From positions 1-64,000 of the forward strand of contig NC_012489.1 in the NCBI RefSeq assembly GCF_000010305.1: a stretch of DNA of 64,000 nucleotides, given 5' to 3'. The position numbers were made by a program, and so were the translations under genes. The stretch is from Gemmatimonas aurantiaca T-27 (GTDB taxonomy: Bacteria > Gemmatimonadota > Gemmatimonadetes > Gemmatimonadales > Gemmatimonadaceae). This document shows, in pieces, positions 1 to 64,000 of the stretch (position 1 is its first letter; each line of letters begins with the position of its first letter). Below the pieces are notes generated by a model that was given only the letters and a program-made list of their open reading frames with translations, did not search any database and was not told where the DNA came from.

Positions 1-9
1 TTATCCACA
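1..9 (+). promoter_or_regulatory. DnaA box
   Basis: TTATCCACA is a perfect match to the classical DnaA-binding consensus TTATNCACA and lies 92 bases upstream of the dnaA start codon. It may serve the origin, dnaA autoregulation, or both. Its partners would lie before the window start and cannot be seen. Confidence 0.6.
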
Positions 10-100
10 CCGCCCCCGGTACCTTCGCCCCCCCTCCGTCCGCGCGGCACACCGCCGCCGACCGGACTGGTCGCCTCCACCGCGCACTCTCCTCGCTGCC

Positions 101-1519
101 ATGTCGCTTTCGCCTGCGGAAATCTGGGATCGCCTGCGCCAACGCGCGCGCCAGGTGCTCCCTGAGCAGGCCTATCGCGCCTGGCTCGAGCCCACGGAAG
201 CCATCGGCCTCGACGACAATACGCTGCTCGTGGGCGCGTCCGATCAGTTTACCGCCGACTGGAACGAGTCCAAACACGCGGACCTGCTCGCCACATTCGC
301 CCCGGTCGCACTCGGCCATCCCATCAAGATCCGCTTCAAGGTGCACCAGGAGCGCCTTGGACGGGTGCAGATGGACATGTTCGTCGCGCCGCCTCCAGTG
401 GCTGTTAGCACGGCACCAATTGTACAGCAGCCGCGCATTTCAACGCCACTGAACCCCCGGTACACGTTCGACCAATTTGTCATCGGCAAATCGAACGACG
501 TTGCCGCCGCCGCCGCCCAAGCGGCCGCGCAAGCCCCGGGTAAGGTCTACAATCCGCTCTTCATCTACGGCGAAACCGGACTCGGCAAAACGCACCTCAT
601 GCAAGGCATCGCCCATGAGCTGCTCCGCCGTACCCCCACGCTGCGCCTCGCCTACGTCGGCACCGAGCAGTTCACCAACGAATTCATCGGCGCCATCCAG
701 GCCGGCGCCATGGGCGATTTCCGACGCCGGTTCCGCGAAATCGACCTGCTCCTGGTCGACGATGTGCAGTTCCTGAAGGGAAAGGAATCCACACAGGAAG
801 AATTCTTCCATACCTTCAACGCCATCTATGAGGCCGGTCGACAGATCGTCCTCACCTCCGATCGGCCGCCCAAGGAGATCCCGGGACTCGAATCCCGCCT
901 CGTCTCCCGCTTCGAATGGGGGATGGTCGCCAACATCGATTCCCCGGACCTCGAACACCGCATCGCCATCCTCAAGAAGAAGGCGAGCCTCGACCACCTC
1001 GAGCTCACCATTCCCGATGAGGTCATCGAGTTCATTGCCCAGCACGTGAAGTCCTCCGTGCGCGAACTCGAAGGGTCGATCATCAAGCTGCTGGCCTACG
1101 CCTCGCTCAAACACCGCGACATTTCCGTCGACCTGGCGCGCGAAGCCCTGCGCGACAAGCTACGCGCGGGCAGCTCCTCGGACTTCCCGGACGTCCCACC
1201 GACCACGATCACGGTGGCCACCATCCAGCAGGTCGTGGCCCGTGAATGGGGCGTGACCCCCGACGGCCTGCGCTCGAAGACCCGCACCAAGCAGCTCACC
1301 GTGCCGCGGCAGATTGCGATGTATCTCTGCCGAGAGTTGCTGGCGCTGCAGTTGGTGGAAATCGGCAACGCGTTTGGGGGTCGCGACCACTCCACCGTGA
1401 TCCATTCGCTCGACAGAGTGGCCGACGAAATGAACGGCGACCCGGCATTTACCGAGCGGGTGCTCAAGATTCGGGGCATGTTGGAAAGCCTGAGGACAAC
1501 TGGACAATTGGGGTCCTGA
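101..1519 (+). CDS. dnaA: Chromosomal replication initiator protein DnaA
   Basis: This is the AAA+ ATPase that binds DnaA boxes at oriC, melts the origin and loads the helicase. The 472-residue protein has the usual architecture. An N-terminal helicase/DnaD-interaction domain (about 1-85) is followed by a short linker. The AAA+ core has Walker A GETGLGKTH near residue 157, Walker B LLLVDDVQF near 217, and the SDRPPKEI sensor region. The C-terminal DNA-binding domain ends with the DnaA signature GGRDHSTVIHS near 426. No convincing Shine-Dalgarno precedes the ATG, but the N-terminus aligns with the family start. dnaN follows after 233 bases, the common origin arrangement. Confidence 0.98.
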   Translation: MSLSPAEIWDRLRQRARQVLPEQAYRAWLEPTEAIGLDDNTLLVGASDQFTADWNESKHADLLATFAPVALGHPIKIRFKVHQERLGRVQMDMFVAPPPVAVSTAPIVQQPRISTPLNPRYTFDQFVIGKSNDVAAAAAQAAAQAPGKVYNPLFIYGETGLGKTHLMQGIAHELLRRTPTLRLAYVGTEQFTNEFIGAIQAGAMGDFRRRFREIDLLLVDDVQFLKGKESTQEEFFHTFNAIYEAGRQIVLTSDRPPKEIPGLESRLVSRFEWGMVANIDSPDLEHRIAILKKKASLDHLELTIPDEVIEFIAQHVKSSVRELEGSIIKLLAYASLKHRDISVDLAREALRDKLRAGSSSDFPDVPPTTITVATIQQVVAREWGVTPDGLRSKTRTKQLTVPRQIAMYLCRELLALQLVEIGNAFGGRDHSTVIHSLDRVADEMNGDPAFTERVLKIRGMLESLRTTGQLGS

Positions 1520-1752
1520 ATCCCCACCCGTCCACACTTCCCCACACCAGCGACCCCGCTCGATGTGCGCAGCGGTGGAGAGAACCGCACTCCCCACAGC
1601 CAACCCACATCACCAGACATGGCGCAAATGCCCTACAGAACGTAGCTTGCGGCGTTTGTACACAAGTCCACATCCTCTGCTGCTACTACGGTTTTTATAT
1701 CTAAAGACTGAATAACAGCAGCCAATCCACACGAACGGAAACCCGAACGGGC
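1520..1752. other. Candidate oriC (dnaA-dnaN intergenic region)
   Basis: This gene-free stretch holds an AT-rich run (about 1692-1715) in otherwise GC-rich DNA, a plausible unwinding element. Several degenerate DnaA-box cores TCCACA occur at 1531, 1667 and 1726; CAATCCACA at 1723-1731 matches 7 of 9 consensus positions. Further CCCACA motifs lie between 1538 and 1609. The dnaA-dnaN interval is a known oriC location in many bacteria. There is no perfect TTATCCACA inside it, so the functional origin could instead lie upstream of dnaA around the box at 1-9. Confidence 0.45.
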
Positions 1753-2865
1753 ATGAAGTTCACGATCTCGCGTGAGAAGCTGCAGGAAGGCCTTCAGGCC
1801 GTAACTGCTGCCGTGCCGGCCAAGACCACCTTGCCCGTCCTGGCCAACCTGCTGGTCGAAACGACCGACCGTGGCATTCGCTTCTCTGCGACCGACCTCG
1901 ATATCGCGGTCAGCACCGAAGTCAGCGCGGATGTCGAGACGCCCGGTGCCATCACCATTCCGGCCAAGAAGCTCGGCGAGATTGCGCGCGAGTTGCCGCC
2001 GTCGCCCGTGAAGATCTCGGCCAGTGGTGAGCAGCGCGTCACGCTCGAATGCGGTCGCTCCAAGTTCAAGCTGCTCGGATTGCCGCGCGACGAATTCCCG
2101 ACCTTCCCCAGCGTCCGGTTCAACGACTCCTGGCGCGTGAAGTCCGGCGAGTTGCAGAAGCTCATCTCGCACACCGCCTTCGCGGTGAGCAACGAGGAGT
2201 CCCGTCCGATTCTCAACGGCGTGCTGTGGGAGCTGCGGGAAGAGCGGATGCGCATGGTGGCCACCAATGGTCACCGGCTGGCCAAGATGGAACTGCCTGT
2301 AGAGGCCAGCAGTGCCCCGCCAGGCGATTTGATCGTGCCCCCCAAGGCCCTGGAGCAGATCCGCCGTCTTTTCCCGGCAGAAGAGGAGCTGGAGATCGCA
2401 CGCGGCGATAACCACCTGGGCTTCCGTTCGCCGTTCACTTCCGTCTTCACCCGCCTCGTCGAAGGGCCGTATCCCAACTACGAGCAAGTGATCCCGAAGG
2501 ACAACGATCGGTACGCGTTGGCCGACAAGGCGGCACTCACCAGCGCGCTCAAGCGCATGAGTGTCATTGCGTCCGATCAGACGCACCGGATCAAGATGTC
2601 GTTCAATTCGGGCATGCTGAAATTCAGCGTGACCACACCGGATCTGGGCGAAGCCAGCGATGAACTGCCGATCAATTACACGGGTGATCAGCTCGATATC
2701 GGCTTCAACGCCACCTATCTGCTCGAGATCCTGCGTTTCATGCCCACCGAGCAGGTGCGCCTGACGTTCAAGGCACCGGAACGTGCGGCCACCATCGAGC
2801 CCGAAGGCTGGGATGACCCGGCCAAGTATCTCTGCCTGGTGATGCCGCTGCGCCTGATGGATTGA
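1753..2865 (+). CDS. dnaN: DNA polymerase III beta subunit (sliding clamp)
   Basis: The 370-residue product is the ring-shaped processivity clamp that tethers DNA polymerase III to DNA. It shows the three consecutive clamp domains and family signatures such as MKFTISREKLQEGLQ at the N-terminus, RPILNGVLWE in domain 2, and the C-terminal YLCLVMPLRLMD that forms part of the hydrophobic partner-binding pocket. It lies downstream of dnaA on the same strand. The usual next genes (recF, gyrB) do not follow. Instead a convergent lipoprotein gene ends 55 bases downstream. Confidence 0.98.
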   Translation: MKFTISREKLQEGLQAVTAAVPAKTTLPVLANLLVETTDRGIRFSATDLDIAVSTEVSADVETPGAITIPAKKLGEIARELPPSPVKISASGEQRVTLECGRSKFKLLGLPRDEFPTFPSVRFNDSWRVKSGELQKLISHTAFAVSNEESRPILNGVLWELREERMRMVATNGHRLAKMELPVEASSAPPGDLIVPPKALEQIRRLFPAEEELEIARGDNHLGFRSPFTSVFTRLVEGPYPNYEQVIPKDNDRYALADKAALTSALKRMSVIASDQTHRIKMSFNSGMLKFSVTTPDLGEASDELPINYTGDQLDIGFNATYLLEILRFMPTEQVRLTFKAPERAATIEPEGWDDPAKYLCLVMPLRLMD

Positions 2866-2920
2866 GATCGACTGCGCTGGACGCAGGGCAGAACACACAG
2901 CGAATACACGACGGGTCGTC

Positions 2921-3910
2921 CTAGCGGGCGACCCGTTCGGCTTTGAGCTCGATGCGTTGCACCACCTGCTGTACCCGTGGCACCCCTGCAGGAGAGCGTT
3001 CGCTCACCTGCAGCGTGAGCGTGCTGGTGCCTTCGAGTTTTTCGAGCACGCCGGTGGCGCGTCGCACATCAGCTCGCTGTGTGCCGGTCGATGTGCCACT
3101 GAGTTCGAGTGCACGAAACGCCGATCCGCCCTTCCCCTCGAGCGTCGCCGCCGATGTCCGAACGACGATGGCACGATTGTCGTCGAGGCGTTCAAGCTGA
3201 TATTGGGTGGACGTGTGTACCGTGATCGGTACACCTGTACGGCAGACCAGCGACACCGTGCTGTCGCGCCAGCGATCACCGACGGCCACGCCATCGGGTA
3301 TGCGAATGAGCAGATCCTTCGCCAAAGCCACCGCACCAAGTTCCGGCCGATCACACTCGTTGGCCAGCAGCGGTCGAGTCACCACCCGCGCGCTGACGCT
3401 GTCGAGCATCGCATCCAGCAGCAACAAGGCAAAGGCCGGCCGAGTCGGGGATTCTGGATTGTCGAGCGTCGAACGCACGGTGAAGGAGTCCACCTGACCC
3501 GTGGCCCGCAACGCGCCGATGGGTGTCCGGTCCATGCTCCACGAGACAAGTGCTCGCGACTCGATGCGCTGCTCGGCACGAAGATCCCCGCGGGATTCTC
3601 CTCGGGGATCCGTGCGCACCGTGACCGACGGTCGGCTGTCTGCCGGACGGGTTTCGGTCGCGGTGATACGTGCCACCGTATTCACCTGCCAGGTGCCGGC
3701 GATGCGCGAGGGAAGTGACACTCGCGCCACCACCCGCACCGGTGGTGCCGGCGCATCCGGGAGTGGCGTCGGTGTTGGCGCTGGCGACGGCGTCAGCGCA
3801 GGCCCTCCACAAGCTGCCGCCATCGCGAGCCCGATCAGACCGGTACACGCCGTCCAGCGATGGGTGACCACCGCGTGCACCACACGGGAAACACGAGCGC
3901 GTGTGGTCAC
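2921..3910 (-). CDS. Putative lipoprotein of unknown function
   Basis: The protein of about 329 residues begins with a basic region and a hydrophobic segment ending in the lipobox-like LAMAAAC, so it is probably cleaved and lipidated at that Cys. A Pro/Thr-rich linker (PTPTPLPDAPAPP) follows, then a domain of about 270 residues with no family I recognise. The frame stays open further upstream to 4021, but that extension would run into the RNase P RNA gene. I therefore chose the GTG at 3910; GTG codons at 3883, 3880 and 3871 are alternatives. No Shine-Dalgarno decides among them. The gene lies 61 bases downstream of rnpB on the same strand. Confidence 0.75.
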   Translation of the reverse strand: MTTRARVSRVVHAVVTHRWTACTGLIGLAMAAACGGPALTPSPAPTPTPLPDAPAPPVRVVARVSLPSRIAGTWQVNTVARITATETRPADSRPSVTVRTDPRGESRGDLRAEQRIESRALVSWSMDRTPIGALRATGQVDSFTVRSTLDNPESPTRPAFALLLLDAMLDSVSARVVTRPLLANECDRPELGAVALAKDLLIRIPDGVAVGDRWRDSTVSLVCRTGVPITVHTSTQYQLERLDDNRAIVVRTSAATLEGKGGSAFRALELSGTSTGTQRADVRRATGVLEKLEGTSTLTLQVSERSPAGVPRVQQVVQRIELKAERVAR

Positions 3911-3971
3911 GGAGTTCTGTGCAAGCGCATCAGCGCACAGGAAGGGAAACAGGAAACGCACGGAAAAAGCA

Positions 3972-4395
3972 CGGATGTCACCGGCCTGTAAGCCGGGTTC
4001 TGTCGGTACACCGAGGTGCACCGGATGGTCATTCCTCTCGGCGTGTCGTCACCAACACGCTCCAGCAGCCTACCCGCGGCTCGATGCCCGAAAGCATCCT
4101 GTCGAGACGGGCCGTCTCTCACCGCCTATTTGGCCTTGCTCCGACCGGGGTTTACCGAGCCACGCCCGTTGCCGGACGCGCGGTGGGCTCTTACCCCACC
4201 CTTTCACCCTTACCGCCTTCTCGCGAAGACGGCGGTTTGCTTTCTGTTGCACTGTCCGTCGCATGCAGCTCACGCCGTATGCGCCCAGGCGTTACCTGGC
4301 GATCTGCCCTATGGAGCCCGGACTTTCCTCGGAACACGGGCGTGGCCATGAAGGCTCGTTCCCCTGTTTCGCGACCATCCGGCCGGTGACATCCG
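3972..4395 (-). ncRNA. rnpB: RNase P RNA (bacterial type A-like)
   Basis: This is the catalytic RNA that matures tRNA 5' ends. The minus-strand sequence carries hallmark conserved segments: the 3' portion read on the plus strand as TAAGCCGGGTTCTGTCG, the CAGCCTACCCG segment, and the conserved stretch around 4300-4370 near the RNA 5' end. The 5' and 3' ends form a perfect P1 helix: 3971-3986 (core cggatgtcaccggcc) is complementary to 4381-4396. A run of five T on the minus strand (3964-3968) follows P1, consistent with a terminator that uses P1 as its stem. Mature ends may differ by a few bases. Confidence 0.95.
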
Positions 4396-4403
4396 TACCC
4401 CGC

Positions 4404-4409
4404 AATATA
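4404..4409 (-). promoter_or_regulatory. Probable -10 element of the rnpB promoter
   Basis: On the minus strand TATATT lies about 8 bases before the 5' end of the RNase P RNA predicted from the P1 helix, the right distance for a sigma-70 -10 box. The matching -35 region is weak (around AGGCGT), so this rests mainly on position. Confidence 0.4.
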
Positions 4410-4554
4410 TCGCACGCCACCAACACAACGCCTAGCACCACACCAACGCAAAAGAATGACGACAGGCTGACGAAAGACCCTAGCATCGCCTCAGTGCCTC
4501 GCCAGCACAGTGCTCACACGAGGTGAGCACTTCGCGTCAGACATCGAGGGAGCC

Positions 4555-5457
4555 ATGAGCAGCCTCGGCGGTCCATCATCCAAAGCGGTTCTCACCTTTC
4601 TCACACCCGCCGAACGATCACGCGTCGATGCGGCCGGGCAGGGTTGCTACACCACCATGCACCGCGAAGATCTCGAACAGGTGCTGGTCGATCTGCGCTC
4701 TCGACCCGTGTCAGCCATCATCGTCTCCGTGGCCCGCTATCAGCAACAACATGCGCCCCACATGGCTCGGCTCGTTCGCGAATTTCCCCGAGTGCCCGCC
4801 GTGGCACTGCTCACCGCCAACGAAGCGCGCACCACACAAGCACTGCTCTCCCTTGGCCATCAAGGGGTGCGTACCCTGGTCGATGCCCGTGACCCCGCAG
4901 GGTGGCGGGACCTTCGCCAATTTGTGGCCCGCGAGATTCCCGGCAGCATCGAAGCGGTCGCCATGCAACGCATGCGACAGGAACTCACCGCCGCGCGCCC
5001 CTCATGTCTCGCGTTTTTCGATGCGTTGTTCACGGTGCCCACCACACTCACGACAGTGCGCCAGCTCGCGCGCATGCTCGGGGTGATGCCCACAACATTC
5101 ATGAGTCGCTTCTTCCGCAACGGCCTACCAGCACCCAAGAAGTACCTGGCACTCGCCCGGCTCGTACGCGCGGCCGCTTTGCTCGAAAATCCCGGCTACT
5201 CCATCACACAGGTCGCGCTGTTGCTCGAGTACTCCTCGCCGCAGAGTTTCTCCCGCCATGTGCAAGGCATGCTCGACTGCGGCGCCGCCACATTCCGGCG
5301 CCGCTATACCGGCGAATCCATGCTGCAGGACATGTGCGACCGCGTGATCATCCCTCATCGCCACGCGCTGCAGACGTTCGATCCGATCGATTCCCCACCG
5401 CCATGGCTCACTCGGCAGGACACACCGGTCTCCCTCGCCCTGCCGCACGCCGGCTGA
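4555..5457 (+). CDS. AraC-family helix-turn-helix regulator
   Basis: The 300-residue protein ends in an AraC/XylS-type DNA-binding region (about 155-265). The second helix-turn-helix carries YSITQVALLLEYSSPQSFSR, the family signature (A..LGYSS..SFSR-like), and the first spans TVRQLARMLGVMPTTFMSR. The N-terminal 140 residues (KAVLTFLTPAER, VSAIIVSVARY, VPAVALLTA) have alternating hydrophobic strands resembling a degenerate receiver fold rather than a sugar-binding cupin. The ATG at 4555 is preceded by GAGGGA at good spacing, so it is preferred over an in-frame GTG at 4510. No adjacent target is obvious. Confidence 0.85.
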   Translation: MSSLGGPSSKAVLTFLTPAERSRVDAAGQGCYTTMHREDLEQVLVDLRSRPVSAIIVSVARYQQQHAPHMARLVREFPRVPAVALLTANEARTTQALLSLGHQGVRTLVDARDPAGWRDLRQFVAREIPGSIEAVAMQRMRQELTAARPSCLAFFDALFTVPTTLTTVRQLARMLGVMPTTFMSRFFRNGLPAPKKYLALARLVRAAALLENPGYSITQVALLLEYSSPQSFSRHVQGMLDCGAATFRRRYTGESMLQDMCDRVIIPHRHALQTFDPIDSPPPWLTRQDTPVSLALPHAG

Positions 5458-5564
5458 TACTGCCGCGTGCGGACAAGTCGCCGAATCGGCTACGGATCAC
5501 TGTGCATCACCTGTGTTGCACGCACGTTGCCCAGATGTCACCACGTGGGTAGCTGTGTGCCAAC

Positions 5565-6116
5565 TCACTCCACAATGCGCGACCGCTGCATGTGCTCCAC
5601 ATCGGCACGCATGAACGCATTGATGCGTCCGTCGGCGTCGAGGTATGCCTGCCGAACGTCCCGCAGGTGCTCGATCCCCAACTCACGCAACTGCGTCTGC
5701 AGTTCAGCACGCGACAACATCACCCGACGCAGATTCTGACGCAGCAGCCTGCCATCACGGACCAACATCAATGGTCCGCCATTCAGGAGCTGCCTCAGAC
5801 GCGGTGACTGGTAGGACAACGCATCGAGACTGTACTCCCAGAGATACACCACCCCGACCATCACGGCGCCGCCGGTGAGCGCACCAAAATCCGATGCCAG
5901 CGCACCTTTCACGGCATCGGCAATCAGCACGACCGCCAGAAAGTCCGCACCAGTCAGCGTGCCTTTGGGACGGCGCAACAGACGCAGTACCACCACCACC
6001 GTCAGGTACATGAGCGTCGCATGGAGGAATAACTCCAACCAACTCACGCTCGGCGTGAACATCGCACGCCAGTCCGTGGCTGTGGCAGCTTGCATGGCCG
6101 TGGTGATCATGAGCAC
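5565..6116 (-). CDS. DUF421/YetF-family membrane protein
   Basis: The protein of 183 residues has three N-terminal membrane segments (LFLHATLMYLTVVVVLRLL, FLAVVLIADAVKGALA, GGAVMVGVVYLWEYSL) followed by a soluble domain with the DUF421 signature: GGPLMLVRDGRLL, NLRRVMLSRAELQTQLRELG and VRQAYLDADGRINAF. This is the arrangement of YetF-type proteins, whose biochemical role is poorly defined. GTG at 6116 and ATG at 6110 are both possible starts. A sigma-54-like motif lies 38 bases upstream (6154-6169). The gene converges on the AraC-type regulator gene. Confidence 0.85.
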   Translation of the reverse strand: MLMITTAMQAATATDWRAMFTPSVSWLELFLHATLMYLTVVVVLRLLRRPKGTLTGADFLAVVLIADAVKGALASDFGALTGGAVMVGVVYLWEYSLDALSYQSPRLRQLLNGGPLMLVRDGRLLRQNLRRVMLSRAELQTQLRELGIEHLRDVRQAYLDADGRINAFMRADVEHMQRSRIVE

Positions 6117-6289
6117 TCTCGCGGTGTGAGTGGAAACACTTCCGAGAGATCACTGCAACGGTTGCACCATACCAGACCCATCATGCCAAGCACGACACAG
6201 CGTGATTGACATCACATGAATCACACGATGTGATGCGCATTGACGCGCGCTACTGATGCGCGCTGTCATGCAGCGCGTGCAGCACGCGC

Positions 6290-8005
6290 TCAGGCCGCGT
6301 GTCGCCGCGCTACGGCACGCAGACGTGCGGTGGCATCGGCCAGATGCTGCGCGCTGCGAGAAAGGGCGTCATTGCCGACACGCTGCGCGGCCGATGCATC
6401 CACCGCCGAGCGTGCACTCGTGGCCGCACGTTGTGCGGACCCGTCGAGCGATTCGAACGCGGAAGCGGCGCCGGCGCTGAGACGGGCCTGCGTGTGGGCG
6501 AGCGTCGAGACTTCATCGCTCTGTCGGGCAATACGGGTGATGCCGTCCACCATGGAGGCCAGGGCCCGCGTGGCATCGCGCGCGATGGTACCAGCGCCTT
6601 CCACTTCCTGTGCGGTCGTATCCATCGCCGTCACCGCCACCGCGATGTCACCACGAACTCGCTGCACCGTACTGGCGATGCGCTTGGCCGCTTGAGCGCT
6701 TTCCACGGCCAACGCACGGATCTCATCCGCGACCACGGCAAACCCCAACCCGTCCTCGCCCGCCCGCGACGCCTCGATGGCCGCGTTCAGGGCGAGCAGA
6801 TTGGTCTGCCGCGCGATGCGAGACACGGTCTCGACAAAATTGCCGACCTGCTCCGAGGCCGGGGCCAGCGCACGCACCTGCCTCGCGGCGTCGCCCACTT
6901 CGCGACCCACGTTCAGGAGCGCCTGCGCCGCCCGTTCGATCGCCTCCCGACTGGTGATCGCCGCGTCGTCGAGGGCGTGGGCATCGCTCGCCGTGGCCTC
7001 GGCTGTCCGTCGTGTGGTTTCTGCCGTCTGCCGGGCATCCTGACCCGTGCGGACACCGGTGGCGGCGCGTTCCCGCTGCTGACGCAACTCGTCGTTCAGC
7101 GCCTCTGACCCAGCGGCCACCTCCTGCGAACGGCGCTGCAGCGCATCGGATGCACTGGAGACCTCGGTCACGATGGTCGCCAGCTCTTCCGCTTCCCGTT
7201 GCACGGTTTCGATCAGCAGCGCGAGTTCATCGAGCATGCGATTGAATGAATGCTCGAGAAAACCCAGTTCGTCCGCATGACGGGCATCAGCCCGCGCCGT
7301 CAGATCACCGCGCTCCACCTGCGCCATACGCTCTCGCGTGCGCCGAATACGCCGGATGATGCGTGAGGGCATCGGGATCACCTGCTGCGCCACCACCAGC
7401 AACAGCACGGCCGCCAGCAGAACCTGGGGCCAGGGCGCCGCATCCTCAGGCCGCGCATGCGCGAATCCCGCGCTGGCCGCCAGAAATCCGGCCACGGAAG
7501 CCCCCGTGGCCACATAGCCCACCGTGGGGCCCCGATCGAACGAGTAGGGCACGATGGCCAGCACATACGCCAGTACGAACACCGGCTGGCCAAACATGTA
7601 GATCACCGAACTAATCAGCAGTGTATCGAACACTGCAAAAACATATTTGAGCCACCAACGATACAATTGATGCGATTTGCCGACATATGACAGAAGCCAG
7701 TTGAATCCGATCGCACCACAGAACATGGTCAGCACGACGGTCAGCGACTCGTGGGCGAGTCCCAGCCGCAGGCCGGTGAGCAGCACCCCGGCCACCACGA
7801 TGATGCTCCAGAATCGACGGCGTGCGGCGACTGCGAACGTGGCCATGTCTTTGGCCCGTTCTTCGTCGAACAGCAAACGGCTATGCGGAGCGCCGCGGTC
7901 GAGGTCGTCCCGCCCGTCGCGGTCCGGTCCATGGCTGGACGGACCGGACGAGGCCGACGAGAGCATCAGCAGCGAAAGTGGGTCGTTGGGGACATGCGAG
8001 AGCAT
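6290..8005 (-). CDS. Methyl-accepting chemotaxis protein, membrane-sensor type
   Basis: The 571-residue protein has about six hydrophobic segments between residues 65 and 213. A HAMP-like region ([18 protein letters not shown]...[18 protein letters not shown]) comes next, then a long coiled-coil signalling domain. The hairpin tip [18 protein letters not shown] (about 400-417) and [13 protein letters not shown] are the conserved CheA/CheW-binding signature. No large extracytoplasmic ligand domain is present, so it probably senses through its membrane region or something in or near the membrane. The C-terminus lacks an NWETF-like CheR/CheB tether. No che genes are nearby, so it must work with a remote array. 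Confidence 0.93.
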
Positions 8006-8077
8006 ATCTCCACAGACGCACGAGTGGGGCCGGGGTCTCGCCGCGAAGGGCTGGTCGGGTTCCGGCCTTGTTCCGGC

Positions 8078-8704
8078 TCAGGCCGGCAATGGGGGGAGCA
8101 GGGGCAGCAACTGGGAGGCTGTGGCCAGTGCGCGCACCGTGAGGCCCGCGTTCTGGAGCGCCTCGCGTCCACCTTCTTCGCGGTCGACCAGCGCCAGAAT
8201 CCCCAGGACTTCGCCGCCAGCCGCGCGGATGGCATCCACGGCTTTGAGCGCTGAGCCGCCGGTGGTGATCACGTCTTCCACCACCACGACGCGGTCGCCG
8301 GAGCGGAAGGGACCTTCGATGAGCTTCCCGGTGCCGTGTTGCTTGGCCTCTTTGCGAACCGTAAACGCCCGAACGAGTGCCCCGTCTCCACGCTCATGCG
8401 AGAGCGCGCTGGCGTGGGCGATGGCATAGGCGATCGGATCGGCACCCAGCGTCAGGCCGCCAACCGAATCCACGGACCAGCCGGATTCACGAAGATTGGC
8501 CAGACCGGCCCGCCCGATCAGCAGTTGCCCTTCCGGGCTCATCGCCGTCAGGCGGCAATCGATATAGAGCGAAGAGCGGCGGCCGGAGGCCAGCACAAAA
8601 TCGCCCCGCTTGGCCGATCGATCGGCGAGCAGGGCGACGAGTTGCGACAGCGTAGAGTCAGTCACGGGACACAGAGCGGGTTCGGGAGCATCGATCGCAC
8701 CCAC
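8078..8704 (-). CDS. pyrE: Orotate phosphoribosyltransferase
   Basis: PyrE converts orotate and PRPP to orotidine 5'-phosphate in de novo pyrimidine synthesis. The 208-residue protein has the N-terminal substrate region GDFVLASGRRSSLYID, the mobile-loop Lys residues in VRKEAKQHGTGK, and the PRPP-binding signature VVVVEDVITTGGSALKA near residue 140. GTG at 8704 gives the length used here. A second GTG at 8665 would remove 13 residues and fits the family start equally well; no Shine-Dalgarno decides. The kinase gene upstream (8735-9718) is on the same strand 30 bases away, so co-transcription is likely. Confidence 0.95.
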   Translation of the reverse strand: MGAIDAPEPALCPVTDSTLSQLVALLADRSAKRGDFVLASGRRSSLYIDCRLTAMSPEGQLLIGRAGLANLRESGWSVDSVGGLTLGADPIAYAIAHASALSHERGDGALVRAFTVRKEAKQHGTGKLIEGPFRSGDRVVVVEDVITTGGSALKAVDAIRAAGGEVLGILALVDREEGGREALQNAGLTVRALATASQLLPLLPPLPA

Positions 8705-8734
8705 GGGAGTGGGCGCGACGGCGGTGCCAGGCGA

Positions 8735-9718
8735 TTACCCGCGGCGGAACAGCCCTCGCACCTTGCCGAGCAGTCCGGACTTGTCCTCGCTGGGCTCGGC
8801 GGCTGGGGCAGAGGCCGGTGACACCGCAGGGGTTGCCGCCTGGCGTGTTGATTGCGCGACCGGGGCCGACGGGTTGAGTGCGGCCTGCGTGAAGGCATCG
8901 GCAAAAGCTTTCACCGATGGATAGCGGTCGGCAGGCTGCTTGGACAACGCCTTCATCACCACCGACTCGATCGCTGCCGGAAAAGTGAGGTTGGGGCGTG
9001 CCTTGTTCAACGCCACGGGCGGCTGCGTGAGTAGCTGGGAGAACAGCTCACGCGGGGACTTTCCGGTATAGGGCAGTGTACCGGAGAGCAGGTAGTAGGC
9101 GATGGTGGCCAGCGAGTACTGGTCGGCGGCAGGTCCGACGAGTTCGCCGGACAGCGCTTCGGGGGCCACGTACATGAGCGTGCCCACGAAGAACCCGGCG
9201 CGGGTCAGTCGCTGGTCGGGAGCGGCATCGGTATCGGCAGCGATGCCAAAATCGAGCAGCTTCACCTGCTTGGTGGCCGGGTCGTACATCACATTCTCGG
9301 GCTTGAGATCGCGATGGACGATGTTGACATCGTGCGCGGCTTGCACGGCGCTGCAGATCTGGGACAGGACGCCGGCGACTTCGGGGGCCGGCAGTGGGCC
9401 CGCCTTCTCGGCGTACTTGTCGAGGATCTCGCCCGCAGCCCACTCGATCGCCAGGTAGTAGCGATCGGCGTCGGACTGCCCGTAGTCTAGGGTCCGCACG
9501 ATGTTGGGGTGTTCCACTCGTGCGCCGAACTGCGCTTCACGCAGGAAACGCGCAACCGCCGTCTTGTCATGCTGCAGTTTTTCACGCAGCACCTTCAGGG
9601 CCACGGTGCCATGCTGCGCATGTTCCGCGCGGAAAACGGTGGAGGTTCCACCCTCACCCACTTTCCCGCGCACCGTATAACCGGCCAATGTCGTCCCGAC
9701 TAGCGTCTCGATAGCCAC
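8735..9718 (-). CDS. Serine/threonine protein kinase (Hanks type)
   Basis: The 327-residue protein carries a complete kinase domain: glycine loop GEGGTSTV (about 21-28), catalytic Lys in VALKV (42), HRDLKPEN (about 134-141), DFG in LLDFGIA, and the activation segment ending YVAPEAL. After about residue 285 comes an Ala/Pro-rich tail ending in a basic GKVRGLFRRG. No transmembrane segment or extracellular sensor is present, so it is probably cytoplasmic. I chose the GTG at 9718 because the open frame further upstream would be antisense to the GWxTD gene. pyrE follows 30 bases downstream. The substrate is unknown. Confidence 0.92.
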   Translation of the reverse strand: MAIETLVGTTLAGYTVRGKVGEGGTSTVFRAEHAQHGTVALKVLREKLQHDKTAVARFLREAQFGARVEHPNIVRTLDYGQSDADRYYLAIEWAAGEILDKYAEKAGPLPAPEVAGVLSQICSAVQAAHDVNIVHRDLKPENVMYDPATKQVKLLDFGIAADTDAAPDQRLTRAGFFVGTLMYVAPEALSGELVGPAADQYSLATIAYYLLSGTLPYTGKSPRELFSQLLTQPPVALNKARPNLTFPAAIESVVMKALSKQPADRYPSVKAFADAFTQAALNPSAPVAQSTRQAATPAVSPASAPAAEPSEDKSGLLGKVRGLFRRG

Positions 9719-9765
9719 GGGGCGAACGTAACGCCGACCTCCGATAGCAGCAAGTTGAATTTCTG

Positions 9766-11256
9766 ATGATGATACCGGTCCGCAACATGTGCTCAGTGCT
9801 TGCTCACTCCACTTCACGTCGATCGGTGCGCCGATCGGTAACAGCACGCGTGACGACATCGGCGATGGCGTTGGCACTGCTGGTGGTGAATGCCTGCGCC
9901 AAACCACGTCCGACCGGTGATCCCGGCGGGGCCGCGCCAGTGGGTGCTGCTGCACCGGGTGGAGCGCCAGGCCTTCCGGGAGCAGCCGGCGCGCCTGCCA
10001 CCACCGGTGACATGCAGCGGCTGTACCGCAACATGGGGCTTGTGGCCGGTGCGGCCACGCTGCCGTTTGTGGCCTCCGTGTCATTCCTGCCCTCGCCGAC
10101 GCCGGACAGCACACTGGTGCTGTTGTCGCTGTCTCTGCCCTCGCGCGCACTCGGTTTCGGTCGGGAAGGAGAGCGCTACGTCGCCGGATACGTCGCCCGG
10201 GTGGAATTGCGCCGCGGCCCCACCGTGGTGCGCACCATCGAGGCCAATGAAACGGTGCGGGTGCCCACGTTCCGCGAAACGGCCCGCACCGACGAGAGCA
10301 TCATCTGGCAGCAGTTCATCCGGGTGGCGCCGGGGCGGTATTCCATGAGCGTGGCCATCCGGGACGAAGGAGGCCTGCGCAACGCCGCGGAAGACGTCAC
10401 GCTCGACGTGCCCCCCATGCGGATCGGGGCGTTGGCGTCCCCGGTTGCCGTGTACGAGGCCATTCCACGGCAAAGCGCGGACTCTCTGCCACGGCTGCTT
10501 GCCCGTCCCCGATCGACGGTGATCTTCGGCCAGGACTCGGTCCTGCCGATCTACATCGACGCCGTTGGCGCCAACGCGCCCGCTCGTGTCGATGTCCGGG
10601 TCGTGGGAGAGGGTGACCTGGTCAGTTGGACCAACAGCATCGAGCTGCAGCCGCGTGGCAATGCCCGCAGCACCACCATCACCATCCCGGTCACCCGGAT
10701 GAGTGTGGGCCTGAACACGGTGCAGATGGCCATTCCGGGTACGCCAGACACCGTCCGCACCCGCGTACTCGTGACGCTGGGCGACGATCTGCCCATCGCC
10801 AATTTCGAAGAGATGCTGTCGTACCTGCGGTATTTCACCACGGCGGATCGCCTCAAGCCGCTTCGTGACGCCGCGCCCCTCCAGCGGGCCGAAGTGTGGG
10901 CCACGTTCCTCCGCGAAACCGATCCCGTGCCCGCCACGGCTGAACACGAGGGGCTCCGGGATTACTTTGGACGGATTCGCACCGCCAACACGCGCTTCAG
11001 GGATGATGCGCAAGTCGGCTGGCAGTCGGATCGTGGCATCGCCTTCGTGGCGCTCGGCGATCCCGACAACATCGTGGACACCGGCCTCATCGATCCAAAT
11101 GCGCGCGTCCGCCAGCAGATCTGGGAATATCGTGAGCTGCGCGTGCAGCTCCTCTTCGTCGACCAGACCGGCTTCGGCCGCTGGCGTCTCGGCGCGCAGA
11201 GTCGCGCAGATCTCGACAACGCGATTCGTCGCAAGATGGCACAGCGCGAGCAGTAA
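9766..11256 (+). CDS. GWxTD domain-containing lipoprotein
   Basis: The 496-residue exported protein has an N-terminal signal ending in the lipobox-like LLVVNAC (Cys about 44), then a Gly/Ala/Pro-rich linker. A beta-rich middle region (about 90-335) follows. The C-terminal domain contains VGWQSDRGIAFVALGDPDNI, a variant of the GWxTD(RG)xxxxxxG signature with Ser in place of Thr. Such proteins occur mainly in Acidobacteriota, Gemmatimonadota and relatives, and have no firmly established function. It is divergent from the kinase gene, with a 47-base shared upstream region. polA follows 26 bases downstream. Confidence 0.85.
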   Translation: MMIPVRNMCSVLAHSTSRRSVRRSVTARVTTSAMALALLVVNACAKPRPTGDPGGAAPVGAAAPGGAPGLPGAAGAPATTGDMQRLYRNMGLVAGAATLPFVASVSFLPSPTPDSTLVLLSLSLPSRALGFGREGERYVAGYVARVELRRGPTVVRTIEANETVRVPTFRETARTDESIIWQQFIRVAPGRYSMSVAIRDEGGLRNAAEDVTLDVPPMRIGALASPVAVYEAIPRQSADSLPRLLARPRSTVIFGQDSVLPIYIDAVGANAPARVDVRVVGEGDLVSWTNSIELQPRGNARSTTITIPVTRMSVGLNTVQMAIPGTPDTVRTRVLVTLGDDLPIANFEEMLSYLRYFTTADRLKPLRDAAPLQRAEVWATFLRETDPVPATAEHEGLRDYFGRIRTANTRFRDDAQVGWQSDRGIAFVALGDPDNIVDTGLIDPNARVRQQIWEYRELRVQLLFVDQTGFGRWRLGAQSRADLDNAIRRKMAQREQ

Positions 11257-11282
11257 TCGCCTGATGCTGGTGGGTGACGTCG

Positions 11283-14237
11283 ATGGCTGATGTCACCCGC
11301 CCCACGGCGCCGCGACTCTTTCTGATCGACGGCTATGCGCTGATTTACCGCGCATTTTTTGCCCTGCTGCAACGGCCGCTCTCCACGAGCCGCGGTGAGA
11401 ACACCTCCATCGCCTGGGGCATCGCGAGTTTTCTCAAGCGTCTGCTGAACACACACCAGCCCGAATTGCTGGCGTGGGTGCATGACTCGGGCGCCACGTT
11501 TCGCGATGAACTGTATCCCGACTACAAGGCGACACGTGAGAAGCTGACCGACGACCTGCAGGCCGATTTTGATCAAGGGCTGCAGCGTGTGCTGCAACTG
11601 CTCGCTGCCTACGACATTCCGGTGCTGAGCGCGCCGGGCTTCGAAGCCGATGACGTGATCGGTACGATGGCGGCACGAGGTGTGGAGGCCGGTTACAACG
11701 TGGTGGTGGTGTCCGGCGACAAGGACTTCCAGCAGCTCGTGCGCCCCGGTGTGTGGCTGCTCAATCCTGGTCGTGGTGGCCCCGCCAGCGTGGACGAAAG
11801 CTGGGTGGGCGTGGAGAACGGCAGCGACCGCCTCGGCGTGCCCCCCGAACGCGTGATCGACTATCTCGCGATCGTGGGCGATACCTCCGACAACGTGCCG
11901 GGTGTGAAGGGCATCGGTGAGAAGGGGGCGATCGAGCTGATCACGCAGTATGGGCCACTCGAAAACATCCTGGCCAACGTCGAGAACATCACCAAGAAGC
12001 GTCCGCGTGAGGCCCTGCAGCAATACGCCGATTCGGCGCGTCTGTCGAAGCAGTTGGTGACCATTCACTGCGACGTACCGGTACCGTTCGAATCGGAGAA
12101 GCTGACGGTTGGCCAGCCCAATACCGACGCGCTGCGTGCGCTGTATCTCGAGCTCGAGTTCACGTCACTGCTCAAGGATGTCGGTGGTGCGGTCCCAGTA
12201 GCCACCTCTTCCGGCACCGGCGCCACGTCGACCGCCGCTGATGTGGCGCCCGCATTGCCCGTGCCCGGACGTCCGGCCGCACCAGCGGTGACGCTGGGTG
12301 AAAGTGGTGTTCCCGTGCTGGCCGATGCGCGCTATGTCACGGTCGACACGGTGGAGGCCCTCGCCACGTTGCTCACGCGGGTGCGCGAAGTGCCTTACAT
12401 CGCGATCGACACCGAAACGGTGATCGAACCCGGCGCGCCGTTCGACGTGGATGCCTTGCGTTCCCGTCTGGTCGGTCTCTCCATTGCCGTGGCGCCCGGT
12501 GAAGCCTACTACCTGCCGTTTGCCCATCGCCGCGACGACGGCAGTGGCAATCTGGCGCTGCTGGCTGGCGATACGGGCACGGGTATCGTGGGCCGTCGCA
12601 TCAATGCGGGTGCGCCCGAACCGGTGAACCTGCCCCCGTTCGACAGTGATGCGTGCGCCCCGTTACGCGCGATGCTGGAAGATCCGAGCGTCACGAAGAT
12701 CGCGCAGAACGCGAAGTACGATCTGCTCGTCCTGCGCAGTTCCGGCGTGCGGGTGGCGGGTGTCGGCTTCGATACCATGCTCGCCAGCTACGTCCTCGAT
12801 CCGGGACGTCGCTCTCATGGCCTCGACTTGCTGGCACTCGAGCAGCTCGGTCACACCATGACGGCGTACGACACGTTGGTGGGCAAAGGCAAGACGCAGC
12901 TACCGTTCGATGTGGCGCCGGTGGACACGGCTCGTGATTACTCGTGCGAAGACGTCGATATCACGATGCGTCTGCGCGCGAAGCTCGAGCCGATGCTGGC
13001 CGAGCATGCGCTGTTGTCGCTGTTTCAGGAGATCGAGGTGCCGCTGGTCTCGGTACTGGCCGAGATGGAGTGGGAAGGCATTGCCATCGACCTCGATTGG
13101 TTCGCGTCGCTCAAGGCGCGTTTTGCCGCGGAACGTGGACGCGTGGAGCAGGCGATCTACGCCGAGGCGGGCGAGGAGTTCAACATCAACTCCAACCCGA
13201 AGTTGCGCGCGATCCTGTTCGAGAAGTTGGGATTGCCGGTGAAGAAGAAGACGGCCACGGGTCCGAGTACCGATGCCAGCGTGCTGCAGGAGTTGGCCGA
13301 AGAAGGCCATGTGCTGCCGACGCTGCTCATGGAGTATCGCGAGATCTTCAAGCTCGAAGGCACGTACATCGATGCATTGCCGCGTCTCGTGCATCCGCGT
13401 GACCGTCGCCTGCATACGTCGTACAGTCAGACCGTGTCGGCCACCGGGCGGTTGTCGAGTCACGATCCGAACCTGCAGAACATCCCCATTCGCCGTGAGC
13501 TGGGGCGCGATATCCGCCGGGGTTTTGTGCCGCGCGAAGGATGGCGTTTGCTCAGCGCCGACTATTCGCAAATCGAGTTGCGTGTGCTCGCCCACCTCTC
13601 GGCCGACCCGGCCTTCGTGAGCGCGTTCAAGGCGGGTGGCGATATTCACCGGCAAACCGCGGCGATCATCTTCGGCGTACCACTCGAAGATGTCACGAGC
13701 GAGATGCGCGCACGGGCCAAGACGATCAACTTCGCGACCATCTATGGACAGGGCGCGCACGCGTTGTCACGGCAACTGCGCATCACGAACGCCGAAGCCA
13801 AGGCCTTCATCGAGACGTATTTCGAGCGCTTCGCGGGCGTGCGGGGCTTCCTCGATCAGTGTGTGGTGGATGCACGCGCCAGGGGATATGTGGAGACGTT
13901 GTTCAAGCGTCGTCGCTATATCCCCGAACTCAAGGAGCGCAACTTCAACATCCGCGCCTTCGGTGAGCGAGTGGCGCAGAACGCGCCCATTCAGGGTTCG
14001 GCGGCCGATCTGATCAAGATCGCCATGATCAACGTGCGCAACGCCATCGACGCCGAAGGCCTGGCGTCACGCATGCTGCTCCAGGTGCACGACGAACTGG
14101 TGTTCGAGCTGCCGGTGGAAGAAGCCGACACGCTGTCGGCTTTGGTGAAGCGCGAGATGGAGGGGGCGGCCGTACTGAACGTCCCCTTGCTGGTGGAAAT
14201 GGGATTGGGCACCGACTGGGTATCGGCGAAGGCCTGA
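11283..14237 (+). CDS. polA: DNA polymerase I
   Basis: PolA fills gaps and removes RNA primers in replication and repair. The protein of about 984 residues has all three domains. The 5'-3' nuclease region starts with RLFLIDGYALIYRAFFAL and includes ILNxG/YLAIVGDTSDNVPGVKGIG. The 3'-5' exonuclease has DTET near 376, NAKYDLLVL and YSCEDVDITMRL, so proofreading looks intact. The polymerase has motif A DYSQIELRVLAHLS (about 760), motif B RAKTINFATIYGQGAHALS (about 812) and motif C QVHDELVFE (about 934). An Ala/Thr-rich linker separates the nuclease and exonuclease domains. The ATG at 11283 is preferred over a GTG nine bases upstream. Confidence 0.98.
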   Translation: MADVTRPTAPRLFLIDGYALIYRAFFALLQRPLSTSRGENTSIAWGIASFLKRLLNTHQPELLAWVHDSGATFRDELYPDYKATREKLTDDLQADFDQGLQRVLQLLAAYDIPVLSAPGFEADDVIGTMAARGVEAGYNVVVVSGDKDFQQLVRPGVWLLNPGRGGPASVDESWVGVENGSDRLGVPPERVIDYLAIVGDTSDNVPGVKGIGEKGAIELITQYGPLENILANVENITKKRPREALQQYADSARLSKQLVTIHCDVPVPFESEKLTVGQPNTDALRALYLELEFTSLLKDVGGAVPVATSSGTGATSTAADVAPALPVPGRPAAPAVTLGESGVPVLADARYVTVDTVEALATLLTRVREVPYIAIDTETVIEPGAPFDVDALRSRLVGLSIAVAPGEAYYLPFAHRRDDGSGNLALLAGDTGTGIVGRRINAGAPEPVNLPPFDSDACAPLRAMLEDPSVTKIAQNAKYDLLVLRSSGVRVAGVGFDTMLASYVLDPGRRSHGLDLLALEQLGHTMTAYDTLVGKGKTQLPFDVAPVDTARDYSCEDVDITMRLRAKLEPMLAEHALLSLFQEIEVPLVSVLAEMEWEGIAIDLDWFASLKARFAAERGRVEQAIYAEAGEEFNINSNPKLRAILFEKLGLPVKKKTATGPSTDASVLQELAEEGHVLPTLLMEYREIFKLEGTYIDALPRLVHPRDRRLHTSYSQTVSATGRLSSHDPNLQNIPIRRELGRDIRRGFVPREGWRLLSADYSQIELRVLAHLSADPAFVSAFKAGGDIHRQTAAIIFGVPLEDVTSEMRARAKTINFATIYGQGAHALSRQLRITNAEAKAFIETYFERFAGVRGFLDQCVVDARARGYVETLFKRRRYIPELKERNFNIRAFGERVAQNAPIQGSAADLIKIAMINVRNAIDAEGLASRMLLQVHDELVFELPVEEADTLSALVKREMEGAAVLNVPLLVEMGLGTDWVSAKA

Positions 14238-14271
14238 TTTCCGGGCCGCCCAGACACCCGGAGACCGGAAC

Positions 14272-14317
14272 CCCGGTCTTGCACTTTGCAGAATTCTGCG
14301 AGGCCTGCAAGACCGGG
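14272..14317 (+). terminator. Hairpin downstream of polA
   Basis: Two 12-base arms (cccggtcttgca at 14272-14283 and its exact complement at 14306-14317) flank a 22-base loop that contains a further palindrome, gcagaattctgc. It lies 34 bases after the polA stop. No T-run follows, so it is either a Rho-assisted terminator or a structured 3' end. Confidence 0.5.
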
Positions 14318-14387
14318 AACGGACCCTTCAACGGGGGCGATTTTTGTAAATCCTTGCCTTGAAACAGCTTATGTGTGCGCAAGTGCT

Positions 14388-14403
14388 CGGCACCATCGTT
14401 GCC
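14388..14403 (+). promoter_or_regulatory. Sigma-54-type promoter for the pilin gene
   Basis: CGGCAC-CATCG-TTGCC matches the -24/-12 consensus TGGCAC-N5-TTGC at all but the first position and keeps the invariant GG-N10-GC spacing. It lies 84 bases upstream of the pilin ATG. Type IV pilin genes are classically transcribed by RpoN with PilR in other bacteria; no rpoN or pilR gene is visible in this window. Confidence 0.5.
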
Positions 14404-14486
14404 CTAGGACGGGCCGCGGGAGCAACCGCTCCTGATCCATTCACCGCCTCCGGTGGGTGGATGAACCACGGTCGAGGACAACATCC

Positions 14487-14876
14487 ATGGCATCCCGTCG
14501 CGCGTCCAAGGGCTTCACGCTCATCGAATTGCTGATCGTCGTCGTGATCATCGGCATCCTGGCCGCGATCGCGATCCCGAAGTTTCAGGACACGAAGTCG
14601 AAGGCGTATGCCACGTCGATCAAGAGTGATCTGAAGAACCTGACGTCGATGCAGGAGTCGTACTTTTATCACAACGAGACCTATGCCAACACCGCGGTCT
14701 CGACGGGCTTCGAGAGTTCGAAGGGTGTGAATATCGTGATTGCGGAATCGAACGGCAGCGGATGGTCTGCCTCTGCAACCCATCCGTCGTCGATCCCACT
14801 CACCTGCGCGGTATATTACGGAGCGGCCGCGCCCCTCGCGCCGGCCACGCGGGAAGGGGTGATCGAGTGCCAGTAA
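14487..14876 (+). CDS. Type IV pilin-like prepilin
   Basis: The 129-residue precursor has the short basic leader MASRRASKG and then FTLIELLIVVVIIGILAAIA, the canonical prepilin peptidase site (cleavage after Gly9, methylated Phe1, Glu5) and hydrophobic N-terminal helix. The globular part is short, with two Cys near the C-terminus (LTCAVYYG and VIECQ) that could form the D-region disulphide loop of major pilins. The ATG at 14487 is chosen over an upstream in-frame GTG (14457) because of the leader length. It stands alone here: no pilus assembly genes adjoin, and a sigma-54-like promoter precedes it. Confidence 0.93.
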   Translation: MASRRASKGFTLIELLIVVVIIGILAAIAIPKFQDTKSKAYATSIKSDLKNLTSMQESYFYHNETYANTAVSTGFESSKGVNIVIAESNGSGWSASATHPSSIPLTCAVYYGAAAPLAPATREGVIECQ

Positions 14877-14954
14877 TTGGGCCGGTTGTCACCTTCGTGA
14901 CGACCACCCTGTGAGCAGGTCTGCATCCTGACGCCCATCGAACTGCCGGACATT

Positions 14955-15314
14955 GTGCATGACCCAGACTCCCGTCGACGCGCTGAGCGTTTGCGGGAGC
15001 TTGTCTATCGGTATCAATGCCGAGAGTTCGTTCGACGCCGCGACGGCATGATACACGCGATGGATGGTGGACTCTGGCTGCATCGCCATGTCTGGCTGGG
15101 CCGACAGTTGGTGCATCTCGTGAGCGTCGATCGAACGTTGCTCGAAGCGTTTGGACGCGATTGTGGTTTGCTGCTGGAGCGACTGCAGTACAAGCCGCTC
15201 AAAGATCCGCGTACCACCATTCGTCGCGAAGCTTGGCATTGGGACCTGGGTGGCCCCGTGTATCCGCCCCACGATCCCCGCATCATCGTGGGCGAGTCGG
15301 CGTCGTCCGACTGA
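14955..15314 (+). CDS. Hypothetical protein
   Basis: I do not recognise this 119-residue protein. It is Arg- and Leu-rich and predicted soluble. It has an amphipathic N-terminal helix (RRRAERLRELVYRYQCREFV) and aromatic patches (GGLWLHRHVWLGRQL, REAWHWDLGGPVYPPHDPR). The start is a GTG with no clear Shine-Dalgarno, 78 bases after the pilin stop, so read-through from the pilin promoter is possible. It converges on an acyltransferase gene 38 bases away. The reverse-strand frame over the same DNA has less protein-like composition. Confidence 0.55.
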   Translation: MHDPDSRRRAERLRELVYRYQCREFVRRRDGMIHAMDGGLWLHRHVWLGRQLVHLVSVDRTLLEAFGRDCGLLLERLQYKPLKDPRTTIRREAWHWDLGGPVYPPHDPRIIVGESASSD

Positions 15315-15352
15315 TTCCGCGGAAATCTGAGTGGAATTGCCGCTGCGGTGGT

Positions 15353-16747
15353 TCAGGCGCCGCTGACGGCCTGTTCGAGCAGGCCGGCGTCGTGGCGAAT
15401 GGCATCACCTTCTGCGCGCAGCGTCTGCTGCAGCGCCGGATCGCGGCGGAACAGGCGATAGGCCCGGGCACGCCACCGCGCCCGTCGCAAACGATCCCCG
15501 TATCGCAGGTCGCTGCTCGCGGAAGGCACCAGTGTGAGCAGGAAGAGCAGGGCCCACCAGCCGCCAAACACCATCGCCACGATGGCGGTTTGTACGGCAT
15601 AGGCCAGCAGCACCAGCACAAGCCCCATCACCAGCGTGCGCATGGCCGGTTCGTCCAGCGACTGTCCGGCACGCAGCGCCAGGCGCCTGGCAAGTTGCAC
15701 CGGTACGACGTGTGTGAGGCGACCCCAGACCCCAACCGGAACGAGCAGCGCGGCCAGCATCATTTCCCGCACCGCAAACCGCACACCGGCCTTGGCACCG
15801 GCGTTGATCGCCAGATCCTGCACGTCGATCTGCAGCGTATCGAGGCGAGCCCGGAATGCGCGCACGCGGGCCTCGAACGCCGAGGCGCGAGCTTCCAGCA
15901 CCGGATCCTGTCGGTCACGCAGCGCATCCGCCGCGCGATCGAGTCGACGCACCACCGCGAGCGTCTGACGCAGTGGCACCGCACTGTCGCCCAGTGGTGA
16001 AAGCGGCTCGAGCAAGGCGGCCACGGTCTTGCCTACCATCTGCAGACGTTCTGCGTCTTCGGGAGAATCGAAGTTGAGCGTGACGGATTCGAGTCGCTGG
16101 GTCACGATCTCGGTGAGCGTACTGACGCCCACCTGCGACGCACGCAGTGCATCGACATCGAGCGGTTCACCCACCTGCAGCAACACGCGCGAACGCGGGG
16201 CTTCCTTGCGCTCGAACAACAGCCCCACCGGCACGATACGGATGCCACGCACCCCATGGACCTCGGCCGCGTGCAGCGCCATGCGCGCCAGTCCGGTGCG
16301 CAGCGGTGCCAGATGGGGATCGTCGTGACTCTTGCCCTCGGGAAAGACCACGATGGCAGCCTGCTCCGAGAGCGCGGCGGCCACCGCATCAAACGCGGCC
16401 GCGTTGCGGGTGGGATCGACGGGCGCATCGGCGCCGTGACCGGTCTTTTCATCTGAGGCGCGGCGGAGCGGCACCACACCGACCGCAGTGAAAAAACGCG
16501 CGGCCAGCGGATTGGCGAAAATGGTGGCCTTGGCCGTGAAGCGCACACGACGCGGCATGGACCATCCTACGACCAGAGCATCCACCAGCGCATTGGGGTG
16601 ATTCACCGCGAGAAACACGGGCCCTTCGCGTGGCACGCGCTCGATGCCCATCACCGTGATGCTGCGGTAGTACCAACGCAGTGCCACACCGGCGACGGGC
16701 TTGAGCACCGTGTACAGCAGCGAGGGTGACTCGCGTGGCTCGTTCAT
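15353..16747 (-). CDS. PlsC-type acyltransferase with C-terminal membrane domain
   Basis: The 464-residue protein has an N-terminal lysophospholipid/glycerol-phosphate acyltransferase domain. The catalytic motif NHPNALVDAL (the HPNxxxD variant), GVVPLRR, FPEGKSHDDP and the VPVGL segment are visible between residues 45 and 205. The C-terminal 130 residues hold several membrane segments (MLAALLVPVGVW, LVMGLVLVLLAYAVQTAIVAMV). It would acylate a glycerolipid precursor at the inner membrane; the exact acceptor is unknown. A paralogue with the same layout is at 57609-59129. The MFS gene upstream is on the same strand, 32 bases away. Confidence 0.85.
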   Translation of the reverse strand: MNEPRESPSLLYTVLKPVAGVALRWYYRSITVMGIERVPREGPVFLAVNHPNALVDALVVGWSMPRRVRFTAKATIFANPLAARFFTAVGVVPLRRASDEKTGHGADAPVDPTRNAAAFDAVAAALSEQAAIVVFPEGKSHDDPHLAPLRTGLARMALHAAEVHGVRGIRIVPVGLLFERKEAPRSRVLLQVGEPLDVDALRASQVGVSTLTEIVTQRLESVTLNFDSPEDAERLQMVGKTVAALLEPLSPLGDSAVPLRQTLAVVRRLDRAADALRDRQDPVLEARASAFEARVRAFRARLDTLQIDVQDLAINAGAKAGVRFAVREMMLAALLVPVGVWGRLTHVVPVQLARRLALRAGQSLDEPAMRTLVMGLVLVLLAYAVQTAIVAMVFGGWWALLFLLTLVPSASSDLRYGDRLRRARWRARAYRLFRRDPALQQTLRAEGDAIRHDAGLLEQAVSGA

Positions 16748-16779
16748 CGGGTCACGTGCACGAGATGATGCACGTCAGG

Positions 16780-18201
16780 TCACGCCGAGTGGGTGCGGGC
16801 GTTGGCTTCACGGGCCATCGCTTCGCCCTCCTTCGTATTCACCAGCATCAGCAGCGCGCCGCCCACCACGAAGAAGCCGATCACCCACAGAATGGCCCCT
16901 CGGCTGCTGCCCGTCTGACCGATGGCAATGCTGAACATGAGCGGCCCCAGAATGCCACCGAACTTTTCGAAGACGGAGTAGAAACCAAAGAACTCGCCGC
17001 TCTTGTGCTTCGGTACCATGCTCGCGAACAGGGAGCGGCTGAGGGCCTGTGTGCCGCCCTGCACCATGCCCACCAGAATGGCCAGGATGTAGAACTCCCG
17101 TGCCGTGCTGATGCCGTACGCAAAGATGCAGATGCCCGTGTACACCAGCAGGCCCAGCATGATGGACAGCTTGGCGCCCAACTTGCCGGCCAGCGTGCCA
17201 AAGGCAAACGCAAATGGGATCCCCACGAACTGCACGATCAGAATGGCGGTGATCAGATCGGACCGTTCAATGCCGATCTCCGTGCCGTACGCCGTGGCCA
17301 TCTTGATGATGGTCTGAATGCCATCGTTGTAGATGGTGAAAGCCAACATGGTGAGAAACGCCTGCCGATAGTGCCGCAATTCACGCAGTGTTTCGCCGAG
17401 TCGCGTGAACGCCACGACAAAGGGATTGGCGGTACTGCCTTCGTCTGCTTCGAGTGCCCGTCGGGGTTCCGGGACACGCCGGAACACGGGAATGCTGAAC
17501 AGCAGCCACCAGATGCCCACCGACACAAAAGCCAGACGGACCGGCAGCGTGGCCTGCGCCCGCGTGAGCCCTTCACCGCTGGGCAATCCGATGAGACCCG
17601 GATTGGTGATCCACGCCAGATTGATCGCGAGCAGCACACCCCCGCCCACGTAGCCCATCGCGTACGCCGCCGTCGACACCCGATCGATTTCCCGTTCGTC
17701 GGCGATGTGCGGCAGCAACGACTCGTAGAACGTCATGCTGCCCGTGGCGCCCGCCATCGCCAGAATGAACAGAGTGGACGCGAGCAGCAGATCGCCGTGC
17801 ATGATGAAGTACATGCCCAGTGTGCTGAACACGCCGATCAGCATGAACACGGCGAGAAAGGGCTTCTTGGCCGCCTTGTAGTCGGCGATGGCCCCGAGAA
17901 TCGGGCCCAGCACTGCGATCAGGATCGCGGCGATCGTATTGGCGTTGGCCAGCGCCTGCGTGGCTTCTTCGGGCGGGCGGCCATCGCCGGCCACCGAGAT
18001 GAAATAGATCGGGAAGACGGCGGTCATGATCACCGTCTGCATGGCCGACACGGCCCAGTCGTACATCGCCCAGGCTCGCAGCTCCGGGCGATGGAGCCCG
18101 AGCGCGTTCAACACGCCGCGGGGCGACGATGGAGCGGGAGAAGCTGCTGCAGCCATGACACGATCCGGAGGTGGGGCGTTCGGCACGTTCGCCGCTGCCA
18201 T
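16780..18201 (-). CDS. MFS transporter, UMF1/Atg22-type
   Basis: The 473-residue protein has about 12 hydrophobic segments. The N-terminal signature ELRAWAMYDWAVSAMQTVIM matches the W-A-x-Y-D-W-A motif of the UMF1/Atg22 branch of the major facilitator superfamily. Members are thought to export amino acids or other small molecules, but bacterial substrates are not established. An Ala/Pro-rich leader precedes the first membrane segment, and an internal ATG at 18156 could be the true start. It is divergent from a lipoprotein gene and probably co-transcribed with the acyltransferase gene downstream. Confidence 0.87.
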   Translation of the reverse strand: MAAANVPNAPPPDRVMAAAASPAPSSPRGVLNALGLHRPELRAWAMYDWAVSAMQTVIMTAVFPIYFISVAGDGRPPEEATQALANANTIAAILIAVLGPILGAIADYKAAKKPFLAVFMLIGVFSTLGMYFIMHGDLLLASTLFILAMAGATGSMTFYESLLPHIADEREIDRVSTAAYAMGYVGGGVLLAINLAWITNPGLIGLPSGEGLTRAQATLPVRLAFVSVGIWWLLFSIPVFRRVPEPRRALEADEGSTANPFVVAFTRLGETLRELRHYRQAFLTMLAFTIYNDGIQTIIKMATAYGTEIGIERSDLITAILIVQFVGIPFAFAFGTLAGKLGAKLSIMLGLLVYTGICIFAYGISTAREFYILAILVGMVQGGTQALSRSLFASMVPKHKSGEFFGFYSVFEKFGGILGPLMFSIAIGQTGSSRGAILWVIGFFVVGGALLMLVNTKEGEAMAREANARTHSA

Positions 18202-18321
18202 TTCGCGCCCGTTGCGGCAGATTGAGATGACGGTCCGGAATTGTCAGGATCCGTATCGCGGCTGTCCAGTGCGGTCACCGCGTTCACTCCACCAGTTCGG
18301 TACCAGTCTACCAGGTTCGTG

Positions 18322-19278
18322 ATGCGCACATGGCGTGCAACGCTCCCCGCGGCGTTGCTCCTGACACTGAGTTCGGCGGCGTTCGTGGCTTGCGACCGCT
18401 CCCGATCGGCATCCCCCGACGATTCGACGTCCACGTCATCGTCGGGCAGCGCAGGGTCGGATCGCACCGAGGCCATCGTCAACAGTGGATGGGACACGGC
18501 GGCGGGTGCGCTGCTGGTGCTGCCCACCGTAGACGGAGGCATGGTGGCCGGATCGCTGCTGCGTCCGGAAGCCACCGAACTCACCGTCGCCGACACGGTG
18601 GGAGTGGGCGCTGCCATGGGCGATCGCCGCGTCGAGCTCTTTGCCCGTAGTGGAAAAATCGGTTCGGCGTTGCTCAGTGTGGAAGCCGCACCGAAGACCG
18701 AAGCCGGTTGCACCGCCTGGCCCGTGGCCCGTCTGGCAATCGATGGCGGTTCGGTGGCCACACCCTGGACGGCCGCCTTCATGGCTGGCCGGGTCACGCC
18801 CGTACCGCTCGATTCCATTGAAGGGCTCGCTGTGCGCGATTCGGCCCGTCTGGCGGCCGATCTCACCCGGCTCGCGTCCGGTCTGCCCGACGACACCAGC
18901 CAGACGTTTCGCACGCTGCCGCTGGTGGTGCTGCGCGCGTGGCGTACGGCCAGCCTCGACAGCGGCTTCGTGGTGGCCACCCTCGTGCGGCGCGTGAACC
19001 AGGAAGACGCACCCAAAGAAGAACGGCTGGTGGTTGTGGTGAACACCGGTTCGGCAGATGCAAAGACCTGGAACGTCGCCTGGCATGAACGTGCGTCGGG
19101 TCACGAAGAGGAGCTGGTCGTGGCCGAGCCGTTGTTGGCGTTCCGCACGGCGCGTTCATCGGACCTGCATCTGCTGTTCGGTCGGGATGACGGAATCGCG
19201 CTCGGTGCGGCCGTTCTCACGCGTGTCGCGGGGACGTGGCGTGTGTTGTGGGAAAGTGCCGTCGCAGGGTGTGACTGA
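18322..19278 (+). CDS. Putative lipoprotein of unknown function
   Basis: The 318-residue product begins MRTWRATLPAALLLTLSS and reaches a lipobox-like FVAC (Cys about 24), then a Ser/Thr/Asp-rich tether. It is thus probably a lipid-anchored envelope protein. The rest is a soluble, beta-rich domain with no family I recognise. I chose the ATG at 18322 because it sits directly before the signal; the frame is open 81 bases further upstream. tex follows 50 bases downstream. Confidence 0.75.
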   Translation: MRTWRATLPAALLLTLSSAAFVACDRSRSASPDDSTSTSSSGSAGSDRTEAIVNSGWDTAAGALLVLPTVDGGMVAGSLLRPEATELTVADTVGVGAAMGDRRVELFARSGKIGSALLSVEAAPKTEAGCTAWPVARLAIDGGSVATPWTAAFMAGRVTPVPLDSIEGLAVRDSARLAADLTRLASGLPDDTSQTFRTLPLVVLRAWRTASLDSGFVVATLVRRVNQEDAPKEERLVVVVNTGSADAKTWNVAWHERASGHEEELVVAEPLLAFRTARSSDLHLLFGRDDGIALGAAVLTRVAGTWRVLWESAVAGCD

Positions 19279-19328
19279 CGGATTTTCAAGTCCTCCATTT
19301 CGTGTCGGTGCGGCTCTAGTTTGACCCC

Positions 19329-21704
19329 ATGACAGTCCCCGCCGCATCGACCACCGACGCCACGCTTGTCGCGCGCGTCGCCACAGAACTCTCGCTGAAT
19401 CCGCAACAGGTTCAGCGCACCCTCACGCTCTTTGCCGAGGGCGCCACACTCCCCTTCATCGCCCGATACCGCAAGGAAATCACGGGCGGTCTCGACGAAG
19501 TGCAGCTCCGCGATGTGCGTGAGCGCGCCGAGTATCTCACCGAGCTCGAGGACCGCCGCGCGGCCATCCTCAAGAGCATCGACGAACAGGGGAAGCTGGA
19601 CGACGTGCTCAAGGCCGGCATTCTGGCCGCCGACACCAAGCAGGCGCTCGAAGATCTGTATCTCCCCTACAAGCCCAAGCGGCGCACGCGGGCCATGATC
19701 GCGCGCGAGCGTGGTCTGGCGCCCTTGGCCGAATCGTTGTGGGATGGTTCGCTCACCGACGCGACCGCTGCTGCCAAGGCTGCAGAGTTCGTGCTCCCCG
19801 AAGTGGATGGCAAGCCGTCGGAAGTGCCCACCGCCGATGCCGCGTTGCAAGGCGCGCGCGACATCATTTCCGAGCAGGTGGCGGAAGACGCGGTGGTGCG
19901 TGGCTGGGTGCGTGAAGTCACGCGCGCCAAGGGTGTGGTGAAGAGCACGGTGCTGGCGGAGAAGAAGAGCGACGAATCCAAGTTCAAGGACTACTTCGAG
20001 TTTTCCGAGTCGCTGGGCACCATTCCCAGTCATCGCATGCTGGCCATTCGCCGCGGTGAAACCGAAGGCGAGTTGTTGTGGCGTGTGGAAGCGCCGGTGG
20101 ACGAGATCAATGCGCGTCTGGCCGGCGAGGTGATCGGCAGCCGCAAGGCCACGCAGCAGCTCACTCTCGTGGCTGCCGATGCGTACAAGCGCCTGCTCGC
20201 GCCGGCCATCGAAGTGGAATTGCGTGTGGAGCTCAAGACCCGCGCCGATGACGAAGCGATCACCATTTTCGGTCGCAATCTGGAGCAGTTGTTGTTGGCA
20301 TCACCGGCCGGCGAGAAGCGGGTGATTGGTCTCGATCCGGGCTTCCGCACGGGTGTGAAGGTGGCGGTCGTGAGTGCCACCGGTGCGCTGGTGCACACCG
20401 ACACGCTGTACCTGCACCAGGAAGATCGGTTTGCCGGCGCGGTGCGGGCGATGATCGAACGCTTCAAGCCCGAGCTCATTGCCATTGGCAATGGCACGGC
20501 GAGCCGCGAAACGGAGACGCTCACCAAGGCGGCGCTGCGCGAGATGGATGCACCACGTCCGCAGGTGGTGGTGGTGAATGAAGCCGGCGCCTCGGTGTAT
20601 TCAGCCAGCGATCTGGCTCGTGCTGAATTCCCGGAGCTCGACGTGTCGTTGCGTGGTGCGGTGAGCATTGCGCGCCGCCTGCAGGATCCGCTGGCCGAGT
20701 TGGTGAAGATCGACCCCAAGAGCATCGGGGTGGGGCAGTACCAGCACGACGTGAATCAGTCGCGTCTCAAGCAGCGTCTCGATGACACGGTGGAAAGCGC
20801 CGTGAATCGTGTCGGGGTGGAAGTGAACACGGCGTCGGCGGCGTTGTTGGGTTATGTGGCCGGTATCGGGCCGTCGCTGGCGCAGGCCATCGTCACGCTG
20901 CGCGACAGCAAGGGCGGCTTCAAGTCACGCGGCGATCTCAAGGACGTTCCGCGCCTGGGCGCCAAGGCCTTTGAACAGTCGGCCGGCTTTCTTCGTGTGC
21001 GCGGTGGGGCCCATCCGCTCGACAGCAGCGCGGTGCACCCCGAGCGCTACGCCCTGGTGGAACGCATGGCGAAGGATCTCAGTGTGAACGTGACCGAATT
21101 CCTCGGCACCGATACGCTGGTCGATCGCATCGAACTGACGAAGTATGTGAGTGACGATGTGGGTATGCCCACCCTGCGCGATATCGTGGCCGAACTCAAG
21201 AAGCCCGGTCGTGACCCACGTGCCGCGTTTGAACCGCCCGCGTTCCGCGAAGACATCCAGAAGCCCAGCGATCTGCTGCCGGGCATGGTGCTGGAAGGCG
21301 TGGTCACCAACATCGTGGCGTTCGGGGCGTTCGTGGATATCGGCGTGCACCAGGACGGGCTCGTGCATGTGAGCCAGTTGTCCGATCGCTACATCAAGGA
21401 CGCCAACGATGTCGTGAAGGTGGGCCAGAAGGTGAAGGTCACCGTGCAGAACGTCGACCTGCCGCGCAATCGCATTGCCCTCAGCATGCGCAGCGATGGC
21501 GGCACCAGCGGCGCACGAGCTGGCGCAGCAGGTGAAGGGGGCACGCGACGTGACGTGCAGGACAACAACCGCAACACGCGTGACGGCGGGCGCGATGGCG
21601 GACGTCCGGCCAATCGTGGCTCGACGCGTCCGGCGGCCCCGGCCGCCAAGCCGTTTGTGCCCACCAAGGGTTCGGTGGCGCCCAACGGGATTCGTTTCAA
21701 GTAG
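19329..21704 (+). CDS. tex: Tex-family transcription accessory protein
   Basis: Tex is a conserved nucleic-acid-binding protein related to eukaryotic Spt6. The 791-residue protein shows the N-terminal helical region (PFIARYRKEITGGLDEVQLR), the YqgF/RNase H-like domain (VIGLDPGFRTGVKVAVV, near 332) and tandem helix-hairpin-helix motifs (AALLGYVAGIGPSLAQAIV, LKDVPRLGAKAFEQSAG). An S1 RNA-binding domain (GMVLEGVVTNIVAFGAFVDI, about 655-725) comes next. The last 65 residues are a Gly/Arg/Asn-rich disordered tail, longer than in E. coli, which may add RNA affinity. Confidence 0.96.
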   Translation: MTVPAASTTDATLVARVATELSLNPQQVQRTLTLFAEGATLPFIARYRKEITGGLDEVQLRDVRERAEYLTELEDRRAAILKSIDEQGKLDDVLKAGILAADTKQALEDLYLPYKPKRRTRAMIARERGLAPLAESLWDGSLTDATAAAKAAEFVLPEVDGKPSEVPTADAALQGARDIISEQVAEDAVVRGWVREVTRAKGVVKSTVLAEKKSDESKFKDYFEFSESLGTIPSHRMLAIRRGETEGELLWRVEAPVDEINARLAGEVIGSRKATQQLTLVAADAYKRLLAPAIEVELRVELKTRADDEAITIFGRNLEQLLLASPAGEKRVIGLDPGFRTGVKVAVVSATGALVHTDTLYLHQEDRFAGAVRAMIERFKPELIAIGNGTASRETETLTKAALREMDAPRPQVVVVNEAGASVYSASDLARAEFPELDVSLRGAVSIARRLQDPLAELVKIDPKSIGVGQYQHDVNQSRLKQRLDDTVESAVNRVGVEVNTASAALLGYVAGIGPSLAQAIVTLRDSKGGFKSRGDLKDVPRLGAKAFEQSAGFLRVRGGAHPLDSSAVHPERYALVERMAKDLSVNVTEFLGTDTLVDRIELTKYVSDDVGMPTLRDIVAELKKPGRDPRAAFEPPAFREDIQKPSDLLPGMVLEGVVTNIVAFGAFVDIGVHQDGLVHVSQLSDRYIKDANDVVKVGQKVKVTVQNVDLPRNRIALSMRSDGGTSGARAGAAGEGGTRRDVQDNNRNTRDGGRDGGRPANRGSTRPAAPAAKPFVPTKGSVAPNGIRFK

Positions 21705-21824
21705 CCGTCAAGTCGCCATGACACCGCCGCGACGTCATGGGATCGCGGCGCGTGAAGTGGTCGTGTGAGACGATCGTGAGATACGCTCGCGCAAATCTCC
21801 GCAGCCATCCATTTTTTCGCTCCT

Positions 21825-24515
21825 ATGGATACGCTGCGGAGATTCCTGTATGTGCTGGCCGCGATGGTCGCGGCCCTGGCGGGTGATGTCGTACGCGCGC
21901 AGTCGACGGCTCCGCCGCGCGCGCTGCTGCCCATCGAGTTCCCCAACTCCGCCGAATACGGCTGGATGGCCAAGCCGGTGCACGCGAGTCGTGTGCTGGA
22001 TGACCTCACGCAGCCAGCCAACTGGAAGTTCTCGGGCGCCGGCACCATTTCGTTCCCTGAAACGCCACGCCTTGGCGACATGCGGGCGCTGCGGGTGGAG
22101 ATGCAGTTGCACCGGCCGCCCAATCTGCCCGAGCGTATGCGTCTGCCCGCCGTGAACCTGCGGCGCGCGGTGGCCAATGAAGATTGGAGCGGATACAACC
22201 GCATCGTCATTTGGATCAAGCCGGACTTTGCCGGTGTGCCGGTGTTGCCGTTGCAGTTGGTCATGCACAATGCGGGCGCGGTGAAGGTGCCCGATCGGTA
22301 TGGTCGCGAAGGCACACACTTTGTCACGTTGGCGCAGCAGGGGTGGCAGCAGATCATTTGGGAGATCGAGCCCCTCGCGCGCGATCGGGTCACCCTGTTC
22401 GAGATCGGCTATTTCGTGAATCGCATGATCGCGAACCCCGACGATCACGTGGCTTTTGAAGTGGGCCGCATCGAATTGCAGAAGGTGGACACCGATGTGC
22501 ACACCGGCTGGAGCGTGGGAGCGGGCAAGTTTGCGTTCAGCCACAGTGGCTATCAGGTGGAGAGCCGCAAATCGGCCATCGCGAACGGTCTGGCTGGCAC
22601 GCACTTCGATGTGGTGCGTGTGGGCGACATTGCGTTTGGCGAGACGATGCTGCGCAAGCCGATACAGCAGATCACCACAGCCACCGGCACCCATCAGCAG
22701 CTCGACTTCTCCGAACTCACCGCGGCAGGGCGCTATGTGCTGCGCGCCGGCGCCCACATCAGCAAGCCGTTCGTGGTGAGCGATACCGCGTGGCTGCCGT
22801 CCATCTACAAGTCGCTCAACTTCTACTATGGCAACCGCTGTGGTTTCGACGTGCCCGGTGTGCACGGTATCGATCATCTCGACTGGTTTGCCACACTGGG
22901 TGACAAGCGTCTCACCATGAGTGGGGGCTGGCATGACGCGGGCGATCTGTCGCAGGGGGTGATCAACACCGGCGAGGGATCGTATGCGATGTTCGCACTG
23001 GCCGAGCGTTTGGCGGCGCAGGGGCAACATCCGGTGCTGGTGGATCGCCTGATCGAAGAAGCGTCGTGGGGGCTCGACTGGGTGCTGCGCGTGCGCTTCG
23101 GCGGTGGATATCGTGTCGGCTTTGGCGCGCACAACTTCTGGTCGAACAACATCGCCGGTGACGGTGATGATCGTTTTGTCGAAGCGAAGAACAATCCCAA
23201 TGCCAACTACATCGCGGCCGCTGCTGGTGCGATCGCGGCGCGGGTACTGCGCACGCGTGATCCGGCGCGCGCCACCGAGGCTCTACGCATTGCACGGGAT
23301 GATTGGGCACATGCCATCGTCGGCATTGAAGGTCCGTCTACCTGGCACACGCCGGCGTTTGCGGCGTCGCGCATGGAACTGGCCGGCATTGGTATCACAG
23401 CGTCGATCGAGCTGTGGCATGCCACCCATGAAGCCCAGTATCGCGACAAGGCCGTGGAGCTCGCGCGCATCGTGATGGCGTCGCAGCAGGTGGCCCGTGT
23501 GGGCAGCACGATGCCGCTGTCCGGGTTCTTTTACACCGGCCCCGATCGTGACACGATCTTTCATCAGTTCCACCGTGCCGCCGATCAGGCGCCGGTGGTG
23601 GCGCTCACCCAACTCATCGACGCACTGCCCCATCACGTCGACTGGATGTCGTGGTATGCGACCGTGGTGCGTTACGCCGAGTACCAGAAGCAGTCGTCGC
23701 GCGTGACAGCGCCATACGAAGTGCTGCCCGCGTACGTGTATCGTTTGGCCGACAGCGTGCAGGTGCCCGATTCGGGCGGTCGCTATCTCGAGTCGCGCAA
23801 GGAATACGCCGAACAGGTACGGGCGGGCACTGCCATGGGCGATGGCTGGTATCTGCGCACCTTCCCGGTGTGGTTCCAGCGTCGTGGCAACTACGGCGTG
23901 TTGCTTTCGCAGGCGAAAGGTTTGTCGGCCGCGTCACGCATGCGCGGTGATCGCGAGGGGCTCGAACTCGCCACGCGCCAGGCCGAGTGGGTGGTGGGGC
24001 GCAATCCGTTCAGCCAGAGCACCATGTACGGCGAAGGGTATGACTGGGCGCAACAGTACAGCGTGTCATCGGGCGACATGGTGGGCACGTTGCCCGTGGG
24101 CATGCAGAGCCGCGGCACCAGCGACCTGCCGTACTACCCGTCGCAGAACATGTACGTGTACAAGGAAGTGTGGGTGCACTCCAACAACCGCTGGCTGTGG
24201 TTGATGGAAGACCTGTTGCCGCGCTACACGCTGGCGGCGGCGGCCAATACGTTTGCGTTCACGAGCAACACGGCGCCCAATGGTGATGTCACGCTGCGAC
24301 TGACGCTGAGTGGCTCTGGGGTGCGTCGCATTTCCTTGCGCGTCGACAATCTCAAGTTGCGCGTCCCCAATCAGGCCACGCAGTCCATCACGTTGCGGAC
24401 GAACGAGCCAATCACGCTCACCTGGACGGCGCGTCGTGAACGACCGGACGCACCATGGGTGGCTGTTGTGGCTGAGGAGGGGGGAGTTCGGCGGGCGGAT
24501 CAGTACGGGCACTGA
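21825..24515 (+). CDS. Exported glycoside hydrolase family 9 protein
   Basis: The 896-residue protein begins with a signal peptide (MDTLRRFLYVLAAMVAALAG...RAQ). It has a beta-sandwich module (about 55-215, possible carbohydrate-binding role), an Ig-like N-terminal cellulase domain (about 225-310) and a GH9 catalytic barrel (about 320-800). GGWHDAGDLSQG near 366 holds the catalytic Asp pair of GH9, and the C-terminal KEVWVHSNNRWLWLMEDL region includes the likely general-acid Glu. A short beta domain closes the protein. GH9 enzymes are mostly endoglucanases; the substrate here is not certain. No other cellulase genes are adjacent. Confidence 0.85.
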   Translation: MDTLRRFLYVLAAMVAALAGDVVRAQSTAPPRALLPIEFPNSAEYGWMAKPVHASRVLDDLTQPANWKFSGAGTISFPETPRLGDMRALRVEMQLHRPPNLPERMRLPAVNLRRAVANEDWSGYNRIVIWIKPDFAGVPVLPLQLVMHNAGAVKVPDRYGREGTHFVTLAQQGWQQIIWEIEPLARDRVTLFEIGYFVNRMIANPDDHVAFEVGRIELQKVDTDVHTGWSVGAGKFAFSHSGYQVESRKSAIANGLAGTHFDVVRVGDIAFGETMLRKPIQQITTATGTHQQLDFSELTAAGRYVLRAGAHISKPFVVSDTAWLPSIYKSLNFYYGNRCGFDVPGVHGIDHLDWFATLGDKRLTMSGGWHDAGDLSQGVINTGEGSYAMFALAERLAAQGQHPVLVDRLIEEASWGLDWVLRVRFGGGYRVGFGAHNFWSNNIAGDGDDRFVEAKNNPNANYIAAAAGAIAARVLRTRDPARATEALRIARDDWAHAIVGIEGPSTWHTPAFAASRMELAGIGITASIELWHATHEAQYRDKAVELARIVMASQQVARVGSTMPLSGFFYTGPDRDTIFHQFHRAADQAPVVALTQLIDALPHHVDWMSWYATVVRYAEYQKQSSRVTAPYEVLPAYVYRLADSVQVPDSGGRYLESRKEYAEQVRAGTAMGDGWYLRTFPVWFQRRGNYGVLLSQAKGLSAASRMRGDREGLELATRQAEWVVGRNPFSQSTMYGEGYDWAQQYSVSSGDMVGTLPVGMQSRGTSDLPYYPSQNMYVYKEVWVHSNNRWLWLMEDLLPRYTLAAAANTFAFTSNTAPNGDVTLRLTLSGSGVRRISLRVDNLKLRVPNQATQSITLRTNEPITLTWTARRERPDAPWVAVVAEEGGVRRADQYGH

Positions 24516-24897
24516 TGGCGGGCTCCCGATCCGTACCCGGTTCGTCGAACTGCCGCGTCAGCCAGAACGCCAGCGCCGCCCAGAACCCCAGGGCGGCGGC
24601 GCTGAAGATCCAGTATCGAATCCCGGGGTGAAATGTCAGCGCCACCACGACGACCACGGCTGAAGCCGAGGCCAGGAATCCCGTGAGCGCCCGTCCAACC
24701 GCAGACCTCGTTCCGCGCTTGAATGCGGCCGCGCAGAACGCGGTGGTGATGGCGTGTGCTGCGGTGGTCCAAATGAGGGGCTGAAAGGCGCCCCCCGACC
24801 CGTCAAACACCACCAATGACGCCGCGCCGGCCGCTGCCATGGCGGACATCGCACCGAACGCGCGTGAAAGCGGAGCCTTCCATCGGTCGAGGACCAT
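24418..24897 (-). CDS. Small integral membrane protein
   Basis: The 159-residue protein has about four hydrophobic helices (GAMSAMAAAGAASLVVFDG, LIWTTAAHAITTAFCAAAF, GFLASASAVVVVVALTF, WIFSAAALGFWAALAFWL) followed by a Pro/Gln-rich cytoplasmic-type tail. I do not recognise a family. Its last 98 bases overlap the end of the convergent GH9 gene, and both proteins end in low-complexity sequence there, so one of the two stops could be mis-assigned by a frameshift. The membrane pattern supports a genuine gene. Confidence 0.6.
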   Translation of the reverse strand: MVLDRWKAPLSRAFGAMSAMAAAGAASLVVFDGSGGAFQPLIWTTAAHAITTAFCAAAFKRGTRSAVGRALTGFLASASAVVVVVALTFHPGIRYWIFSAAALGFWAALAFWLTRQFDEPGTDREPAISARTDPPAELPPPQPQQPPMVRPVVHDAPSR

Positions 24898-25124
24898 GCT
24901 TTCCCTACGCCGGGCCCGACCGCCGGATTCATGGTCCCCGCCGATAGCACCGACTGACGCGCAATTCTGCGAAGCCCGCTATCGGACGGGACGAACCGCT
25001 GAGGCCTCGCCTCGCCCCAGCGGTCTATCGAAACGGCGTCTTCGACCCTACCGTAGGATCCCTTGCTGTTTGCGCCGCCCATCCTTCCTCTGGCGGCGCC
25101 GTTCGATCCTGCCACCCCTCCCCA

Positions 25125-26777
25125 ATGACTTCCCGACGCGATTTCCTCCGGCAGGGCGGCACCGCCCTCGGCGCGTCCATGGGTGCCTCGCTGTTGGCCG
25201 GCAGTGCGCTGGCTGGCATCCCGCGACTGCTCGCGGCCGCACCCGCGCCTGATCCCGCCGCGCTCGAGGCGTTCACCGACATCGCCAACGTCCGTGAACT
25301 CATGAACGCCGCGCTCAATGCCGCCAAGATGGCCGGCGCCACCTACGCCGATGTGCGTTGCAGCCGGCAGCGGCAAAACTTCGTCTTCACGCGCGAACAA
25401 CAGATCCAGCAGGTGGTCGACACCGACACCGTGGGCATCGGTGTTCGCGCGCTGGTCGATGGCACCTGGGGCTTTGCCGCCACACGCCTGCTCACCACCG
25501 ACGGTGCGGCTGCGGCCGCGCGCGAAGCCGTGGCCATCGCCAAGGCGTCACGTGTGGCGCGCGCGAATCCCATCGAGTGGTTGCCCGCGCCCGTGGTGGC
25601 CAACGGGGTGTGGAAGGGCGCCTACACGCAGGACCCGTTCGACATTCCGGTGGAGCAGAAAGCCGAACTGCTGCTCAAGGCCAATGCCAACGCGCTCAAG
25701 GCGAAGAACGTGAAGTACATCTTCTCGGGCTTCTTCTTCGTGAAGGACGAGCGCAACTACGCCAACACCGACGGCACGGTCACCAAGCAGGATGTGGTGC
25801 GCACCTGGCCCACCATGCAGATCACGGCCGTGAGTGCCGACTTCACCGACTTCCAGAACCGCAGCAACATGGTGGCTCCCATGGCGCGTGGCTGGGAATA
25901 CGTGTTGCAGAATGATCTCGTGGGCAACGCGCAGAAGTGGGGCGAAGAAGCGGCCGCCAAACTCACCGGCAAGCCCGTGGAAGTGGGTCGCTACGACCTC
26001 GTGCTCGATCCGATGAATCTCTGGCTCACCATTCACGAGAGCATCGGGCATCCCACCGAACTCGATCGTGCGATGGGCTACGAAGCCAACTTTGCGGGCA
26101 CCAGCTTCATTGCGCCGCCCGACAAGATGCTGGGCACGCTCAAGTACGGTCCGTCGATCATGAATGTGCAGGGTGATCGTTCGCAGGAAGGGGGCCTCTC
26201 CACCATCGGGTGGGACGACGATGGTGTGAAGCCCGACGAATTCCTGATCGTGAAGAACGGCATGTTCAACGACTACCAGACCACGCGCGAACAGGCCCCG
26301 TGGCTGCGGTGGTGGTACGAGAAGAACAAGCGCCCCGTGCGCTCACATGGCTGCGCCTATGCGCAGGGGTGGGACAACGTCCAGTTCCAGCGCATGCCCA
26401 ATGTGTCGCTCATGCCGGGCGAGAAAGATCTCATGATGGACGATCTCATCGCCGCCACCGATCGTGGCATTCTCATTCAGGGCGATGGCTCGTTCTCCAT
26501 CGATCAGCAGCGGTACAACGCGCAGTTCGGTGGCCAGCTCTATCACGAGATCAAGGGCGGCAAAGTGGTCGGTGTGCTGAAGGATGTGGCCTACCAGATC
26601 CGCACACCGGACTTCTGGAACAGCATGGACATGATCGGCGGCAAGCGCAGCTATCAGTTGGGTGGTTCGTTCTTCGACGGCAAGGGACAGCCTTCGCAGG
26701 TGAACGCCGTGAGTCACGGTTCACCGCCGGCTCGGTTCCGCAACGTCAACGTCATCAACACGGGGAGGAAAGGCTGA
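25125..26777 (+). CDS. TldD-family metallopeptidase with Tat signal
   Basis: TldD/PmbA (TldE) proteins form a heterodimeric metalloprotease; TldD carries the active site. This 550-residue homologue has the zinc motif HESIGH near residue 304 and the C-terminal TldD regions (GTSFIAPPDKMLG, RSHGCAYAQGWDN). Unlike classical cytoplasmic TldD it begins MTSRRDFLRQGGTALGAS, a twin-arginine signal with a hydrophobic stretch, so it is probably exported folded. Its stop overlaps the next start (TGATG), so it is translationally coupled to the PmbA-like partner. Confidence 0.92.
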   Translation: MTSRRDFLRQGGTALGASMGASLLAGSALAGIPRLLAAAPAPDPAALEAFTDIANVRELMNAALNAAKMAGATYADVRCSRQRQNFVFTREQQIQQVVDTDTVGIGVRALVDGTWGFAATRLLTTDGAAAAAREAVAIAKASRVARANPIEWLPAPVVANGVWKGAYTQDPFDIPVEQKAELLLKANANALKAKNVKYIFSGFFFVKDERNYANTDGTVTKQDVVRTWPTMQITAVSADFTDFQNRSNMVAPMARGWEYVLQNDLVGNAQKWGEEAAAKLTGKPVEVGRYDLVLDPMNLWLTIHESIGHPTELDRAMGYEANFAGTSFIAPPDKMLGTLKYGPSIMNVQGDRSQEGGLSTIGWDDDGVKPDEFLIVKNGMFNDYQTTREQAPWLRWWYEKNKRPVRSHGCAYAQGWDNVQFQRMPNVSLMPGEKDLMMDDLIAATDRGILIQGDGSFSIDQQRYNAQFGGQLYHEIKGGKVVGVLKDVAYQIRTPDFWNSMDMIGGKRSYQLGGSFFDGKGQPSQVNAVSHGSPPARFRNVNVINTGRKG

Positions 26778-28135
26778 TGCCGGTTCGTGCAGACAACGGC
26801 GCCATCCTCACGCGTGAGCAGGCGCAAGCCATCGTCGAGAAGGCGGTGAAGCTGTCCAAAGCCGATGCCGTCGACGTGCAGGTGAATACGTACACGCGCG
26901 GCAACATCCGCTTTGCCGACAACCAGGTGAGCACCGCAGGCTCCACCACCGATGCGCAGTTGGGTATTCAGAGCGCGTTCGGACCCAAGCACGCCGTGGT
27001 CACCACCAACGATCTCTCCGACGCGGCCATCGAACGGGCGGTGCGCGAGAGCGAGCGTCTCGCGAAGCTTGCCCCCGATGATCCGGAATCGATGCCGCAG
27101 CTTGGCACGCAGCAGTACACACCGGTCAACGCGTGGTTCGACAGCACGGCCAATCTCAGCGCGGATGATCGCGCCAAAGCCGCACTCACGGCGCTCGAAC
27201 TCGCGCGCAAGGCGGGGGATCTCAAGGCGGCCGGATATCTCGTGACCACCGCCGGTGCGCTCGCCATCGGCAACAGCACGGGCATGTTCGCCTATCATCG
27301 CGGCACCAACGCGAACTACACGCTCACGGTGCGCACGGCCGATGGCACCGGCTCCGGCTGGGCCGCCGCTGATCACGCCGACTGGGCACAGCTCGACGCC
27401 GTGCGGGTGGCCAACACCGCCGTCGAAAAGGCACGCCTCTCCCGCAATCCCGTGGCCATCGAGCCGGGTCGCTACACGGTCATTCTCGAACCACAGGCGG
27501 TGGGTGATCTGGTGCAGCTCATCGGCAACTACGCCGACGCGCGCAGTGCCGACGAAGGCCGCAGCCCCTTCGTGAAGCAGGGTGGTGGCAACAAGGTGGG
27601 CGAGAAGATCGCCGACGAGCGGGTCACCATCTTCTCCGATCCGGCCGACTCTCAACTGCTCGGTCGTCCGTGGGACTTCGAAGGCATGCCACTCGGCCGG
27701 CAGACCTGGATCGAGAAAGGGGTGCTCAAACAACTCACCTATTCGCGCTTCTGGGCGAAGAAGCAGGGCAAACCCGCCACCGGTGGCTTCAGCACGTTCA
27801 AGATGGCCGGCGGCACCAAATCGGTGGACGATCTGATCAAGGAAACCACCCGCGGGGTGTTGGTCACACGCCTGTGGTATCTGCGTGAAGTGGACCCACG
27901 CACCATTCTCTACACGGGACTCACGCGCGACGGCACATTCCTCGTGGAAAACGGAAAGATCACCAAGGCCCTGCGCAATTTCCGCTTCAACGAGTCGCCG
28001 CTGTTCATGCTCAACAACCTCGAGGAGCTGGGACGCGCTGAACGCCTGGCGGGCACCGAACAGGGTGGGGATGTGGTGATGCCATCCATTCGCGCGCGTG
28101 ACTTCAACTTCACGTCATTGAGCGAAGCGGTCTGA
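26777..28135 (+). CDS. PmbA/TldE-family protein
   Basis: The 452-residue protein is the catalytically inactive partner in TldD/PmbA pairs. It shows the family N-terminal beta-alpha fold (AVDVQVNTYTRGNIRFADNQ) and C-terminal regions (LGRPWDFEGMPLGRQTWIEKG, GVLVTRLWYLREVDPRT, LYTGLTRDGTFLVENGKI), but no HExxxH. The start ATG overlaps the TldD stop by one base and is preceded by GGGGAGGAAAGG, a strong Shine-Dalgarno. No signal peptide is visible although its partner has a Tat signal. A larger frame starting upstream is out of step with this start and only overlaps tldD. Confidence 0.92.
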   Translation: MPVRADNGAILTREQAQAIVEKAVKLSKADAVDVQVNTYTRGNIRFADNQVSTAGSTTDAQLGIQSAFGPKHAVVTTNDLSDAAIERAVRESERLAKLAPDDPESMPQLGTQQYTPVNAWFDSTANLSADDRAKAALTALELARKAGDLKAAGYLVTTAGALAIGNSTGMFAYHRGTNANYTLTVRTADGTGSGWAAADHADWAQLDAVRVANTAVEKARLSRNPVAIEPGRYTVILEPQAVGDLVQLIGNYADARSADEGRSPFVKQGGGNKVGEKIADERVTIFSDPADSQLLGRPWDFEGMPLGRQTWIEKGVLKQLTYSRFWAKKQGKPATGGFSTFKMAGGTKSVDDLIKETTRGVLVTRLWYLREVDPRTILYTGLTRDGTFLVENGKITKALRNFRFNESPLFMLNNLEELGRAERLAGTEQGGDVVMPSIRARDFNFTSLSEAV

Positions 28136-28157
28136 GTCTCGAGGAGAGAAAACAGAA

Positions 28158-28192
28158 AGCCCCCCAATCCAGCAGCAGAGGATTGGGGGGCT
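28158..28192 (-). terminator. Terminator between convergent pmbA-like and PEP-CTERM genes
   Basis: A perfect 13-base stem (agccccccaatcc, 28158-28170, and complement 28180-28192) with a 9-base loop lies between the two converging genes. The T-richer flank (cttt and tttt runs) is on the minus-strand side, so it best serves the PEP-CTERM gene, but it can act in both directions. Confidence 0.75.
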
Positions 28193-28215
28193 CGCGTTAT
28201 TGATGTCTTCTGCGC

Positions 28216-28827
28216 TCAGCTCGCGCGTCGCCGCACGGCCACGCCCATCACACCGAGTCCGATGGCCAGCAGCACCACAGTGGCCGGTTCGGGCACCACA
28301 TTCGTCGCGTACGTTACGCCAGGCGAATACTGATGGTGCTCTGGTGCACCAAAAATGGGCAGCCGAGAACCGATCGTATTGCTCGACACGTTGCTGCCAT
28401 TCAACGTGTAGTGCAGCTCCATGCGATCCCAGGAAAATCCAGCGGGCAGATTCACCGTGTTTGTGCCCACATGAATGTACTCCGTGACCACGTTCGACTG
28501 TGTTTCGGTGAAGACCGTGCTGCCATTGAGAAACAGGTTCAACGTGTAGTCGCCAGTTCGTGTACCGTACTCGCTCACGTAGAAAGCCATGAACGTGTAC
28601 TGTGAGACCGCTGCGGTGGTCGACCACTGTCCACCAATGGCCGAGATGCGCCAGAAGAAGCTGTCGCCTACCTGCAGATTGGTGCCGATCATGGGATCAC
28701 TTCCCGGCGCCAGCACGGGGGTGTTTCCGCCCGTGTAGTCGACGAGGAAGTTGTACGGCTGCGCGTCGGCGACACGCGCGGTCAGGATGGCCACGCCCAC
28801 GGCGGCGGACCGCATCCAGCGATTCAT
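28216..28827 (-). CDS. PEP-CTERM sorting domain protein
   Basis: The 203-residue protein has an N-terminal signal peptide (MNRWMRSAAVGVAILTARVADA) and a beta-rich, Asn/Thr/Tyr-rich body. It ends with the tripartite PEP-CTERM tail: VPEPAT, the hydrophobic VVLLAIGLGVMGVAV and RRRAS. Such tails are recognised by exosortase (EpsH/Xrt) and usually mark secreted or exopolysaccharide-associated proteins. No exosortase gene is in the window. The ATG at 28827 has GGAG at suitable distance; the open frame continues upstream but lacks signal-peptide character. Confidence 0.85.
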   Translation of the reverse strand: MNRWMRSAAVGVAILTARVADAQPYNFLVDYTGGNTPVLAPGSDPMIGTNLQVGDSFFWRISAIGGQWSTTAAVSQYTFMAFYVSEYGTRTGDYTLNLFLNGSTVFTETQSNVVTEYIHVGTNTVNLPAGFSWDRMELHYTLNGSNVSSNTIGSRLPIFGAPEHHQYSPGVTYATNVVPEPATVVLLAIGLGVMGVAVRRRAS

Positions 28828-28962
28828 GAAAGCTCCGAAAGAAAAAGCCGTTGCGTGACCGGTGCGATCACGACAGAGGAACGAATAGTGCAAAGACCAG
28901 GCGACATACGGCGAATGGCTCTTGGTCCCATGTGACAGGCAACCTACGCCTGTTCGTCGCAG

Positions 28963-29010
28963 AAAAAACGAAGCCCCCAACCCGGTGCGTGGTGCACAGG
29001 GTTGGGGGCT
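28963..29010 (-). terminator. Rho-independent terminator of the M19 dipeptidase gene
   Basis: A perfect 12-base stem (agcccccaaccc, 28972-28983, with 28999-29010) is followed on the minus strand by six T (28963-28968). It starts 29 bases after the dipeptidase stop and lies upstream of the PEP-CTERM gene. Confidence 0.85.
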
Positions 29011-29038
29011 CGGTCATGTCGCTGTTACACCGCGGGCA

Positions 29039-30400
29039 TCACTTGCCGCCGTTCTTCGCCACCTTTTCCACCTGCTCCATCACACGCAGCAGATTGCCGC
29101 CCCAGATCTTGTCGATCTCGGCCTGCGTATAACCACGACGGACGAGCTCGGCGGTCACGTTCATCGTCTCGCTCGCGTTGCGCCAGCCATCCACGCCGCC
29201 ACCGCCATCGAAGTCGGAGCTGATGCCCACGTGGTTGATGCCGATGCGCTTCACCACGTAGTCGATGTGATCGACGAAGTCCTTCACCGTGGCCGGCGGA
29301 TCGCTCGGATAGCGGCGCGCGGTGATGTCTTCCTGCTTGGCCAGATAGTCGTTGCGCTTGTCGTTCGGCAGCGCCTGGATCTGCGCCTGCTGTTCCTGAC
29401 GGCCCGTGGCGGTGATGCCGAATTCCTTGCGCAACTGCTCGGTGGCCGCTGCACGCGCCTGTTCACGCGGCACGTCACGCTTCGGGTCGCACTTCACGTA
29501 GCTGTTGAACGCCACGAGCTGGATCACGCCATTGTTCTTCTTCATGGCGTCGATCTGCTCGTCATCCATGTTGCGGCTGTGGTTGCAGATCGCGCGCACG
29601 CCCGAGTGTGACCCCATGATCGGCGCCTTGCTCAGCGCCACCGTCTGCATCATCGACGCCTTCGACGGGTGCGACACATCGACCATGATGCCCACACGGT
29701 TCATCTCGGCGATGACCTGCCGGCCCAACGGCGAGAGGCCGTTGTGCAGCCACACACCATCACGCTCACCGGTGTTGGAATCGGAGAGCTGGCTGTGACC
29801 ATTGTGCGCCAGTGACATGTAGCGGCCACCGAGGTCGTAGAACTTCTTGACGTTGGCAATGTCACTGCCGATGGGGAACGCGTTCTCCACACCGATGAAG
29901 ATCACGCGCTTGCCGGTCGCATGAATGCGACGGGCGTCAGCGGCCGTATATGCGATCTCGGCGCGTGTCGGCGCAATCTTCTCGGTGAGGCGATGGATGG
30001 CCTCGAACTTCTCGATCGCCTGCGCATTCGCCTTCGCGAAGCTGGCCGCGTCGAGCGTCGGCGCCTGGCCCACGTAGACCACGAGGAACGCGCCGGCCAG
30101 GCCGCCCTCTTCCATCTTCACGAGGTCCACCTGCGTACGCGGCAGCTTGGTCGCGTAGTTGGGACCCGATTCGGCGAAGTTGGTGGGCGAAATGTCCACG
30201 TGCGTGTCGATGGACAGCACCTTGGCCTGGATCGCCTTCGCCGTGGCCTGTACCACCGCTTCGTCGGTGACCGGCTTGCCAGACTGGGCGCCCAGCGTGG
30301 CCGCTGAGAGCAGGGTGAGCGGCGTCAACGCAAACGCGGGCCGGAACGCACGGAATGCCGTACGGGATGTCGTCATATTTCGGTGTTGGTGAGGGGTCAC
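29039..30400 (-). CDS. Membrane dipeptidase (peptidase family M19), exported
   Basis: The 453-residue protein has a signal-like N-terminus (FRPAFALTPLTLLSAATLGAQ) and the M19 renal-dipeptidase fold. Metal-ligand regions SIDTHVDI near residue 60, VGVENAFPIG, MVDVSHPS, MGSHSGVRAICNHSRNMDDE and HVGISSDFDGGGGV are visible. M19 enzymes cleave dipeptides, including D-amino-acid dipeptides in bacteria. A GTG at 30400 and an ATG at 30376 are alternative starts; both keep the signal. A strong terminator follows. Confidence 0.92.
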   Translation of the reverse strand: MTPHQHRNMTTSRTAFRAFRPAFALTPLTLLSAATLGAQSGKPVTDEAVVQATAKAIQAKVLSIDTHVDISPTNFAESGPNYATKLPRTQVDLVKMEEGGLAGAFLVVYVGQAPTLDAASFAKANAQAIEKFEAIHRLTEKIAPTRAEIAYTAADARRIHATGKRVIFIGVENAFPIGSDIANVKKFYDLGGRYMSLAHNGHSQLSDSNTGERDGVWLHNGLSPLGRQVIAEMNRVGIMVDVSHPSKASMMQTVALSKAPIMGSHSGVRAICNHSRNMDDEQIDAMKKNNGVIQLVAFNSYVKCDPKRDVPREQARAAATEQLRKEFGITATGRQEQQAQIQALPNDKRNDYLAKQEDITARRYPSDPPATVKDFVDHIDYVVKRIGINHVGISSDFDGGGGVDGWRNASETMNVTAELVRRGYTQAEIDKIWGGNLLRVMEQVEKVAKNGGK

Positions 30401-30525
30401 GCCTTCTGAAACGATACGCCCGATTGTCGTGCGCCGCTGACATCACCAGCCCCGAGATATTGGCATGGTGGCGCGGCGCGGCTTTTGTGATTTGTCCAAC
30501 GACCCGCTGAGCTGCGTCAGCGTTG

Positions 30526-31452
30526 TCAGTCCCGCTTGCCGAGTGCGGCCGGTGCTGCGGTGCGGCCACTCGCGCCCGCCAGCACCAGCAGGGTCAGCAC
30601 ATAGGGCAGGGCCAGAAACAGTTGGTACGGTACACCGGCCCAGCCCATGGCCTGAAACAGCGTCTGCAGGGAGTTGGCTGCCCCGAACAACAGGGCCGCG
30701 GCGGCCACACCCAGCGGTTGCCAGCGCCCGAGCACCACGATGGCGATGGCGATGAACCCGCGCCCGGCGGACATCCCTTCCACAAATGTCCCGGCCTGGG
30801 CGAGCACCAATGTCGCGCCTGCGAGCCCGGCCATGGCGCCCGCGAACAACACGGCCAGGGCCTGCACACGCCGAGGCGCGATACCAGCCGCGACGGCGGC
30901 GTCGGGATATTCACCGGTGGCCCGCAACGCGAGTCCAGCGTGGGTGTGGCGCATCCACCAGCCCAGAACCACCGCGATGAGCATCGCGATATAGGTCATC
31001 GCGGGCTGCGAAAAGAACGCCTGACCGATCAGCGGAATCTGCGAGAGACCGGGCACGGCGAGTTCACCAGCCGTTGGCGTGGAGAGTGCCACCCCGGCGT
31101 CACCAAACACCGAACGGTATAGCGTGCCGGTGAGGCCGAGTGCAAAAAGCGTGATCGCGGTGCCAGTGATGATCTGGTCGGCGCGCATCCCCACGGCAAA
31201 CCACGCGAACAGTGCGGCGATCGCCATACCGGCCAGGGCCCCCGCTACAAAGCCACCACCGACTCCCACCACACCTGCTGCCACGGTGCCGCCGAGGGCG
31301 CCGGCAATGATCGAGCCCTCGAGTCCGATGTTGATCACACCGGCGCGTTCGCTCACACACTCACCCAGTGCCGCGAGGGCGAGTGGGGTGGCGGTGCGCA
31401 CCGTCGATTCCAGAAACGCGCCGCCGATGTCCATGACCTCTGTGGTGCTCAT
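30526..31452 (-). CDS. ABC transporter permease, BMP/nucleoside type
   Basis: The 308-residue membrane protein (about eight to nine helices) has the BPD_transp_2 signatures seen in permeases of sugar and nucleoside ABC systems (CVSERAGVINIGLEGSI, AGRGFIAIAIVVLGRWQP). It is the second permease of the system. Its ATG overlaps the stop of the preceding permease gene as ATGA, so translation is coupled. It ends the operon that begins with the substrate-binding lipoprotein gene. Confidence 0.9.
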   Translation of the reverse strand: MSTTEVMDIGGAFLESTVRTATPLALAALGECVSERAGVINIGLEGSIIAGALGGTVAAGVVGVGGGFVAGALAGMAIAALFAWFAVGMRADQIITGTAITLFALGLTGTLYRSVFGDAGVALSTPTAGELAVPGLSQIPLIGQAFFSQPAMTYIAMLIAVVLGWWMRHTHAGLALRATGEYPDAAVAAGIAPRRVQALAVLFAGAMAGLAGATLVLAQAGTFVEGMSAGRGFIAIAIVVLGRWQPLGVAAAALLFGAANSLQTLFQAMGWAGVPYQLFLALPYVLTLLVLAGASGRTAAPAALGKRD

Positions 31453-32582
31453 AGGCCGCTCCTGCCACTTGCCGTACGCGCACGCCAACGATCGAGGGCC
31501 ACCACCAGCAGGATCAGCACGGCCTCGACCACCGAGACCACCACACTGGGCACTCCGGCGTCACGCTGCATGGCATTGGCGCCGGCCTCGAGCGCGCCAA
31601 ACAACAAGGCCGTGCCCAACACCCCAACTGGATGCAATCGCGCCAGCAAGGCCACGGCGATGGCGGTGTAGCCGTAGCCCGGCGAAAAGTTCTCGTACAG
31701 CGCGTAGGTGATGCCCAGGTACTCCACGGCGCCGCCCATGCCAGCCAGCAGTCCGCTCAGCGCAAATGCGAGCAGTAAGGTGCGTCCCACCGGAATCTCT
31801 CCAGCGCTGTGGGCTGCCCGGGGATTGGCACCAACGGCGCGCACCCGAAACCCACTGGCGGTGTTGAACAACCACCACGCCAGCACCGCCGCCGTGACGA
31901 GCAACAGGGGCACACCGGCATGCAGACGCGTGCCGTCCAGCAACACCGGCAGTTGCAGCGACACCGGCAACGACGACGACTGCGGATTGATGTGCTGCGG
32001 TTCCTGCAGCGGGCCGCGCACCAGCCATCCGGTGAGATTGAGCGCCACGAAGTTGAGCATGATGGTGCTGATCACTTCCAGCACACCGAAACGCAGGCGC
32101 AGTACACCCGCGACCGAAGCCCATACACCACCGGCCAACGCCCCACCCACAATCATCCCGGGGATCGCCAGCCACGGTGACGTGTGTTGCAGCGGCAGCG
32201 CCAACGCCGTGGCGGCGGCGGCGCCCATCAACAGTTGCCCCTCGGCGCCCACGTTCAACACGCCGGCGCGAAACGCCAACGCCACGGCAAGGCCGGCAAA
32301 TCCCAGCGGCACCATGCGCACCACGGTGGCTGATGTGATCGCATACCACGATCCGAACGCGCCGCGCACCAACGCCGTCAGTGCCGGTCCTACCGCATGT
32401 CCGGTAGCCGCGAGCAGGGCGGCCAGCAGCAGGAGCGCCACGACCAGCAACACGGCCACCTGTCCTGCCGCCAGGACGGCCGACCGCAACGGTGGCGTGC
32501 GATCCCGCATCGCGGGCGCAGCGACCGGTGACGGTGTGTCGCTACTTCCACCGGTCAGGTTTCCATTCGGATGTGCATTCAT
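31449..32582 (-). CDS. ABC transporter permease, BMP/nucleoside type
   Basis: The 377-residue protein is the first permease of the uptake system, with about nine to ten membrane segments. The family motifs FRAGVLNVGAEGQLLMGA and PGYGYTAIAVALLARLHPVG match permeases paired with BMP-family binding proteins. An N-terminal cytoplasmic leader of about 30 residues is Pro-rich. The ATG overlaps the ATPase stop (ATGA). Confidence 0.9.
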   Translation of the reverse strand: MNAHPNGNLTGGSSDTPSPVAAPAMRDRTPPLRSAVLAAGQVAVLLVVALLLLAALLAATGHAVGPALTALVRGAFGSWYAITSATVVRMVPLGFAGLAVALAFRAGVLNVGAEGQLLMGAAAATALALPLQHTSPWLAIPGMIVGGALAGGVWASVAGVLRLRFGVLEVISTIMLNFVALNLTGWLVRGPLQEPQHINPQSSSLPVSLQLPVLLDGTRLHAGVPLLLVTAAVLAWWLFNTASGFRVRAVGANPRAAHSAGEIPVGRTLLLAFALSGLLAGMGGAVEYLGITYALYENFSPGYGYTAIAVALLARLHPVGVLGTALLFGALEAGANAMQRDAGVPSVVVSVVEAVLILLVVALDRWRARTASGRSGL

Positions 32583-34159
32583 GCCGACGATCCGGCCGGC
32601 GTGCGGTCGGTATCACCCAGCGATTCCGGTGCGTCGTCGGCGAGAGTACCCAGCATGGCACGTCCCACGGCATCGCGGTCCGGGATCACTTCGTTCACCA
32701 ATCCGGCATGCATGGCATACACCCGATCCGCCAGCATCAGCACCTCATCGAGGTCGCTGCTGTACATCACCACGGCGGTGCCACGATCGCGCGCCGCGCG
32801 CAATGCCTGTTGCACGGCCAGCGTGGCTTTGAAGTCGAGACCGCGCGAAGGATTCTCCACGACCAGTGCTGGCGGCTCACCGCTCAGTTCTCGCCCCAGC
32901 ACGAACTTCTGCTGATTTCCACCGGAGAGCGCGCGCGCGGGCGCGGCAGCGCCGGTCGCACGGACATCGAAACGGGAAATCAACTCGTCCGCCGCCCGAC
33001 GGAAGTACGCCCAGTCGAGCCGCCCGCCACGCAAGCCGGCGCCGCGCAAGGCGACGTTTTCGAACAGCGGGGCATCCAGCAACAGCGCATCACGATGACG
33101 GTCTTCCGGCACAAAGCCCACGTCGGCCGGACGCACCACGGTGCCCTGTTCCGGTGTCAGGCGCCCCGACAACAGTCGCAGCAGCTCGTGCTGGCCCGCA
33201 CCTTCCACAGCCGCCACGCCGACGATCTCGCCCCGATACACCGACATGTTTGCGCGCTGCACACGCACCACGCCGCGGGCATCGCGCCACGTCACCTCGC
33301 GCAACGAGAGCACCGTCTCCGGAGCCTGCGTTGGTGCCACCGCGGTGTCGTCGAGTGCTGGTGCGGCATGCTCCGCCGCGACGACGGTCTCTGCATCCAC
33401 GTCGCCAGGCGCAGCGATGGTTCTCTCACCCAACATGGCATTGGCCAGATGCGCTTCCGTGGTGTCCGCCGCACGCATCGTGAGCACCGAACGTCCGCGA
33501 TGCAGTACGGTCACATCATCGGCTACTGCCAGGGCGTCGCGCAGTTTGTGCGTGATGAGCACCACCGCATTGCCCGCGTCGGCAAATCGACGCACCCACG
33601 CCAGCAGTTCGCGCGCCTCCGACGGCGCCAGCACGGCGGTGGGTTCGTCGAGAATGAGCAATTGTACATCACGCGCCAGCGCCTTCACGATTTCGCAGCG
33701 CTGCTGCGCGCCCACCGGCAAGGAGTCCACACGGGCCGATGGGTCGAGCGACAATCCGGCACGGGCGCCCACCTCACGCACCCGTGCCGCGGCGGCTTCC
33801 CGATCGAATCGCCCATGCCCACCCAGCGCCACGTTTTCAGCCACGGTCATGGCCGGTACCAACGTGAAGTGTTGGTGCACCATGCCAATGCCCATCGACA
33901 ACGCGTGGGCCGGTGAACGCACACGAAGTGATGCACCACGCCAAAGCATCGTGCCACCATCGGGGGTCAGCAGACCGAAGACGAGGCGCATGAGGGTGGT
34001 CTTGCCTGCGCCATTCTCGCCCAGCAGCGCGTGCACGGTTCCGGCGCGGACCCGCAGGGAGGCGTCATCGAGTGCCTGCACATCGCCAAAGCGGCGTGAG
34101 AGCCTCTCGAGAGACAGCAGCGTTGTTTCACTCTGCGCGGTCTCGCCCCGCCCCATCAT
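32579..34159 (-). CDS. ABC transporter ATP-binding protein (two ATPase domains)
   Basis: The 526-residue protein has two fused ATPase domains, as in ribose- and nucleoside-type importers. Domain 1 has Walker A GENGAGKTT, the divergent signature LPVGAQQRCEIVKAL and Walker B LLILDEPTAVL. Domain 2 has the degenerate P-loop VEGAGQHEL, signature LSGGNQQKFVLGREL, and VVENPSRGLD with Asn in place of the catalytic-region Asp. This asymmetry is typical of the family. Start ATGs at 34159 and 34156 are both possible; the first overlaps the Nif3-like stop by one base. Confidence 0.93.
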   Translation of the reverse strand: MMGRGETAQSETTLLSLERLSRRFGDVQALDDASLRVRAGTVHALLGENGAGKTTLMRLVFGLLTPDGGTMLWRGASLRVRSPAHALSMGIGMVHQHFTLVPAMTVAENVALGGHGRFDREAAAARVREVGARAGLSLDPSARVDSLPVGAQQRCEIVKALARDVQLLILDEPTAVLAPSEARELLAWVRRFADAGNAVVLITHKLRDALAVADDVTVLHRGRSVLTMRAADTTEAHLANAMLGERTIAAPGDVDAETVVAAEHAAPALDDTAVAPTQAPETVLSLREVTWRDARGVVRVQRANMSVYRGEIVGVAAVEGAGQHELLRLLSGRLTPEQGTVVRPADVGFVPEDRHRDALLLDAPLFENVALRGAGLRGGRLDWAYFRRAADELISRFDVRATGAAAPARALSGGNQQKFVLGRELSGEPPALVVENPSRGLDFKATLAVQQALRAARDRGTAVVMYSSDLDEVLMLADRVYAMHAGLVNEVIPDRDAVGRAMLGTLADDAPESLGDTDRTPAGSSA

Positions 34160-34950
34160 CACGAACCAGTGGGCAGATGCAGGAAAGACCAGGGGAGATT
34201 GAAACGGTCCATCAACCACGCACCAACGGCCTGCACACCCAGTGTCTCGGTGGCGTAGTGGCCGGCATACACCACACACAGGTCGTGCTCGATGGCTTCG
34301 ACCGTCGTGTGGTGCGGACCTTCTCCCACGATCAGTGTGTCGATGCCCTTGGCACGCGCTTCCTGCAGGGTTTCCGATGATGCGCCGCCACCGGTGCAGA
34401 TGGCCCAGCGCTTTGTCGTGCGTCCATCCACCGGCACGGATGTGCGGACGGTGCCGCCATAACCGGCCGCGTAGTGGCTGACTCGCGCCACGAGATCGGC
34501 CGTCGATTCATTGGCCGTCCCGGCGACACCGATGTCGATGGTCTTGTATCGCGCAAAGCCCGCATCGGGTGTGAGGGCGAGGGCGTGCGCGAGCCGCGCA
34601 TTGTTGCCCAGCGTGGCGTGCAGGTCGAGTGGCAGATGCGATGCGTACACCGCGATGTCGCGTTCGAAGAGGGTGCGATACTTCGCATAGCGCACACCCA
34701 CGAGGGGCTGCGCGCCGCTCCAGAACAATCCATGGTGCACGATCAACAGATCAGCACCCGTGGCGGCGGCCATATCGATGCTGGCTTTCGATGCATCCAC
34801 CGCCGTCGCGATTCGATGCACACGTCCACGATTGGCCACCTGCAAACCGTTCACGGCGCCGCCGTAGTCGGGCACGTCGAACGTGCGCAGCTCACTGTCG
34901 AGGGCTGCGACAACTTCGTACAGCGATGCACCGGCGGTTTCCATGCTCAC
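34159..34950 (-). CDS. Nif3-like dinuclear metal centre protein
   Basis: The 263-residue protein has the conserved metal-binding motifs of the Nif3/YbgI/DUF34 family: NGLQV, IVHHGLFW near residue 73, YASHLPLDLH and the C-terminal GHYATETLG. Relatives are often called GTP cyclohydrolase 1 type 2, but the function is not settled. It sits inside a transporter operon. Its GTG start overlaps the stop of the binding-protein gene (GTGA), and its stop overlaps the ATPase start. ATG at 34944 is an alternative start. Confidence 0.92.
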   Translation of the reverse strand: MSMETAGASLYEVVAALDSELRTFDVPDYGGAVNGLQVANRGRVHRIATAVDASKASIDMAAATGADLLIVHHGLFWSGAQPLVGVRYAKYRTLFERDIAVYASHLPLDLHATLGNNARLAHALALTPDAGFARYKTIDIGVAGTANESTADLVARVSHYAAGYGGTVRTSVPVDGRTTKRWAICTGGGASSETLQEARAKGIDTLIVGEGPHHTTVEAIEHDLCVVYAGHYATETLGVQAVGAWLMDRFNLPWSFLHLPTGS

Positions 34951-36020
34951 GGCTTGGACGGTGCTGCAGGCGCTGTGGCGGGCGTGGTGGCGCTGTCTCG
35001 GCCGATCATGTCGGCCAGCGCGCGGAAGGTGCCCGCCTTGAGTTCCGCACCCACCGAATCCACGGCCGCTCTGGTGGCAGCGGAGATACGGTCGGCGAGC
35101 GCGTCGTTCAATTCGAGACGCACCACATCGTCCTTGATACCGAGGTGGATCACGCGGCCCTGAAATGCACCGCTCTGCACTTCCCGTCCAATCAACATGA
35201 ACGCCTTCGGCAAGTCGATCACCACGCTGCCGAGGATCACGTCAGGGGCGATGGCGTTCTGATTGGCGTTGGTGCCGAATGCCAAAGCCTTCTTTTCTTT
35301 CACCGCCTGAAAGACACCTAACCCGGCGGCGTCGGCGTTCTGGAAGATCACATCCACACCGCGGGCGAGCTGGGCGAGCGCCTGCTCCTTGCCGGCGCTG
35401 ACGTCATCCCAGTTGCCGACGTAGCTCGTGATCACTTCGACTTTGGGGTTCACCGACTTTGCACCCCGCGTGAACGCCTCGAAGCTGGCCTTCACGGGCG
35501 GCAGCTCGGTGCCGGCGATGAGTCCGAGCTTGTTGGTGCGGGTCGCGGAGCCGGCGATCATGCCGGCCTGATACGACGCCTCTTCGAACAGGAAGGCCAC
35601 CCCGGCGAGGTTCTGGCCGGTGACCCGCCCCGAGGTCACCACATAGATGGTGTTGGGATAGCTGGGCGCGACTCGGCTCGCCGCATCCTGAAATTCAAAG
35701 CCGTGGCCAAAAACCAGGCGATAGTTCTGTGCCCCGTACTGCCGGAAGTTCTCCTCGAACTCGGCAGGGGTCTTGGTCTGAATATGAGAGACTTCTGCGC
35801 CAAGGCTGTCGCGCAAACGGAGCAGCCCCTCGTAGGCACTGCCATTCCATGACTTGTCTGAGATCGGTCCCGGGGTGAGCAGTGCCACCCGCAGCTTCGG
35901 CGCAGCACCGTCGGCCGGGCGGTCCTTGTCACCACCACCACAGGCCACCAGCAGAGCGGTGGCGGCAACCACACCCGCCCGCGCGAATTGACGCGCGCTC
36001 CTATCGATCGACAAAAACAT
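34947..36020 (-). CDS. BMP-family substrate-binding lipoprotein
   Basis: The 357-residue protein has a signal with lipobox LLVAC followed by GGGD. The mature part is a BMP/PnrA/Med-type periplasmic binding fold (PISDKSWNGSAYEGLL, YRLVFGHGFEF, VAFLFEEASYQAGMIAGS, DVIFQNADAAGLGVFQAV). PnrA-like proteins bind purine nucleosides; this ligand is inferred from the family. It is the first gene of the five-gene uptake operon and lies 30 bases downstream of parB, so it may also be reached by parAB transcription. Confidence 0.92.
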   Translation of the reverse strand: MFLSIDRSARQFARAGVVAATALLVACGGGDKDRPADGAAPKLRVALLTPGPISDKSWNGSAYEGLLRLRDSLGAEVSHIQTKTPAEFEENFRQYGAQNYRLVFGHGFEFQDAASRVAPSYPNTIYVVTSGRVTGQNLAGVAFLFEEASYQAGMIAGSATRTNKLGLIAGTELPPVKASFEAFTRGAKSVNPKVEVITSYVGNWDDVSAGKEQALAQLARGVDVIFQNADAAGLGVFQAVKEKKALAFGTNANQNAIAPDVILGSVVIDLPKAFMLIGREVQSGAFQGRVIHLGIKDDVVRLELNDALADRISAATRAAVDSVGAELKAGTFRALADMIGRDSATTPATAPAAPSKP

Positions 36021-36050
36021 ACTGTATGCCTCTATGATGGCTTGATGATG

Positions 36051-37067
36051 CTATTCGAGTGATACGCCCAACAGCCCGAGCACGCGCTCGAGATCATCAT
36101 TGGAGAAAAACGCGATGCGCACTTCTCCCTTGTCCTTGGCCGTCAGATTCAGTGAGACGGTCGTTTGCAGTTTCCGGCGCAGCTTCTCTTCGATCTGACG
36201 GACGACGGCAGCCGAGGCCCCGGCTGGAACGGTTTTCCCGGCATCGGCGGCCGGCTTGCGCCCGGCGGCTGGCGGGGCGGGACGGCCAGCCTGGACGCGT
36301 CGCTCCACCTCGCGCACCGAGAGCTGGTTCGCTACCACATCACGCGCGAGATCGACGATGGCCCGCTCACTGGCCAGTGGAAGCAGGGCGCGGGCATGGC
36401 CTGCGGTGAGCTGCTTTTCCTGCAGCATGCGGCGGACGGATGCCGGCAGTTGGCGGAGGCGCAGGGCGTTGGCCACCGTCGAGCGGTCCTTGGCGACGAT
36501 GTCGGCGACTTCCTGGTTGGTGAGCCCGAAGTCGTCGATGAGGCGCTGGTACCCGTCGGCCTCTTCGATGGGATCGAGATCGGCGCGCTGCAGGTTCTCG
36601 ATCATGGCCAGGGTGAGCAGCGTCTTGTCGTCGACGTTGCGCACGAGGGCCGGGATCTCGGTCCAGCCCAGGCGTGTGGCGGCGCGGAAGCGGCGCTCGC
36701 CAGCGATGAGTTCGAAGCCCTGCCCGTTGGGAGCCGGCCGAACGGTGATGGGTTGGAGGAGGCCGTTCACCCGGAGACTGCCTTCCAGGTCGGCCAGTTC
36801 TTCGGGGCGAAATTCCTGACGTGGCTGGAACGGGTTGGCGCGAATCTGGGAGAGCGAGAGCTGCCGCAGTGTCCCGGCTTCGCCGACCGCCTCGGGCTCC
36901 GCATGCCCACCCGCTGTGCCACTGGCCACCGCGCTGCCGCCGGCGTTGTCCGGCGCGTCAGCAGCGCGAGCCGTCGCGGCGGCGTCTGCAGCGGCGGGCT
37001 TGGGATCACGACGAGCGAGTAGCGCGTCGAGACCGCGGCCGAGTCGGCGGGGAGGTTCGGGGGTCAT
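36051..37067 (-). CDS. parB: Chromosome partitioning protein ParB
   Basis: ParB binds parS, spreads by CTP-dependent clamp sliding and guides origin segregation. The 338-residue protein starts RRLGRGLDALL, the ParA-stimulating N-terminal motif. It has the CTP-binding region (IRANPFQPRQEF, ELIAGERRFRAATRLGW), the helix-turn-helix (LTNQEVADIVAKDRSTVANALRLRQLP) and a C-terminal dimerisation domain after an Ala/Pro-rich linker. parA is 64 bases upstream on the same strand. Confidence 0.97.
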   Translation of the reverse strand: MTPEPPRRLGRGLDALLARRDPKPAAADAAATARAADAPDNAGGSAVASGTAGGHAEPEAVGEAGTLRQLSLSQIRANPFQPRQEFRPEELADLEGSLRVNGLLQPITVRPAPNGQGFELIAGERRFRAATRLGWTEIPALVRNVDDKTLLTLAMIENLQRADLDPIEEADGYQRLIDDFGLTNQEVADIVAKDRSTVANALRLRQLPASVRRMLQEKQLTAGHARALLPLASERAIVDLARDVVANQLSVREVERRVQAGRPAPPAAGRKPAADAGKTVPAGASAAVVRQIEEKLRRKLQTTVSLNLTAKDKGEVRIAFFSNDDLERVLGLLGVSLE

Positions 37068-37131
37068 GAATGCGTGTCAGTGACGGCAGCGGTGCCGTGT
37101 TCGTGGGAAGATGGAGCGTACGACTTTGGTC

Positions 37132-37911
37132 TTACAGTGCTGGTGTGCTTTTGCGGTCGATCATTTCGCGGGCGACGGCCATGTAGGCCTGAGCGCCAAC
37201 GGAGGCGATGTCGTACACCACGATGGGTTTGCCGAAGCTGGGTGCTTCAGCGAGGCGGATATTTCGTGGGATGACGGTCTGGAAGACCTTGTCGCCGAAG
37301 TGTGCGCGGGCATCGGCGGCCACCTGTCTCGAAAGATTGAGGCGGGCGTCGTACATGGTGAGCAGGACCGCTTCGACATCGAGTGTGCTGTTTGCCGAGT
37401 CCTGCACGCGTTGCACGGTGCTCAGGAGCTGGCTGAGCCCTTCGAGGGCGTAGTACTCACACTGCAGGGGAATGAGCAGAGCGTCTGCCGCTACGAGCAT
37501 GTTCAGTGTGATCAGCCCGAGCGATGGTGGGCAATCGATCAGGATGAAGTCGTAGCGATCGCGGATAGGGGCCAGCGCGTCGTGCATCCTCGAGATGCGG
37601 TCGTCGGCATCGACCAGTTCCACTTCCACGGCGGCCAGATCGGGCGTCGTGGGGAGTACATCGAGGTGTCGGAACTGGACGCCACGCACCAAGGCCTGAT
37701 CGACGGAGGCCTCTCCGAGCAGGACGTCGTACGTATTGAGCGTGAAGTCTTCTCGACTGATGCCACAACCCGACGTGGCATTGCCTTGGGGATCGGCATC
37801 AATGAGCAGCGTGCGCTGCTCCGCGACGGCGAGGGAGGCGGCGAGATTGACGGCTGTCGTGGTTTTACCGACGCCGCCCTTCTGATTGGCAATAGCGAGG
37901 ATGCGTCCCAC
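37132..37911 (-). CDS. parA: Chromosome partitioning ATPase ParA
   Basis: The 259-residue ParA/Soj ATPase has the deviant Walker A KGGVGKTTTAVNLAA (about 11-25), Walker A' DADPQGNATSG and Walker B FILIDCPPSLG. It forms ATP-dependent dimers on DNA and drives movement of ParB-parS complexes. Two parS sites lie upstream at 38040 and 38374. The parAB pair is about 36 kb from dnaA, within the origin-proximal range usual for chromosomal parAB. Confidence 0.97.
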   Translation of the reverse strand: MGRILAIANQKGGVGKTTTAVNLAASLAVAEQRTLLIDADPQGNATSGCGISREDFTLNTYDVLLGEASVDQALVRGVQFRHLDVLPTTPDLAAVEVELVDADDRISRMHDALAPIRDRYDFILIDCPPSLGLITLNMLVAADALLIPLQCEYYALEGLSQLLSTVQRVQDSANSTLDVEAVLLTMYDARLNLSRQVAADARAHFGDKVFQTVIPRNIRLAEAPSFGKPIVVYDIASVGAQAYMAVAREMIDRKSTPAL

Positions 37912-38039
37912 AGAGGCTGGCTAGAGGGGGTTCGCGCGGACGCGAAGTATAGGAAGAACCCCTGCCAGTAACCATGGCGGCGGTCGATTTCCGGCTGAAT
38001 CCGCTTCTATGGCAGCCATTCCAGGCGGAAAACTGCCTG

Positions 38040-38055
38040 TGTTTCACGTGAAACC
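38040..38055. promoter_or_regulatory. parS site 1
   Basis: TGTTTCACGTGAAACC matches the ParB-binding consensus TGTTTCACGTGAAACA in 15 of 16 positions and contains the full 14-base palindrome GTTTCACGTGAAAC. It lies 129 bases upstream of parA. Confidence 0.9.
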
Positions 38056-38111
38056 AGGCCAATGTGGGAGAGCGTGGAGTCTTTTGCTCTTTCAACAAAG
38101 GGGCGTGAATA

Positions 38112-38281
38112 GCTGGAACACAGATAGCACAGATCGACCAACAGCATTGCACAGATACTGCTTCATGGAAGCTGAGGATCTTTGAAAGCGACCATTTCAA
38201 TCATTTTGATCTGATCTAGAATGTGGCTGTTCGCTGTATCTGTGTGATCGCAGTTCCCATCTGCGCCATCTGTGTTCCAGC
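38112..38281. repeat. Nested palindromic intergenic element, copy A
   Basis: Outer arms 38112-38134 and 38259-38281 are complementary over 23 bases with two mismatches, beginning gctggaacacagat. Inner arms cacagatac (38150-38158) and its complement (38236-38244) nest inside. The remaining sequence in this 557-base parA-upstream gap (37912-38468) holds parS sites and a terminator but no gene I can support. A related element with the same outer/inner plan is at 56669-56786. Confidence 0.7.
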
Positions 38282-38373
38282 CGTTCACGATCTCTGTTGA
38301 ACGCCCATGATTGTGAATCGCGCGCCCAAAGCACGGTCGATATCGGCCGATCTCCCATTCGAAGCCATCACGG

Positions 38374-38389
38374 CGTTTCACGTGAAACC
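38374..38389. promoter_or_regulatory. parS site 2
   Basis: CGTTTCACGTGAAACC matches the parS consensus at 14 of 16 positions with the complete 14-base palindromic core. It lies 334 bases from site 1 in the same intergenic region. Confidence 0.88.
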
Positions 38390-38418
38390 GAATCCCACAT
38401 CACGAGAGCGCCGAAAGC

Positions 38419-38448
38419 AAAAAGGGCCCGATCCAATGGACCGGGCCC
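38419..38448 (-). terminator. Terminator of the SIMPL-domain gene
   Basis: On the minus strand a GC-rich stem (gggcccg with cgggccc, extended by tcc/gga around one mismatch) is followed by five T (38419-38423). It starts 20 bases after the SIMPL gene stop. Confidence 0.8.
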
Positions 38449-38468
38449 CCTTCCCTGCCTGGTGACGA

Positions 38469-39212
38469 CTAGCGCTTCTCGAAGCGCCAGCGCGTCATCA
38501 CACTCACCGATACGGTGGTCGTGCCTTCCGCGACCGGCGTTGGCATCGAGGCGTCAAAGCCTTCGGCCTTCGCCATCGCCATCATGGGACGCGGCTCCGG
38601 GCGCTCGTACTCGTTGATCGACAGCTCGAGCAGTTCGGCCACACGGCCGCCAGCCGCCTGGGCGGCCACCTCCGCCTGCTTCTTGGCCGTCGCCACTGCC
38701 TGCGCCAGTGCGGTCTCCTGCGCCTTGGTACGGTCCTTCACCAGGAAATCGAGGCCGGCCACACGGTTCGCTCCATTCGTGAGACCCGCGTCGATGATCT
38801 GACCAGCCTGTTCGAGCTTGTCCGTCTCCACCTGCACGATGTTGCTCACCCGATAGCCATCAATCACCACTCGGCGTTCCTTCTCGTCGTACCGCTGCAC
38901 CGGCGAGACACTGTAGTTCAGCGTCTGGATCTGGGCCGCCGGAATACCAAGCGCGCGGATGGCGCTCAGAATGGCCGACTGCTTCTTGTTGTTTTCCTGG
39001 GCCGCCGCAGCGGCGGTCTTCGACTGGGTCTCCACGCCCACCTGCACGCGCGCCCGGTCGGGCGTCACCTGCACCTCGCCACGCGCCGACACCATGATGG
39101 CCGGAGGCGGCTGCACGGGCTGGGCCTGTGCCACCACCAGGCGCGGAGAGACCATCGCAAAACCCGCGGCAGTCATGGACACCATCGAACGCTTCGACCA
39201 GATACGGCGCAT
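38469..39212 (-). CDS. SIMPL domain-containing (DUF541) exported protein
   Basis: The 247-residue protein has an N-terminal signal (MRRIWSKRSMVSMTAAGFAMVSPRLVVAQ has a basic start and hydrophobic core) and the SIMPL/DUF541 fold: IMVSARGEVQVTPDRARVQV, NNKKQSAILSAIRALGI, YRVSNIVQVETDKLEQAG. A long helix rich in Lys/Ala follows (ALAQAVATAKKQAEVAAQAA). Family members are periplasmic or outer-membrane proteins of unclear function; some are stress-related. The ATG at 39212 matches the signal peptide; the frame extends 90 bases upstream without such character. Confidence 0.88.
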   Translation of the reverse strand: MRRIWSKRSMVSMTAAGFAMVSPRLVVAQAQPVQPPPAIMVSARGEVQVTPDRARVQVGVETQSKTAAAAAQENNKKQSAILSAIRALGIPAAQIQTLNYSVSPVQRYDEKERRVVIDGYRVSNIVQVETDKLEQAGQIIDAGLTNGANRVAGLDFLVKDRTKAQETALAQAVATAKKQAEVAAQAAGGRVAELLELSINEYERPEPRPMMAMAKAEGFDASMPTPVAEGTTTVSVSVMTRWRFEKR

Positions 39213-39783
39213 ATAGAAACCCTGTGATGAGGGATGAGAACTCGTTGGAACCTGAAAGAACCTGCCGCACATCCTACCCAACGACCACCAAGAATGTGTC
39301 ACCAGCGTTCCGATGTCCCTTCGCTGTGGATGTAAGACGCCACACCGGCAAAATCTTGCACACTGTCGCGATGTGCGGCTTTATCAAGCCAGTAGAAGGA
39401 CACTGATTGTGTGTCTCTGAATTCGCTCCACGGCCATCGCGCGCCGTTCGTGAGCGAAACATGCGAGAAGTACTCGATGGCATGCCCATTCCCGCCTCGA
39501 GGCCATAAAGAAACTCACGAGCGCCTTTTCGGCCGATTTTCGACGCAGAAGAATCAGGGACCAAACGGAAACGCGTATCACAAATATGTGTCATTTCTAA
39601 AACAGTATTCGGTCATAATAGCATCATTTAATGTCATTCTCAACAAAGAACAACAATTCTGTGATCATATGAACGTCAGAAAAAGAAGAACGGCAACGCC
39701 CCAGAGCGCTGCCGTTCGTTGCCATACTATATAGATGGAGCTGAGAGCTCTGCCTGTCACCTATCACTGAACCTCCCGCGACA
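39213..39783. other. Long intergenic region with AT-rich segment
   Basis: This 571-base gap lies between two minus-strand genes. About 39530-39690 is strikingly AT-rich compared with the rest of the window, with runs such as aaatatgtgtcatttct and agcatcatttaatgtc. A plus-strand frame of 107 codons (39411-39734) crosses it, but its composition is poor, it has no Shine-Dalgarno and it ends inside the mnmG terminator, so I do not call it a gene. The SIMPL gene promoter must lie in the left part. Confidence 0.5.
39680..39717 (-). terminator. Terminator of mnmG
   Basis: Arms gaacggcaacgc (39688-39699) and gcgctgccgttc (39706-39717) pair with one mismatch around a 6-base loop. A T-rich run (five T at 39680-39684) follows on the minus strand, 66 bases after the mnmG stop. 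Confidence 0.82.
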
Positions 39784-41742
39784 TCAGTGCTTCCGCAGCT
39801 CCAGCATCAGGTTCTGCAGGTCGGCAGGGCTGATTCCGGGAATCGCGCTCGCCTGCGCCAATGTCCCGGGTTTGAGTCGCTCAAACTTCTGTCGTGCCTC
39901 GATCGACAAAGTCCGCATCGCGGCATAGTCCAGGGTTGGCGGTAGCACGACGGCGCCCTGTGCCACCAGTCGATTCGCCTGGAGACGTTCCCGCTCGAAG
40001 TACCCGGCGTATTTGATCTCCAACTCAGCCCCCACAATGGCATCACGGGGCAGTTCGGCACCAACACCGGCTGCGTCAAACAGCACCTGCAGCGTGATCT
40101 CGCTGCGGCGCGCCAGCTCCACCGCGCGCACCGCGTGCGCCAGCGGTCGTGTTCCGGCGGCTTCGAGAATCGGGTCGGCAATGGCCGGCGACATGCTGGT
40201 GGCCTCCGCCAGGCGCAGCGCTTCACGCACGGCGCCAAGTCGCGCATGCAACACCTCGAGCTCTGCGTCCTGCCACAGTCCCGCAGCTTCAGACACCGGA
40301 GCCAGGCGTGACAGCGCATTGTCCTGGCGTACGGTCAAACGGAATTCGCTGCGTGACGTGAACAACCGATAGGGCTCATCCACCCCACGGGTGGTGAGGT
40401 CGTTGATCAGCACACCGATGTAGCTGGACTCGCGCCCCAGCACGATCGGCTCACGCTCCTGAGTGAATCGCGCGGCATTGAGTCCTGCCATCACACCCTG
40501 CCCGCCAGCCTCTTCATAGCCGGTGGTGCCGTTCACCTGTCCCGCGAAAAACAACCCATCGATCGCACGGGAGCCCAGCGATGGCCACAACTGCGTGGGC
40601 GGATAGTAGTCGTACTCGATGGCGTAACCGGCGCGTGTCATGCGCACGTCTTCGAGGCCATGCACACTGCGCAACACCGCCAGTTGTACTGGTGCCGGCA
40701 GCGATGTCGACAGGCCGTTCACATACAGCTCGCTCGTGTCGTGTCCTTCCGGCTCGAGAAAGAGCTGATGCCGCACCTTGTCGGGAAACTTCACAACTTT
40801 GTCTTCGACACTCGGACAGTAGCGTGGTCCACGTGATGCAATGGCCCCACCATACATCGCCGACTCATTGATGTGCTTCGCGATCAGCTCCGTGCCCGCT
40901 TCTTCCAACCAACCGACCCAGCATGGCATCTGCTCCGGACTGCGCATCGCGCCATCCGCCGTACGCCGCGGTGTCGTCCAGAAGTGTGACCACGAGTAGT
41001 CGAAGAGATCGATCTCGCTCTCCTGCCGATCGAAGCGTGTGTAGTCGACGCTGCGTCCATCGATACGGGGTGGTGTGCCGGTCTTGAATCGTTCCGTCGT
41101 GAGTCCCTCGGCATCGAGTTGTTGGCCGAGGTGCACGGAAGGCGCTTCACCGGCCCGTCCACCACTGATGCGGGTGTCGGTGCCGATGTGCATGGTGCCG
41201 CGTCCAAAGGTGCCCGTGGTGAGCACCACCGCGCGCGCGCCGAAGCGACGTCCTTCCATGGTTTCTACGCCGGCTACTCTGCGCGTCGCGCCACTCGCCA
41301 GACTTCCGGCATCGTCGAACAACAACCGGGCCACCATGCCTTGCATCGTCACCAGGTTTGGTTGTGCCTCCAGCAACTGCCGAACCGCGCGGCGATACAG
41401 CCCGCGATCGCATTGCGCACGTGGCGCCCACACCGCCGGTCCCTTGCCGCGATTGAGCATGCGGAATTGCACGGTGGCCATATCGGTCGCGCGGGCCATG
41501 ATGCCACCCAGTGCGTCCACCTCCCGCACCACAGTGCCCTTCGCGATACCTCCAATCGCCGGATTGCAGGAGAGCTGGCCAAGCTGTTCGAGCGCGCCGG
41601 TGATGAGAGCCACCCGTGCGCCGGAACGCGCGGCGGCGACGGCGGCCTCTGTGCCCGCGTGGCCACCGCCGATCACGATCACATCGAACACGCTCTCGAA
41701 CGAAGCCTGCGGCGAGGCCCCGATCGTATCCCGAGCACTCAA
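39784..41742 (-). CDS. mnmG: tRNA uridine 5-carboxymethylaminomethyl modification enzyme MnmG
   Basis: MnmG (GidA), with MnmE, installs the cmnm5 group on U34 of several tRNAs using FAD. The 652-residue protein has the FAD-binding motif VIGGGHAGTEAAVAAARSG near residue 24, the signatures LSCNPAIGGIAKGTVVREVDALGG and GPRYCPSVEDKVVKFPDK, and the C-terminal helical MnmE/tRNA-binding domain (EIKYAGYFERERLQANRL). Length is close to the family norm. No mnmE or rsmG is adjacent. A small gene diverges 31 bases from its start. Confidence 0.97.
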   Translation of the reverse strand: MSARDTIGASPQASFESVFDVIVIGGGHAGTEAAVAAARSGARVALITGALEQLGQLSCNPAIGGIAKGTVVREVDALGGIMARATDMATVQFRMLNRGKGPAVWAPRAQCDRGLYRRAVRQLLEAQPNLVTMQGMVARLLFDDAGSLASGATRRVAGVETMEGRRFGARAVVLTTGTFGRGTMHIGTDTRISGGRAGEAPSVHLGQQLDAEGLTTERFKTGTPPRIDGRSVDYTRFDRQESEIDLFDYSWSHFWTTPRRTADGAMRSPEQMPCWVGWLEEAGTELIAKHINESAMYGGAIASRGPRYCPSVEDKVVKFPDKVRHQLFLEPEGHDTSELYVNGLSTSLPAPVQLAVLRSVHGLEDVRMTRAGYAIEYDYYPPTQLWPSLGSRAIDGLFFAGQVNGTTGYEEAGGQGVMAGLNAARFTQEREPIVLGRESSYIGVLINDLTTRGVDEPYRLFTSRSEFRLTVRQDNALSRLAPVSEAAGLWQDAELEVLHARLGAVREALRLAEATSMSPAIADPILEAAGTRPLAHAVRAVELARRSEITLQVLFDAAGVGAELPRDAIVGAELEIKYAGYFERERLQANRLVAQGAVVLPPTLDYAAMRTLSIEARQKFERLKPGTLAQASAIPGISPADLQNLMLELRKH

Positions 41743-41772
41743 AACTCACCTCTCCCGACAGTAGTTTTCTGC

Positions 41773-42078
41773 ATGCCACTGAATCTCTCGCACACCGGTC
41801 CGACGCTCATCCTTCGCAAGAGCGCCTTCGAACGTGTCGGTCTGACCCGCACCCAGATCGACGAAGCACTCAACCTCACCGCCGACGAGTTCCGGGTGGA
41901 AGGGGAGCTCATCGCGATCGGCCCGCTCGTTGGCGAAGACACCGCCACCGACCTCATTGCGCAGCTCGAAGACGCGGGACTCGCGTACTACGATGATTTC
42001 TTCGAGCTGAGCGGCAATTGGCCTGAATGGCTGCGGCTTTTTGCCATGGACTCCCGAGCCACCGGCTCAACGACCTGA
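41773..42078 (+). CDS. Small acidic protein of unknown function
   Basis: The 101-residue product (from the ATG at 41773) is acidic and soluble, with RKSAFERVGLTRTQIDEALN and an Asp/Glu-rich C-terminal half (LEDAGLAYYDDFFELSGNWPEW). I recognise no family. It is divergent from mnmG and its last 12 bases overlap the end of the zinc-ribbon gene. A longer open frame upstream is antisense to mnmG and is not credible. Confidence 0.6.
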   Translation: MPLNLSHTGPTLILRKSAFERVGLTRTQIDEALNLTADEFRVEGELIAIGPLVGEDTATDLIAQLEDAGLAYYDDFFELSGNWPEWLRLFAMDSRATGSTT

Positions 42079-42456
42079 GCGCGTCTGGTTTGATGACGGT
42101 GTTTGCAGGCGGGCACGCGCAGCGTCGGTGCGTGCGGTGTTCGCCTGTCGCCACGCGCGTCGGCGTTCCCGCTCCCGCGCGACCCAGGCATCGCTCCGTC
42201 GCAGCAGTCCTTCCCAGCCGCACGCCACACACCAGCTCCGGCGATTGCGTTCACCAAAACTGATCACGCGCCACCAGCCATTGCGCTCCACCGCATGGGT
42301 GTCGCCGTCACACACGGGACAGCGGTCACCTTCAGTGATCATCCCGAGAAACACGGTGGTCAACAACCAGAACATCGCGAGCTGAAGCGATGCGATGACC
42401 ACGATGAAAATGATCGCGTCCGACCACGTCCAGCCCGGTGCTCCGGCCTGCAACAT
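42067..42456 (-). CDS. Membrane protein with zinc-ribbon-like motif
   Basis: The 129-residue protein has one N-terminal membrane helix (SDAIIFIVVIASLQLAMFWLL) and then two CxxC pairs, CPVC and CVAC, about 38 residues apart, suggesting a zinc ribbon. An Arg-rich helical tail follows. The function is unknown. Its ATG overlaps the stop of the NfeD-like gene by one base (TGATG), so the two are probably translated together and act in the same membrane process. Confidence 0.7.
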   Translation of the reverse strand: MLQAGAPGWTWSDAIIFIVVIASLQLAMFWLLTTVFLGMITEGDRCPVCDGDTHAVERNGWWRVISFGERNRRSWCVACGWEGLLRRSDAWVARERERRRAWRQANTARTDAARARLQTPSSNQTRSGR

Positions 42457-43019
42457 CAGAGGCGCCGTTCCACGGCGTCCCACGGTTCGGCATAGGCCAC
42501 CCCCTCTTCCACCCGATCGATCACCACGTCGGTGCCGAGCGCCAGCGCGCTGTCGTCCATCGACTGCGCCGGCAGCAGATACTCGCGACCATCCAGTGCA
42601 TACCGCAGTTGTCCGCGTCCGCCGCCGGCGACCGCCTGGGTGATATGCGCCAGGGTGCCCTGCAGCAGATAGCGTTCATCGACATGATCCGCGCGCGCAC
42701 CGGGAATGGCCCACCGTGCGATCAGCAGCGACTGCAGCGCATACGTTGCACCGCCGGCACCCAGCGCCACCAGCAATTGCCAGTACCACGCCCATTCGTT
42801 GGCGCGGGTGAGCAGATAGCCGGTGAGGCCGAAGCCCACGGCAAATGCCGCGAGACTGGCCAGGTTCAGCGTGGGCGAAGGCTCGGCGGCAGGGTTGTGC
42901 TCACTGCGACGCTCGTGCGGGGCGACCGCGGGCTGCACCGAACGCTCGGTGCCGTACAACATCGCGTATACCCCGAGCACGAGCCCGGTCAGCAGAAATC
43001 CAAGGGCGACAACGGTCAC
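42456..43019 (-). CDS. NfeD-like membrane protein
   Basis: The 187-residue protein has an N-terminal helix (VVALGFLLTGLVLGVYAML), a variable Pro/Glu-rich stretch and two further membrane helices. The C-terminal beta domain (LRYALDGREYLLPAQS, GTDVVIDRVEEGVAYAEPW) resembles the NfeD OB fold. NfeD partners normally act with SPFH/stomatin proteins, none of which is nearby, so the assignment is tentative. Confidence 0.6.
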   Translation of the reverse strand: MTVVALGFLLTGLVLGVYAMLYGTERSVQPAVAPHERRSEHNPAAEPSPTLNLASLAAFAVGFGLTGYLLTRANEWAWYWQLLVALGAGGATYALQSLLIARWAIPGARADHVDERYLLQGTLAHITQAVAGGGRGQLRYALDGREYLLPAQSMDDSALALGTDVVIDRVEEGVAYAEPWDAVERRL

Positions 43020-43125
43020 GACAGGTTCCAGAGTGTTGCTGATCTAGCGGACGACGGGTGGTATGCCCTCAAAAGAAACACTGATTCGCCGTTTCATGGC
43101 ACCCACGGACATTCAGAGGTCCACT

Positions 43126-44181
43126 TTACCGCACCCACCCCTCGAGCCCGGGCCGTAGAAACTCCGCTGCTCGCCACTCGGCATAGTACCATGGCGCCCA
43201 TGGCCGGCCTCCCGCAGTGAAGCCCACATGCCCGCCACGCACCGGAAACTCCGCCTCCACGCAGGGCGTGGCGGCCACCGCCTCGCGCACCTCATCCAGC
43301 ACATCTGCCGGCAGGAAGGGATCGTCGACCGCCGACAGCAGCAAGGTCGGCCGTGCGATGTGCGAGAGGTACGGCAGCGAACTGGATCGCGCGTAGTAGT
43401 CGGCCGCGTCGGCAAACCCATGCACCGGGGCCGTAAATGCGTCGTCGAAGTCCCAGAGCGTGCGAATGCGGGACACCGGCTGGAGATGCCGCAGCTCAGG
43501 GTGCCGGCGGACTTTTGCCTGAGCCTTGGGAATCAGGGATCGCAGAAATGCGTGCTCGTAGAGCACACCGAACCCCTGCCCGATTCGCCGCGACGCCCGG
43601 GCCAGATCAAACGGCACCGAGATCGCCACCGCGCCGGTCACCTGAGGGGACAAGCGACCTCGTTCCTCTCCCAGCAGCTTGCACAACACGTTGCCGCCAA
43701 GCGATACCCCCACCAGCCCGATGGGCGCCGAGGGATATCGACTGGTCAGTTGGTCCAGCACCCAACGCGCGTCACCGGTTTCCCCGGAATGGTAAGAGCG
43801 GGGGAGACGGTTCGGTTCGGAACCACAGCTACGGAACAGCAGCAGGTCGGCCGCCCAGCCGCGGCTCCGTGCCTCCCGGAATAGCGCCCGCACATAGTGC
43901 GAGTGCACTCCGCCCTCGAGTCCATGCAACAGCAGCAAACGGGGACTCTGGGCCCCACGCGCGCCGGCCAATCGCACCAGATCGACAAAATCGCCGTCTG
44001 GCGTGTCCCAGCGCTCTATGTGCGTGGGAGCTGGCGGTTCGCGGCGTCCCACGCGACCCCAGATGGTGGCCGAGTGTGGGTCGGGCAGCCACCAGGCCGC
44101 ACGGTATGGCCGGGTTGGCGGGGGCGCCGCTCCCGGTACCGCGGACGTGGTGGATGCCGTGAGTGGAGTGGATGCAGGCAT
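43126..44181 (-). CDS. YheT-family alpha/beta hydrolase
   Basis: The protein of about 351 residues carries the features of the YheT/AB-hydrolase 4 family: DTPDGDFVDL, LLLHGLEGGVHSHYVRAL, LFRSCGSEPNRLPRSYHSGE, nucleophile elbow GVSLGGN and the catalytic His region RGGHVGF near the C-terminus. Related proteins are esterases of uncertain substrate. I chose ATG 44181; another ATG at 44205 would overlap the start codon of the divergent small membrane protein gene. Confidence 0.9.
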   Translation of the reverse strand: MPASTPLTASTTSAVPGAAPPPTRPYRAAWWLPDPHSATIWGRVGRREPPAPTHIERWDTPDGDFVDLVRLAGARGAQSPRLLLLHGLEGGVHSHYVRALFREARSRGWAADLLLFRSCGSEPNRLPRSYHSGETGDARWVLDQLTSRYPSAPIGLVGVSLGGNVLCKLLGEERGRLSPQVTGAVAISVPFDLARASRRIGQGFGVLYEHAFLRSLIPKAQAKVRRHPELRHLQPVSRIRTLWDFDDAFTAPVHGFADAADYYARSSSLPYLSHIARPTLLLSAVDDPFLPADVLDEVREAVAATPCVEAEFPVRGGHVGFTAGGRPWAPWYYAEWRAAEFLRPGLEGWVR

Positions 44182-44203
44182 GGGCAACGCACAATATGTA
44201 GTC

Positions 44204-44578
44204 ATGCCCGCGCTGCTTCAGAGTTCATCCGCCGTCGGTGCCGCCAGTGTCGTTGGCGCCACCACCATCATCAGCGCCAGCTTTGCCGCCGCGTTGGCGG
44301 GCGCGGTGATGGCGGCAGCGCTCAGCGCGATGGTCGGTCATGGCATCCTGCGTCCATTGCTCGAGGCCCGTGGCATTGTCCCGTGGACGGTGCGCGATTC
44401 ACTGGGATCACTCCCCCTGGTGATCTTCGGGAGCGCACTGGCCGCCGGCAGCACGATCTACGGTGCGGCACGGTTCTTCAGCGCCGAGCCACTGGTTCGC
44501 GTGTTATGCTTGGCGCTGCTTTGCGCGGGGCTGCTCGCTGTGCGTCTCGGATTGCTTGCCCTGCGCAAGTTGACGTGA
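44204..44578 (+). CDS. Small hydrophobic membrane protein
   Basis: The 124-residue product from the ATG at 44204 is very hydrophobic, with about three to four membrane segments (VVGATTIISASFAAALAGAV, LGSLPLVIFGSALAAGS, CLALLCAGLLAVRLGLLAL). No family is recognised. Its ATG shares bases with a possible ATG of the divergent hydrolase gene. dctA follows 49 bases downstream on the same strand. Confidence 0.55.
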   Translation: MPALLQSSSAVGAASVVGATTIISASFAAALAGAVMAAALSAMVGHGILRPLLEARGIVPWTVRDSLGSLPLVIFGSALAAGSTIYGAARFFSAEPLVRVLCLALLCAGLLAVRLGLLALRKLT

Positions 44579-44627
44579 TTGCCGGCTGACGCCCGAATCG
44601 TCTCGCCGAACCCCCCACCCTCCTCGT

Positions 44628-45893
44628 GTGCTCTCGCGTCTCGCCAGAAATCTGACGTTCCAGGTCCTCGTCGCCGTGACCATCGGCGTGTTGATCGGCG
44701 TAGTGGCACCCGATACCGGCAAGGCGCTCAAGCCTATCGGTGACACCTTCATCAATCTCGTGAAGATGGTGATCACGCCGATCATCTTCCTCACGATCGT
44801 GCATGGCATTGCCAGCATGGCGGACCTGCGGAAGTTGGGGCGTGTGGGTGGCAAGGCGTTGCTCTACTTCGAGATCGTCTCCACCCTGGCCCTCGCGATC
44901 GGCCTGGTCATTGTGAACGTGACCAAGCCCGGCGCCGGCCTCGATATCTCCGCGATGGCCACGGGGGATGTGAGCAAGTACACCACGGCCGGCCAAGAGC
45001 AGAGCATGTTGGAGTTTCTGCTGCATATCGTGCCCAGCAATGTGGTGGCGGCCTTTGCCAGTGGTGAGCTGCTGCCGGTGGTGTTCTTCTCGGTGCTGTT
45101 TGGCGTGGCGCTCACCGCCGTGGGCGACGCCGGGCGTGATCTCATCGACCTCCTCGTGCGCCTGCAGGCGGTGTTCTTCCGCATCGTGCACATCGTCATG
45201 AAGGTTGCGCCGCTTGGCGCATTGGGCGCGATGGCGTACACGGTTGGCGCGTTTGGTCTGAAGACGCTGCTGCCACTCGGCCGTCTGATGCTCGATGTGT
45301 ACGCCACGATGGCGGTGTTCATTTTTGTGGTGCTCGCACTGATCTGTCGTGCGTTCGGATTTCGTCTGTGGCCCTTCCTGCGCTACATCCGCGAAGAGAT
45401 TCTGCTGGTGCTCGGCACCTCCAGCAGTGAAGCCGCCCTGCCGCGCATGCTGGAAAAGCTCGAGCGGTATGGGTGCGCGCGACCGGTGGTGGGACTGGTC
45501 ATTCCCACTGGGTATTCGTTCAATCTCGATGGCACGAGCATCTATCTGTCGATGGCGGCGATCTTCATCGCCCAGGTATACGGCATCGACCTGAGTGTTG
45601 GTGAGCAGCTCACCTTGCTGGGCATTCTCATGCTCACCAGCAAGGGCGCGGCGGGAGTGACTGGCTCGGGGTTCATCGTGCTGGCCAGCACATTGGCTGC
45701 CACACGCACGGTGCCCGTGGAAGGTGTGGCGCTGCTGCTCGGTGTGGATCGCTTCATGTCGGAAGCGCGCGCCATCACCAATCTGATCGGCAATGGTGTG
45801 GCCACGCTGGTGGTATCACGCAGCGAAGGCGCATTCGACGATACCAAGCGCGTGATCGCCGAGGAGGAAATGCGGCGCGGAGCCTCGGTGTGA
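44628..45893 (+). CDS. dctA: C4-dicarboxylate/cation symporter DctA-like
   Basis: The 421-residue protein belongs to the dicarboxylate/amino acid:cation symporter family. It has the N-terminal NLTFQVLVAVTIGVLIG, FINLVKMVITPIIFLTIV, the TSSSEAALPRMLEKLE re-entrant hairpin and the substrate-binding GYSFNLDGTSIY and GSGFIVLASTLA segments. The length and these motifs fit DctA (succinate, fumarate, malate uptake) better than glutamate transporters, but the substrate is inferred. The start is GTG. It overlaps the DUF3052 gene by GTGA. Confidence 0.9.
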   Translation: MLSRLARNLTFQVLVAVTIGVLIGVVAPDTGKALKPIGDTFINLVKMVITPIIFLTIVHGIASMADLRKLGRVGGKALLYFEIVSTLALAIGLVIVNVTKPGAGLDISAMATGDVSKYTTAGQEQSMLEFLLHIVPSNVVAAFASGELLPVVFFSVLFGVALTAVGDAGRDLIDLLVRLQAVFFRIVHIVMKVAPLGALGAMAYTVGAFGLKTLLPLGRLMLDVYATMAVFIFVVLALICRAFGFRLWPFLRYIREEILLVLGTSSSEAALPRMLEKLERYGCARPVVGLVIPTGYSFNLDGTSIYLSMAAIFIAQVYGIDLSVGEQLTLLGILMLTSKGAAGVTGSGFIVLASTLAATRTVPVEGVALLLGVDRFMSEARAITNLIGNGVATLVVSRSEGAFDDTKRVIAEEEMRRGASV

Positions 45894-46297
45894 CCTCGGG
45901 ATATTCGGGAACACCCCTCGCACAGAAGCTGGGCATCAAGCCCGGTCATCACATCGCGGCTCTTGGCGCGCCGGCGCACTATCTCGAGCTGCTCGATCCC
46001 ATGCCCACCGGCGTGCGCATCGATGATGCGGTGTCGGCGGATGTGCGTCTCGTGCACCTGTTTGTCACCGAGCAGTTGGCACTGGAAGCGCAGTTGGCGA
46101 AGCTGCGTGCCACGGTGGCATCGGATGTGGTGGTGTGGGTCTCATGGCCCAAACGCACATCGAAAGTGCCCACCGATATCACGGAAGACACCATCCGCGA
46201 CATCGCACTGCCCATGGGCTGGGTGGACGTGAAAGTGTGCGCGGTGGATCTGGTGTGGTCGGGACTCAAGCTGGTCGTGCGCACGGCGCTGCGCTGA
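45890..46297 (+). CDS. DUF3052 family protein
   Basis: The 135-residue soluble protein has the DUF3052 features: SGYSGTPLAQKLGIKPG at the N-terminus, the middle VHLFVTEQLALEAQL, and the C-terminal VWVSWPKRTSKVPTDITE...VDVKVCAVDLVWSGLKLV. The function is unknown. The GTG start overlaps the dctA stop, so it is translationally coupled. Confidence 0.9.
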   Translation: MTSGYSGTPLAQKLGIKPGHHIAALGAPAHYLELLDPMPTGVRIDDAVSADVRLVHLFVTEQLALEAQLAKLRATVASDVVVWVSWPKRTSKVPTDITEDTIRDIALPMGWVDVKVCAVDLVWSGLKLVVRTALR

Positions 46298-46338
46298 CGG
46301 CCTGCCATACCGTACGATGTCACCGTTACGTTTGACGC

Positions 46339-46698
46339 ATGCCTCCCGCTGACCTGCAGGTTCAGATCTTCGGCACCAAGAAAAATGCCGATACACGCAA
46401 GGCGCTGCGCTTTTTCGCTGAGCGGCGTGTGAAGACACATTTTGTCGACCTGGCCGAACGTGCCGCCGCACTCGGGGAGCTCAAGCGGTTTGCACAGAAG
46501 TTCGGCGTGGACGCGATTCTGGATCGGGACTCGAAACGTTTTGCGGAGCTGGGGCTGCGCACTGCCATGTACGGCGAGGAGCGTTGGCTGAGCATCCTCG
46601 CCGATGAGCCGTATCTGTTGCGTCAGCCGCTCGTGCGCCTGCAGAACAAATTGTGCGTGGGCGTCGACGAGAAGCTGTTCAAGGAGTGGTTGGCGTAG
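46339..46698 (+). CDS. ArsC/Spx-fold protein lacking the catalytic cysteine
   Basis: The 119-residue thioredoxin-like protein aligns with ArsC/Spx/YffB proteins: QIFGTKKNADTRKALRFF, followed by the Arg-rich helix and the cis-Pro region QPLVRLQNKLCVG. At the place of the usual Cys (or CxxC) it has KNADTRK, so there is no redox Cys. Arsenate reductase activity is therefore unlikely. The only Cys is near the C-terminus. It lies 41 bases after the DUF3052 gene, same strand. Confidence 0.82.
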   Translation: MPPADLQVQIFGTKKNADTRKALRFFAERRVKTHFVDLAERAAALGELKRFAQKFGVDAILDRDSKRFAELGLRTAMYGEERWLSILADEPYLLRQPLVRLQNKLCVGVDEKLFKEWLA

Positions 46699-46708
46699 CT
46701 CCGGTCCC

Positions 46709-47776
46709 CTACGGCGTGGTCACGTTTGGCGTGTACACCACACCGTCGGGTGTCTCGCCGGCCTTGATCTCGCCGAGCACTTTCCGCGCGGCCACATCGA
46801 TGATGGCCACCGTCGCGTCCTGGCTGTACGACAGGAACACGTACTTGCCATCGGGCGAGAAGATGATGCCCTGCGGCGCCTTGCCGGTGAGTGTGAGGCG
46901 GCCGAGTTCCTTGCGCGACGCGCGATCGATGAAACGCAGTTCTTCCTTGCGCAGATCGGGCATGACCACGAGCCGGTTGTCGGGCGAATAGAGCACCCGA
47001 TACGGCCAGCCAAAGCCTTCGGCCGCTGTGCTGACCGCACCGGTGCGGGTATCCACCACGCTCACGAATCCGGTGGCGTTGCTGCCCACCCAGACTTCAC
47101 GGCCATCGGGTGTGACATTGATGGCTTCGGGCTGCGCCGGCACGGCGATGGTACGCAGCGACTTGCCGGCGACCAGGTCGAGTTCCGACACCGTGTGGCT
47201 GCCCATGTTGCCAGTCCAGCCACGTGTGCCGTCGGCCGTGATGCCCACCATATGCGAACCGTTCTGTTCGGTGGGGATGACCTTGGCGATTTCACCGGTG
47301 GCCACGCGCACCAGCAGCAGCGCGCGATTGGCTTCGGAGGTCACGGCCACGAGCGAATCGCCCGGTAGTAACACGAGGCCATGTGGACGACGGTATTCCC
47401 CCAGTGGTGCGGTGCGCGTGACCCGCTTGGATGGCACGTCGATGAAGGTCAGCGTGCTGCCGGGCTGCGGACCGGTGCCGTAGTCGGTGACAATGGCGGT
47501 GCGCCCATCGTGCGTGAGGACGATTTCATGCGGACCGTGGCCCGTTGGCAGCGTGGCCAGCGTGCGTCCCGAAGCCACGTCGATGATGGTAGCCGTACCC
47601 GGCGTCTTGTTGGTGACGACGAGCGTACCGCGCATGCCAGCCGGAGCCTGCGCCATGAGGGCCTGTGGCAGCAGCGCGCACAGGGATGCCGTCAGCGCGG
47701 CCATGGCCATGGTGACCGTAGCGCGGCGCGGGAGAGACTGGGACGGAGGCATGGGCGGTCTGGTGAGGTACATCAC
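46709..47776 (-). CDS. Exported YVTN-type beta-propeller protein
   Basis: The 355-residue protein has a signal peptide (basic PRRATV then MAMAALTASLCALLPQALMAQ) and about seven 40-residue propeller repeats of the YVTN/YncE type (TIIDVASGRTLATLPTGHGPHEI, VSVVDTRTGAVST, IDVAARKVLGEIKAGETPDG). Such propellers often mediate binding in the periplasm. A very good Shine-Dalgarno AAGGAGGT lies upstream of the GTG 47776/ATG 47773 pair. It converges with the ArsC-like gene at a 10-base gap. Confidence 0.88.
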   Translation of the reverse strand: MMYLTRPPMPPSQSLPRRATVTMAMAALTASLCALLPQALMAQAPAGMRGTLVVTNKTPGTATIIDVASGRTLATLPTGHGPHEIVLTHDGRTAIVTDYGTGPQPGSTLTFIDVPSKRVTRTAPLGEYRRPHGLVLLPGDSLVAVTSEANRALLLVRVATGEIAKVIPTEQNGSHMVGITADGTRGWTGNMGSHTVSELDLVAGKSLRTIAVPAQPEAINVTPDGREVWVGSNATGFVSVVDTRTGAVSTAAEGFGWPYRVLYSPDNRLVVMPDLRKEELRFIDRASRKELGRLTLTGKAPQGIIFSPDGKYVFLSYSQDATVAIIDVAARKVLGEIKAGETPDGVVYTPNVTTP

Positions 47777-47857
47777 TTGAAATACAGGGGACCTCCTTCA
47801 GAATCGTAGGACAACCGAGTCCCCGCCACCCTGCATTTTTCCTCGGAGCCATCCGAC

Positions 47858-48679
47858 GTGCCCATTAAGCATCGTGAAGTCTACGAGGCGGTGTATCTCT
47901 GTCTGCGCGACCACCTGTCATCAGTCGGCACGCGCGCCGTACAGGGGGCACCGCGGGTGTACCGCAGCGGAGATGCGGCGGATCAGGGACGGTTGGGGGC
48001 GGACAAGTACCGCACCGTCTTTCGCAGCAGCACCAATGACCACTATCGCTGGACCGGGCCCAGGCCCACACCGTGTGCCATTCCGGTGCCGCCGGGAAAA
48101 CCTGCCGCCGGCGGGGTGTACACGTCGCTGGGCATGAACGATGCGCTGCTGGGTGAGCTGACGTTCTATGCCTTCAAGACCACACTCGATCTCGATGTGG
48201 AACGTCAGCTCAATGGGCAGGCCACCACACTGACGAGTGCCACATTCCCGGCCATGGTGGCCACCAAGCGCATCTTCGAATACACGTTCCCGGTGGCCAC
48301 GCAGATCGCTGACCTGTCATTGAGCAGCAATGCTGGTCGTGCCTTGCTGCGCATTCTGGGCAACGATGCCAAGGTGAAGAAGGCGCTCAATGGGGCGCGC
48401 TTCACCACGGCCCGCGAAGCCTACCTGGCCAGTGATGACAACAGCCTGCCACGGGCGATGGGGCAGGTGGTGCGCGATTTTTTGCCGGGCTACCAGGCCA
48501 TCTGGGTGTCGAGTGTGCGCGCCGGCGCGGCGGTGAGCATGCGCGAGGAAGATGGCGACAATCTCGTTTTCTTCGGTCCGGACGGTGCGCAGCTCAACCT
48601 GCTCACCCCGGTGCGCGAGATCGGCTTCACGCTGCAACCCAATGGCACGTATCGGCACAGCGCGCATGCCATTCCCTGA
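47858..48679 (+). CDS. Putative RES-domain-like protein
   Basis: The 273-residue protein has several features of the RES fold, found in toxins that degrade NAD+. These are an early Arg in RVYRSGDA, GGVYTSLGMNDALLGEL (resembling the YxS..ALxE core), IADLSLSSNAG, and a late SSVRAGAAV...DNLVFFG segment resembling the conserved S-(A/V)-R...N-L-V-F strand. The similarity is only by eye. No Xre antitoxin of the usual RES pair adjoins. The start is GTG 47858. It ends 45 bases from the end of the convergent hipA gene. Confidence 0.6.
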   Translation: MPIKHREVYEAVYLCLRDHLSSVGTRAVQGAPRVYRSGDAADQGRLGADKYRTVFRSSTNDHYRWTGPRPTPCAIPVPPGKPAAGGVYTSLGMNDALLGELTFYAFKTTLDLDVERQLNGQATTLTSATFPAMVATKRIFEYTFPVATQIADLSLSSNAGRALLRILGNDAKVKKALNGARFTTAREAYLASDDNSLPRAMGQVVRDFLPGYQAIWVSSVRAGAAVSMREEDGDNLVFFGPDGAQLNLLTPVREIGFTLQPNGTYRHSAHAIP

Positions 48680-48724
48680 GTAGGGCAACACGAGACGGAG
48701 TGAGATAGTGGAGCTACGATCCGC

Positions 48725-50047
48725 TCACGTCAGGAAGCGTTGCGCAACTATGCGTTCTTCGTGCTCGAACGCGTCCGCAAAACTCTCGATTTCATGGGTT
48801 TCGAACCCGAGTAGCACAGCTTCCTCGCGCCAAAGAGCGACGGCGTGCTCCACCTCGCCAAGGATCTCGATCGCCCGAGTTGGCGCGAGATTGAAATACG
48901 GTGCCGTGCCCATGAGCGCCGCGATAGAAGCCTCGGGCCCCGCGTCTTCACTGATCCACGTCTTGAGTTCGCGGGCACGGTCGGGGAAAGGGTTTACGTC
49001 AAACGCCGGAGACAGGCGCCATAGAGCACCTTCCACATGCAGAAAGCCGTGGTTATGCAGATGGTCGTCTACATTCGTTATAAGGATGGAAAACGCCATG
49101 CGGCGCCACAACTCCTCGAGATCAGCCTTGGCATCAGCGCTGTGCTGGCGAATGACGTCCGCGACCTCTGTATATGCATGCTCGTCGGCGTCTCCCGGCG
49201 CTAGACTCATCAGAGTGGCTGCAGAGACATAGAGGAGGCGGCGCTCCTTCGCTATCGTGGCATCCCATACGCGGTCGAAACGCCGCACAAGCGCAACCGG
49301 TACTCCGTCGCTGTCGACGAGCCGTGCATCTGCAGCGTAGATGCCCGCCTGTCGCGCAAGCCGAAGGGCAAGCACTTCCCCCTTCGTATACGGTCGCTCG
49401 TCGGCGATGCTTGGGAATTTGCCGAGGCACAGCCCCCAGGTATCGTCGCGCACGCTGCATTTCGGCCGCATGCCGCCAAGTGACGTGCCGCGACCGCGGA
49501 GGTATTCGAGATCCGCGAGAGTCTCGGTCTGCTGCTCGACCGCTCGCGAGGCGCTGAGCAGGTCAGGGAGCTCAAGCAACGCCGGGGTGGTGCGATGGCT
49601 GGGGTCCAACATGCGCTGACACACGCCCTGTTCGTCACGAAAGCGCAATGCACCAATGCGGGCGTGATCATCCACGGCAAGGAGGAAGTCCAACCCAGTG
49701 ACGATTGGGGGCAGAATCTCGCCGTCTGCCCTCGCCGCCTGGCGCCGCTTCGCGTGGTCTCGCAGGATCACGCGCCGTGCCCAGCCATCTGGTTCTGTAT
49801 CGGCGATGACGCCGTGAAAACGCGAGGCACCGGGGACTCTGGTATGCGGCGGGAACTGGGGGCCGGAGACCAACGGGAGCGTCGGATCGATCTCATAGCG
49901 GTTTGCATCGGCAAGCCACGTGACCGCGTACTCAAAGGCGGCATGCTCGCGCCGGCCTTCGAGTGTGAAACGGAGGTGACCGACGAGCATTTCGCCGATG
50001 AGGACATCGAGCTGGCGTTGCACCGTTGGGGTGGTCACGGGCTTCAC
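48725..50047 (-). CDS. hipA: HipA-family serine/threonine kinase toxin
   Basis: The 440-residue HipA-like protein has the N-terminal coupling subdomain (VLIGEMLVGHLRFTLEGRRE) and the phosphate-loop region GTSLGGMRPK near residue 190. The ATP-site strand, the catalytic loop NVDDHLHNHGF (HipA pattern NxDxHxxN) near 320 and the metal-binding SPAFDVNP are present, so the key residues look intact. E. coli HipA phosphorylates GltX; the target here is unknown. Its GTG start overlaps the hipB-like stop by one base (TAGTG), giving an antitoxin-first operon. Confidence 0.93.
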   Translation of the reverse strand: MKPVTTPTVQRQLDVLIGEMLVGHLRFTLEGRREHAAFEYAVTWLADANRYEIDPTLPLVSGPQFPPHTRVPGASRFHGVIADTEPDGWARRVILRDHAKRRQAARADGEILPPIVTGLDFLLAVDDHARIGALRFRDEQGVCQRMLDPSHRTTPALLELPDLLSASRAVEQQTETLADLEYLRGRGTSLGGMRPKCSVRDDTWGLCLGKFPSIADERPYTKGEVLALRLARQAGIYAADARLVDSDGVPVALVRRFDRVWDATIAKERRLLYVSAATLMSLAPGDADEHAYTEVADVIRQHSADAKADLEELWRRMAFSILITNVDDHLHNHGFLHVEGALWRLSPAFDVNPFPDRARELKTWISEDAGPEASIAALMGTAPYFNLAPTRAIEILGEVEHAVALWREEAVLLGFETHEIESFADAFEHEERIVAQRFLT

Positions 50048-50376
50048 TATTTCGGCCGAGGTGTCCGCTTCGGACGTACAGTCTTGGGCAGGTCCGCCAA
50101 GTCGAGCGCTGTGCCCGTCTCGTCGGCCTGCGGATCGGCGCTGCGCTCAAGACCCCCCCATTCTAGGCCGAGCACAAAAAGCGCCATAAGGTATGTCCCC
50201 ATCGCCACGTTGGGGTCCCCTTGCTCGACACGCTGGTAGGTTTGGCGGCCGACCCCAATGCGTTCAGCCATCATCGCTGCCGTGAGCTTGCGCCTCCGAC
50301 GCGCGATACTGATCCCGCGGCCGAGCTGACGCATGGATTCACGGAGGCGAACGGGAAGGATCTCAGATGTCGCCAT
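50047..50376 (-). CDS. hipB: HipB-like Xre-family antitoxin
   Basis: The 109-residue protein has one helix-turn-helix (LTAAMMAERIGVGRQTYQRV) in the Xre/HipB arrangement (RQLGRGISIARRRRKLTA) and a C-terminal tail after residue 75 that probably contacts HipA. It should neutralise HipA and repress the operon. The ATG at 50376 is chosen because a strong promoter lies just upstream; the frame continues open to 50799, but that extension would cross the promoter and both palindromes. Confidence 0.9.
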   Translation of the reverse strand: MATSEILPVRLRESMRQLGRGISIARRRRKLTAAMMAERIGVGRQTYQRVEQGDPNVAMGTYLMALFVLGLEWGGLERSADPQADETGTALDLADLPKTVRPKRTPRPK

Positions 50377-50411
50377 ATGGATGATAAAACGTACATATGC
50401 GCTTGTAATGG

Positions 50412-50439
50412 ATGATATATCATACTTATAGAGTGTCAA
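50412..50439 (-). promoter_or_regulatory. hipBA promoter and probable operator
   Basis: On the minus strand TTGACA (50439-50434), a 16-base spacer and TATCAT (50417-50412) form a near-consensus sigma-70 promoter, about 36 bases before the hipB ATG. The 12-base palindrome ATGATATATCAT (50412-50423) overlaps the -10. A direct repeat tggatgata (50378-50386 and 50409-50417) is spaced 31 bases apart. Both are good candidates for HipB binding. Confidence 0.7.
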
Positions 50440-50579
50440 TATATCCGTGTCTCTCTCTCCAAAGAAGATATTGAGAGGTCTACTATCACGTTTTCGAGCC
50501 AGGCGGTTCAGACCACTTTTGTTGTTCCTCAAACCGAGCTGGGCGACTTGCGAATAACACCGCTTTCTATAAGCAAGGC

Positions 50580-50609
50580 GGACCTGCTGGTATGTATACC
50601 AGCAGGTCC
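50580..50609. promoter_or_regulatory. Palindrome P1 in the hipB/AbiEi-like divergent region
   Basis: Two 14-base arms (ggacctgctggtat and its exact complement) flank a 2-base centre. The core TGCTGGTATRTATACCAGCA is shared with P2, while the four outer bases on each side differ but remain complementary. Compensated outer bases argue for a selected dimer-binding site or paired repeat. It is 83 bases upstream of the AbiEi-like ATG. Confidence 0.8.
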
Positions 50610-50640
50610 ACCCCACTTCTAGAAATTCTTCTTTCATGAA

Positions 50641-50670
50641 CGTGATGCTGGTATATATACCAGCATCACG
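50641..50670. promoter_or_regulatory. Palindrome P2, 30-bp perfect, over the -10 of the AbiEi-like gene
   Basis: The sequence cgtgatgctggtata is followed directly by its exact reverse complement, giving a perfect 30-base palindrome. It shares its 20-base core with P1, and the centres are 61 bases apart (close to six helical turns). TATATA in its centre is a plausible -10 for the downstream gene, 35 bases before the ATG, with a weak -35 TTCTTT. Binding here would be expected to repress transcription. Confidence 0.82.
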
Positions 50671-50691
50671 CCGAAAAATTAAAGAGGTGAC

Positions 50692-51612
50692 ATGAGAGAG
50701 CGTGTCACATGGCATCGAGAAGCAATCCATGCTATCGCCGAGACGCGTCGCCGAGTCTTCACAGCCAACGATCTCGAACAAGTTCTTCGAACCCTTCAAG
50801 CCATTTCAGTAGTTCCGGACACAACCACGCCGAAGTACTTCATAAGTACTCTCGAGGCCCAAGCTGGACTTAGCGAGGAGCGAATATCGGCCGCCCAAAC
50901 GATGGGTGAAAGCGGTCCTCGATACCGCTCGTTCCGTCGCTATCTCTTGAGTGCAGCCTCGCCGAGTGAAGTGGCTCTCTCACTTCGGCCGCGCAGCTAC
51001 CTCTCGCACGCTTCCGCGCTACGCGCGCACGGCATGGTGGGAGCCGAGAAACTCCCAGTGTATGTCAACCAAGAGCAACGTCCGAAGCTGCCTTCGCGCG
51101 GAAGTCTGACACAGCAGTCCATCGATCGCGCATTCCAAAACCGCGCCCGGGAATCACGCTATGCCTTCAGTTACCAAGGCGCGCACTTGGTGTTGCTGGC
51201 CGGTAAGCATAGCGGCAACTATCGGGTCGAGGAGATGGAGCTAGCCGGAAGCGATATCAAGCTCCCAGTAACCGATCTCGTGCGAACGCTTGTCGATGTC
51301 ACCGTTCGTCCATCATATGCCGCCGGCCCGATGGGAGTGCTGGAGGCATACCGTCACGCTCTACACAAAATCGACCCACAAACGCTCATCGCAGGTTTGG
51401 TCGAAGTGCTGGGAGCATTGGGGCACGTCTATCCCTATCACCAAGCCATCGGCTACTACCTCACCAAGGCAGGGCTACCGCCTGTGATGCTCAATGCGCT
51501 ACTAGACATTGGTTCCACGTATGATTTCTACATCTGCCACCGTATCGAAGATCCCGTGTACGACAGCACGTGGCGACTACATGTCCCGCGAGCGCTCGCT
51601 GACAGCGAATAG
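50692..51612 (+). CDS. AbiEi-like antitoxin/regulator family protein
   Basis: The 306-residue protein resembles AbiEi-type proteins (type IV toxin-antitoxin antitoxins and transcriptional repressors). It has an N-terminal winged-helix-like region (VFTANDLEQVLRTL, then a second helical unit), and the middle SYLSHASALRAHGMV and SDIKLPVTDLVRTLVDV segments typical of the C-terminal antitoxin domain. The ATG has a strong Shine-Dalgarno (AGAGG, 50683-50687). No AbiEii nucleotidyltransferase gene follows; the next gene is on the other strand. Rarer codons (ata, cta, aga) and an AT-rich upstream region hint at transfer. The assignment is moderate. Confidence 0.65.
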   Translation: MRERVTWHREAIHAIAETRRRVFTANDLEQVLRTLQAISVVPDTTTPKYFISTLEAQAGLSEERISAAQTMGESGPRYRSFRRYLLSAASPSEVALSLRPRSYLSHASALRAHGMVGAEKLPVYVNQEQRPKLPSRGSLTQQSIDRAFQNRARESRYAFSYQGAHLVLLAGKHSGNYRVEEMELAGSDIKLPVTDLVRTLVDVTVRPSYAAGPMGVLEAYRHALHKIDPQTLIAGLVEVLGALGHVYPYHQAIGYYLTKAGLPPVMLNALLDIGSTYDFYICHRIEDPVYDSTWRLHVPRALADSE

Positions 51613-51640
51613 CGACCCCACGGAGCGGCGCTGGGGAAAG

Positions 51641-53884
51641 CTATTGCGCAATGCCGATCACGCGCGCGATGGAGTCGGCGCGCAGCAACACCCGTTCGGC
51701 GCCCAACGAATCACCGCGCGCCAACTTGCTGTAGCCAATGAGCTGACCGATGACCGAATACGCATAGGGGATGCCCACCGACGGGGTATCGATCCACTGC
51801 CCCTGTGCGAGCACTGCGCCGGGGCCTTGGTACTGCGCCCACAATGAATCACTGACCGGCGTATCGACATAGGCACCGCCGATGGACAGGTAGGCTGGAT
51901 ACTCGGACGCTGGTCGCTCGAGCAGACGCTGCGTGAGTCCGTGATTCACCACGTAGTCCTGCAATCCGATACCACGCGGGTACCCGCCCACGGAAAAGTG
52001 TATGGGGCGCCGCGGGAAGTCGTTTTTGATGAGTTGCAGCACCACGAGCTGATCGCGCAGGTGCAGTCCGGGAGGAATCGTCGCGCGGATCTGCCCGTGT
52101 TCGAAGAGCGCCGGTTGTTGCAGTTCGACGTAGGGCGGAATCCGGTCCACATCGGACACCAGATGACGTGCGAACCAGTCGGCGTTGAGATAGGGTGTGA
52201 TGGCAATGGTCACATCGGGACGCACACCTTCCACCAACTGTGCGTACCACACCGGAAACGAGTCGTTGTCCCCATTGGTGACGAGGATGCCGTTGGGGGA
52301 GACCGACTCGAGCAAATCACGCGCCCACGCGCTTGTGAAGTTCTGTCCATGTCGTGGAGCCGCACCGGCATTGCCGACCAGCGGAATCAGTGCCGCGAGC
52401 ATGACGACCGACGTGACGAGCCAGCTTCGTTGCGGCGCGCGTGCATTGGCAAAACGCTCAGCCAGTGTCTGCCACAGCGCGCCGAGTCCGAGCGCCATCC
52501 ACACGCTCCAGGTTGCGAAGCTCCACAGGAAGAAGTAGTCGCGGTCACGCACTTCCCGCTCGACGCTCTCTCCGAGGTCGGGTGCCTGGGTCGCACCATA
52601 CCGGAAGTTGAGATAGACGATCAGCGCGGGGGTGAGCGTGAACACCAGCGGGCCGAAGAACGCGAACGACTCGCGATCACGTCGAAAGTGTGTCCAGCCA
52701 CCGAATAGCCCGAGCGCGAGCGCCACGATAGCCAACGCGCGCTGCAGACCGGGCATCTGTTGCGCCGCGTCACGCAACATCTGCCATTCGAAGTACTGCC
52801 ACCACATACCAAACTGCGCGGCGAGTGGCGCCTGGCGCTGTGCCACCTTGTGACCGCCGTACTGTTCCCGCTGCACGTTGGCCATCACCAGACGGTACGT
52901 CTCCTTGCTGAACGTGCAGGAGAATTCCGGTGCACTGACGCAAGCCGTGGGTTCACCCACATTGATGGCCGGATGATGGGCCGCGCGGATGGGCTGATAC
53001 AGGAACAGCGTGAGACCGGCGCACAACATGCCACCGGCGGCGAGTAGCGTACGCCATTGCAGCAGCGTGGAAACACGACGCCAGAGCACATACACACCAA
53101 ACGCCGGCAATGGCAGGAAACCCGCCGGGTGATTGGTGTAGCCGACGGCGCAGATATACACGAACAACAGCAACCAGCTTGTCGAGCGTCGACCATGTGC
53201 GGGGGTGTCATGCCACTGCAGGGCGCACCATGCCGATGCGGCAAGACCGAGCATGGCCACCGTGTACACCTTCTCGTTCACCACACTTTGGTTCCACACG
53301 GTGAAGCAGGTGGCGCCGAGTGTGGAGGCCGCGGCCGCGATGACGAGACGCGGGACTTTGGGCAACTGCCAGCCCCGCAACGTGCGGTGCGCGACGAGGA
53401 ACCAGATCGCGGCACTGATGGCACTGGTGGTGGCGGCAAGCAGATTCACGCGCCCCGCGTATGTCAGCGGGAACGGGATCAGTGCGAAGGCATGGGCCAC
53501 CAGCACGAACAGCGGATTGCCTGGCGGATGGGGAATGCCCAACACCTTGGCGGCGGCGATGTATTCGCTGGCATCCCACATGGCGGTGGTGGGTGCGAGC
53601 GTCACGACGTACAGCAACAGCACCACGGCACCAACCGAGGCGGCCACGGCATAGGGTGGAGCATCCTGGGTGCTCGCCGCTACGGGATCACTGTTTCCAA
53701 ACCACCACAGCGCTGCTGGGACTGCGCCGATGTAGCCCACCGTCAGCAGGACAGAGGCGAGGTCGGTGCCGCCAGACCACAGGTTCGCGAAACCCGCGAG
53801 AATCAGTGTCAGGGCACACGCCGCTCCACCCAGCGGCGAGAGCACGGAACGCCGCAGGAAGGTCGTGCTTGAATTGTCGGTCAT
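51641..53884 (-). CDS. DUF2723 family membrane protein (GT-C-like)
   Basis: The 747-residue protein has about ten to twelve membrane helices in its first 520 residues. The DUF2723 signature APTTAMWDASEYIAAAKVLG with IPHPPGNPLF near residue 105 resembles the acidic first loop of GT-C glycosyltransferases. A soluble C-terminal region contains NGILVTNGDNDSFPVWYAQ. It probably transfers a glycan to an acceptor outside the membrane, by inference. It follows an anti-sigma-like gene by 2 bases, so it belongs to the ECF operon. Confidence 0.88.
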   Translation of the reverse strand: MTDNSSTTFLRRSVLSPLGGAACALTLILAGFANLWSGGTDLASVLLTVGYIGAVPAALWWFGNSDPVAASTQDAPPYAVAASVGAVVLLLYVVTLAPTTAMWDASEYIAAAKVLGIPHPPGNPLFVLVAHAFALIPFPLTYAGRVNLLAATTSAISAAIWFLVAHRTLRGWQLPKVPRLVIAAAASTLGATCFTVWNQSVVNEKVYTVAMLGLAASAWCALQWHDTPAHGRRSTSWLLLFVYICAVGYTNHPAGFLPLPAFGVYVLWRRVSTLLQWRTLLAAGGMLCAGLTLFLYQPIRAAHHPAINVGEPTACVSAPEFSCTFSKETYRLVMANVQREQYGGHKVAQRQAPLAAQFGMWWQYFEWQMLRDAAQQMPGLQRALAIVALALGLFGGWTHFRRDRESFAFFGPLVFTLTPALIVYLNFRYGATQAPDLGESVEREVRDRDYFFLWSFATWSVWMALGLGALWQTLAERFANARAPQRSWLVTSVVMLAALIPLVGNAGAAPRHGQNFTSAWARDLLESVSPNGILVTNGDNDSFPVWYAQLVEGVRPDVTIAITPYLNADWFARHLVSDVDRIPPYVELQQPALFEHGQIRATIPPGLHLRDQLVVLQLIKNDFPRRPIHFSVGGYPRGIGLQDYVVNHGLTQRLLERPASEYPAYLSIGGAYVDTPVSDSLWAQYQGPGAVLAQGQWIDTPSVGIPYAYSVIGQLIGYSKLARGDSLGAERVLLRADSIARVIGIAQ

Positions 53885-53886
53885 GT

Positions 53887-54528
53887 TCAGGGCAGAGGGG
53901 GCGTCACCGGGGTCGGTGCGAGGGCGACATTGTTGACGACCAGCGTCACGTCCACCGCATCACGCGGTACCAGCGTACGCGCGCGCCATTCCGTGGAAGA
54001 AATCCGGGCGAGGGCAACGGTACGGACATTGCCATGCGCATCGCCGGCCCGGCGCCAGACGACGTCCTGCAGTCCCACGCCACGCACCACCAGCTCCACC
54101 ACCCGCAGCGTGTCGAGCAGACGGTCACCGATTCGGCTGTTGCCACGATCCGGTTTCGTCCGCGCGGATGCGTCATGGGTGTCATGGGAGACCGGCACGG
54201 CAGAATCGCCGAGCACGAGCGCGGCCGTGTGCACACGTGCGGCGAGGGAGAACCGTTCTCCTTCACGGACGGTGAGCATGAGCGCCAAGGCGGCCGTGAG
54301 CACCACACCACCCAAACCAGACAGGGTTCCCCGCCGACGCCAGCGGGCCATTGGCATGGGGGCCACGAGCCGGTGCGGCACAGGCAACGCCTGCACCCGC
54401 GCCATGATGCGTGTCCGCGCATCGATGCGTTCAGCGGCCGGAGCACGCAGCGCTTCTGTCATCCAGGCCGGAGGCGCCGGTTCACCCGCACGGGCATCAC
54501 CGGAATCGGCAAACGGAAAACGGCTCAT
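53887..54528 (-). CDS. Probable membrane-anchored anti-sigma factor
   Basis: The 213-residue protein has a soluble N-terminal region (about 1-65), one membrane helix (LGGVVLTAALALMLTV) and a C-terminal part of about 120 residues that would face the periplasm. No zinc anti-sigma HxxxCxxC motif is visible, so the sigma binding is inferred from the position: its start overlaps the sigma-factor stop (ATGA). It may control the sigma factor encoded upstream. Confidence 0.65.
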   Translation of the reverse strand: MSRFPFADSGDARAGEPAPPAWMTEALRAPAAERIDARTRIMARVQALPVPHRLVAPMPMARWRRRGTLSGLGGVVLTAALALMLTVREGERFSLAARVHTAALVLGDSAVPVSHDTHDASARTKPDRGNSRIGDRLLDTLRVVELVVRGVGLQDVVWRRAGDAHGNVRTVALARISSTEWRARTLVPRDAVDVTLVVNNVALAPTPVTPPLP

Positions 54529-55112
54529 GACAGATGCTCCGACAACAGGGTCCTGAGACGGGCGCAGGCGCGTTGCACACGCATCTTGAGCGCTGAAACG
54601 CCGGCGCCGGTGACGGTGGCCATCTCGTCATACGAAAGTTCTTCCCCGAAGCGCAACACGATGGCTTCGCGCTGGTCGGGGGCGAGCTGGGCGAGGGCAA
54701 CCGCCAATTCTTCGCGACGATCGGCGTGTGTGGCATCCGCGTCGTCGACCAGCAGCCCTTCATGCAAATGCGGCTCCAGTGCCGTGTAGCGTGCTTCACG
54801 CGTGGCTCGGCTCCGGCACTGGTTCACCACGATGCGCAGCAACCAGGCGACAAACCGATCACGTTCACTGTAGCGGCCGAGATGACGGTACGCCCGCACG
54901 AAGGCTTCCTGGACCACGTCATCGGCATCGTCGGCGTTCCCCAACAGGTGCGTCGCCACACGCAGGCAGTGCGCATGATGACGATCCACGAGGGTGGCAA
55001 ACGCCTCCACATGGCCGCCCAGCACGTGCTGCACCAATACCGCATCCGGCAGCGCGGTTCCGGTGGACGCGTTGCCGTGCTCGGATGGCGTGGGGGAGGG
55101 ATGCGGAGGCAC
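54525..55112 (-). CDS. ECF-type RNA polymerase sigma factor
   Basis: The 195-residue protein has sigma region 2 (DADDVVQEAFVRAYRHLGRY, FVAWLLRIVVNQCRSR) and region 4 (LAPDQREAIVLRFGEELSY, EMATVTGAGVSALKMRVQRA) typical of ECF (group 4) sigma factors. An extended N-terminus of about 20 Pro/Ser/Thr residues precedes region 2. It heads an operon with the anti-sigma-like and DUF2723 genes. No obvious own-type promoter could be confirmed by eye in the 131-base divergent region. Confidence 0.95.
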   Translation of the reverse strand: MPPHPSPTPSEHGNASTGTALPDAVLVQHVLGGHVEAFATLVDRHHAHCLRVATHLLGNADDADDVVQEAFVRAYRHLGRYSERDRFVAWLLRIVVNQCRSRATREARYTALEPHLHEGLLVDDADATHADRREELAVALAQLAPDQREAIVLRFGEELSYDEMATVTGAGVSALKMRVQRACARLRTLLSEHLS

Positions 55113-55243
55113 GACCTATAACTCGACCAAATATCCGATCGTCACAAGCGTCATCACGAGATCCAAGGCTCTGAGGCGCACCAAAAGCCCGCGTCCGGCG
55201 ATAAAATGGATCGGCGACCCCTCCCTACCAGAACCCCGGTCTC

Positions 55244-56656
55244 ATGTTCCGCTCTCCGGCGACCCGCTCCCGTCCCCTGCGTGCGCTGCTTTCGGCGGCC
55301 GCGCCCTTCGTTTTTGCGTCCAGCCCGGCGCTCCTCACGGCTCAGGCAGCCACACCGGCCACGGCACCAACCCCGGTGCCCTCGTCCGAAGACCCGCGGA
55401 TCCACGAGATGGTCTCGTCGGCCTCCGTGGCCCGCATTGAAAGTGATATCCGCACGCTGGTGGCGTTTGGCACGCGGCACACGTTGTCCGACACCATGTC
55501 CACCACCCGCGGTATCGGCGCCGCGCGGCGCTGGATCTACGCCGAGTTCCAGAAGATTGCCAAGGACTGCAATGGCTGTCTCGAGGTCCGGTACGTGGCG
55601 GAGATCTGGAAGGGCGATCCAAATGGCCGCATCAAGCAGGACGTGAACGTGGTCAACGTGGTGGCCATTCTGCGCGGGCGCACGGAGCCCAATCGCTACG
55701 TGGTGCACACGGGTGATATCGATTCCCGGGTGTCGGACGTCATGAATGCGACATCGGAATCGCCGGGTGCCAACGACAATGCGAGCGGCATCGCGGCCAT
55801 TCTCGAAGCGGCGCGTCTGCTGTCGAAGCATCGTCCCAATGCCTCCGTGGCGTTTGTGGCGCTGTCGGCGGAAGAACAGGGGTTGTTTGGTGGCGAGATC
55901 GTGGCCAAGGTGGCCAAAGCCGAAGGCTGGCGCATCGACGCCGTGATCAACAACGACATGGTGGGCAACACGCGCGGTATCGATGGTGTACATGAAAACA
56001 CCAAGGCGCGTGTGTTTGCGCCGGGATTGCCGGCCAACACGCCAGCCGCCGAACTGCGTCGCATTCTCACCAACGGTGGTGAACTCGATACCCCGTCGCG
56101 TCAGCTCGCACGTTACATCGACACGGTGGCCGATCGCTATTTCCCGAACCTCGATGTCGAGATCATCTACCGTCTCGACCGCTACGGACGTGGCGGGCAT
56201 CACACGCCGTTCTTCAACATGGGTGCAGCGGCCGTGCGTCTGATGGAAGCACACGAAGACTACACCAGACAGCACCAGGACCTGCGCACCGACAAGGGCA
56301 TCAAGTACGGTGATGTGCTGGAAGGTGTGGACTTCGACTACGCGGCGAAGATGACCGCGCTCGATGCGGCCACGCTGCTGTCACTGGCCTGGGCGCCTGC
56401 CGCGCCCGATTCGGCCACCATCACCGGCGCCGTACAGCCGTCAGCGCGCTTGCGCTGGAAGCCGTCGCCGTCGCCCGACGTGATCGGCTATCGTGTGTAC
56501 TGGCGCAAGCCGAGCGAAGTGAACTGGACGCGTTCCCGCTTCGTTGGCAACGTGACGGACTTCACGGTGCAGAATGTCATCATCGACAACTACTTCTTCG
56601 GTGTGGCAGCGGTGGGTCGCAACGGACAGGAGAGTCTGGTGGCGTTTCCGCGCTGA
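55244..56656 (+). CDS. Exported M28-family metallopeptidase
   Basis: The 470-residue protein has a signal peptide (PLRALLSAAAPFVFASSPALLTAQA) and an M28 aminopeptidase domain. Zinc ligand regions are HTGDIDS (near 152), NDNASGIAAILEAARLL, the catalytic EEQGLFGGE, the NNDMVGN Asp and GGHHTPFFNMG His. The C-terminal 90 residues form a fibronectin III-like domain (ARLRWKPSPSPDVIGYRVYW). The stop lies 13 bases before a perfect inverted repeat. Peptide or small-protein degradation outside the cytoplasm is likely. Confidence 0.93.
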   Translation: MFRSPATRSRPLRALLSAAAPFVFASSPALLTAQAATPATAPTPVPSSEDPRIHEMVSSASVARIESDIRTLVAFGTRHTLSDTMSTTRGIGAARRWIYAEFQKIAKDCNGCLEVRYVAEIWKGDPNGRIKQDVNVVNVVAILRGRTEPNRYVVHTGDIDSRVSDVMNATSESPGANDNASGIAAILEAARLLSKHRPNASVAFVALSAEEQGLFGGEIVAKVAKAEGWRIDAVINNDMVGNTRGIDGVHENTKARVFAPGLPANTPAAELRRILTNGGELDTPSRQLARYIDTVADRYFPNLDVEIIYRLDRYGRGGHHTPFFNMGAAAVRLMEAHEDYTRQHQDLRTDKGIKYGDVLEGVDFDYAAKMTALDAATLLSLAWAPAAPDSATITGAVQPSARLRWKPSPSPDVIGYRVYWRKPSEVNWTRSRFVGNVTDFTVQNVIIDNYFFGVAAVGRNGQESLVAFPR

Positions 56657-56668
56657 GCGGGGAAAAGC

Positions 56669-56786
56669 GCACAGCGGGGGGAACACTGATCACCCAGAAA
56701 CGAAGCAGATCGGCACAGATACAACAAAGAAAAATATCTGTGATTTCTGTTTTGTTTTTGTGTGATCAGTGTTCCCCCCGCTGTGC
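56669..56786. repeat. Nested palindromic intergenic element, copy B
   Basis: Outer arms 56669-56693 and 56762-56786 are perfectly complementary over 25 bases (each arm includes ggggggaacactgatcac or its complement). Inner arms cacagata (56714-56721) and tatctgtg (56735-56742) nest inside, and the loop is A/T-rich. It fills the 142-base space between the convergent M28 and GDSL genes, so it could act as a bidirectional terminator. Copy A at 38112-38281 has the same plan. Confidence 0.85.
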
Positions 56787-56798
56787 ATACGAACGCTG

Positions 56799-57551
56799 CT
56801 ATCGACCCAGAGCCTTGCGAATACCGGCCTCCACCAGCGGGGCCATCACGCGATAGCCGGCTTCATTGGGGTGCACGCCGTCACTGCCATACTCGGCACG
56901 CAATCCCTGTCGGGCATCGGCCATGGGGGTGTGATAATCCACGTAGGTGTGGCGGTGTGAAGCAGCGTACTGTTTGATCCAACGATTGAGTGCGACAATC
57001 TTCGGTGCCGGTTCGAGACCGGGCTTCCAGCGGTAGTCGAACACGGGTAGTACGGAGCACAACACCACGCGAATGCCGTTCGCGGATGCCAGTTCGGCCA
57101 TGGACGCGATCTTGTCCTCGATCATCTCGAGCGTCGACGGGCCCGTATTGCCCGCGATGTCATTGGTGCCGGCCAGAATCACCACGGCCACCGGCTTGAG
57201 GGCGATCACATCCTGCCGGAAGCGCAGGAGCATTTGTGGTGTGGTCTGGCCGCTGATGCCGCGTCCGATGTAGGGCTTGCCGGGAAACATGGCCGGGAAG
57301 AACGGCACCCAGCCTTCGGTGATCGAATTGCCCATGAACACCACACGCCGTTCGCCGCGTGCCGGCGCACCGATGCGCGCATTGTCTGCCTGGTAGCGGG
57401 CAAGATTCGCAAAATCGATCGATGACACCGACTGGGCCTCGGTGTTCATGGGTAACAGGCCGAAGGCGAGGGTGAGCAGGGTGGTGCGCAGTCGCAGGAG
57501 TCGTCGCATCAGCGGAGGCATTCGTGTGAGCATTGGTACGGGCACTGGCAT
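56799..57551 (-). CDS. SGNH/GDSL-family hydrolase, exported
   Basis: The protein of about 250 residues has a signal peptide (MRRLLRLRTTLLTLAFGLL). It carries the four SGNH blocks: VVFMGNSITEGW with nucleophile Ser, GRGISGQTT, LAGTNDIAG and the catalytic DGVHPNEAGY near the C-terminus. This is a lipase/acetylesterase-type fold; some such enzymes deacetylate glycans. The start is uncertain among ATGs at 57551, 57533, 57521 and 57509; longer frames upstream would be antisense to the acyltransferase gene. Confidence 0.9.
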   Translation of the reverse strand: MPVPVPMLTRMPPLMRRLLRLRTTLLTLAFGLLPMNTEAQSVSSIDFANLARYQADNARIGAPARGERRVVFMGNSITEGWVPFFPAMFPGKPYIGRGISGQTTPQMLLRFRQDVIALKPVAVVILAGTNDIAGNTGPSTLEMIEDKIASMAELASANGIRVVLCSVLPVFDYRWKPGLEPAPKIVALNRWIKQYAASHRHTYVDYHTPMADARQGLRAEYGSDGVHPNEAGYRVMAPLVEAGIRKALGR

Positions 57552-57608
57552 GTCGTGATTCTGCGATCGCGTTGTCAGCGCCGCTACCCGACGTTTTCTT
57601 ACGCCGCC

Positions 57609-59129
57609 ATGAGCGAGTTCCGGCCGCCGCGCGCGCCTGCGCCCACATCCCCTCTGGGTGCTCCGTCGGAAGGCCACCCCGCCATTCGCTGGCTGGTGCG
57701 CGCCCTGGCCCGTCGTTGCCTGCACTGGTCGTTCCGCGAGGTGCACCTGTTTGGTGCCGATCAGGTGCCCGCCGAGGGCCCGCTGCTGCTCATTGGTAAC
57801 CACCCGAACGACCTGCCCGATGTGCTGCAGGGGTTCTTCGTGACCCGAAGACCGCTACGCTACATCGCGACCTTGTCCGCGGCCTCCAGTTGGCCGGCCC
57901 GGAAGGTATACGAAGGGCTCGGGGTGATTCCGGTCGTACGGGTGCGAGACGCTCGCGCTGAGCGGCGAAAAGGCACCGACATGAAGGCCGTGAATGCCGC
58001 CGCTGGAAATCTGGTGGGAGAGGCCCTGCTGGCCGGTCATGCGGTTGGCGTGTTCCCGGAAGGTGGTGTGCACAACGTGCCATACGTCGGCAAACCACGA
58101 GCCGGTGTTGTGAAAATGCTTTTTGAGTATTCCGATAGTGGCGCGAAAGATCTGACTATCGTGCCATTTGGCGTGCAGTACGAGGCGCCAAGCCGACCTG
58201 GGAGTGACTGCTGTGCCGTGATCGGACCTGGCTTTTCGCTGCGCGCCTGGCGTGAGGCGAAGTGCGTGGATGGCGATGGGTCACCGCGGCCGCCAAGTCT
58301 TTCGGCTGAGCTCGCCACTGCCTTGCATGACGCCTTACGCGCGGTCACCCGCAATGCACCCACCTGGCCGGCGGCAGAAGCACGTGATCGTGTGGTGGCC
58401 GCCGTCGCCGCTGGACTCGATACCAACGATCCGCTCCGCGCCGCCATCGGACTGGTCCGCCATGCCGAAACGCTGGCCGAGTGGTCCACGGAAAACGAAC
58501 CGTCGGCCATGCTGGTTCGCATGCAAACGATAGCCGATGAGCTCGCTGCAGCGGTGGAGCGCGCCCGTGGTATCGGGACCTCGGCGCGCGATCATGCCGA
58601 TCTGCGCGCGGCGCTCACCGGCGCTACCACTCCCGCCGGAACGGTCAGCGCGCTCGCCATCGGGGCACCGTTCGCCGCCGTGGGATGGTTGATCCACGGA
58701 CCGGCGTTTGTCGCCGTCTGGAAGCTGGCCAGGCGACTGGCCAAGGCGCCGGTGGACCTGATCGCGCTCACGTATGTACCTGGGCTCTACCTGGTGCTGG
58801 TCTGGTACCTGATCTTCACCGCGTTCCTTGCGGCAGGACTGCACGTTGCCGGCATCGGTGCGTGGTGGGCGTTGCTGTTGCTCCCGGTTGCGCCGCGGCT
58901 CGGTGATGTGGCGGTCGCCTGGCGACATCGGTGGCGCCGATGGCGATTCATGGCACGGGTGCGTGGCTGGTCTGAGCCCGAGCGGCAGCGGCTCGCCACG
59001 GCTTATGTGTCGCTGGTGGCACAATGGGCGGAATCCGACCCGGATCCACATCCGGATTCGATTAAACTGCCTCATTCGCCGCGCAGTGCTCATTGTCGCA
59101 ATTCCACAGCAGGTTCGCAGCAGGCATGA
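57609..59129 (+). CDS. PlsC-type acyltransferase with C-terminal membrane domain (paralogue)
   Basis: The 506-residue protein has an N-terminal acyltransferase domain with GNHPNDLPDVLQGFF (HPNxxxD-type motif), GVIPVVRVRD, FPEGGVHN and VPFGVQYEAP. Membrane segments near the C-terminus (ALAIGAPFAAVGWLIHG, LYLVLVWYLIFTAFLAAGL, WWALLLLPVAP) follow a helical linker. The domain plan matches the protein at 15353-16747. The ABC-F start overlaps its stop (ATGA), so the two are translationally coupled. The ATG at 57609 is preferred over one at 57555, which would precede the conserved region by 18 more residues. Confidence 0.86.
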   Translation: MSEFRPPRAPAPTSPLGAPSEGHPAIRWLVRALARRCLHWSFREVHLFGADQVPAEGPLLLIGNHPNDLPDVLQGFFVTRRPLRYIATLSAASSWPARKVYEGLGVIPVVRVRDARAERRKGTDMKAVNAAAGNLVGEALLAGHAVGVFPEGGVHNVPYVGKPRAGVVKMLFEYSDSGAKDLTIVPFGVQYEAPSRPGSDCCAVIGPGFSLRAWREAKCVDGDGSPRPPSLSAELATALHDALRAVTRNAPTWPAAEARDRVVAAVAAGLDTNDPLRAAIGLVRHAETLAEWSTENEPSAMLVRMQTIADELAAAVERARGIGTSARDHADLRAALTGATTPAGTVSALAIGAPFAAVGWLIHGPAFVAVWKLARRLAKAPVDLIALTYVPGLYLVLVWYLIFTAFLAAGLHVAGIGAWWALLLLPVAPRLGDVAVAWRHRWRRWRFMARVRGWSEPERQRLATAYVSLVAQWAESDPDPHPDSIKLPHSPRSAHCRNSTAGSQQA

Positions 59130-61144
59130 CCCTCATTTCGATCGGGAACGCGGGCGTCGACTTTGGCGCCAGCGAGATCTTCCGGGACATCTCCTTCACC
59201 GTGGCTGCCGGCGACCGCTGGGCCGTGGTGGGACGCAACGGTACCGGAAAGTCCTCGCTCATTCGCCTGATCACGGGCGATCTGACGCCGACACGAGGGT
59301 CACTGGCCCGCATGCCGGGATTGCGGGTGGCGTTGATGGACCAGCACCGCCGCTTTCCCGAAGACCAGTCTTTGTGGGATATCGTCGCCGATGCGTTTGG
59401 CGACCTGCGTGCGCTGGAGCGGTCATTGGCCGAGCAGGCGGCGAATCTGGAGCACGACCACAGCGAATCCTCCATGGAACGCTATGGTCGCGATCTCGAA
59501 CGATTCGAGCGCGACGGCGGCTATCAGATGGCGGCCAAGGTGGACAGCGTGTTGATGGGCGTGGGTTTTGATCCGGATGCCGCGCGACAGACGCGCATCG
59601 GCACACTGAGCGGTGGTGAACGTGGCCGTGTGGCGCTCGCCCGCCAGCTTGCCACACCCTCCGATCTGCTGCTGCTGGACGAACCCACAAATCACCTCGA
59701 TCTCGAGACGACGGCGTGGCTGGAGCAACACCTCGCCGCCAGCGATCGCACGGTGATCTGCATCAGCCACGATCGCGCGTTTCTGGCTGCGATTGCCGAT
59801 CATGTGCTGCATTTCGAGGGCGGCTCGGCGTTTCCCTATACAGGCAGCTATCAGTCGTTTGTGCAGCAACGCGAAGAACGCCGGCTCACGCAACTACGGC
59901 AGTTCGACAAGCAGCAGAAAGTGATTGCTGCCGAGAGTGACTACATCGCGCGCAACATTGCCGGACAGAACACGGCGCAGGCCAAGGGACGTCGCAAACG
60001 TCTCGAGCGCATGCCACGTCTGTCAGCCCCCATTGGCGCCGATGGTGTGATGGCACTGCGGCTCAGCGCGGGCAACCGCAGTGGAGACCGCGTGATCGAA
60101 GCGCAGCATGTCACGGTGGGCGTACCCACGCCCGACGGGCCGCGCACGCTGGTGAAGGACGTGAGCGTGGTCATGGAGCGCAATGAAGTGGTCGCGCTGG
60201 TGGGTCCCAACGGGGCCGGCAAGAGCACGCTCATCAAGACACTGTTGGGTGAGCACGAGCCATTGGATGGAGAAGTGAAGACGGGGCCCAGCACCACCGT
60301 GGCCTACTATCGCCAGGATCTCGCGCATCTGCCGCTTGATCTGACCATCTACGAAGCCATCGCCACGCAGCGCCCGCTCTGGGAGCGTCGCATGGTGCAG
60401 GGGCATCTCGGTCGGTTCGGCTACAGTGGCGACGAAGTGCAGCGCACCATCGGCACGCTATCAGGTGGTGAGCGCGCACGGGTGGCCATGGCGCTGCTGA
60501 CGTTGTCCACGAACAACCTGCTCATTCTCGACGAGCCCACCAACCACCTCGACGTTGAAAGCATCGAAGTGCTCGAGGACGCGGTGGAGGAGTACGAGGG
60601 CAGTGTACTCATCGTGAGCCACGACCGTGCGGTGCTCCGTGGTCTGGCCACGCAGGTGTGGGAACTGCGCGATCAGGAACTCAAGGTATTCCCGGGCACC
60701 TTCGTGGAATGGGAGGAGCTGCGGGCCGAACGTCGCATGCGCGAGGACAAGGAAGCGCGCGCCGAGTCGCAAAGGGAATCGGAGCGTGCGGCGAAGCAGC
60801 GTGATCGCGAACGCGACGAACAGAAGGCGCGCGAAAAGAGTGGCAACGGATCGTCGGCATCGAACGGAGCGTCGACTACGCTGTCGCCGAGTGATCTGCG
60901 TCGGGAGCAACGCGCTGCCCAGAAGGCGTTGCACGATACGGAGCTGCTGGTGTCGGTGCTGGAGACCAAGATCGAAGACCTGAGCGGACAGTTGGACAAC
61001 GCCACGCTGTACGACACGCCGGCCGGGATCCAGAAGGCCGCACAGTTGGGGAAGGAACTCGACGAAGCGCGCGAATCACTCGAGCAGGCCATGCATGACT
61101 GGGGCGTAGCCGCCGAACGCGTACAAAAATCGGGCGCGGTCTGA
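59126..61144 (+). CDS. ABC-F family ATPase
   Basis: The 672-residue soluble protein has two ATPase domains without membrane segments: GRNGTGKSSL, LSGGERGRVALARQL and LLLDEPTNHLD in the first; GPNGAGKSTLIKTL, LSGGERARVAMALL and LILDEPTNHLDVE in the second. A basic/acidic helical arm (LRAERRMREDKEARAESQRE) and a C-terminal coiled coil follow (Uup/EF-3-like). ABC-F proteins act on ribosomes, in translation or antibiotic protection. The start ATG at 59126 is chosen for its overlap with the acyltransferase stop. Confidence 0.93.
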   Translation: MTLISIGNAGVDFGASEIFRDISFTVAAGDRWAVVGRNGTGKSSLIRLITGDLTPTRGSLARMPGLRVALMDQHRRFPEDQSLWDIVADAFGDLRALERSLAEQAANLEHDHSESSMERYGRDLERFERDGGYQMAAKVDSVLMGVGFDPDAARQTRIGTLSGGERGRVALARQLATPSDLLLLDEPTNHLDLETTAWLEQHLAASDRTVICISHDRAFLAAIADHVLHFEGGSAFPYTGSYQSFVQQREERRLTQLRQFDKQQKVIAAESDYIARNIAGQNTAQAKGRRKRLERMPRLSAPIGADGVMALRLSAGNRSGDRVIEAQHVTVGVPTPDGPRTLVKDVSVVMERNEVVALVGPNGAGKSTLIKTLLGEHEPLDGEVKTGPSTTVAYYRQDLAHLPLDLTIYEAIATQRPLWERRMVQGHLGRFGYSGDEVQRTIGTLSGGERARVAMALLTLSTNNLLILDEPTNHLDVESIEVLEDAVEEYEGSVLIVSHDRAVLRGLATQVWELRDQELKVFPGTFVEWEELRAERRMREDKEARAESQRESERAAKQRDRERDEQKAREKSGNGSSASNGASTTLSPSDLRREQRAAQKALHDTELLVSVLETKIEDLSGQLDNATLYDTPAGIQKAAQLGKELDEARESLEQAMHDWGVAAERVQKSGAV

Positions 61145-63342
61145 TGATGTGGCGCGGCGTCGTGTTGGCGATGGTGATGTTGTTGATGCCGGCCACGCTC
61201 GCGGCGCAATCTGCCACGGTGCCATTGCGTCAACTGCTCGACGATGCCAGCCAGCGCAACCGGCTGCCGGACAGCCTGATTTCGTATCGTGCGCGGGTGG
61301 AGACGGAAATCTCCACGCTGCTGCGGCGTGAGGAAGGCACCGAAATGGTGGCGGCCATCGAACAGGTGGCCAGCTCCATGAAATGGAATCGTGCCGGTGG
61401 GTACGAACAGCGTATCGGCGGCTATCGCACGCAGCAGCTCAGTGTGAACATGTCGATGCTGTCGCTGTTGCAGTCGGGGTGGCTCAACCCGGTGCTGTAT
61501 GGCAACCGCCTGCGCATCCGCCCGCAAGCCGCCAATGCGCGCCCGAGCCCGCGTGGGCGCACGCGCGTAGGACGTGGTGATGGCTCCGACACACTGCCGG
61601 CCATTCACCCACTCGCGACGGACCGCGAGCGGTACTACCGCTTTACGGGTGGGGATACGGTGGTCACCATGCGCGCCGGTGACCGGGTGATTCCCATTGT
61701 GCAGGTACGGGTGCAGCCGCGCACGGATCTCACGCAGGACGTCGTGCTGTTCGATGGCGATATTGCGCTCGACGCGTCGCGGGGAACGCTGGTGCGCATG
61801 CGCGGACACTTCGTGCGGCGCAATGGACCGCGTCGTTCGGTGGGGGCGACATTCGGTGATGCGGTGGCGTTTGTGGAGTACGAAAACGCCGAACGCATGG
61901 GCACGTACTGGTTACCAGCGCGTCAACGCATCGAATTGCAGGCCATGTTGCCACTCATTGGTGACGGACGCGCGGTCATTCGTATCGTGTCGCGTTTCTA
62001 CGATCTCGAAGTGAATGACACGGCACTCAGTGCGGCCACACTGGCGGCGCAGGACTCGCTGCGTCTCGCATCGCGTCGTCGACTGTCCTACGCCCCCGAC
62101 GATTCGCTCGCCAGCTACTCGGCTTGGCGTGCCTCCATCGGTCTGTTGTCCACCGGCATGCACGCCGACGACTTCGATGACATCGGCCCGGATCGTTGGC
62201 GCACCACCGGTCCGCCGCGTTTCGATTTCTCAGCCCCGCGGGCGTCGGACGTGATTCACTTCAATCGGGTGGAAGGACTATTCACTGGCGGTGGTGTGAA
62301 GTGGACGCTGCGTGATCGTGCTCCCGGTGTGGTGGTGCGCGCCAACGCTGGCTATGCATGGGCCGAGCAGACCGTGCGTGGCCGGGTGCAGGTGACGCGC
62401 AAGCGTGGTCCGTGGACATTGGAAGCCCGTGGGGGCCGGTCGCTGGACAACACCAATGACTTCCGCGTGCCACTCGATTCGGGGAACAGCTTCGGTGCGT
62501 TCTTCGCCTCGCTCGACCCATACGACTATGTGTCGCGCACCAGTGCCACGGCGGCTGTGGTGCGCACGTTGGGCGTGCGTCGTGCGATCATGCGGGCCGA
62601 AGTGGGGGTGGCCGACGATCGGTACAGCGCGTCCAACTATGTGCGGAGCCCGATCGGTGGTGATGCCTATCGTCCCAATCGGGGTGTGGATGCTGGCGGC
62701 TATGTGCGCAGCGCGATGCTGATCGAGTGGCATCCCGACGCGGCCGCGGAATTCGTGGCGCCCGGCATTGGTGCGCGCCTGAGTTATGAGCGTGGCGATG
62801 GCACGTTGTCATGGCAACGCATGGAAGCCCGGGTGAGTGGCCGCCGGCCGGTGGGGCCGTTCACGGCGGTGGCCCGTGCGGATGTGGGCCAGGTGATCGG
62901 TAACCGGATCCCGTCGCAGCAGCTCTTCGAGTTGGGTCGTTATCAGAGCCTGCCGGGGTACGAAGACAAGGAGTTTGCCGGATCGCGCGCGGCGGCGGTG
63001 CGGGCCGGCTTGTTGTACATCTCGCCGTTTTTGCGCTCGCCGATTCGTGTCACTCCGCGATTCTGGTTGCCGGCGTTGTCGCCGGGCCTGAGCGTGGGCG
63101 TGCAGAGTGGATGGACCGATGCTCCCACTCCTGCGGCGCGCGCGTCCATCGATCGACTGGCGGTCACCGACCCCACGTTGCTGGCGTCGTGGGCCCCGGT
63201 GGCGCGTCCCACCGAGCGGATCCGGGCCAGTGTGACTGCCGGCGTGCGCTTCTTTGGCGGTGGCGTCTTTGTGGGCGGCACACGGCCGGTGGATCATGCG
63301 GCGCCGTGGAAGATGCTGGTGAGTTTCGGGCAGGCCTGGTGA
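61144..63342 (+). CDS. Outer-membrane barrel-like protein
   Basis: The 732-residue protein has a signal peptide (MMWRGVVLAMVMLLMPATLAAQ). A periplasmic N-terminal half includes a beta-rich DUF5686-like region (DVVLFDGDIALDASRGTLVRM, YWLPARQRIELQAML). The C-terminal half has repeated amphipathic beta strands ending in aromatic residues (RIRASVTAGVRFFGGGVFV, APWKMLVSFGQAW), typical of outer-membrane barrels; the final Trp fits the terminal-strand rule. The start overlaps the ABC-F stop by one base (TGATG), placing it in the same operon. Function unknown. Confidence 0.75.
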   Translation: MMWRGVVLAMVMLLMPATLAAQSATVPLRQLLDDASQRNRLPDSLISYRARVETEISTLLRREEGTEMVAAIEQVASSMKWNRAGGYEQRIGGYRTQQLSVNMSMLSLLQSGWLNPVLYGNRLRIRPQAANARPSPRGRTRVGRGDGSDTLPAIHPLATDRERYYRFTGGDTVVTMRAGDRVIPIVQVRVQPRTDLTQDVVLFDGDIALDASRGTLVRMRGHFVRRNGPRRSVGATFGDAVAFVEYENAERMGTYWLPARQRIELQAMLPLIGDGRAVIRIVSRFYDLEVNDTALSAATLAAQDSLRLASRRRLSYAPDDSLASYSAWRASIGLLSTGMHADDFDDIGPDRWRTTGPPRFDFSAPRASDVIHFNRVEGLFTGGGVKWTLRDRAPGVVVRANAGYAWAEQTVRGRVQVTRKRGPWTLEARGGRSLDNTNDFRVPLDSGNSFGAFFASLDPYDYVSRTSATAAVVRTLGVRRAIMRAEVGVADDRYSASNYVRSPIGGDAYRPNRGVDAGGYVRSAMLIEWHPDAAAEFVAPGIGARLSYERGDGTLSWQRMEARVSGRRPVGPFTAVARADVGQVIGNRIPSQQLFELGRYQSLPGYEDKEFAGSRAAAVRAGLLYISPFLRSPIRVTPRFWLPALSPGLSVGVQSGWTDAPTPAARASIDRLAVTDPTLLASWAPVARPTERIRASVTAGVRFFGGGVFVGGTRPVDHAAPWKMLVSFGQAW

Positions 63343-63395
63343 CACTGCGGTGAAGCGGGCATGATCGCGGCGGGCGGGCGCACTATGTTTCAGTC

Positions 63396-64000
63396 ATGCT
63401 CCCACATCTTCTGCCTTCACGTCGCGATTTCTCCGGCGACGACCTGATTTTCACGCTCAACGCCGCCGCTCAGCGACGTGCGGCCGGCGGTGCGAGTGTC
63501 ATCAACGCGACGGTTGGTGCGCTGCTCGACGATGCCGGCAAGCTGGTGGTGCTGGAGAGTGTGATGCAGCAGTGGCGTCAGCTCACGCCCATGGAAGTGG
63601 CGCCGTACGCGCCCATTGCCGGCGATCCGGCATTTTTGCTGGCGCTCACTCAGCGCCACTGGCCGTCGCTCACGAGCTACGGGATCGGAGTGGCCACGCC
63701 GGGTGGTTCGGGCGCGCTGGCGCTCACGCTGCGCAATCTGCTGGAGCGTGGCAATACACTGGTGACGGCGGCCCCCTATTGGGGCCCCTACGCCACCATC
63801 GCTGCGGAAGGTGGTGTGCGCATCGCCACGGTGCCATACCCGGCGCCCGGTGAAGCGCTCGATGTGGGCGCCTGGGAGCAAGCCATGCGCGATGTGCTCG
63901 ACGAACAGGGGCGTTTGCTGTTGTGGCTCAACGATCCATGCCACAATCCGACGGGCCGCAGTTTCACGCGCGCCGATCGTGAAACACTGCTGTCGGTGTT
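63396..64000 (+). CDS. Class I/II aminotransferase, partial (cut by window end)
   Basis: The first 201 codons from the ATG at 63396 are visible. They show the PLP-fold N-terminus: GASVINATVGAL, ATPGGSGALALTLRNLLE (cofactor phosphate loop), PYWGPYATIAAEGG, and NDPCHNPTGRSF, the NPTG signature found in aromatic and related aminotransferases. The catalytic Lys lies beyond the window. A reverse-strand frame over the same DNA (63417-63944) is only its complement. It starts 53 bases after the barrel protein gene. Confidence 0.9.
   Translation, partial: MLPHLLPSRRDFSGDDLIFTLNAAAQRRAAGGASVINATVGALLDDAGKLVVLESVMQQWRQLTPMEVAPYAPIAGDPAFLLALTQRHWPSLTSYGIGVATPGGSGALALTLRNLLERGNTLVTAAPYWGPYATIAAEGGVRIATVPYPAPGEALDVGAWEQAMRDVLDEQGRLLLWLNDPCHNPTGRSFTRADRETLLSV

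Follow-up and report, generated by a model that had tools for sequence, protein, structure and literature searches.

The closest described systems are the REP and REPIN repeats and their RAYT genes. According to excerpts of the papers cited here, RAYT genes stand between inverted copies of their cognate REPs, with which they coevolve (PMC2817692), a REPIN is an inverted doublet (PMC3116915), and a REP carries a GTAG- or CGTC-type tag at one end (PMC3733652). The palindrome described below and its candidate partner gene, GxxExxY, share much with REP/REPIN and RAYT as these appear in excerpts of three papers (PMC2817692, PMC3116915, PMC8266576): dispersed extragenic palindromes in many copies, each made of two inverted units with a variable spacer and able to form a hairpin; a gene with a cognate repeat on either side; a separate repeat family for each gene; and arms that diverge together with the protein. 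There are also differences. The enzyme is here predicted to be a PD-(D/E)XK nuclease, whereas RAYT is an HuH tyrosine transposase; the arms are about 50 bp long and, in the family at large, consist of iterated 8–9-nt units; there is no GTAG head, and the copies number tens rather than hundreds.

The element lies in a 64-kb stretch of DNA, which as a whole is called the window here. Its features, together with a second palindrome in the window, are the following.

56669..56786, no strand: palindromic element of family (a), 118 bp; the genome has 25 two-armed copies, this one included
56669..56693, + strand: left perfect arm, 25 bp, family consensus ACAGCGGGGGGAACAC[AT]GA...
56762..56786, − strand: right perfect arm, 25 bp
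56694..56761, no strand: inner part, where the arms pair imperfectly (to 41 nt each); holds the cacagata/tatctgtg units and a short loop specific to this copy
55244..56656, + strand: upstream convergent ORF, 470 aa, stop 12 bp before the element
56799..57803, − strand: downstream convergent ORF, 334 aa as listed, stop 12 bp after the element
38104..38289, no strand: second, diverged palindrome, 31-nt arms (87%), GGAACACAGAT-type units

The outer arms (56669–56693 and 56762–56786) pair without mismatch over 25 bp and stand 68 nt apart; imperfect pairing extends them to 41 nt at 90%. The perfect arms, their spacing and the inner arms cacagata (56714–56721) and tatctgtg (56735–56742) are as the sequence-only reading had described. 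That reading also had the element exactly filling a convergent intergenic gap. The flanking genes do converge (stops at 56656, + strand, and 56799, − strand), but the element fills the gap nearly, not exactly, because 12 bp remain to each stop. The 142-nt region 56657–56798 folds on the + strand at −87.5 kcal/mol (shuffled mean −35.5, z −14.9), a value reached by none of 200 shuffles, and on the minus strand at −75.4. Within the 64-kb window no other perfect inverted repeat (gap below 250) reaches 20 bp; after block shuffling, 20 windows together contain two inverted repeats of even 14 bp. The stem measures 25–41 bp and, by reading, no T run follows the outer arms. GTAG is absent from the 118 bp, and the element ends, read from the sequence, are GCACAGCGGGG. 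The Rfam matches of the element were only microRNA precursor models below their gathering scores, and were set aside as generic long-hairpin matches.

The second palindrome (38104–38289) was not picked up by the family (a) search. It matches a family (a) element near 179.4 kb weakly (82% over 49 nt, E 6e-5) and, judged from this similarity, is probably an older relative of the family. The window also holds a 30-nt inverted repeat (83%) with a gap of 2 nt at 50564–50625, by eye unrelated to the element studied.

A search of the element's own genome (G000; 4,636,964 bp, one contig) gave 95 matching stretches at E ≤ 10. Those at E ≤ 1e-3 were merged by hand into 27 places, 25 two-armed and two one-armed; two weaker one-armed places lie beyond these. 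Two of the two-armed copies are interrupted, one by an IS-type insertion (135004–136418), the other by a 1.3-kb insert (3406266–3407681). Alignment of the 25 two-armed copies gives common arms of about 52 nt each. The loops range from 9 to 149 nt and are unrelated from copy to copy in the 22 copies compared, a set that leaves out the two copies with large inserts and the shortest copy; the copies from which loops were cut out are 113 to 253 bp long. Four loop–loop matches were found at E ≤ 0.01, each of 17–20 nt, and they appear to be residual arm sequence.

The two arms of one copy agree more closely (0.83) than arms of different copies do (0.715; 28 nt, 24 copies, permutation p 0.0002). Letters private to a single copy and yet present in both of its arms were observed four times against 0.44 expected. 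Such coupling would be expected from copying templated by the hairpin, or from selection on the hairpin, and is in part a matter of subfamily structure. The IS-type ORFs inside the palindrome at 135 kb look like an IS3 pair. The end sequence of this IS-type element also adjoins half-palindromes at 535049 and 4263721, a pattern that points to recombination between IS copies.

Family (a) is present in one of 30 genus genomes, that of the window itself; the same search in the other 29 found no member. The site in the window is empty in relatives: the gap between the conserved flanks is 42 bp in G005, 49 bp in G002 and 42 bp in G007, against 166–179 bp in G000. In G008 some 4 kb separate the two flanks. 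None of five other family (a) sites with an orthologous flank in G002 holds the family there. At the equivalents of the 64.6-kb and 135-kb sites (L139, L147), G002 has a different long palindrome, read by eye; one of these has nested inner palindromes, and the sites look as if reused. One palindrome is present in G007 at a site where G005 lacks it. The family is multicopy and species-specific, and its sites are empty in relatives. The earlier description of the element as REP/MITE-like agrees with these data, while the alternative it had named, a local terminator present once and conserved at this site in all relatives, fails on both counts.

Target duplications, which the sequence-only reading had proposed to look for, were not seen: none of the 25 copies has one of at least 4 bp (shuffled mean 0.39), a comparison made with no close empty site to fix the exact junctions, the flanks of the relatives being too diverged. 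Reading of junctions between G000 and G002 and between G005 and G007 gave presence/absence cases only, the intergenic DNA being too diverged; neither a transposition event nor an excision product nor an exact junction was seen. In 20 of 25 copies the base immediately outside the family consensus is complementary to its counterpart on the other side (shuffled mean 12). Insertion of the element into a terminator loop was considered and dropped, because complementarity outside the arms reaches only 1–2 bp. The palindrome in the window is very likely a mobile, species-specific REPIN-like repeat.

Four GxxExxY genes (TIGR04256/PF13366) are found in G000. Each has a long inverted repeat at its 3′ side, and all four palindromes are different, one palindrome family per gene; after merging by hand they occupy about 27 (the family in the window), about 8, 14 and 8 places. 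Family (a) is the palindrome of the gene at 136.46–136.79 kb, which stands between the IS-split palindrome (135004–136418) and an intact copy (136847–137004). At the loci examined, GxxExxY is the only candidate partner found between such repeats, and family (a) is likely to be paired with this gene.

GxxExxY is a widely annotated gene name for which we know of no assigned function. The portions of the open-access literature searched mention it only in passing. No report of its association with palindromes was found in open-access full texts, subscription journals and preprints lying outside the scope of that search. All 11 members scanned exceed the cut-offs of the TIGR04256 and PF13366 profiles; searches of PADLOC, and of the PDB by sequence, gave no match. 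The putative catalytic residues are conserved: E30, D69, K81, Q93 and R119 are invariant in 46 sequences, and E79 and Y97 nearly so. A structure model (pLDDT 92.6, pTM 0.83) resembles SSO0001, which we take to be a Cas4 protein (Z 9.8, rmsd 4.7, 100 residues aligned), and its Foldseek matches include lambda exonuclease, LHK-Exo and Hjc. The best reading of the model is a predicted PD-(D/E)XK nuclease, Cas4/Hjc-like, a shared fold not showing function. The predicted fold and catalytic residues are those of the Cas4, lambda exonuclease and Hjc nucleases; unlike these, GxxExxY is a single domain of about 120–150 aa linked to palindromic repeats.

The association between GxxExxY genes and palindromes extends beyond this genome. 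In a set of 34 loci (the 30 best in the bacterial family and the four of G000), the 5′ and 3′ flanks form an inverted repeat with a score of at least 14 at 23, compared with 2 of 126 control pairs. Adding 29 loci from seven genus genomes brings the set to 63, and at 59 of these an inverted repeat scoring at least 15 lies no more than 450 bp from the match; among length-matched random segments from G001 and G002, 69 of 640 reach this score. The four family loci with no clear inverted repeat are L104, L167, L172 and L187. The gene lies between the arms at 28 of the 59 loci, and a closed palindrome is found on the 3′ side at 19 and on the 5′ side at 12. The layout recurs across phyla. In a scan with one GPGLLE-type pattern, for which the best 80 of 586 loci were kept, 60 of the 80 reach a score of 15 compared with 22 of 135 control segments from the same loci, and 53 reach 18 compared with 10 of 135; a clear inverted repeat is missing at 20 of these best 80. 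The record titles include Alpha- and Betaproteobacteria, Chloroflexota, Bacteroidota, Acidobacteria, Planctomycetes, Verrucomicrobia, cyanobacteria and methanogenic archaea.

Palindromes adjacent to the gene are also repeated in other genomes. In the complete genomes G001 and G002, 7 of 10 have at least two further places in a sampled 400 kb (7.7–8.5% of the genome), and 3 of 10 have no further copy in that sample; among random segments, 22 of 300 have at least one further place. A 3-kb query from a single GxxExxY locus matches 111 stretches in G005 and 92 in G007, several per copy. At that locus, one genomic slot (G005:C11, G007:C223, G008:C13, G004:C174) is occupied by different GxxExxY genes in close relatives, G005 and G007 among them, and by none in G004. 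G005 and G007 are 96% alike in the loci compared and 87–90% in most longer stretches. Among 72,556 plasmid records, 8 match the protein, and one locus was found in viral contigs; this near-absence from plasmids and viral contigs is unlike ordinary transposons.

The arms are built of short units, for example CACAGAG, CACGGAG, CGCAGAG and CACGAAG, which recur every 8–9 nt (233 of 312 spacings counted). Units inside one arm are identical in 0.65 of pairs compared with 0.20 between elements. Agreement between the arms of one element is 0.70 compared with 0.19, a value biased because the arms were chosen by complementarity; the within-arm figure is free of that bias. Protein identity and arm similarity are correlated (Spearman 0.33, p 0.0005; 1711 pairs from 59 loci), which joint inheritance alone would also lead one to expect. 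A conserved terminal hexamer, AACNG[CA], was considered as a general trait and is not claimed as such, because only 11 of 30 genus loci carry it at both ends.

Several other explanations were weighed against a REPIN-like repeat with GxxExxY as its enzyme. The palindromes could be of use to the host, as bidirectional terminators or stabilisers of mRNA ends between convergent genes, with GxxExxY a mere passenger that uses the loops as a safe site. Their location speaks for this: of 22 copies classified with a heuristic gene caller, 14 have convergent neighbours, 7 tandem and 1 divergent ones, compared with 6 convergent among 39 gene pairs in the window, and 19 of 23 examined copies are within 30 bp of a gene's 3′ end. 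The hairpin is moreover very stable, and 4 of 17 loops contain a further terminator-like hairpin (z < −2). However, placement at gene ends can also be caused by survivor bias; the palindrome is not needed in relatives, since the family is absent from the other genus genomes and its sites are empty; and a random passenger would not give four genes each with a different multicopy palindrome family. We consider this explanation unlikely. A system of the known RAYT/REP type would share the REP–gene–REP layout, the species specificity and the rule of one family per gene. The element has no GTAG head, and the system is not RAYT/REP because the complete G000 genome has no match to PF01797, the RAYT-type (Y1) transposase profile, while 5 of 14 control genomes are positive; we give membership of that system almost no credence. 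A classical MITE cross-mobilised by a DDE transposase is also very improbable. Like MITEs, the copies are short, non-coding and numerous and have terminal inverted repeats; against this, they lack detectable target duplications and their loops are unrelated. No DDE transposase with the same ends was seen at the loci examined, and the IS-type ORFs of the 135-kb copy sit inside the palindrome, i.e. they were inserted into it.

The remaining alternative is an RNA-level element like the intervening sequences (IVS) of 23S rRNA, a hairpin with a small ORF spread by an RNA-templated route. TIGR02436, which we take to be the family of the 23S rRNA IVS protein S23p, consists of four-helix-bundle proteins, and standalone TIGR02436 genes of the same bacterial family (L348–L377) share the layout: 28 of 30 loci have inverted arms at a score of at least 15, and 24 at a score of at least 18, the arms often being runs of 7-nt tandem units. 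According to an excerpt of one paper, the terminal inverted repeats of the Coxiella IVS likewise pair into a 28-bp stem whose loop contains the ORF (PMC4990558). The joint change of the two arms of a copy would suit such a route as well. The copy in the window, on the other hand, lies between protein-coding ORFs and not in rRNA, the arm units at GxxExxY loci measure 8–9 rather than 7 nt, and the predicted GxxExxY fold is not a four-helix bundle and groups with DNA nucleases, a fold that leaves room for RNA as well. An RNA-level element is in our view improbable. The TIGR02436 layout either extends the class of such repeats or is a caution against taking the encoded protein for the cutter: palindromic arms alone do not make it so, because TIGR02436, a non-nuclease, has a similar layout.

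The best reading is a REP/RAYT-like system with a Cas4/Hjc-like nuclease as its enzyme. The palindrome would be a non-autonomous, REPIN-like mobile repeat, and its cognate enzyme would most likely be the GxxExxY protein encoded at 136.46–136.79 kb. The nuclease would recognise the iterated arm units, in duplex or in an extruded or single-stranded hairpin, and cut there; replication and repair by the host would then insert a copy elsewhere, and the insertions that survive would be mainly those at the 3′ ends of genes. From the comparisons above we infer that GxxExxY binds and cuts the palindromes cognate to it, that it is what spreads them, and that a copying step is involved. Taken as a whole, a REPIN-like mobile repeat with the GxxExxY nuclease as its cognate enzyme seems to us reasonably probable. 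A broader proposal, on which we are evenly divided, sees in the GxxExxY genes with their palindromes a widespread class of palindromic repeats, mobile or self-maintaining, which occurs in many bacterial phyla and in archaea and depends on a single-domain PD-(D/E)XK nuclease as its driver; the standalone TIGR02436 four-helix genes with their 7-nt-unit arms would form a second, parallel class, two unrelated small proteins having converged on inverted iterated arms.

The pairing of one gene with one palindrome makes the idea directly testable in vitro. If GxxExxY acts on the palindromes that flank its own gene and processes them, many long intergenic palindromes in environmental genomes would be accounted for by a single small enzyme family, and a nuclease-based counterpart would be added to RAYT/REP.
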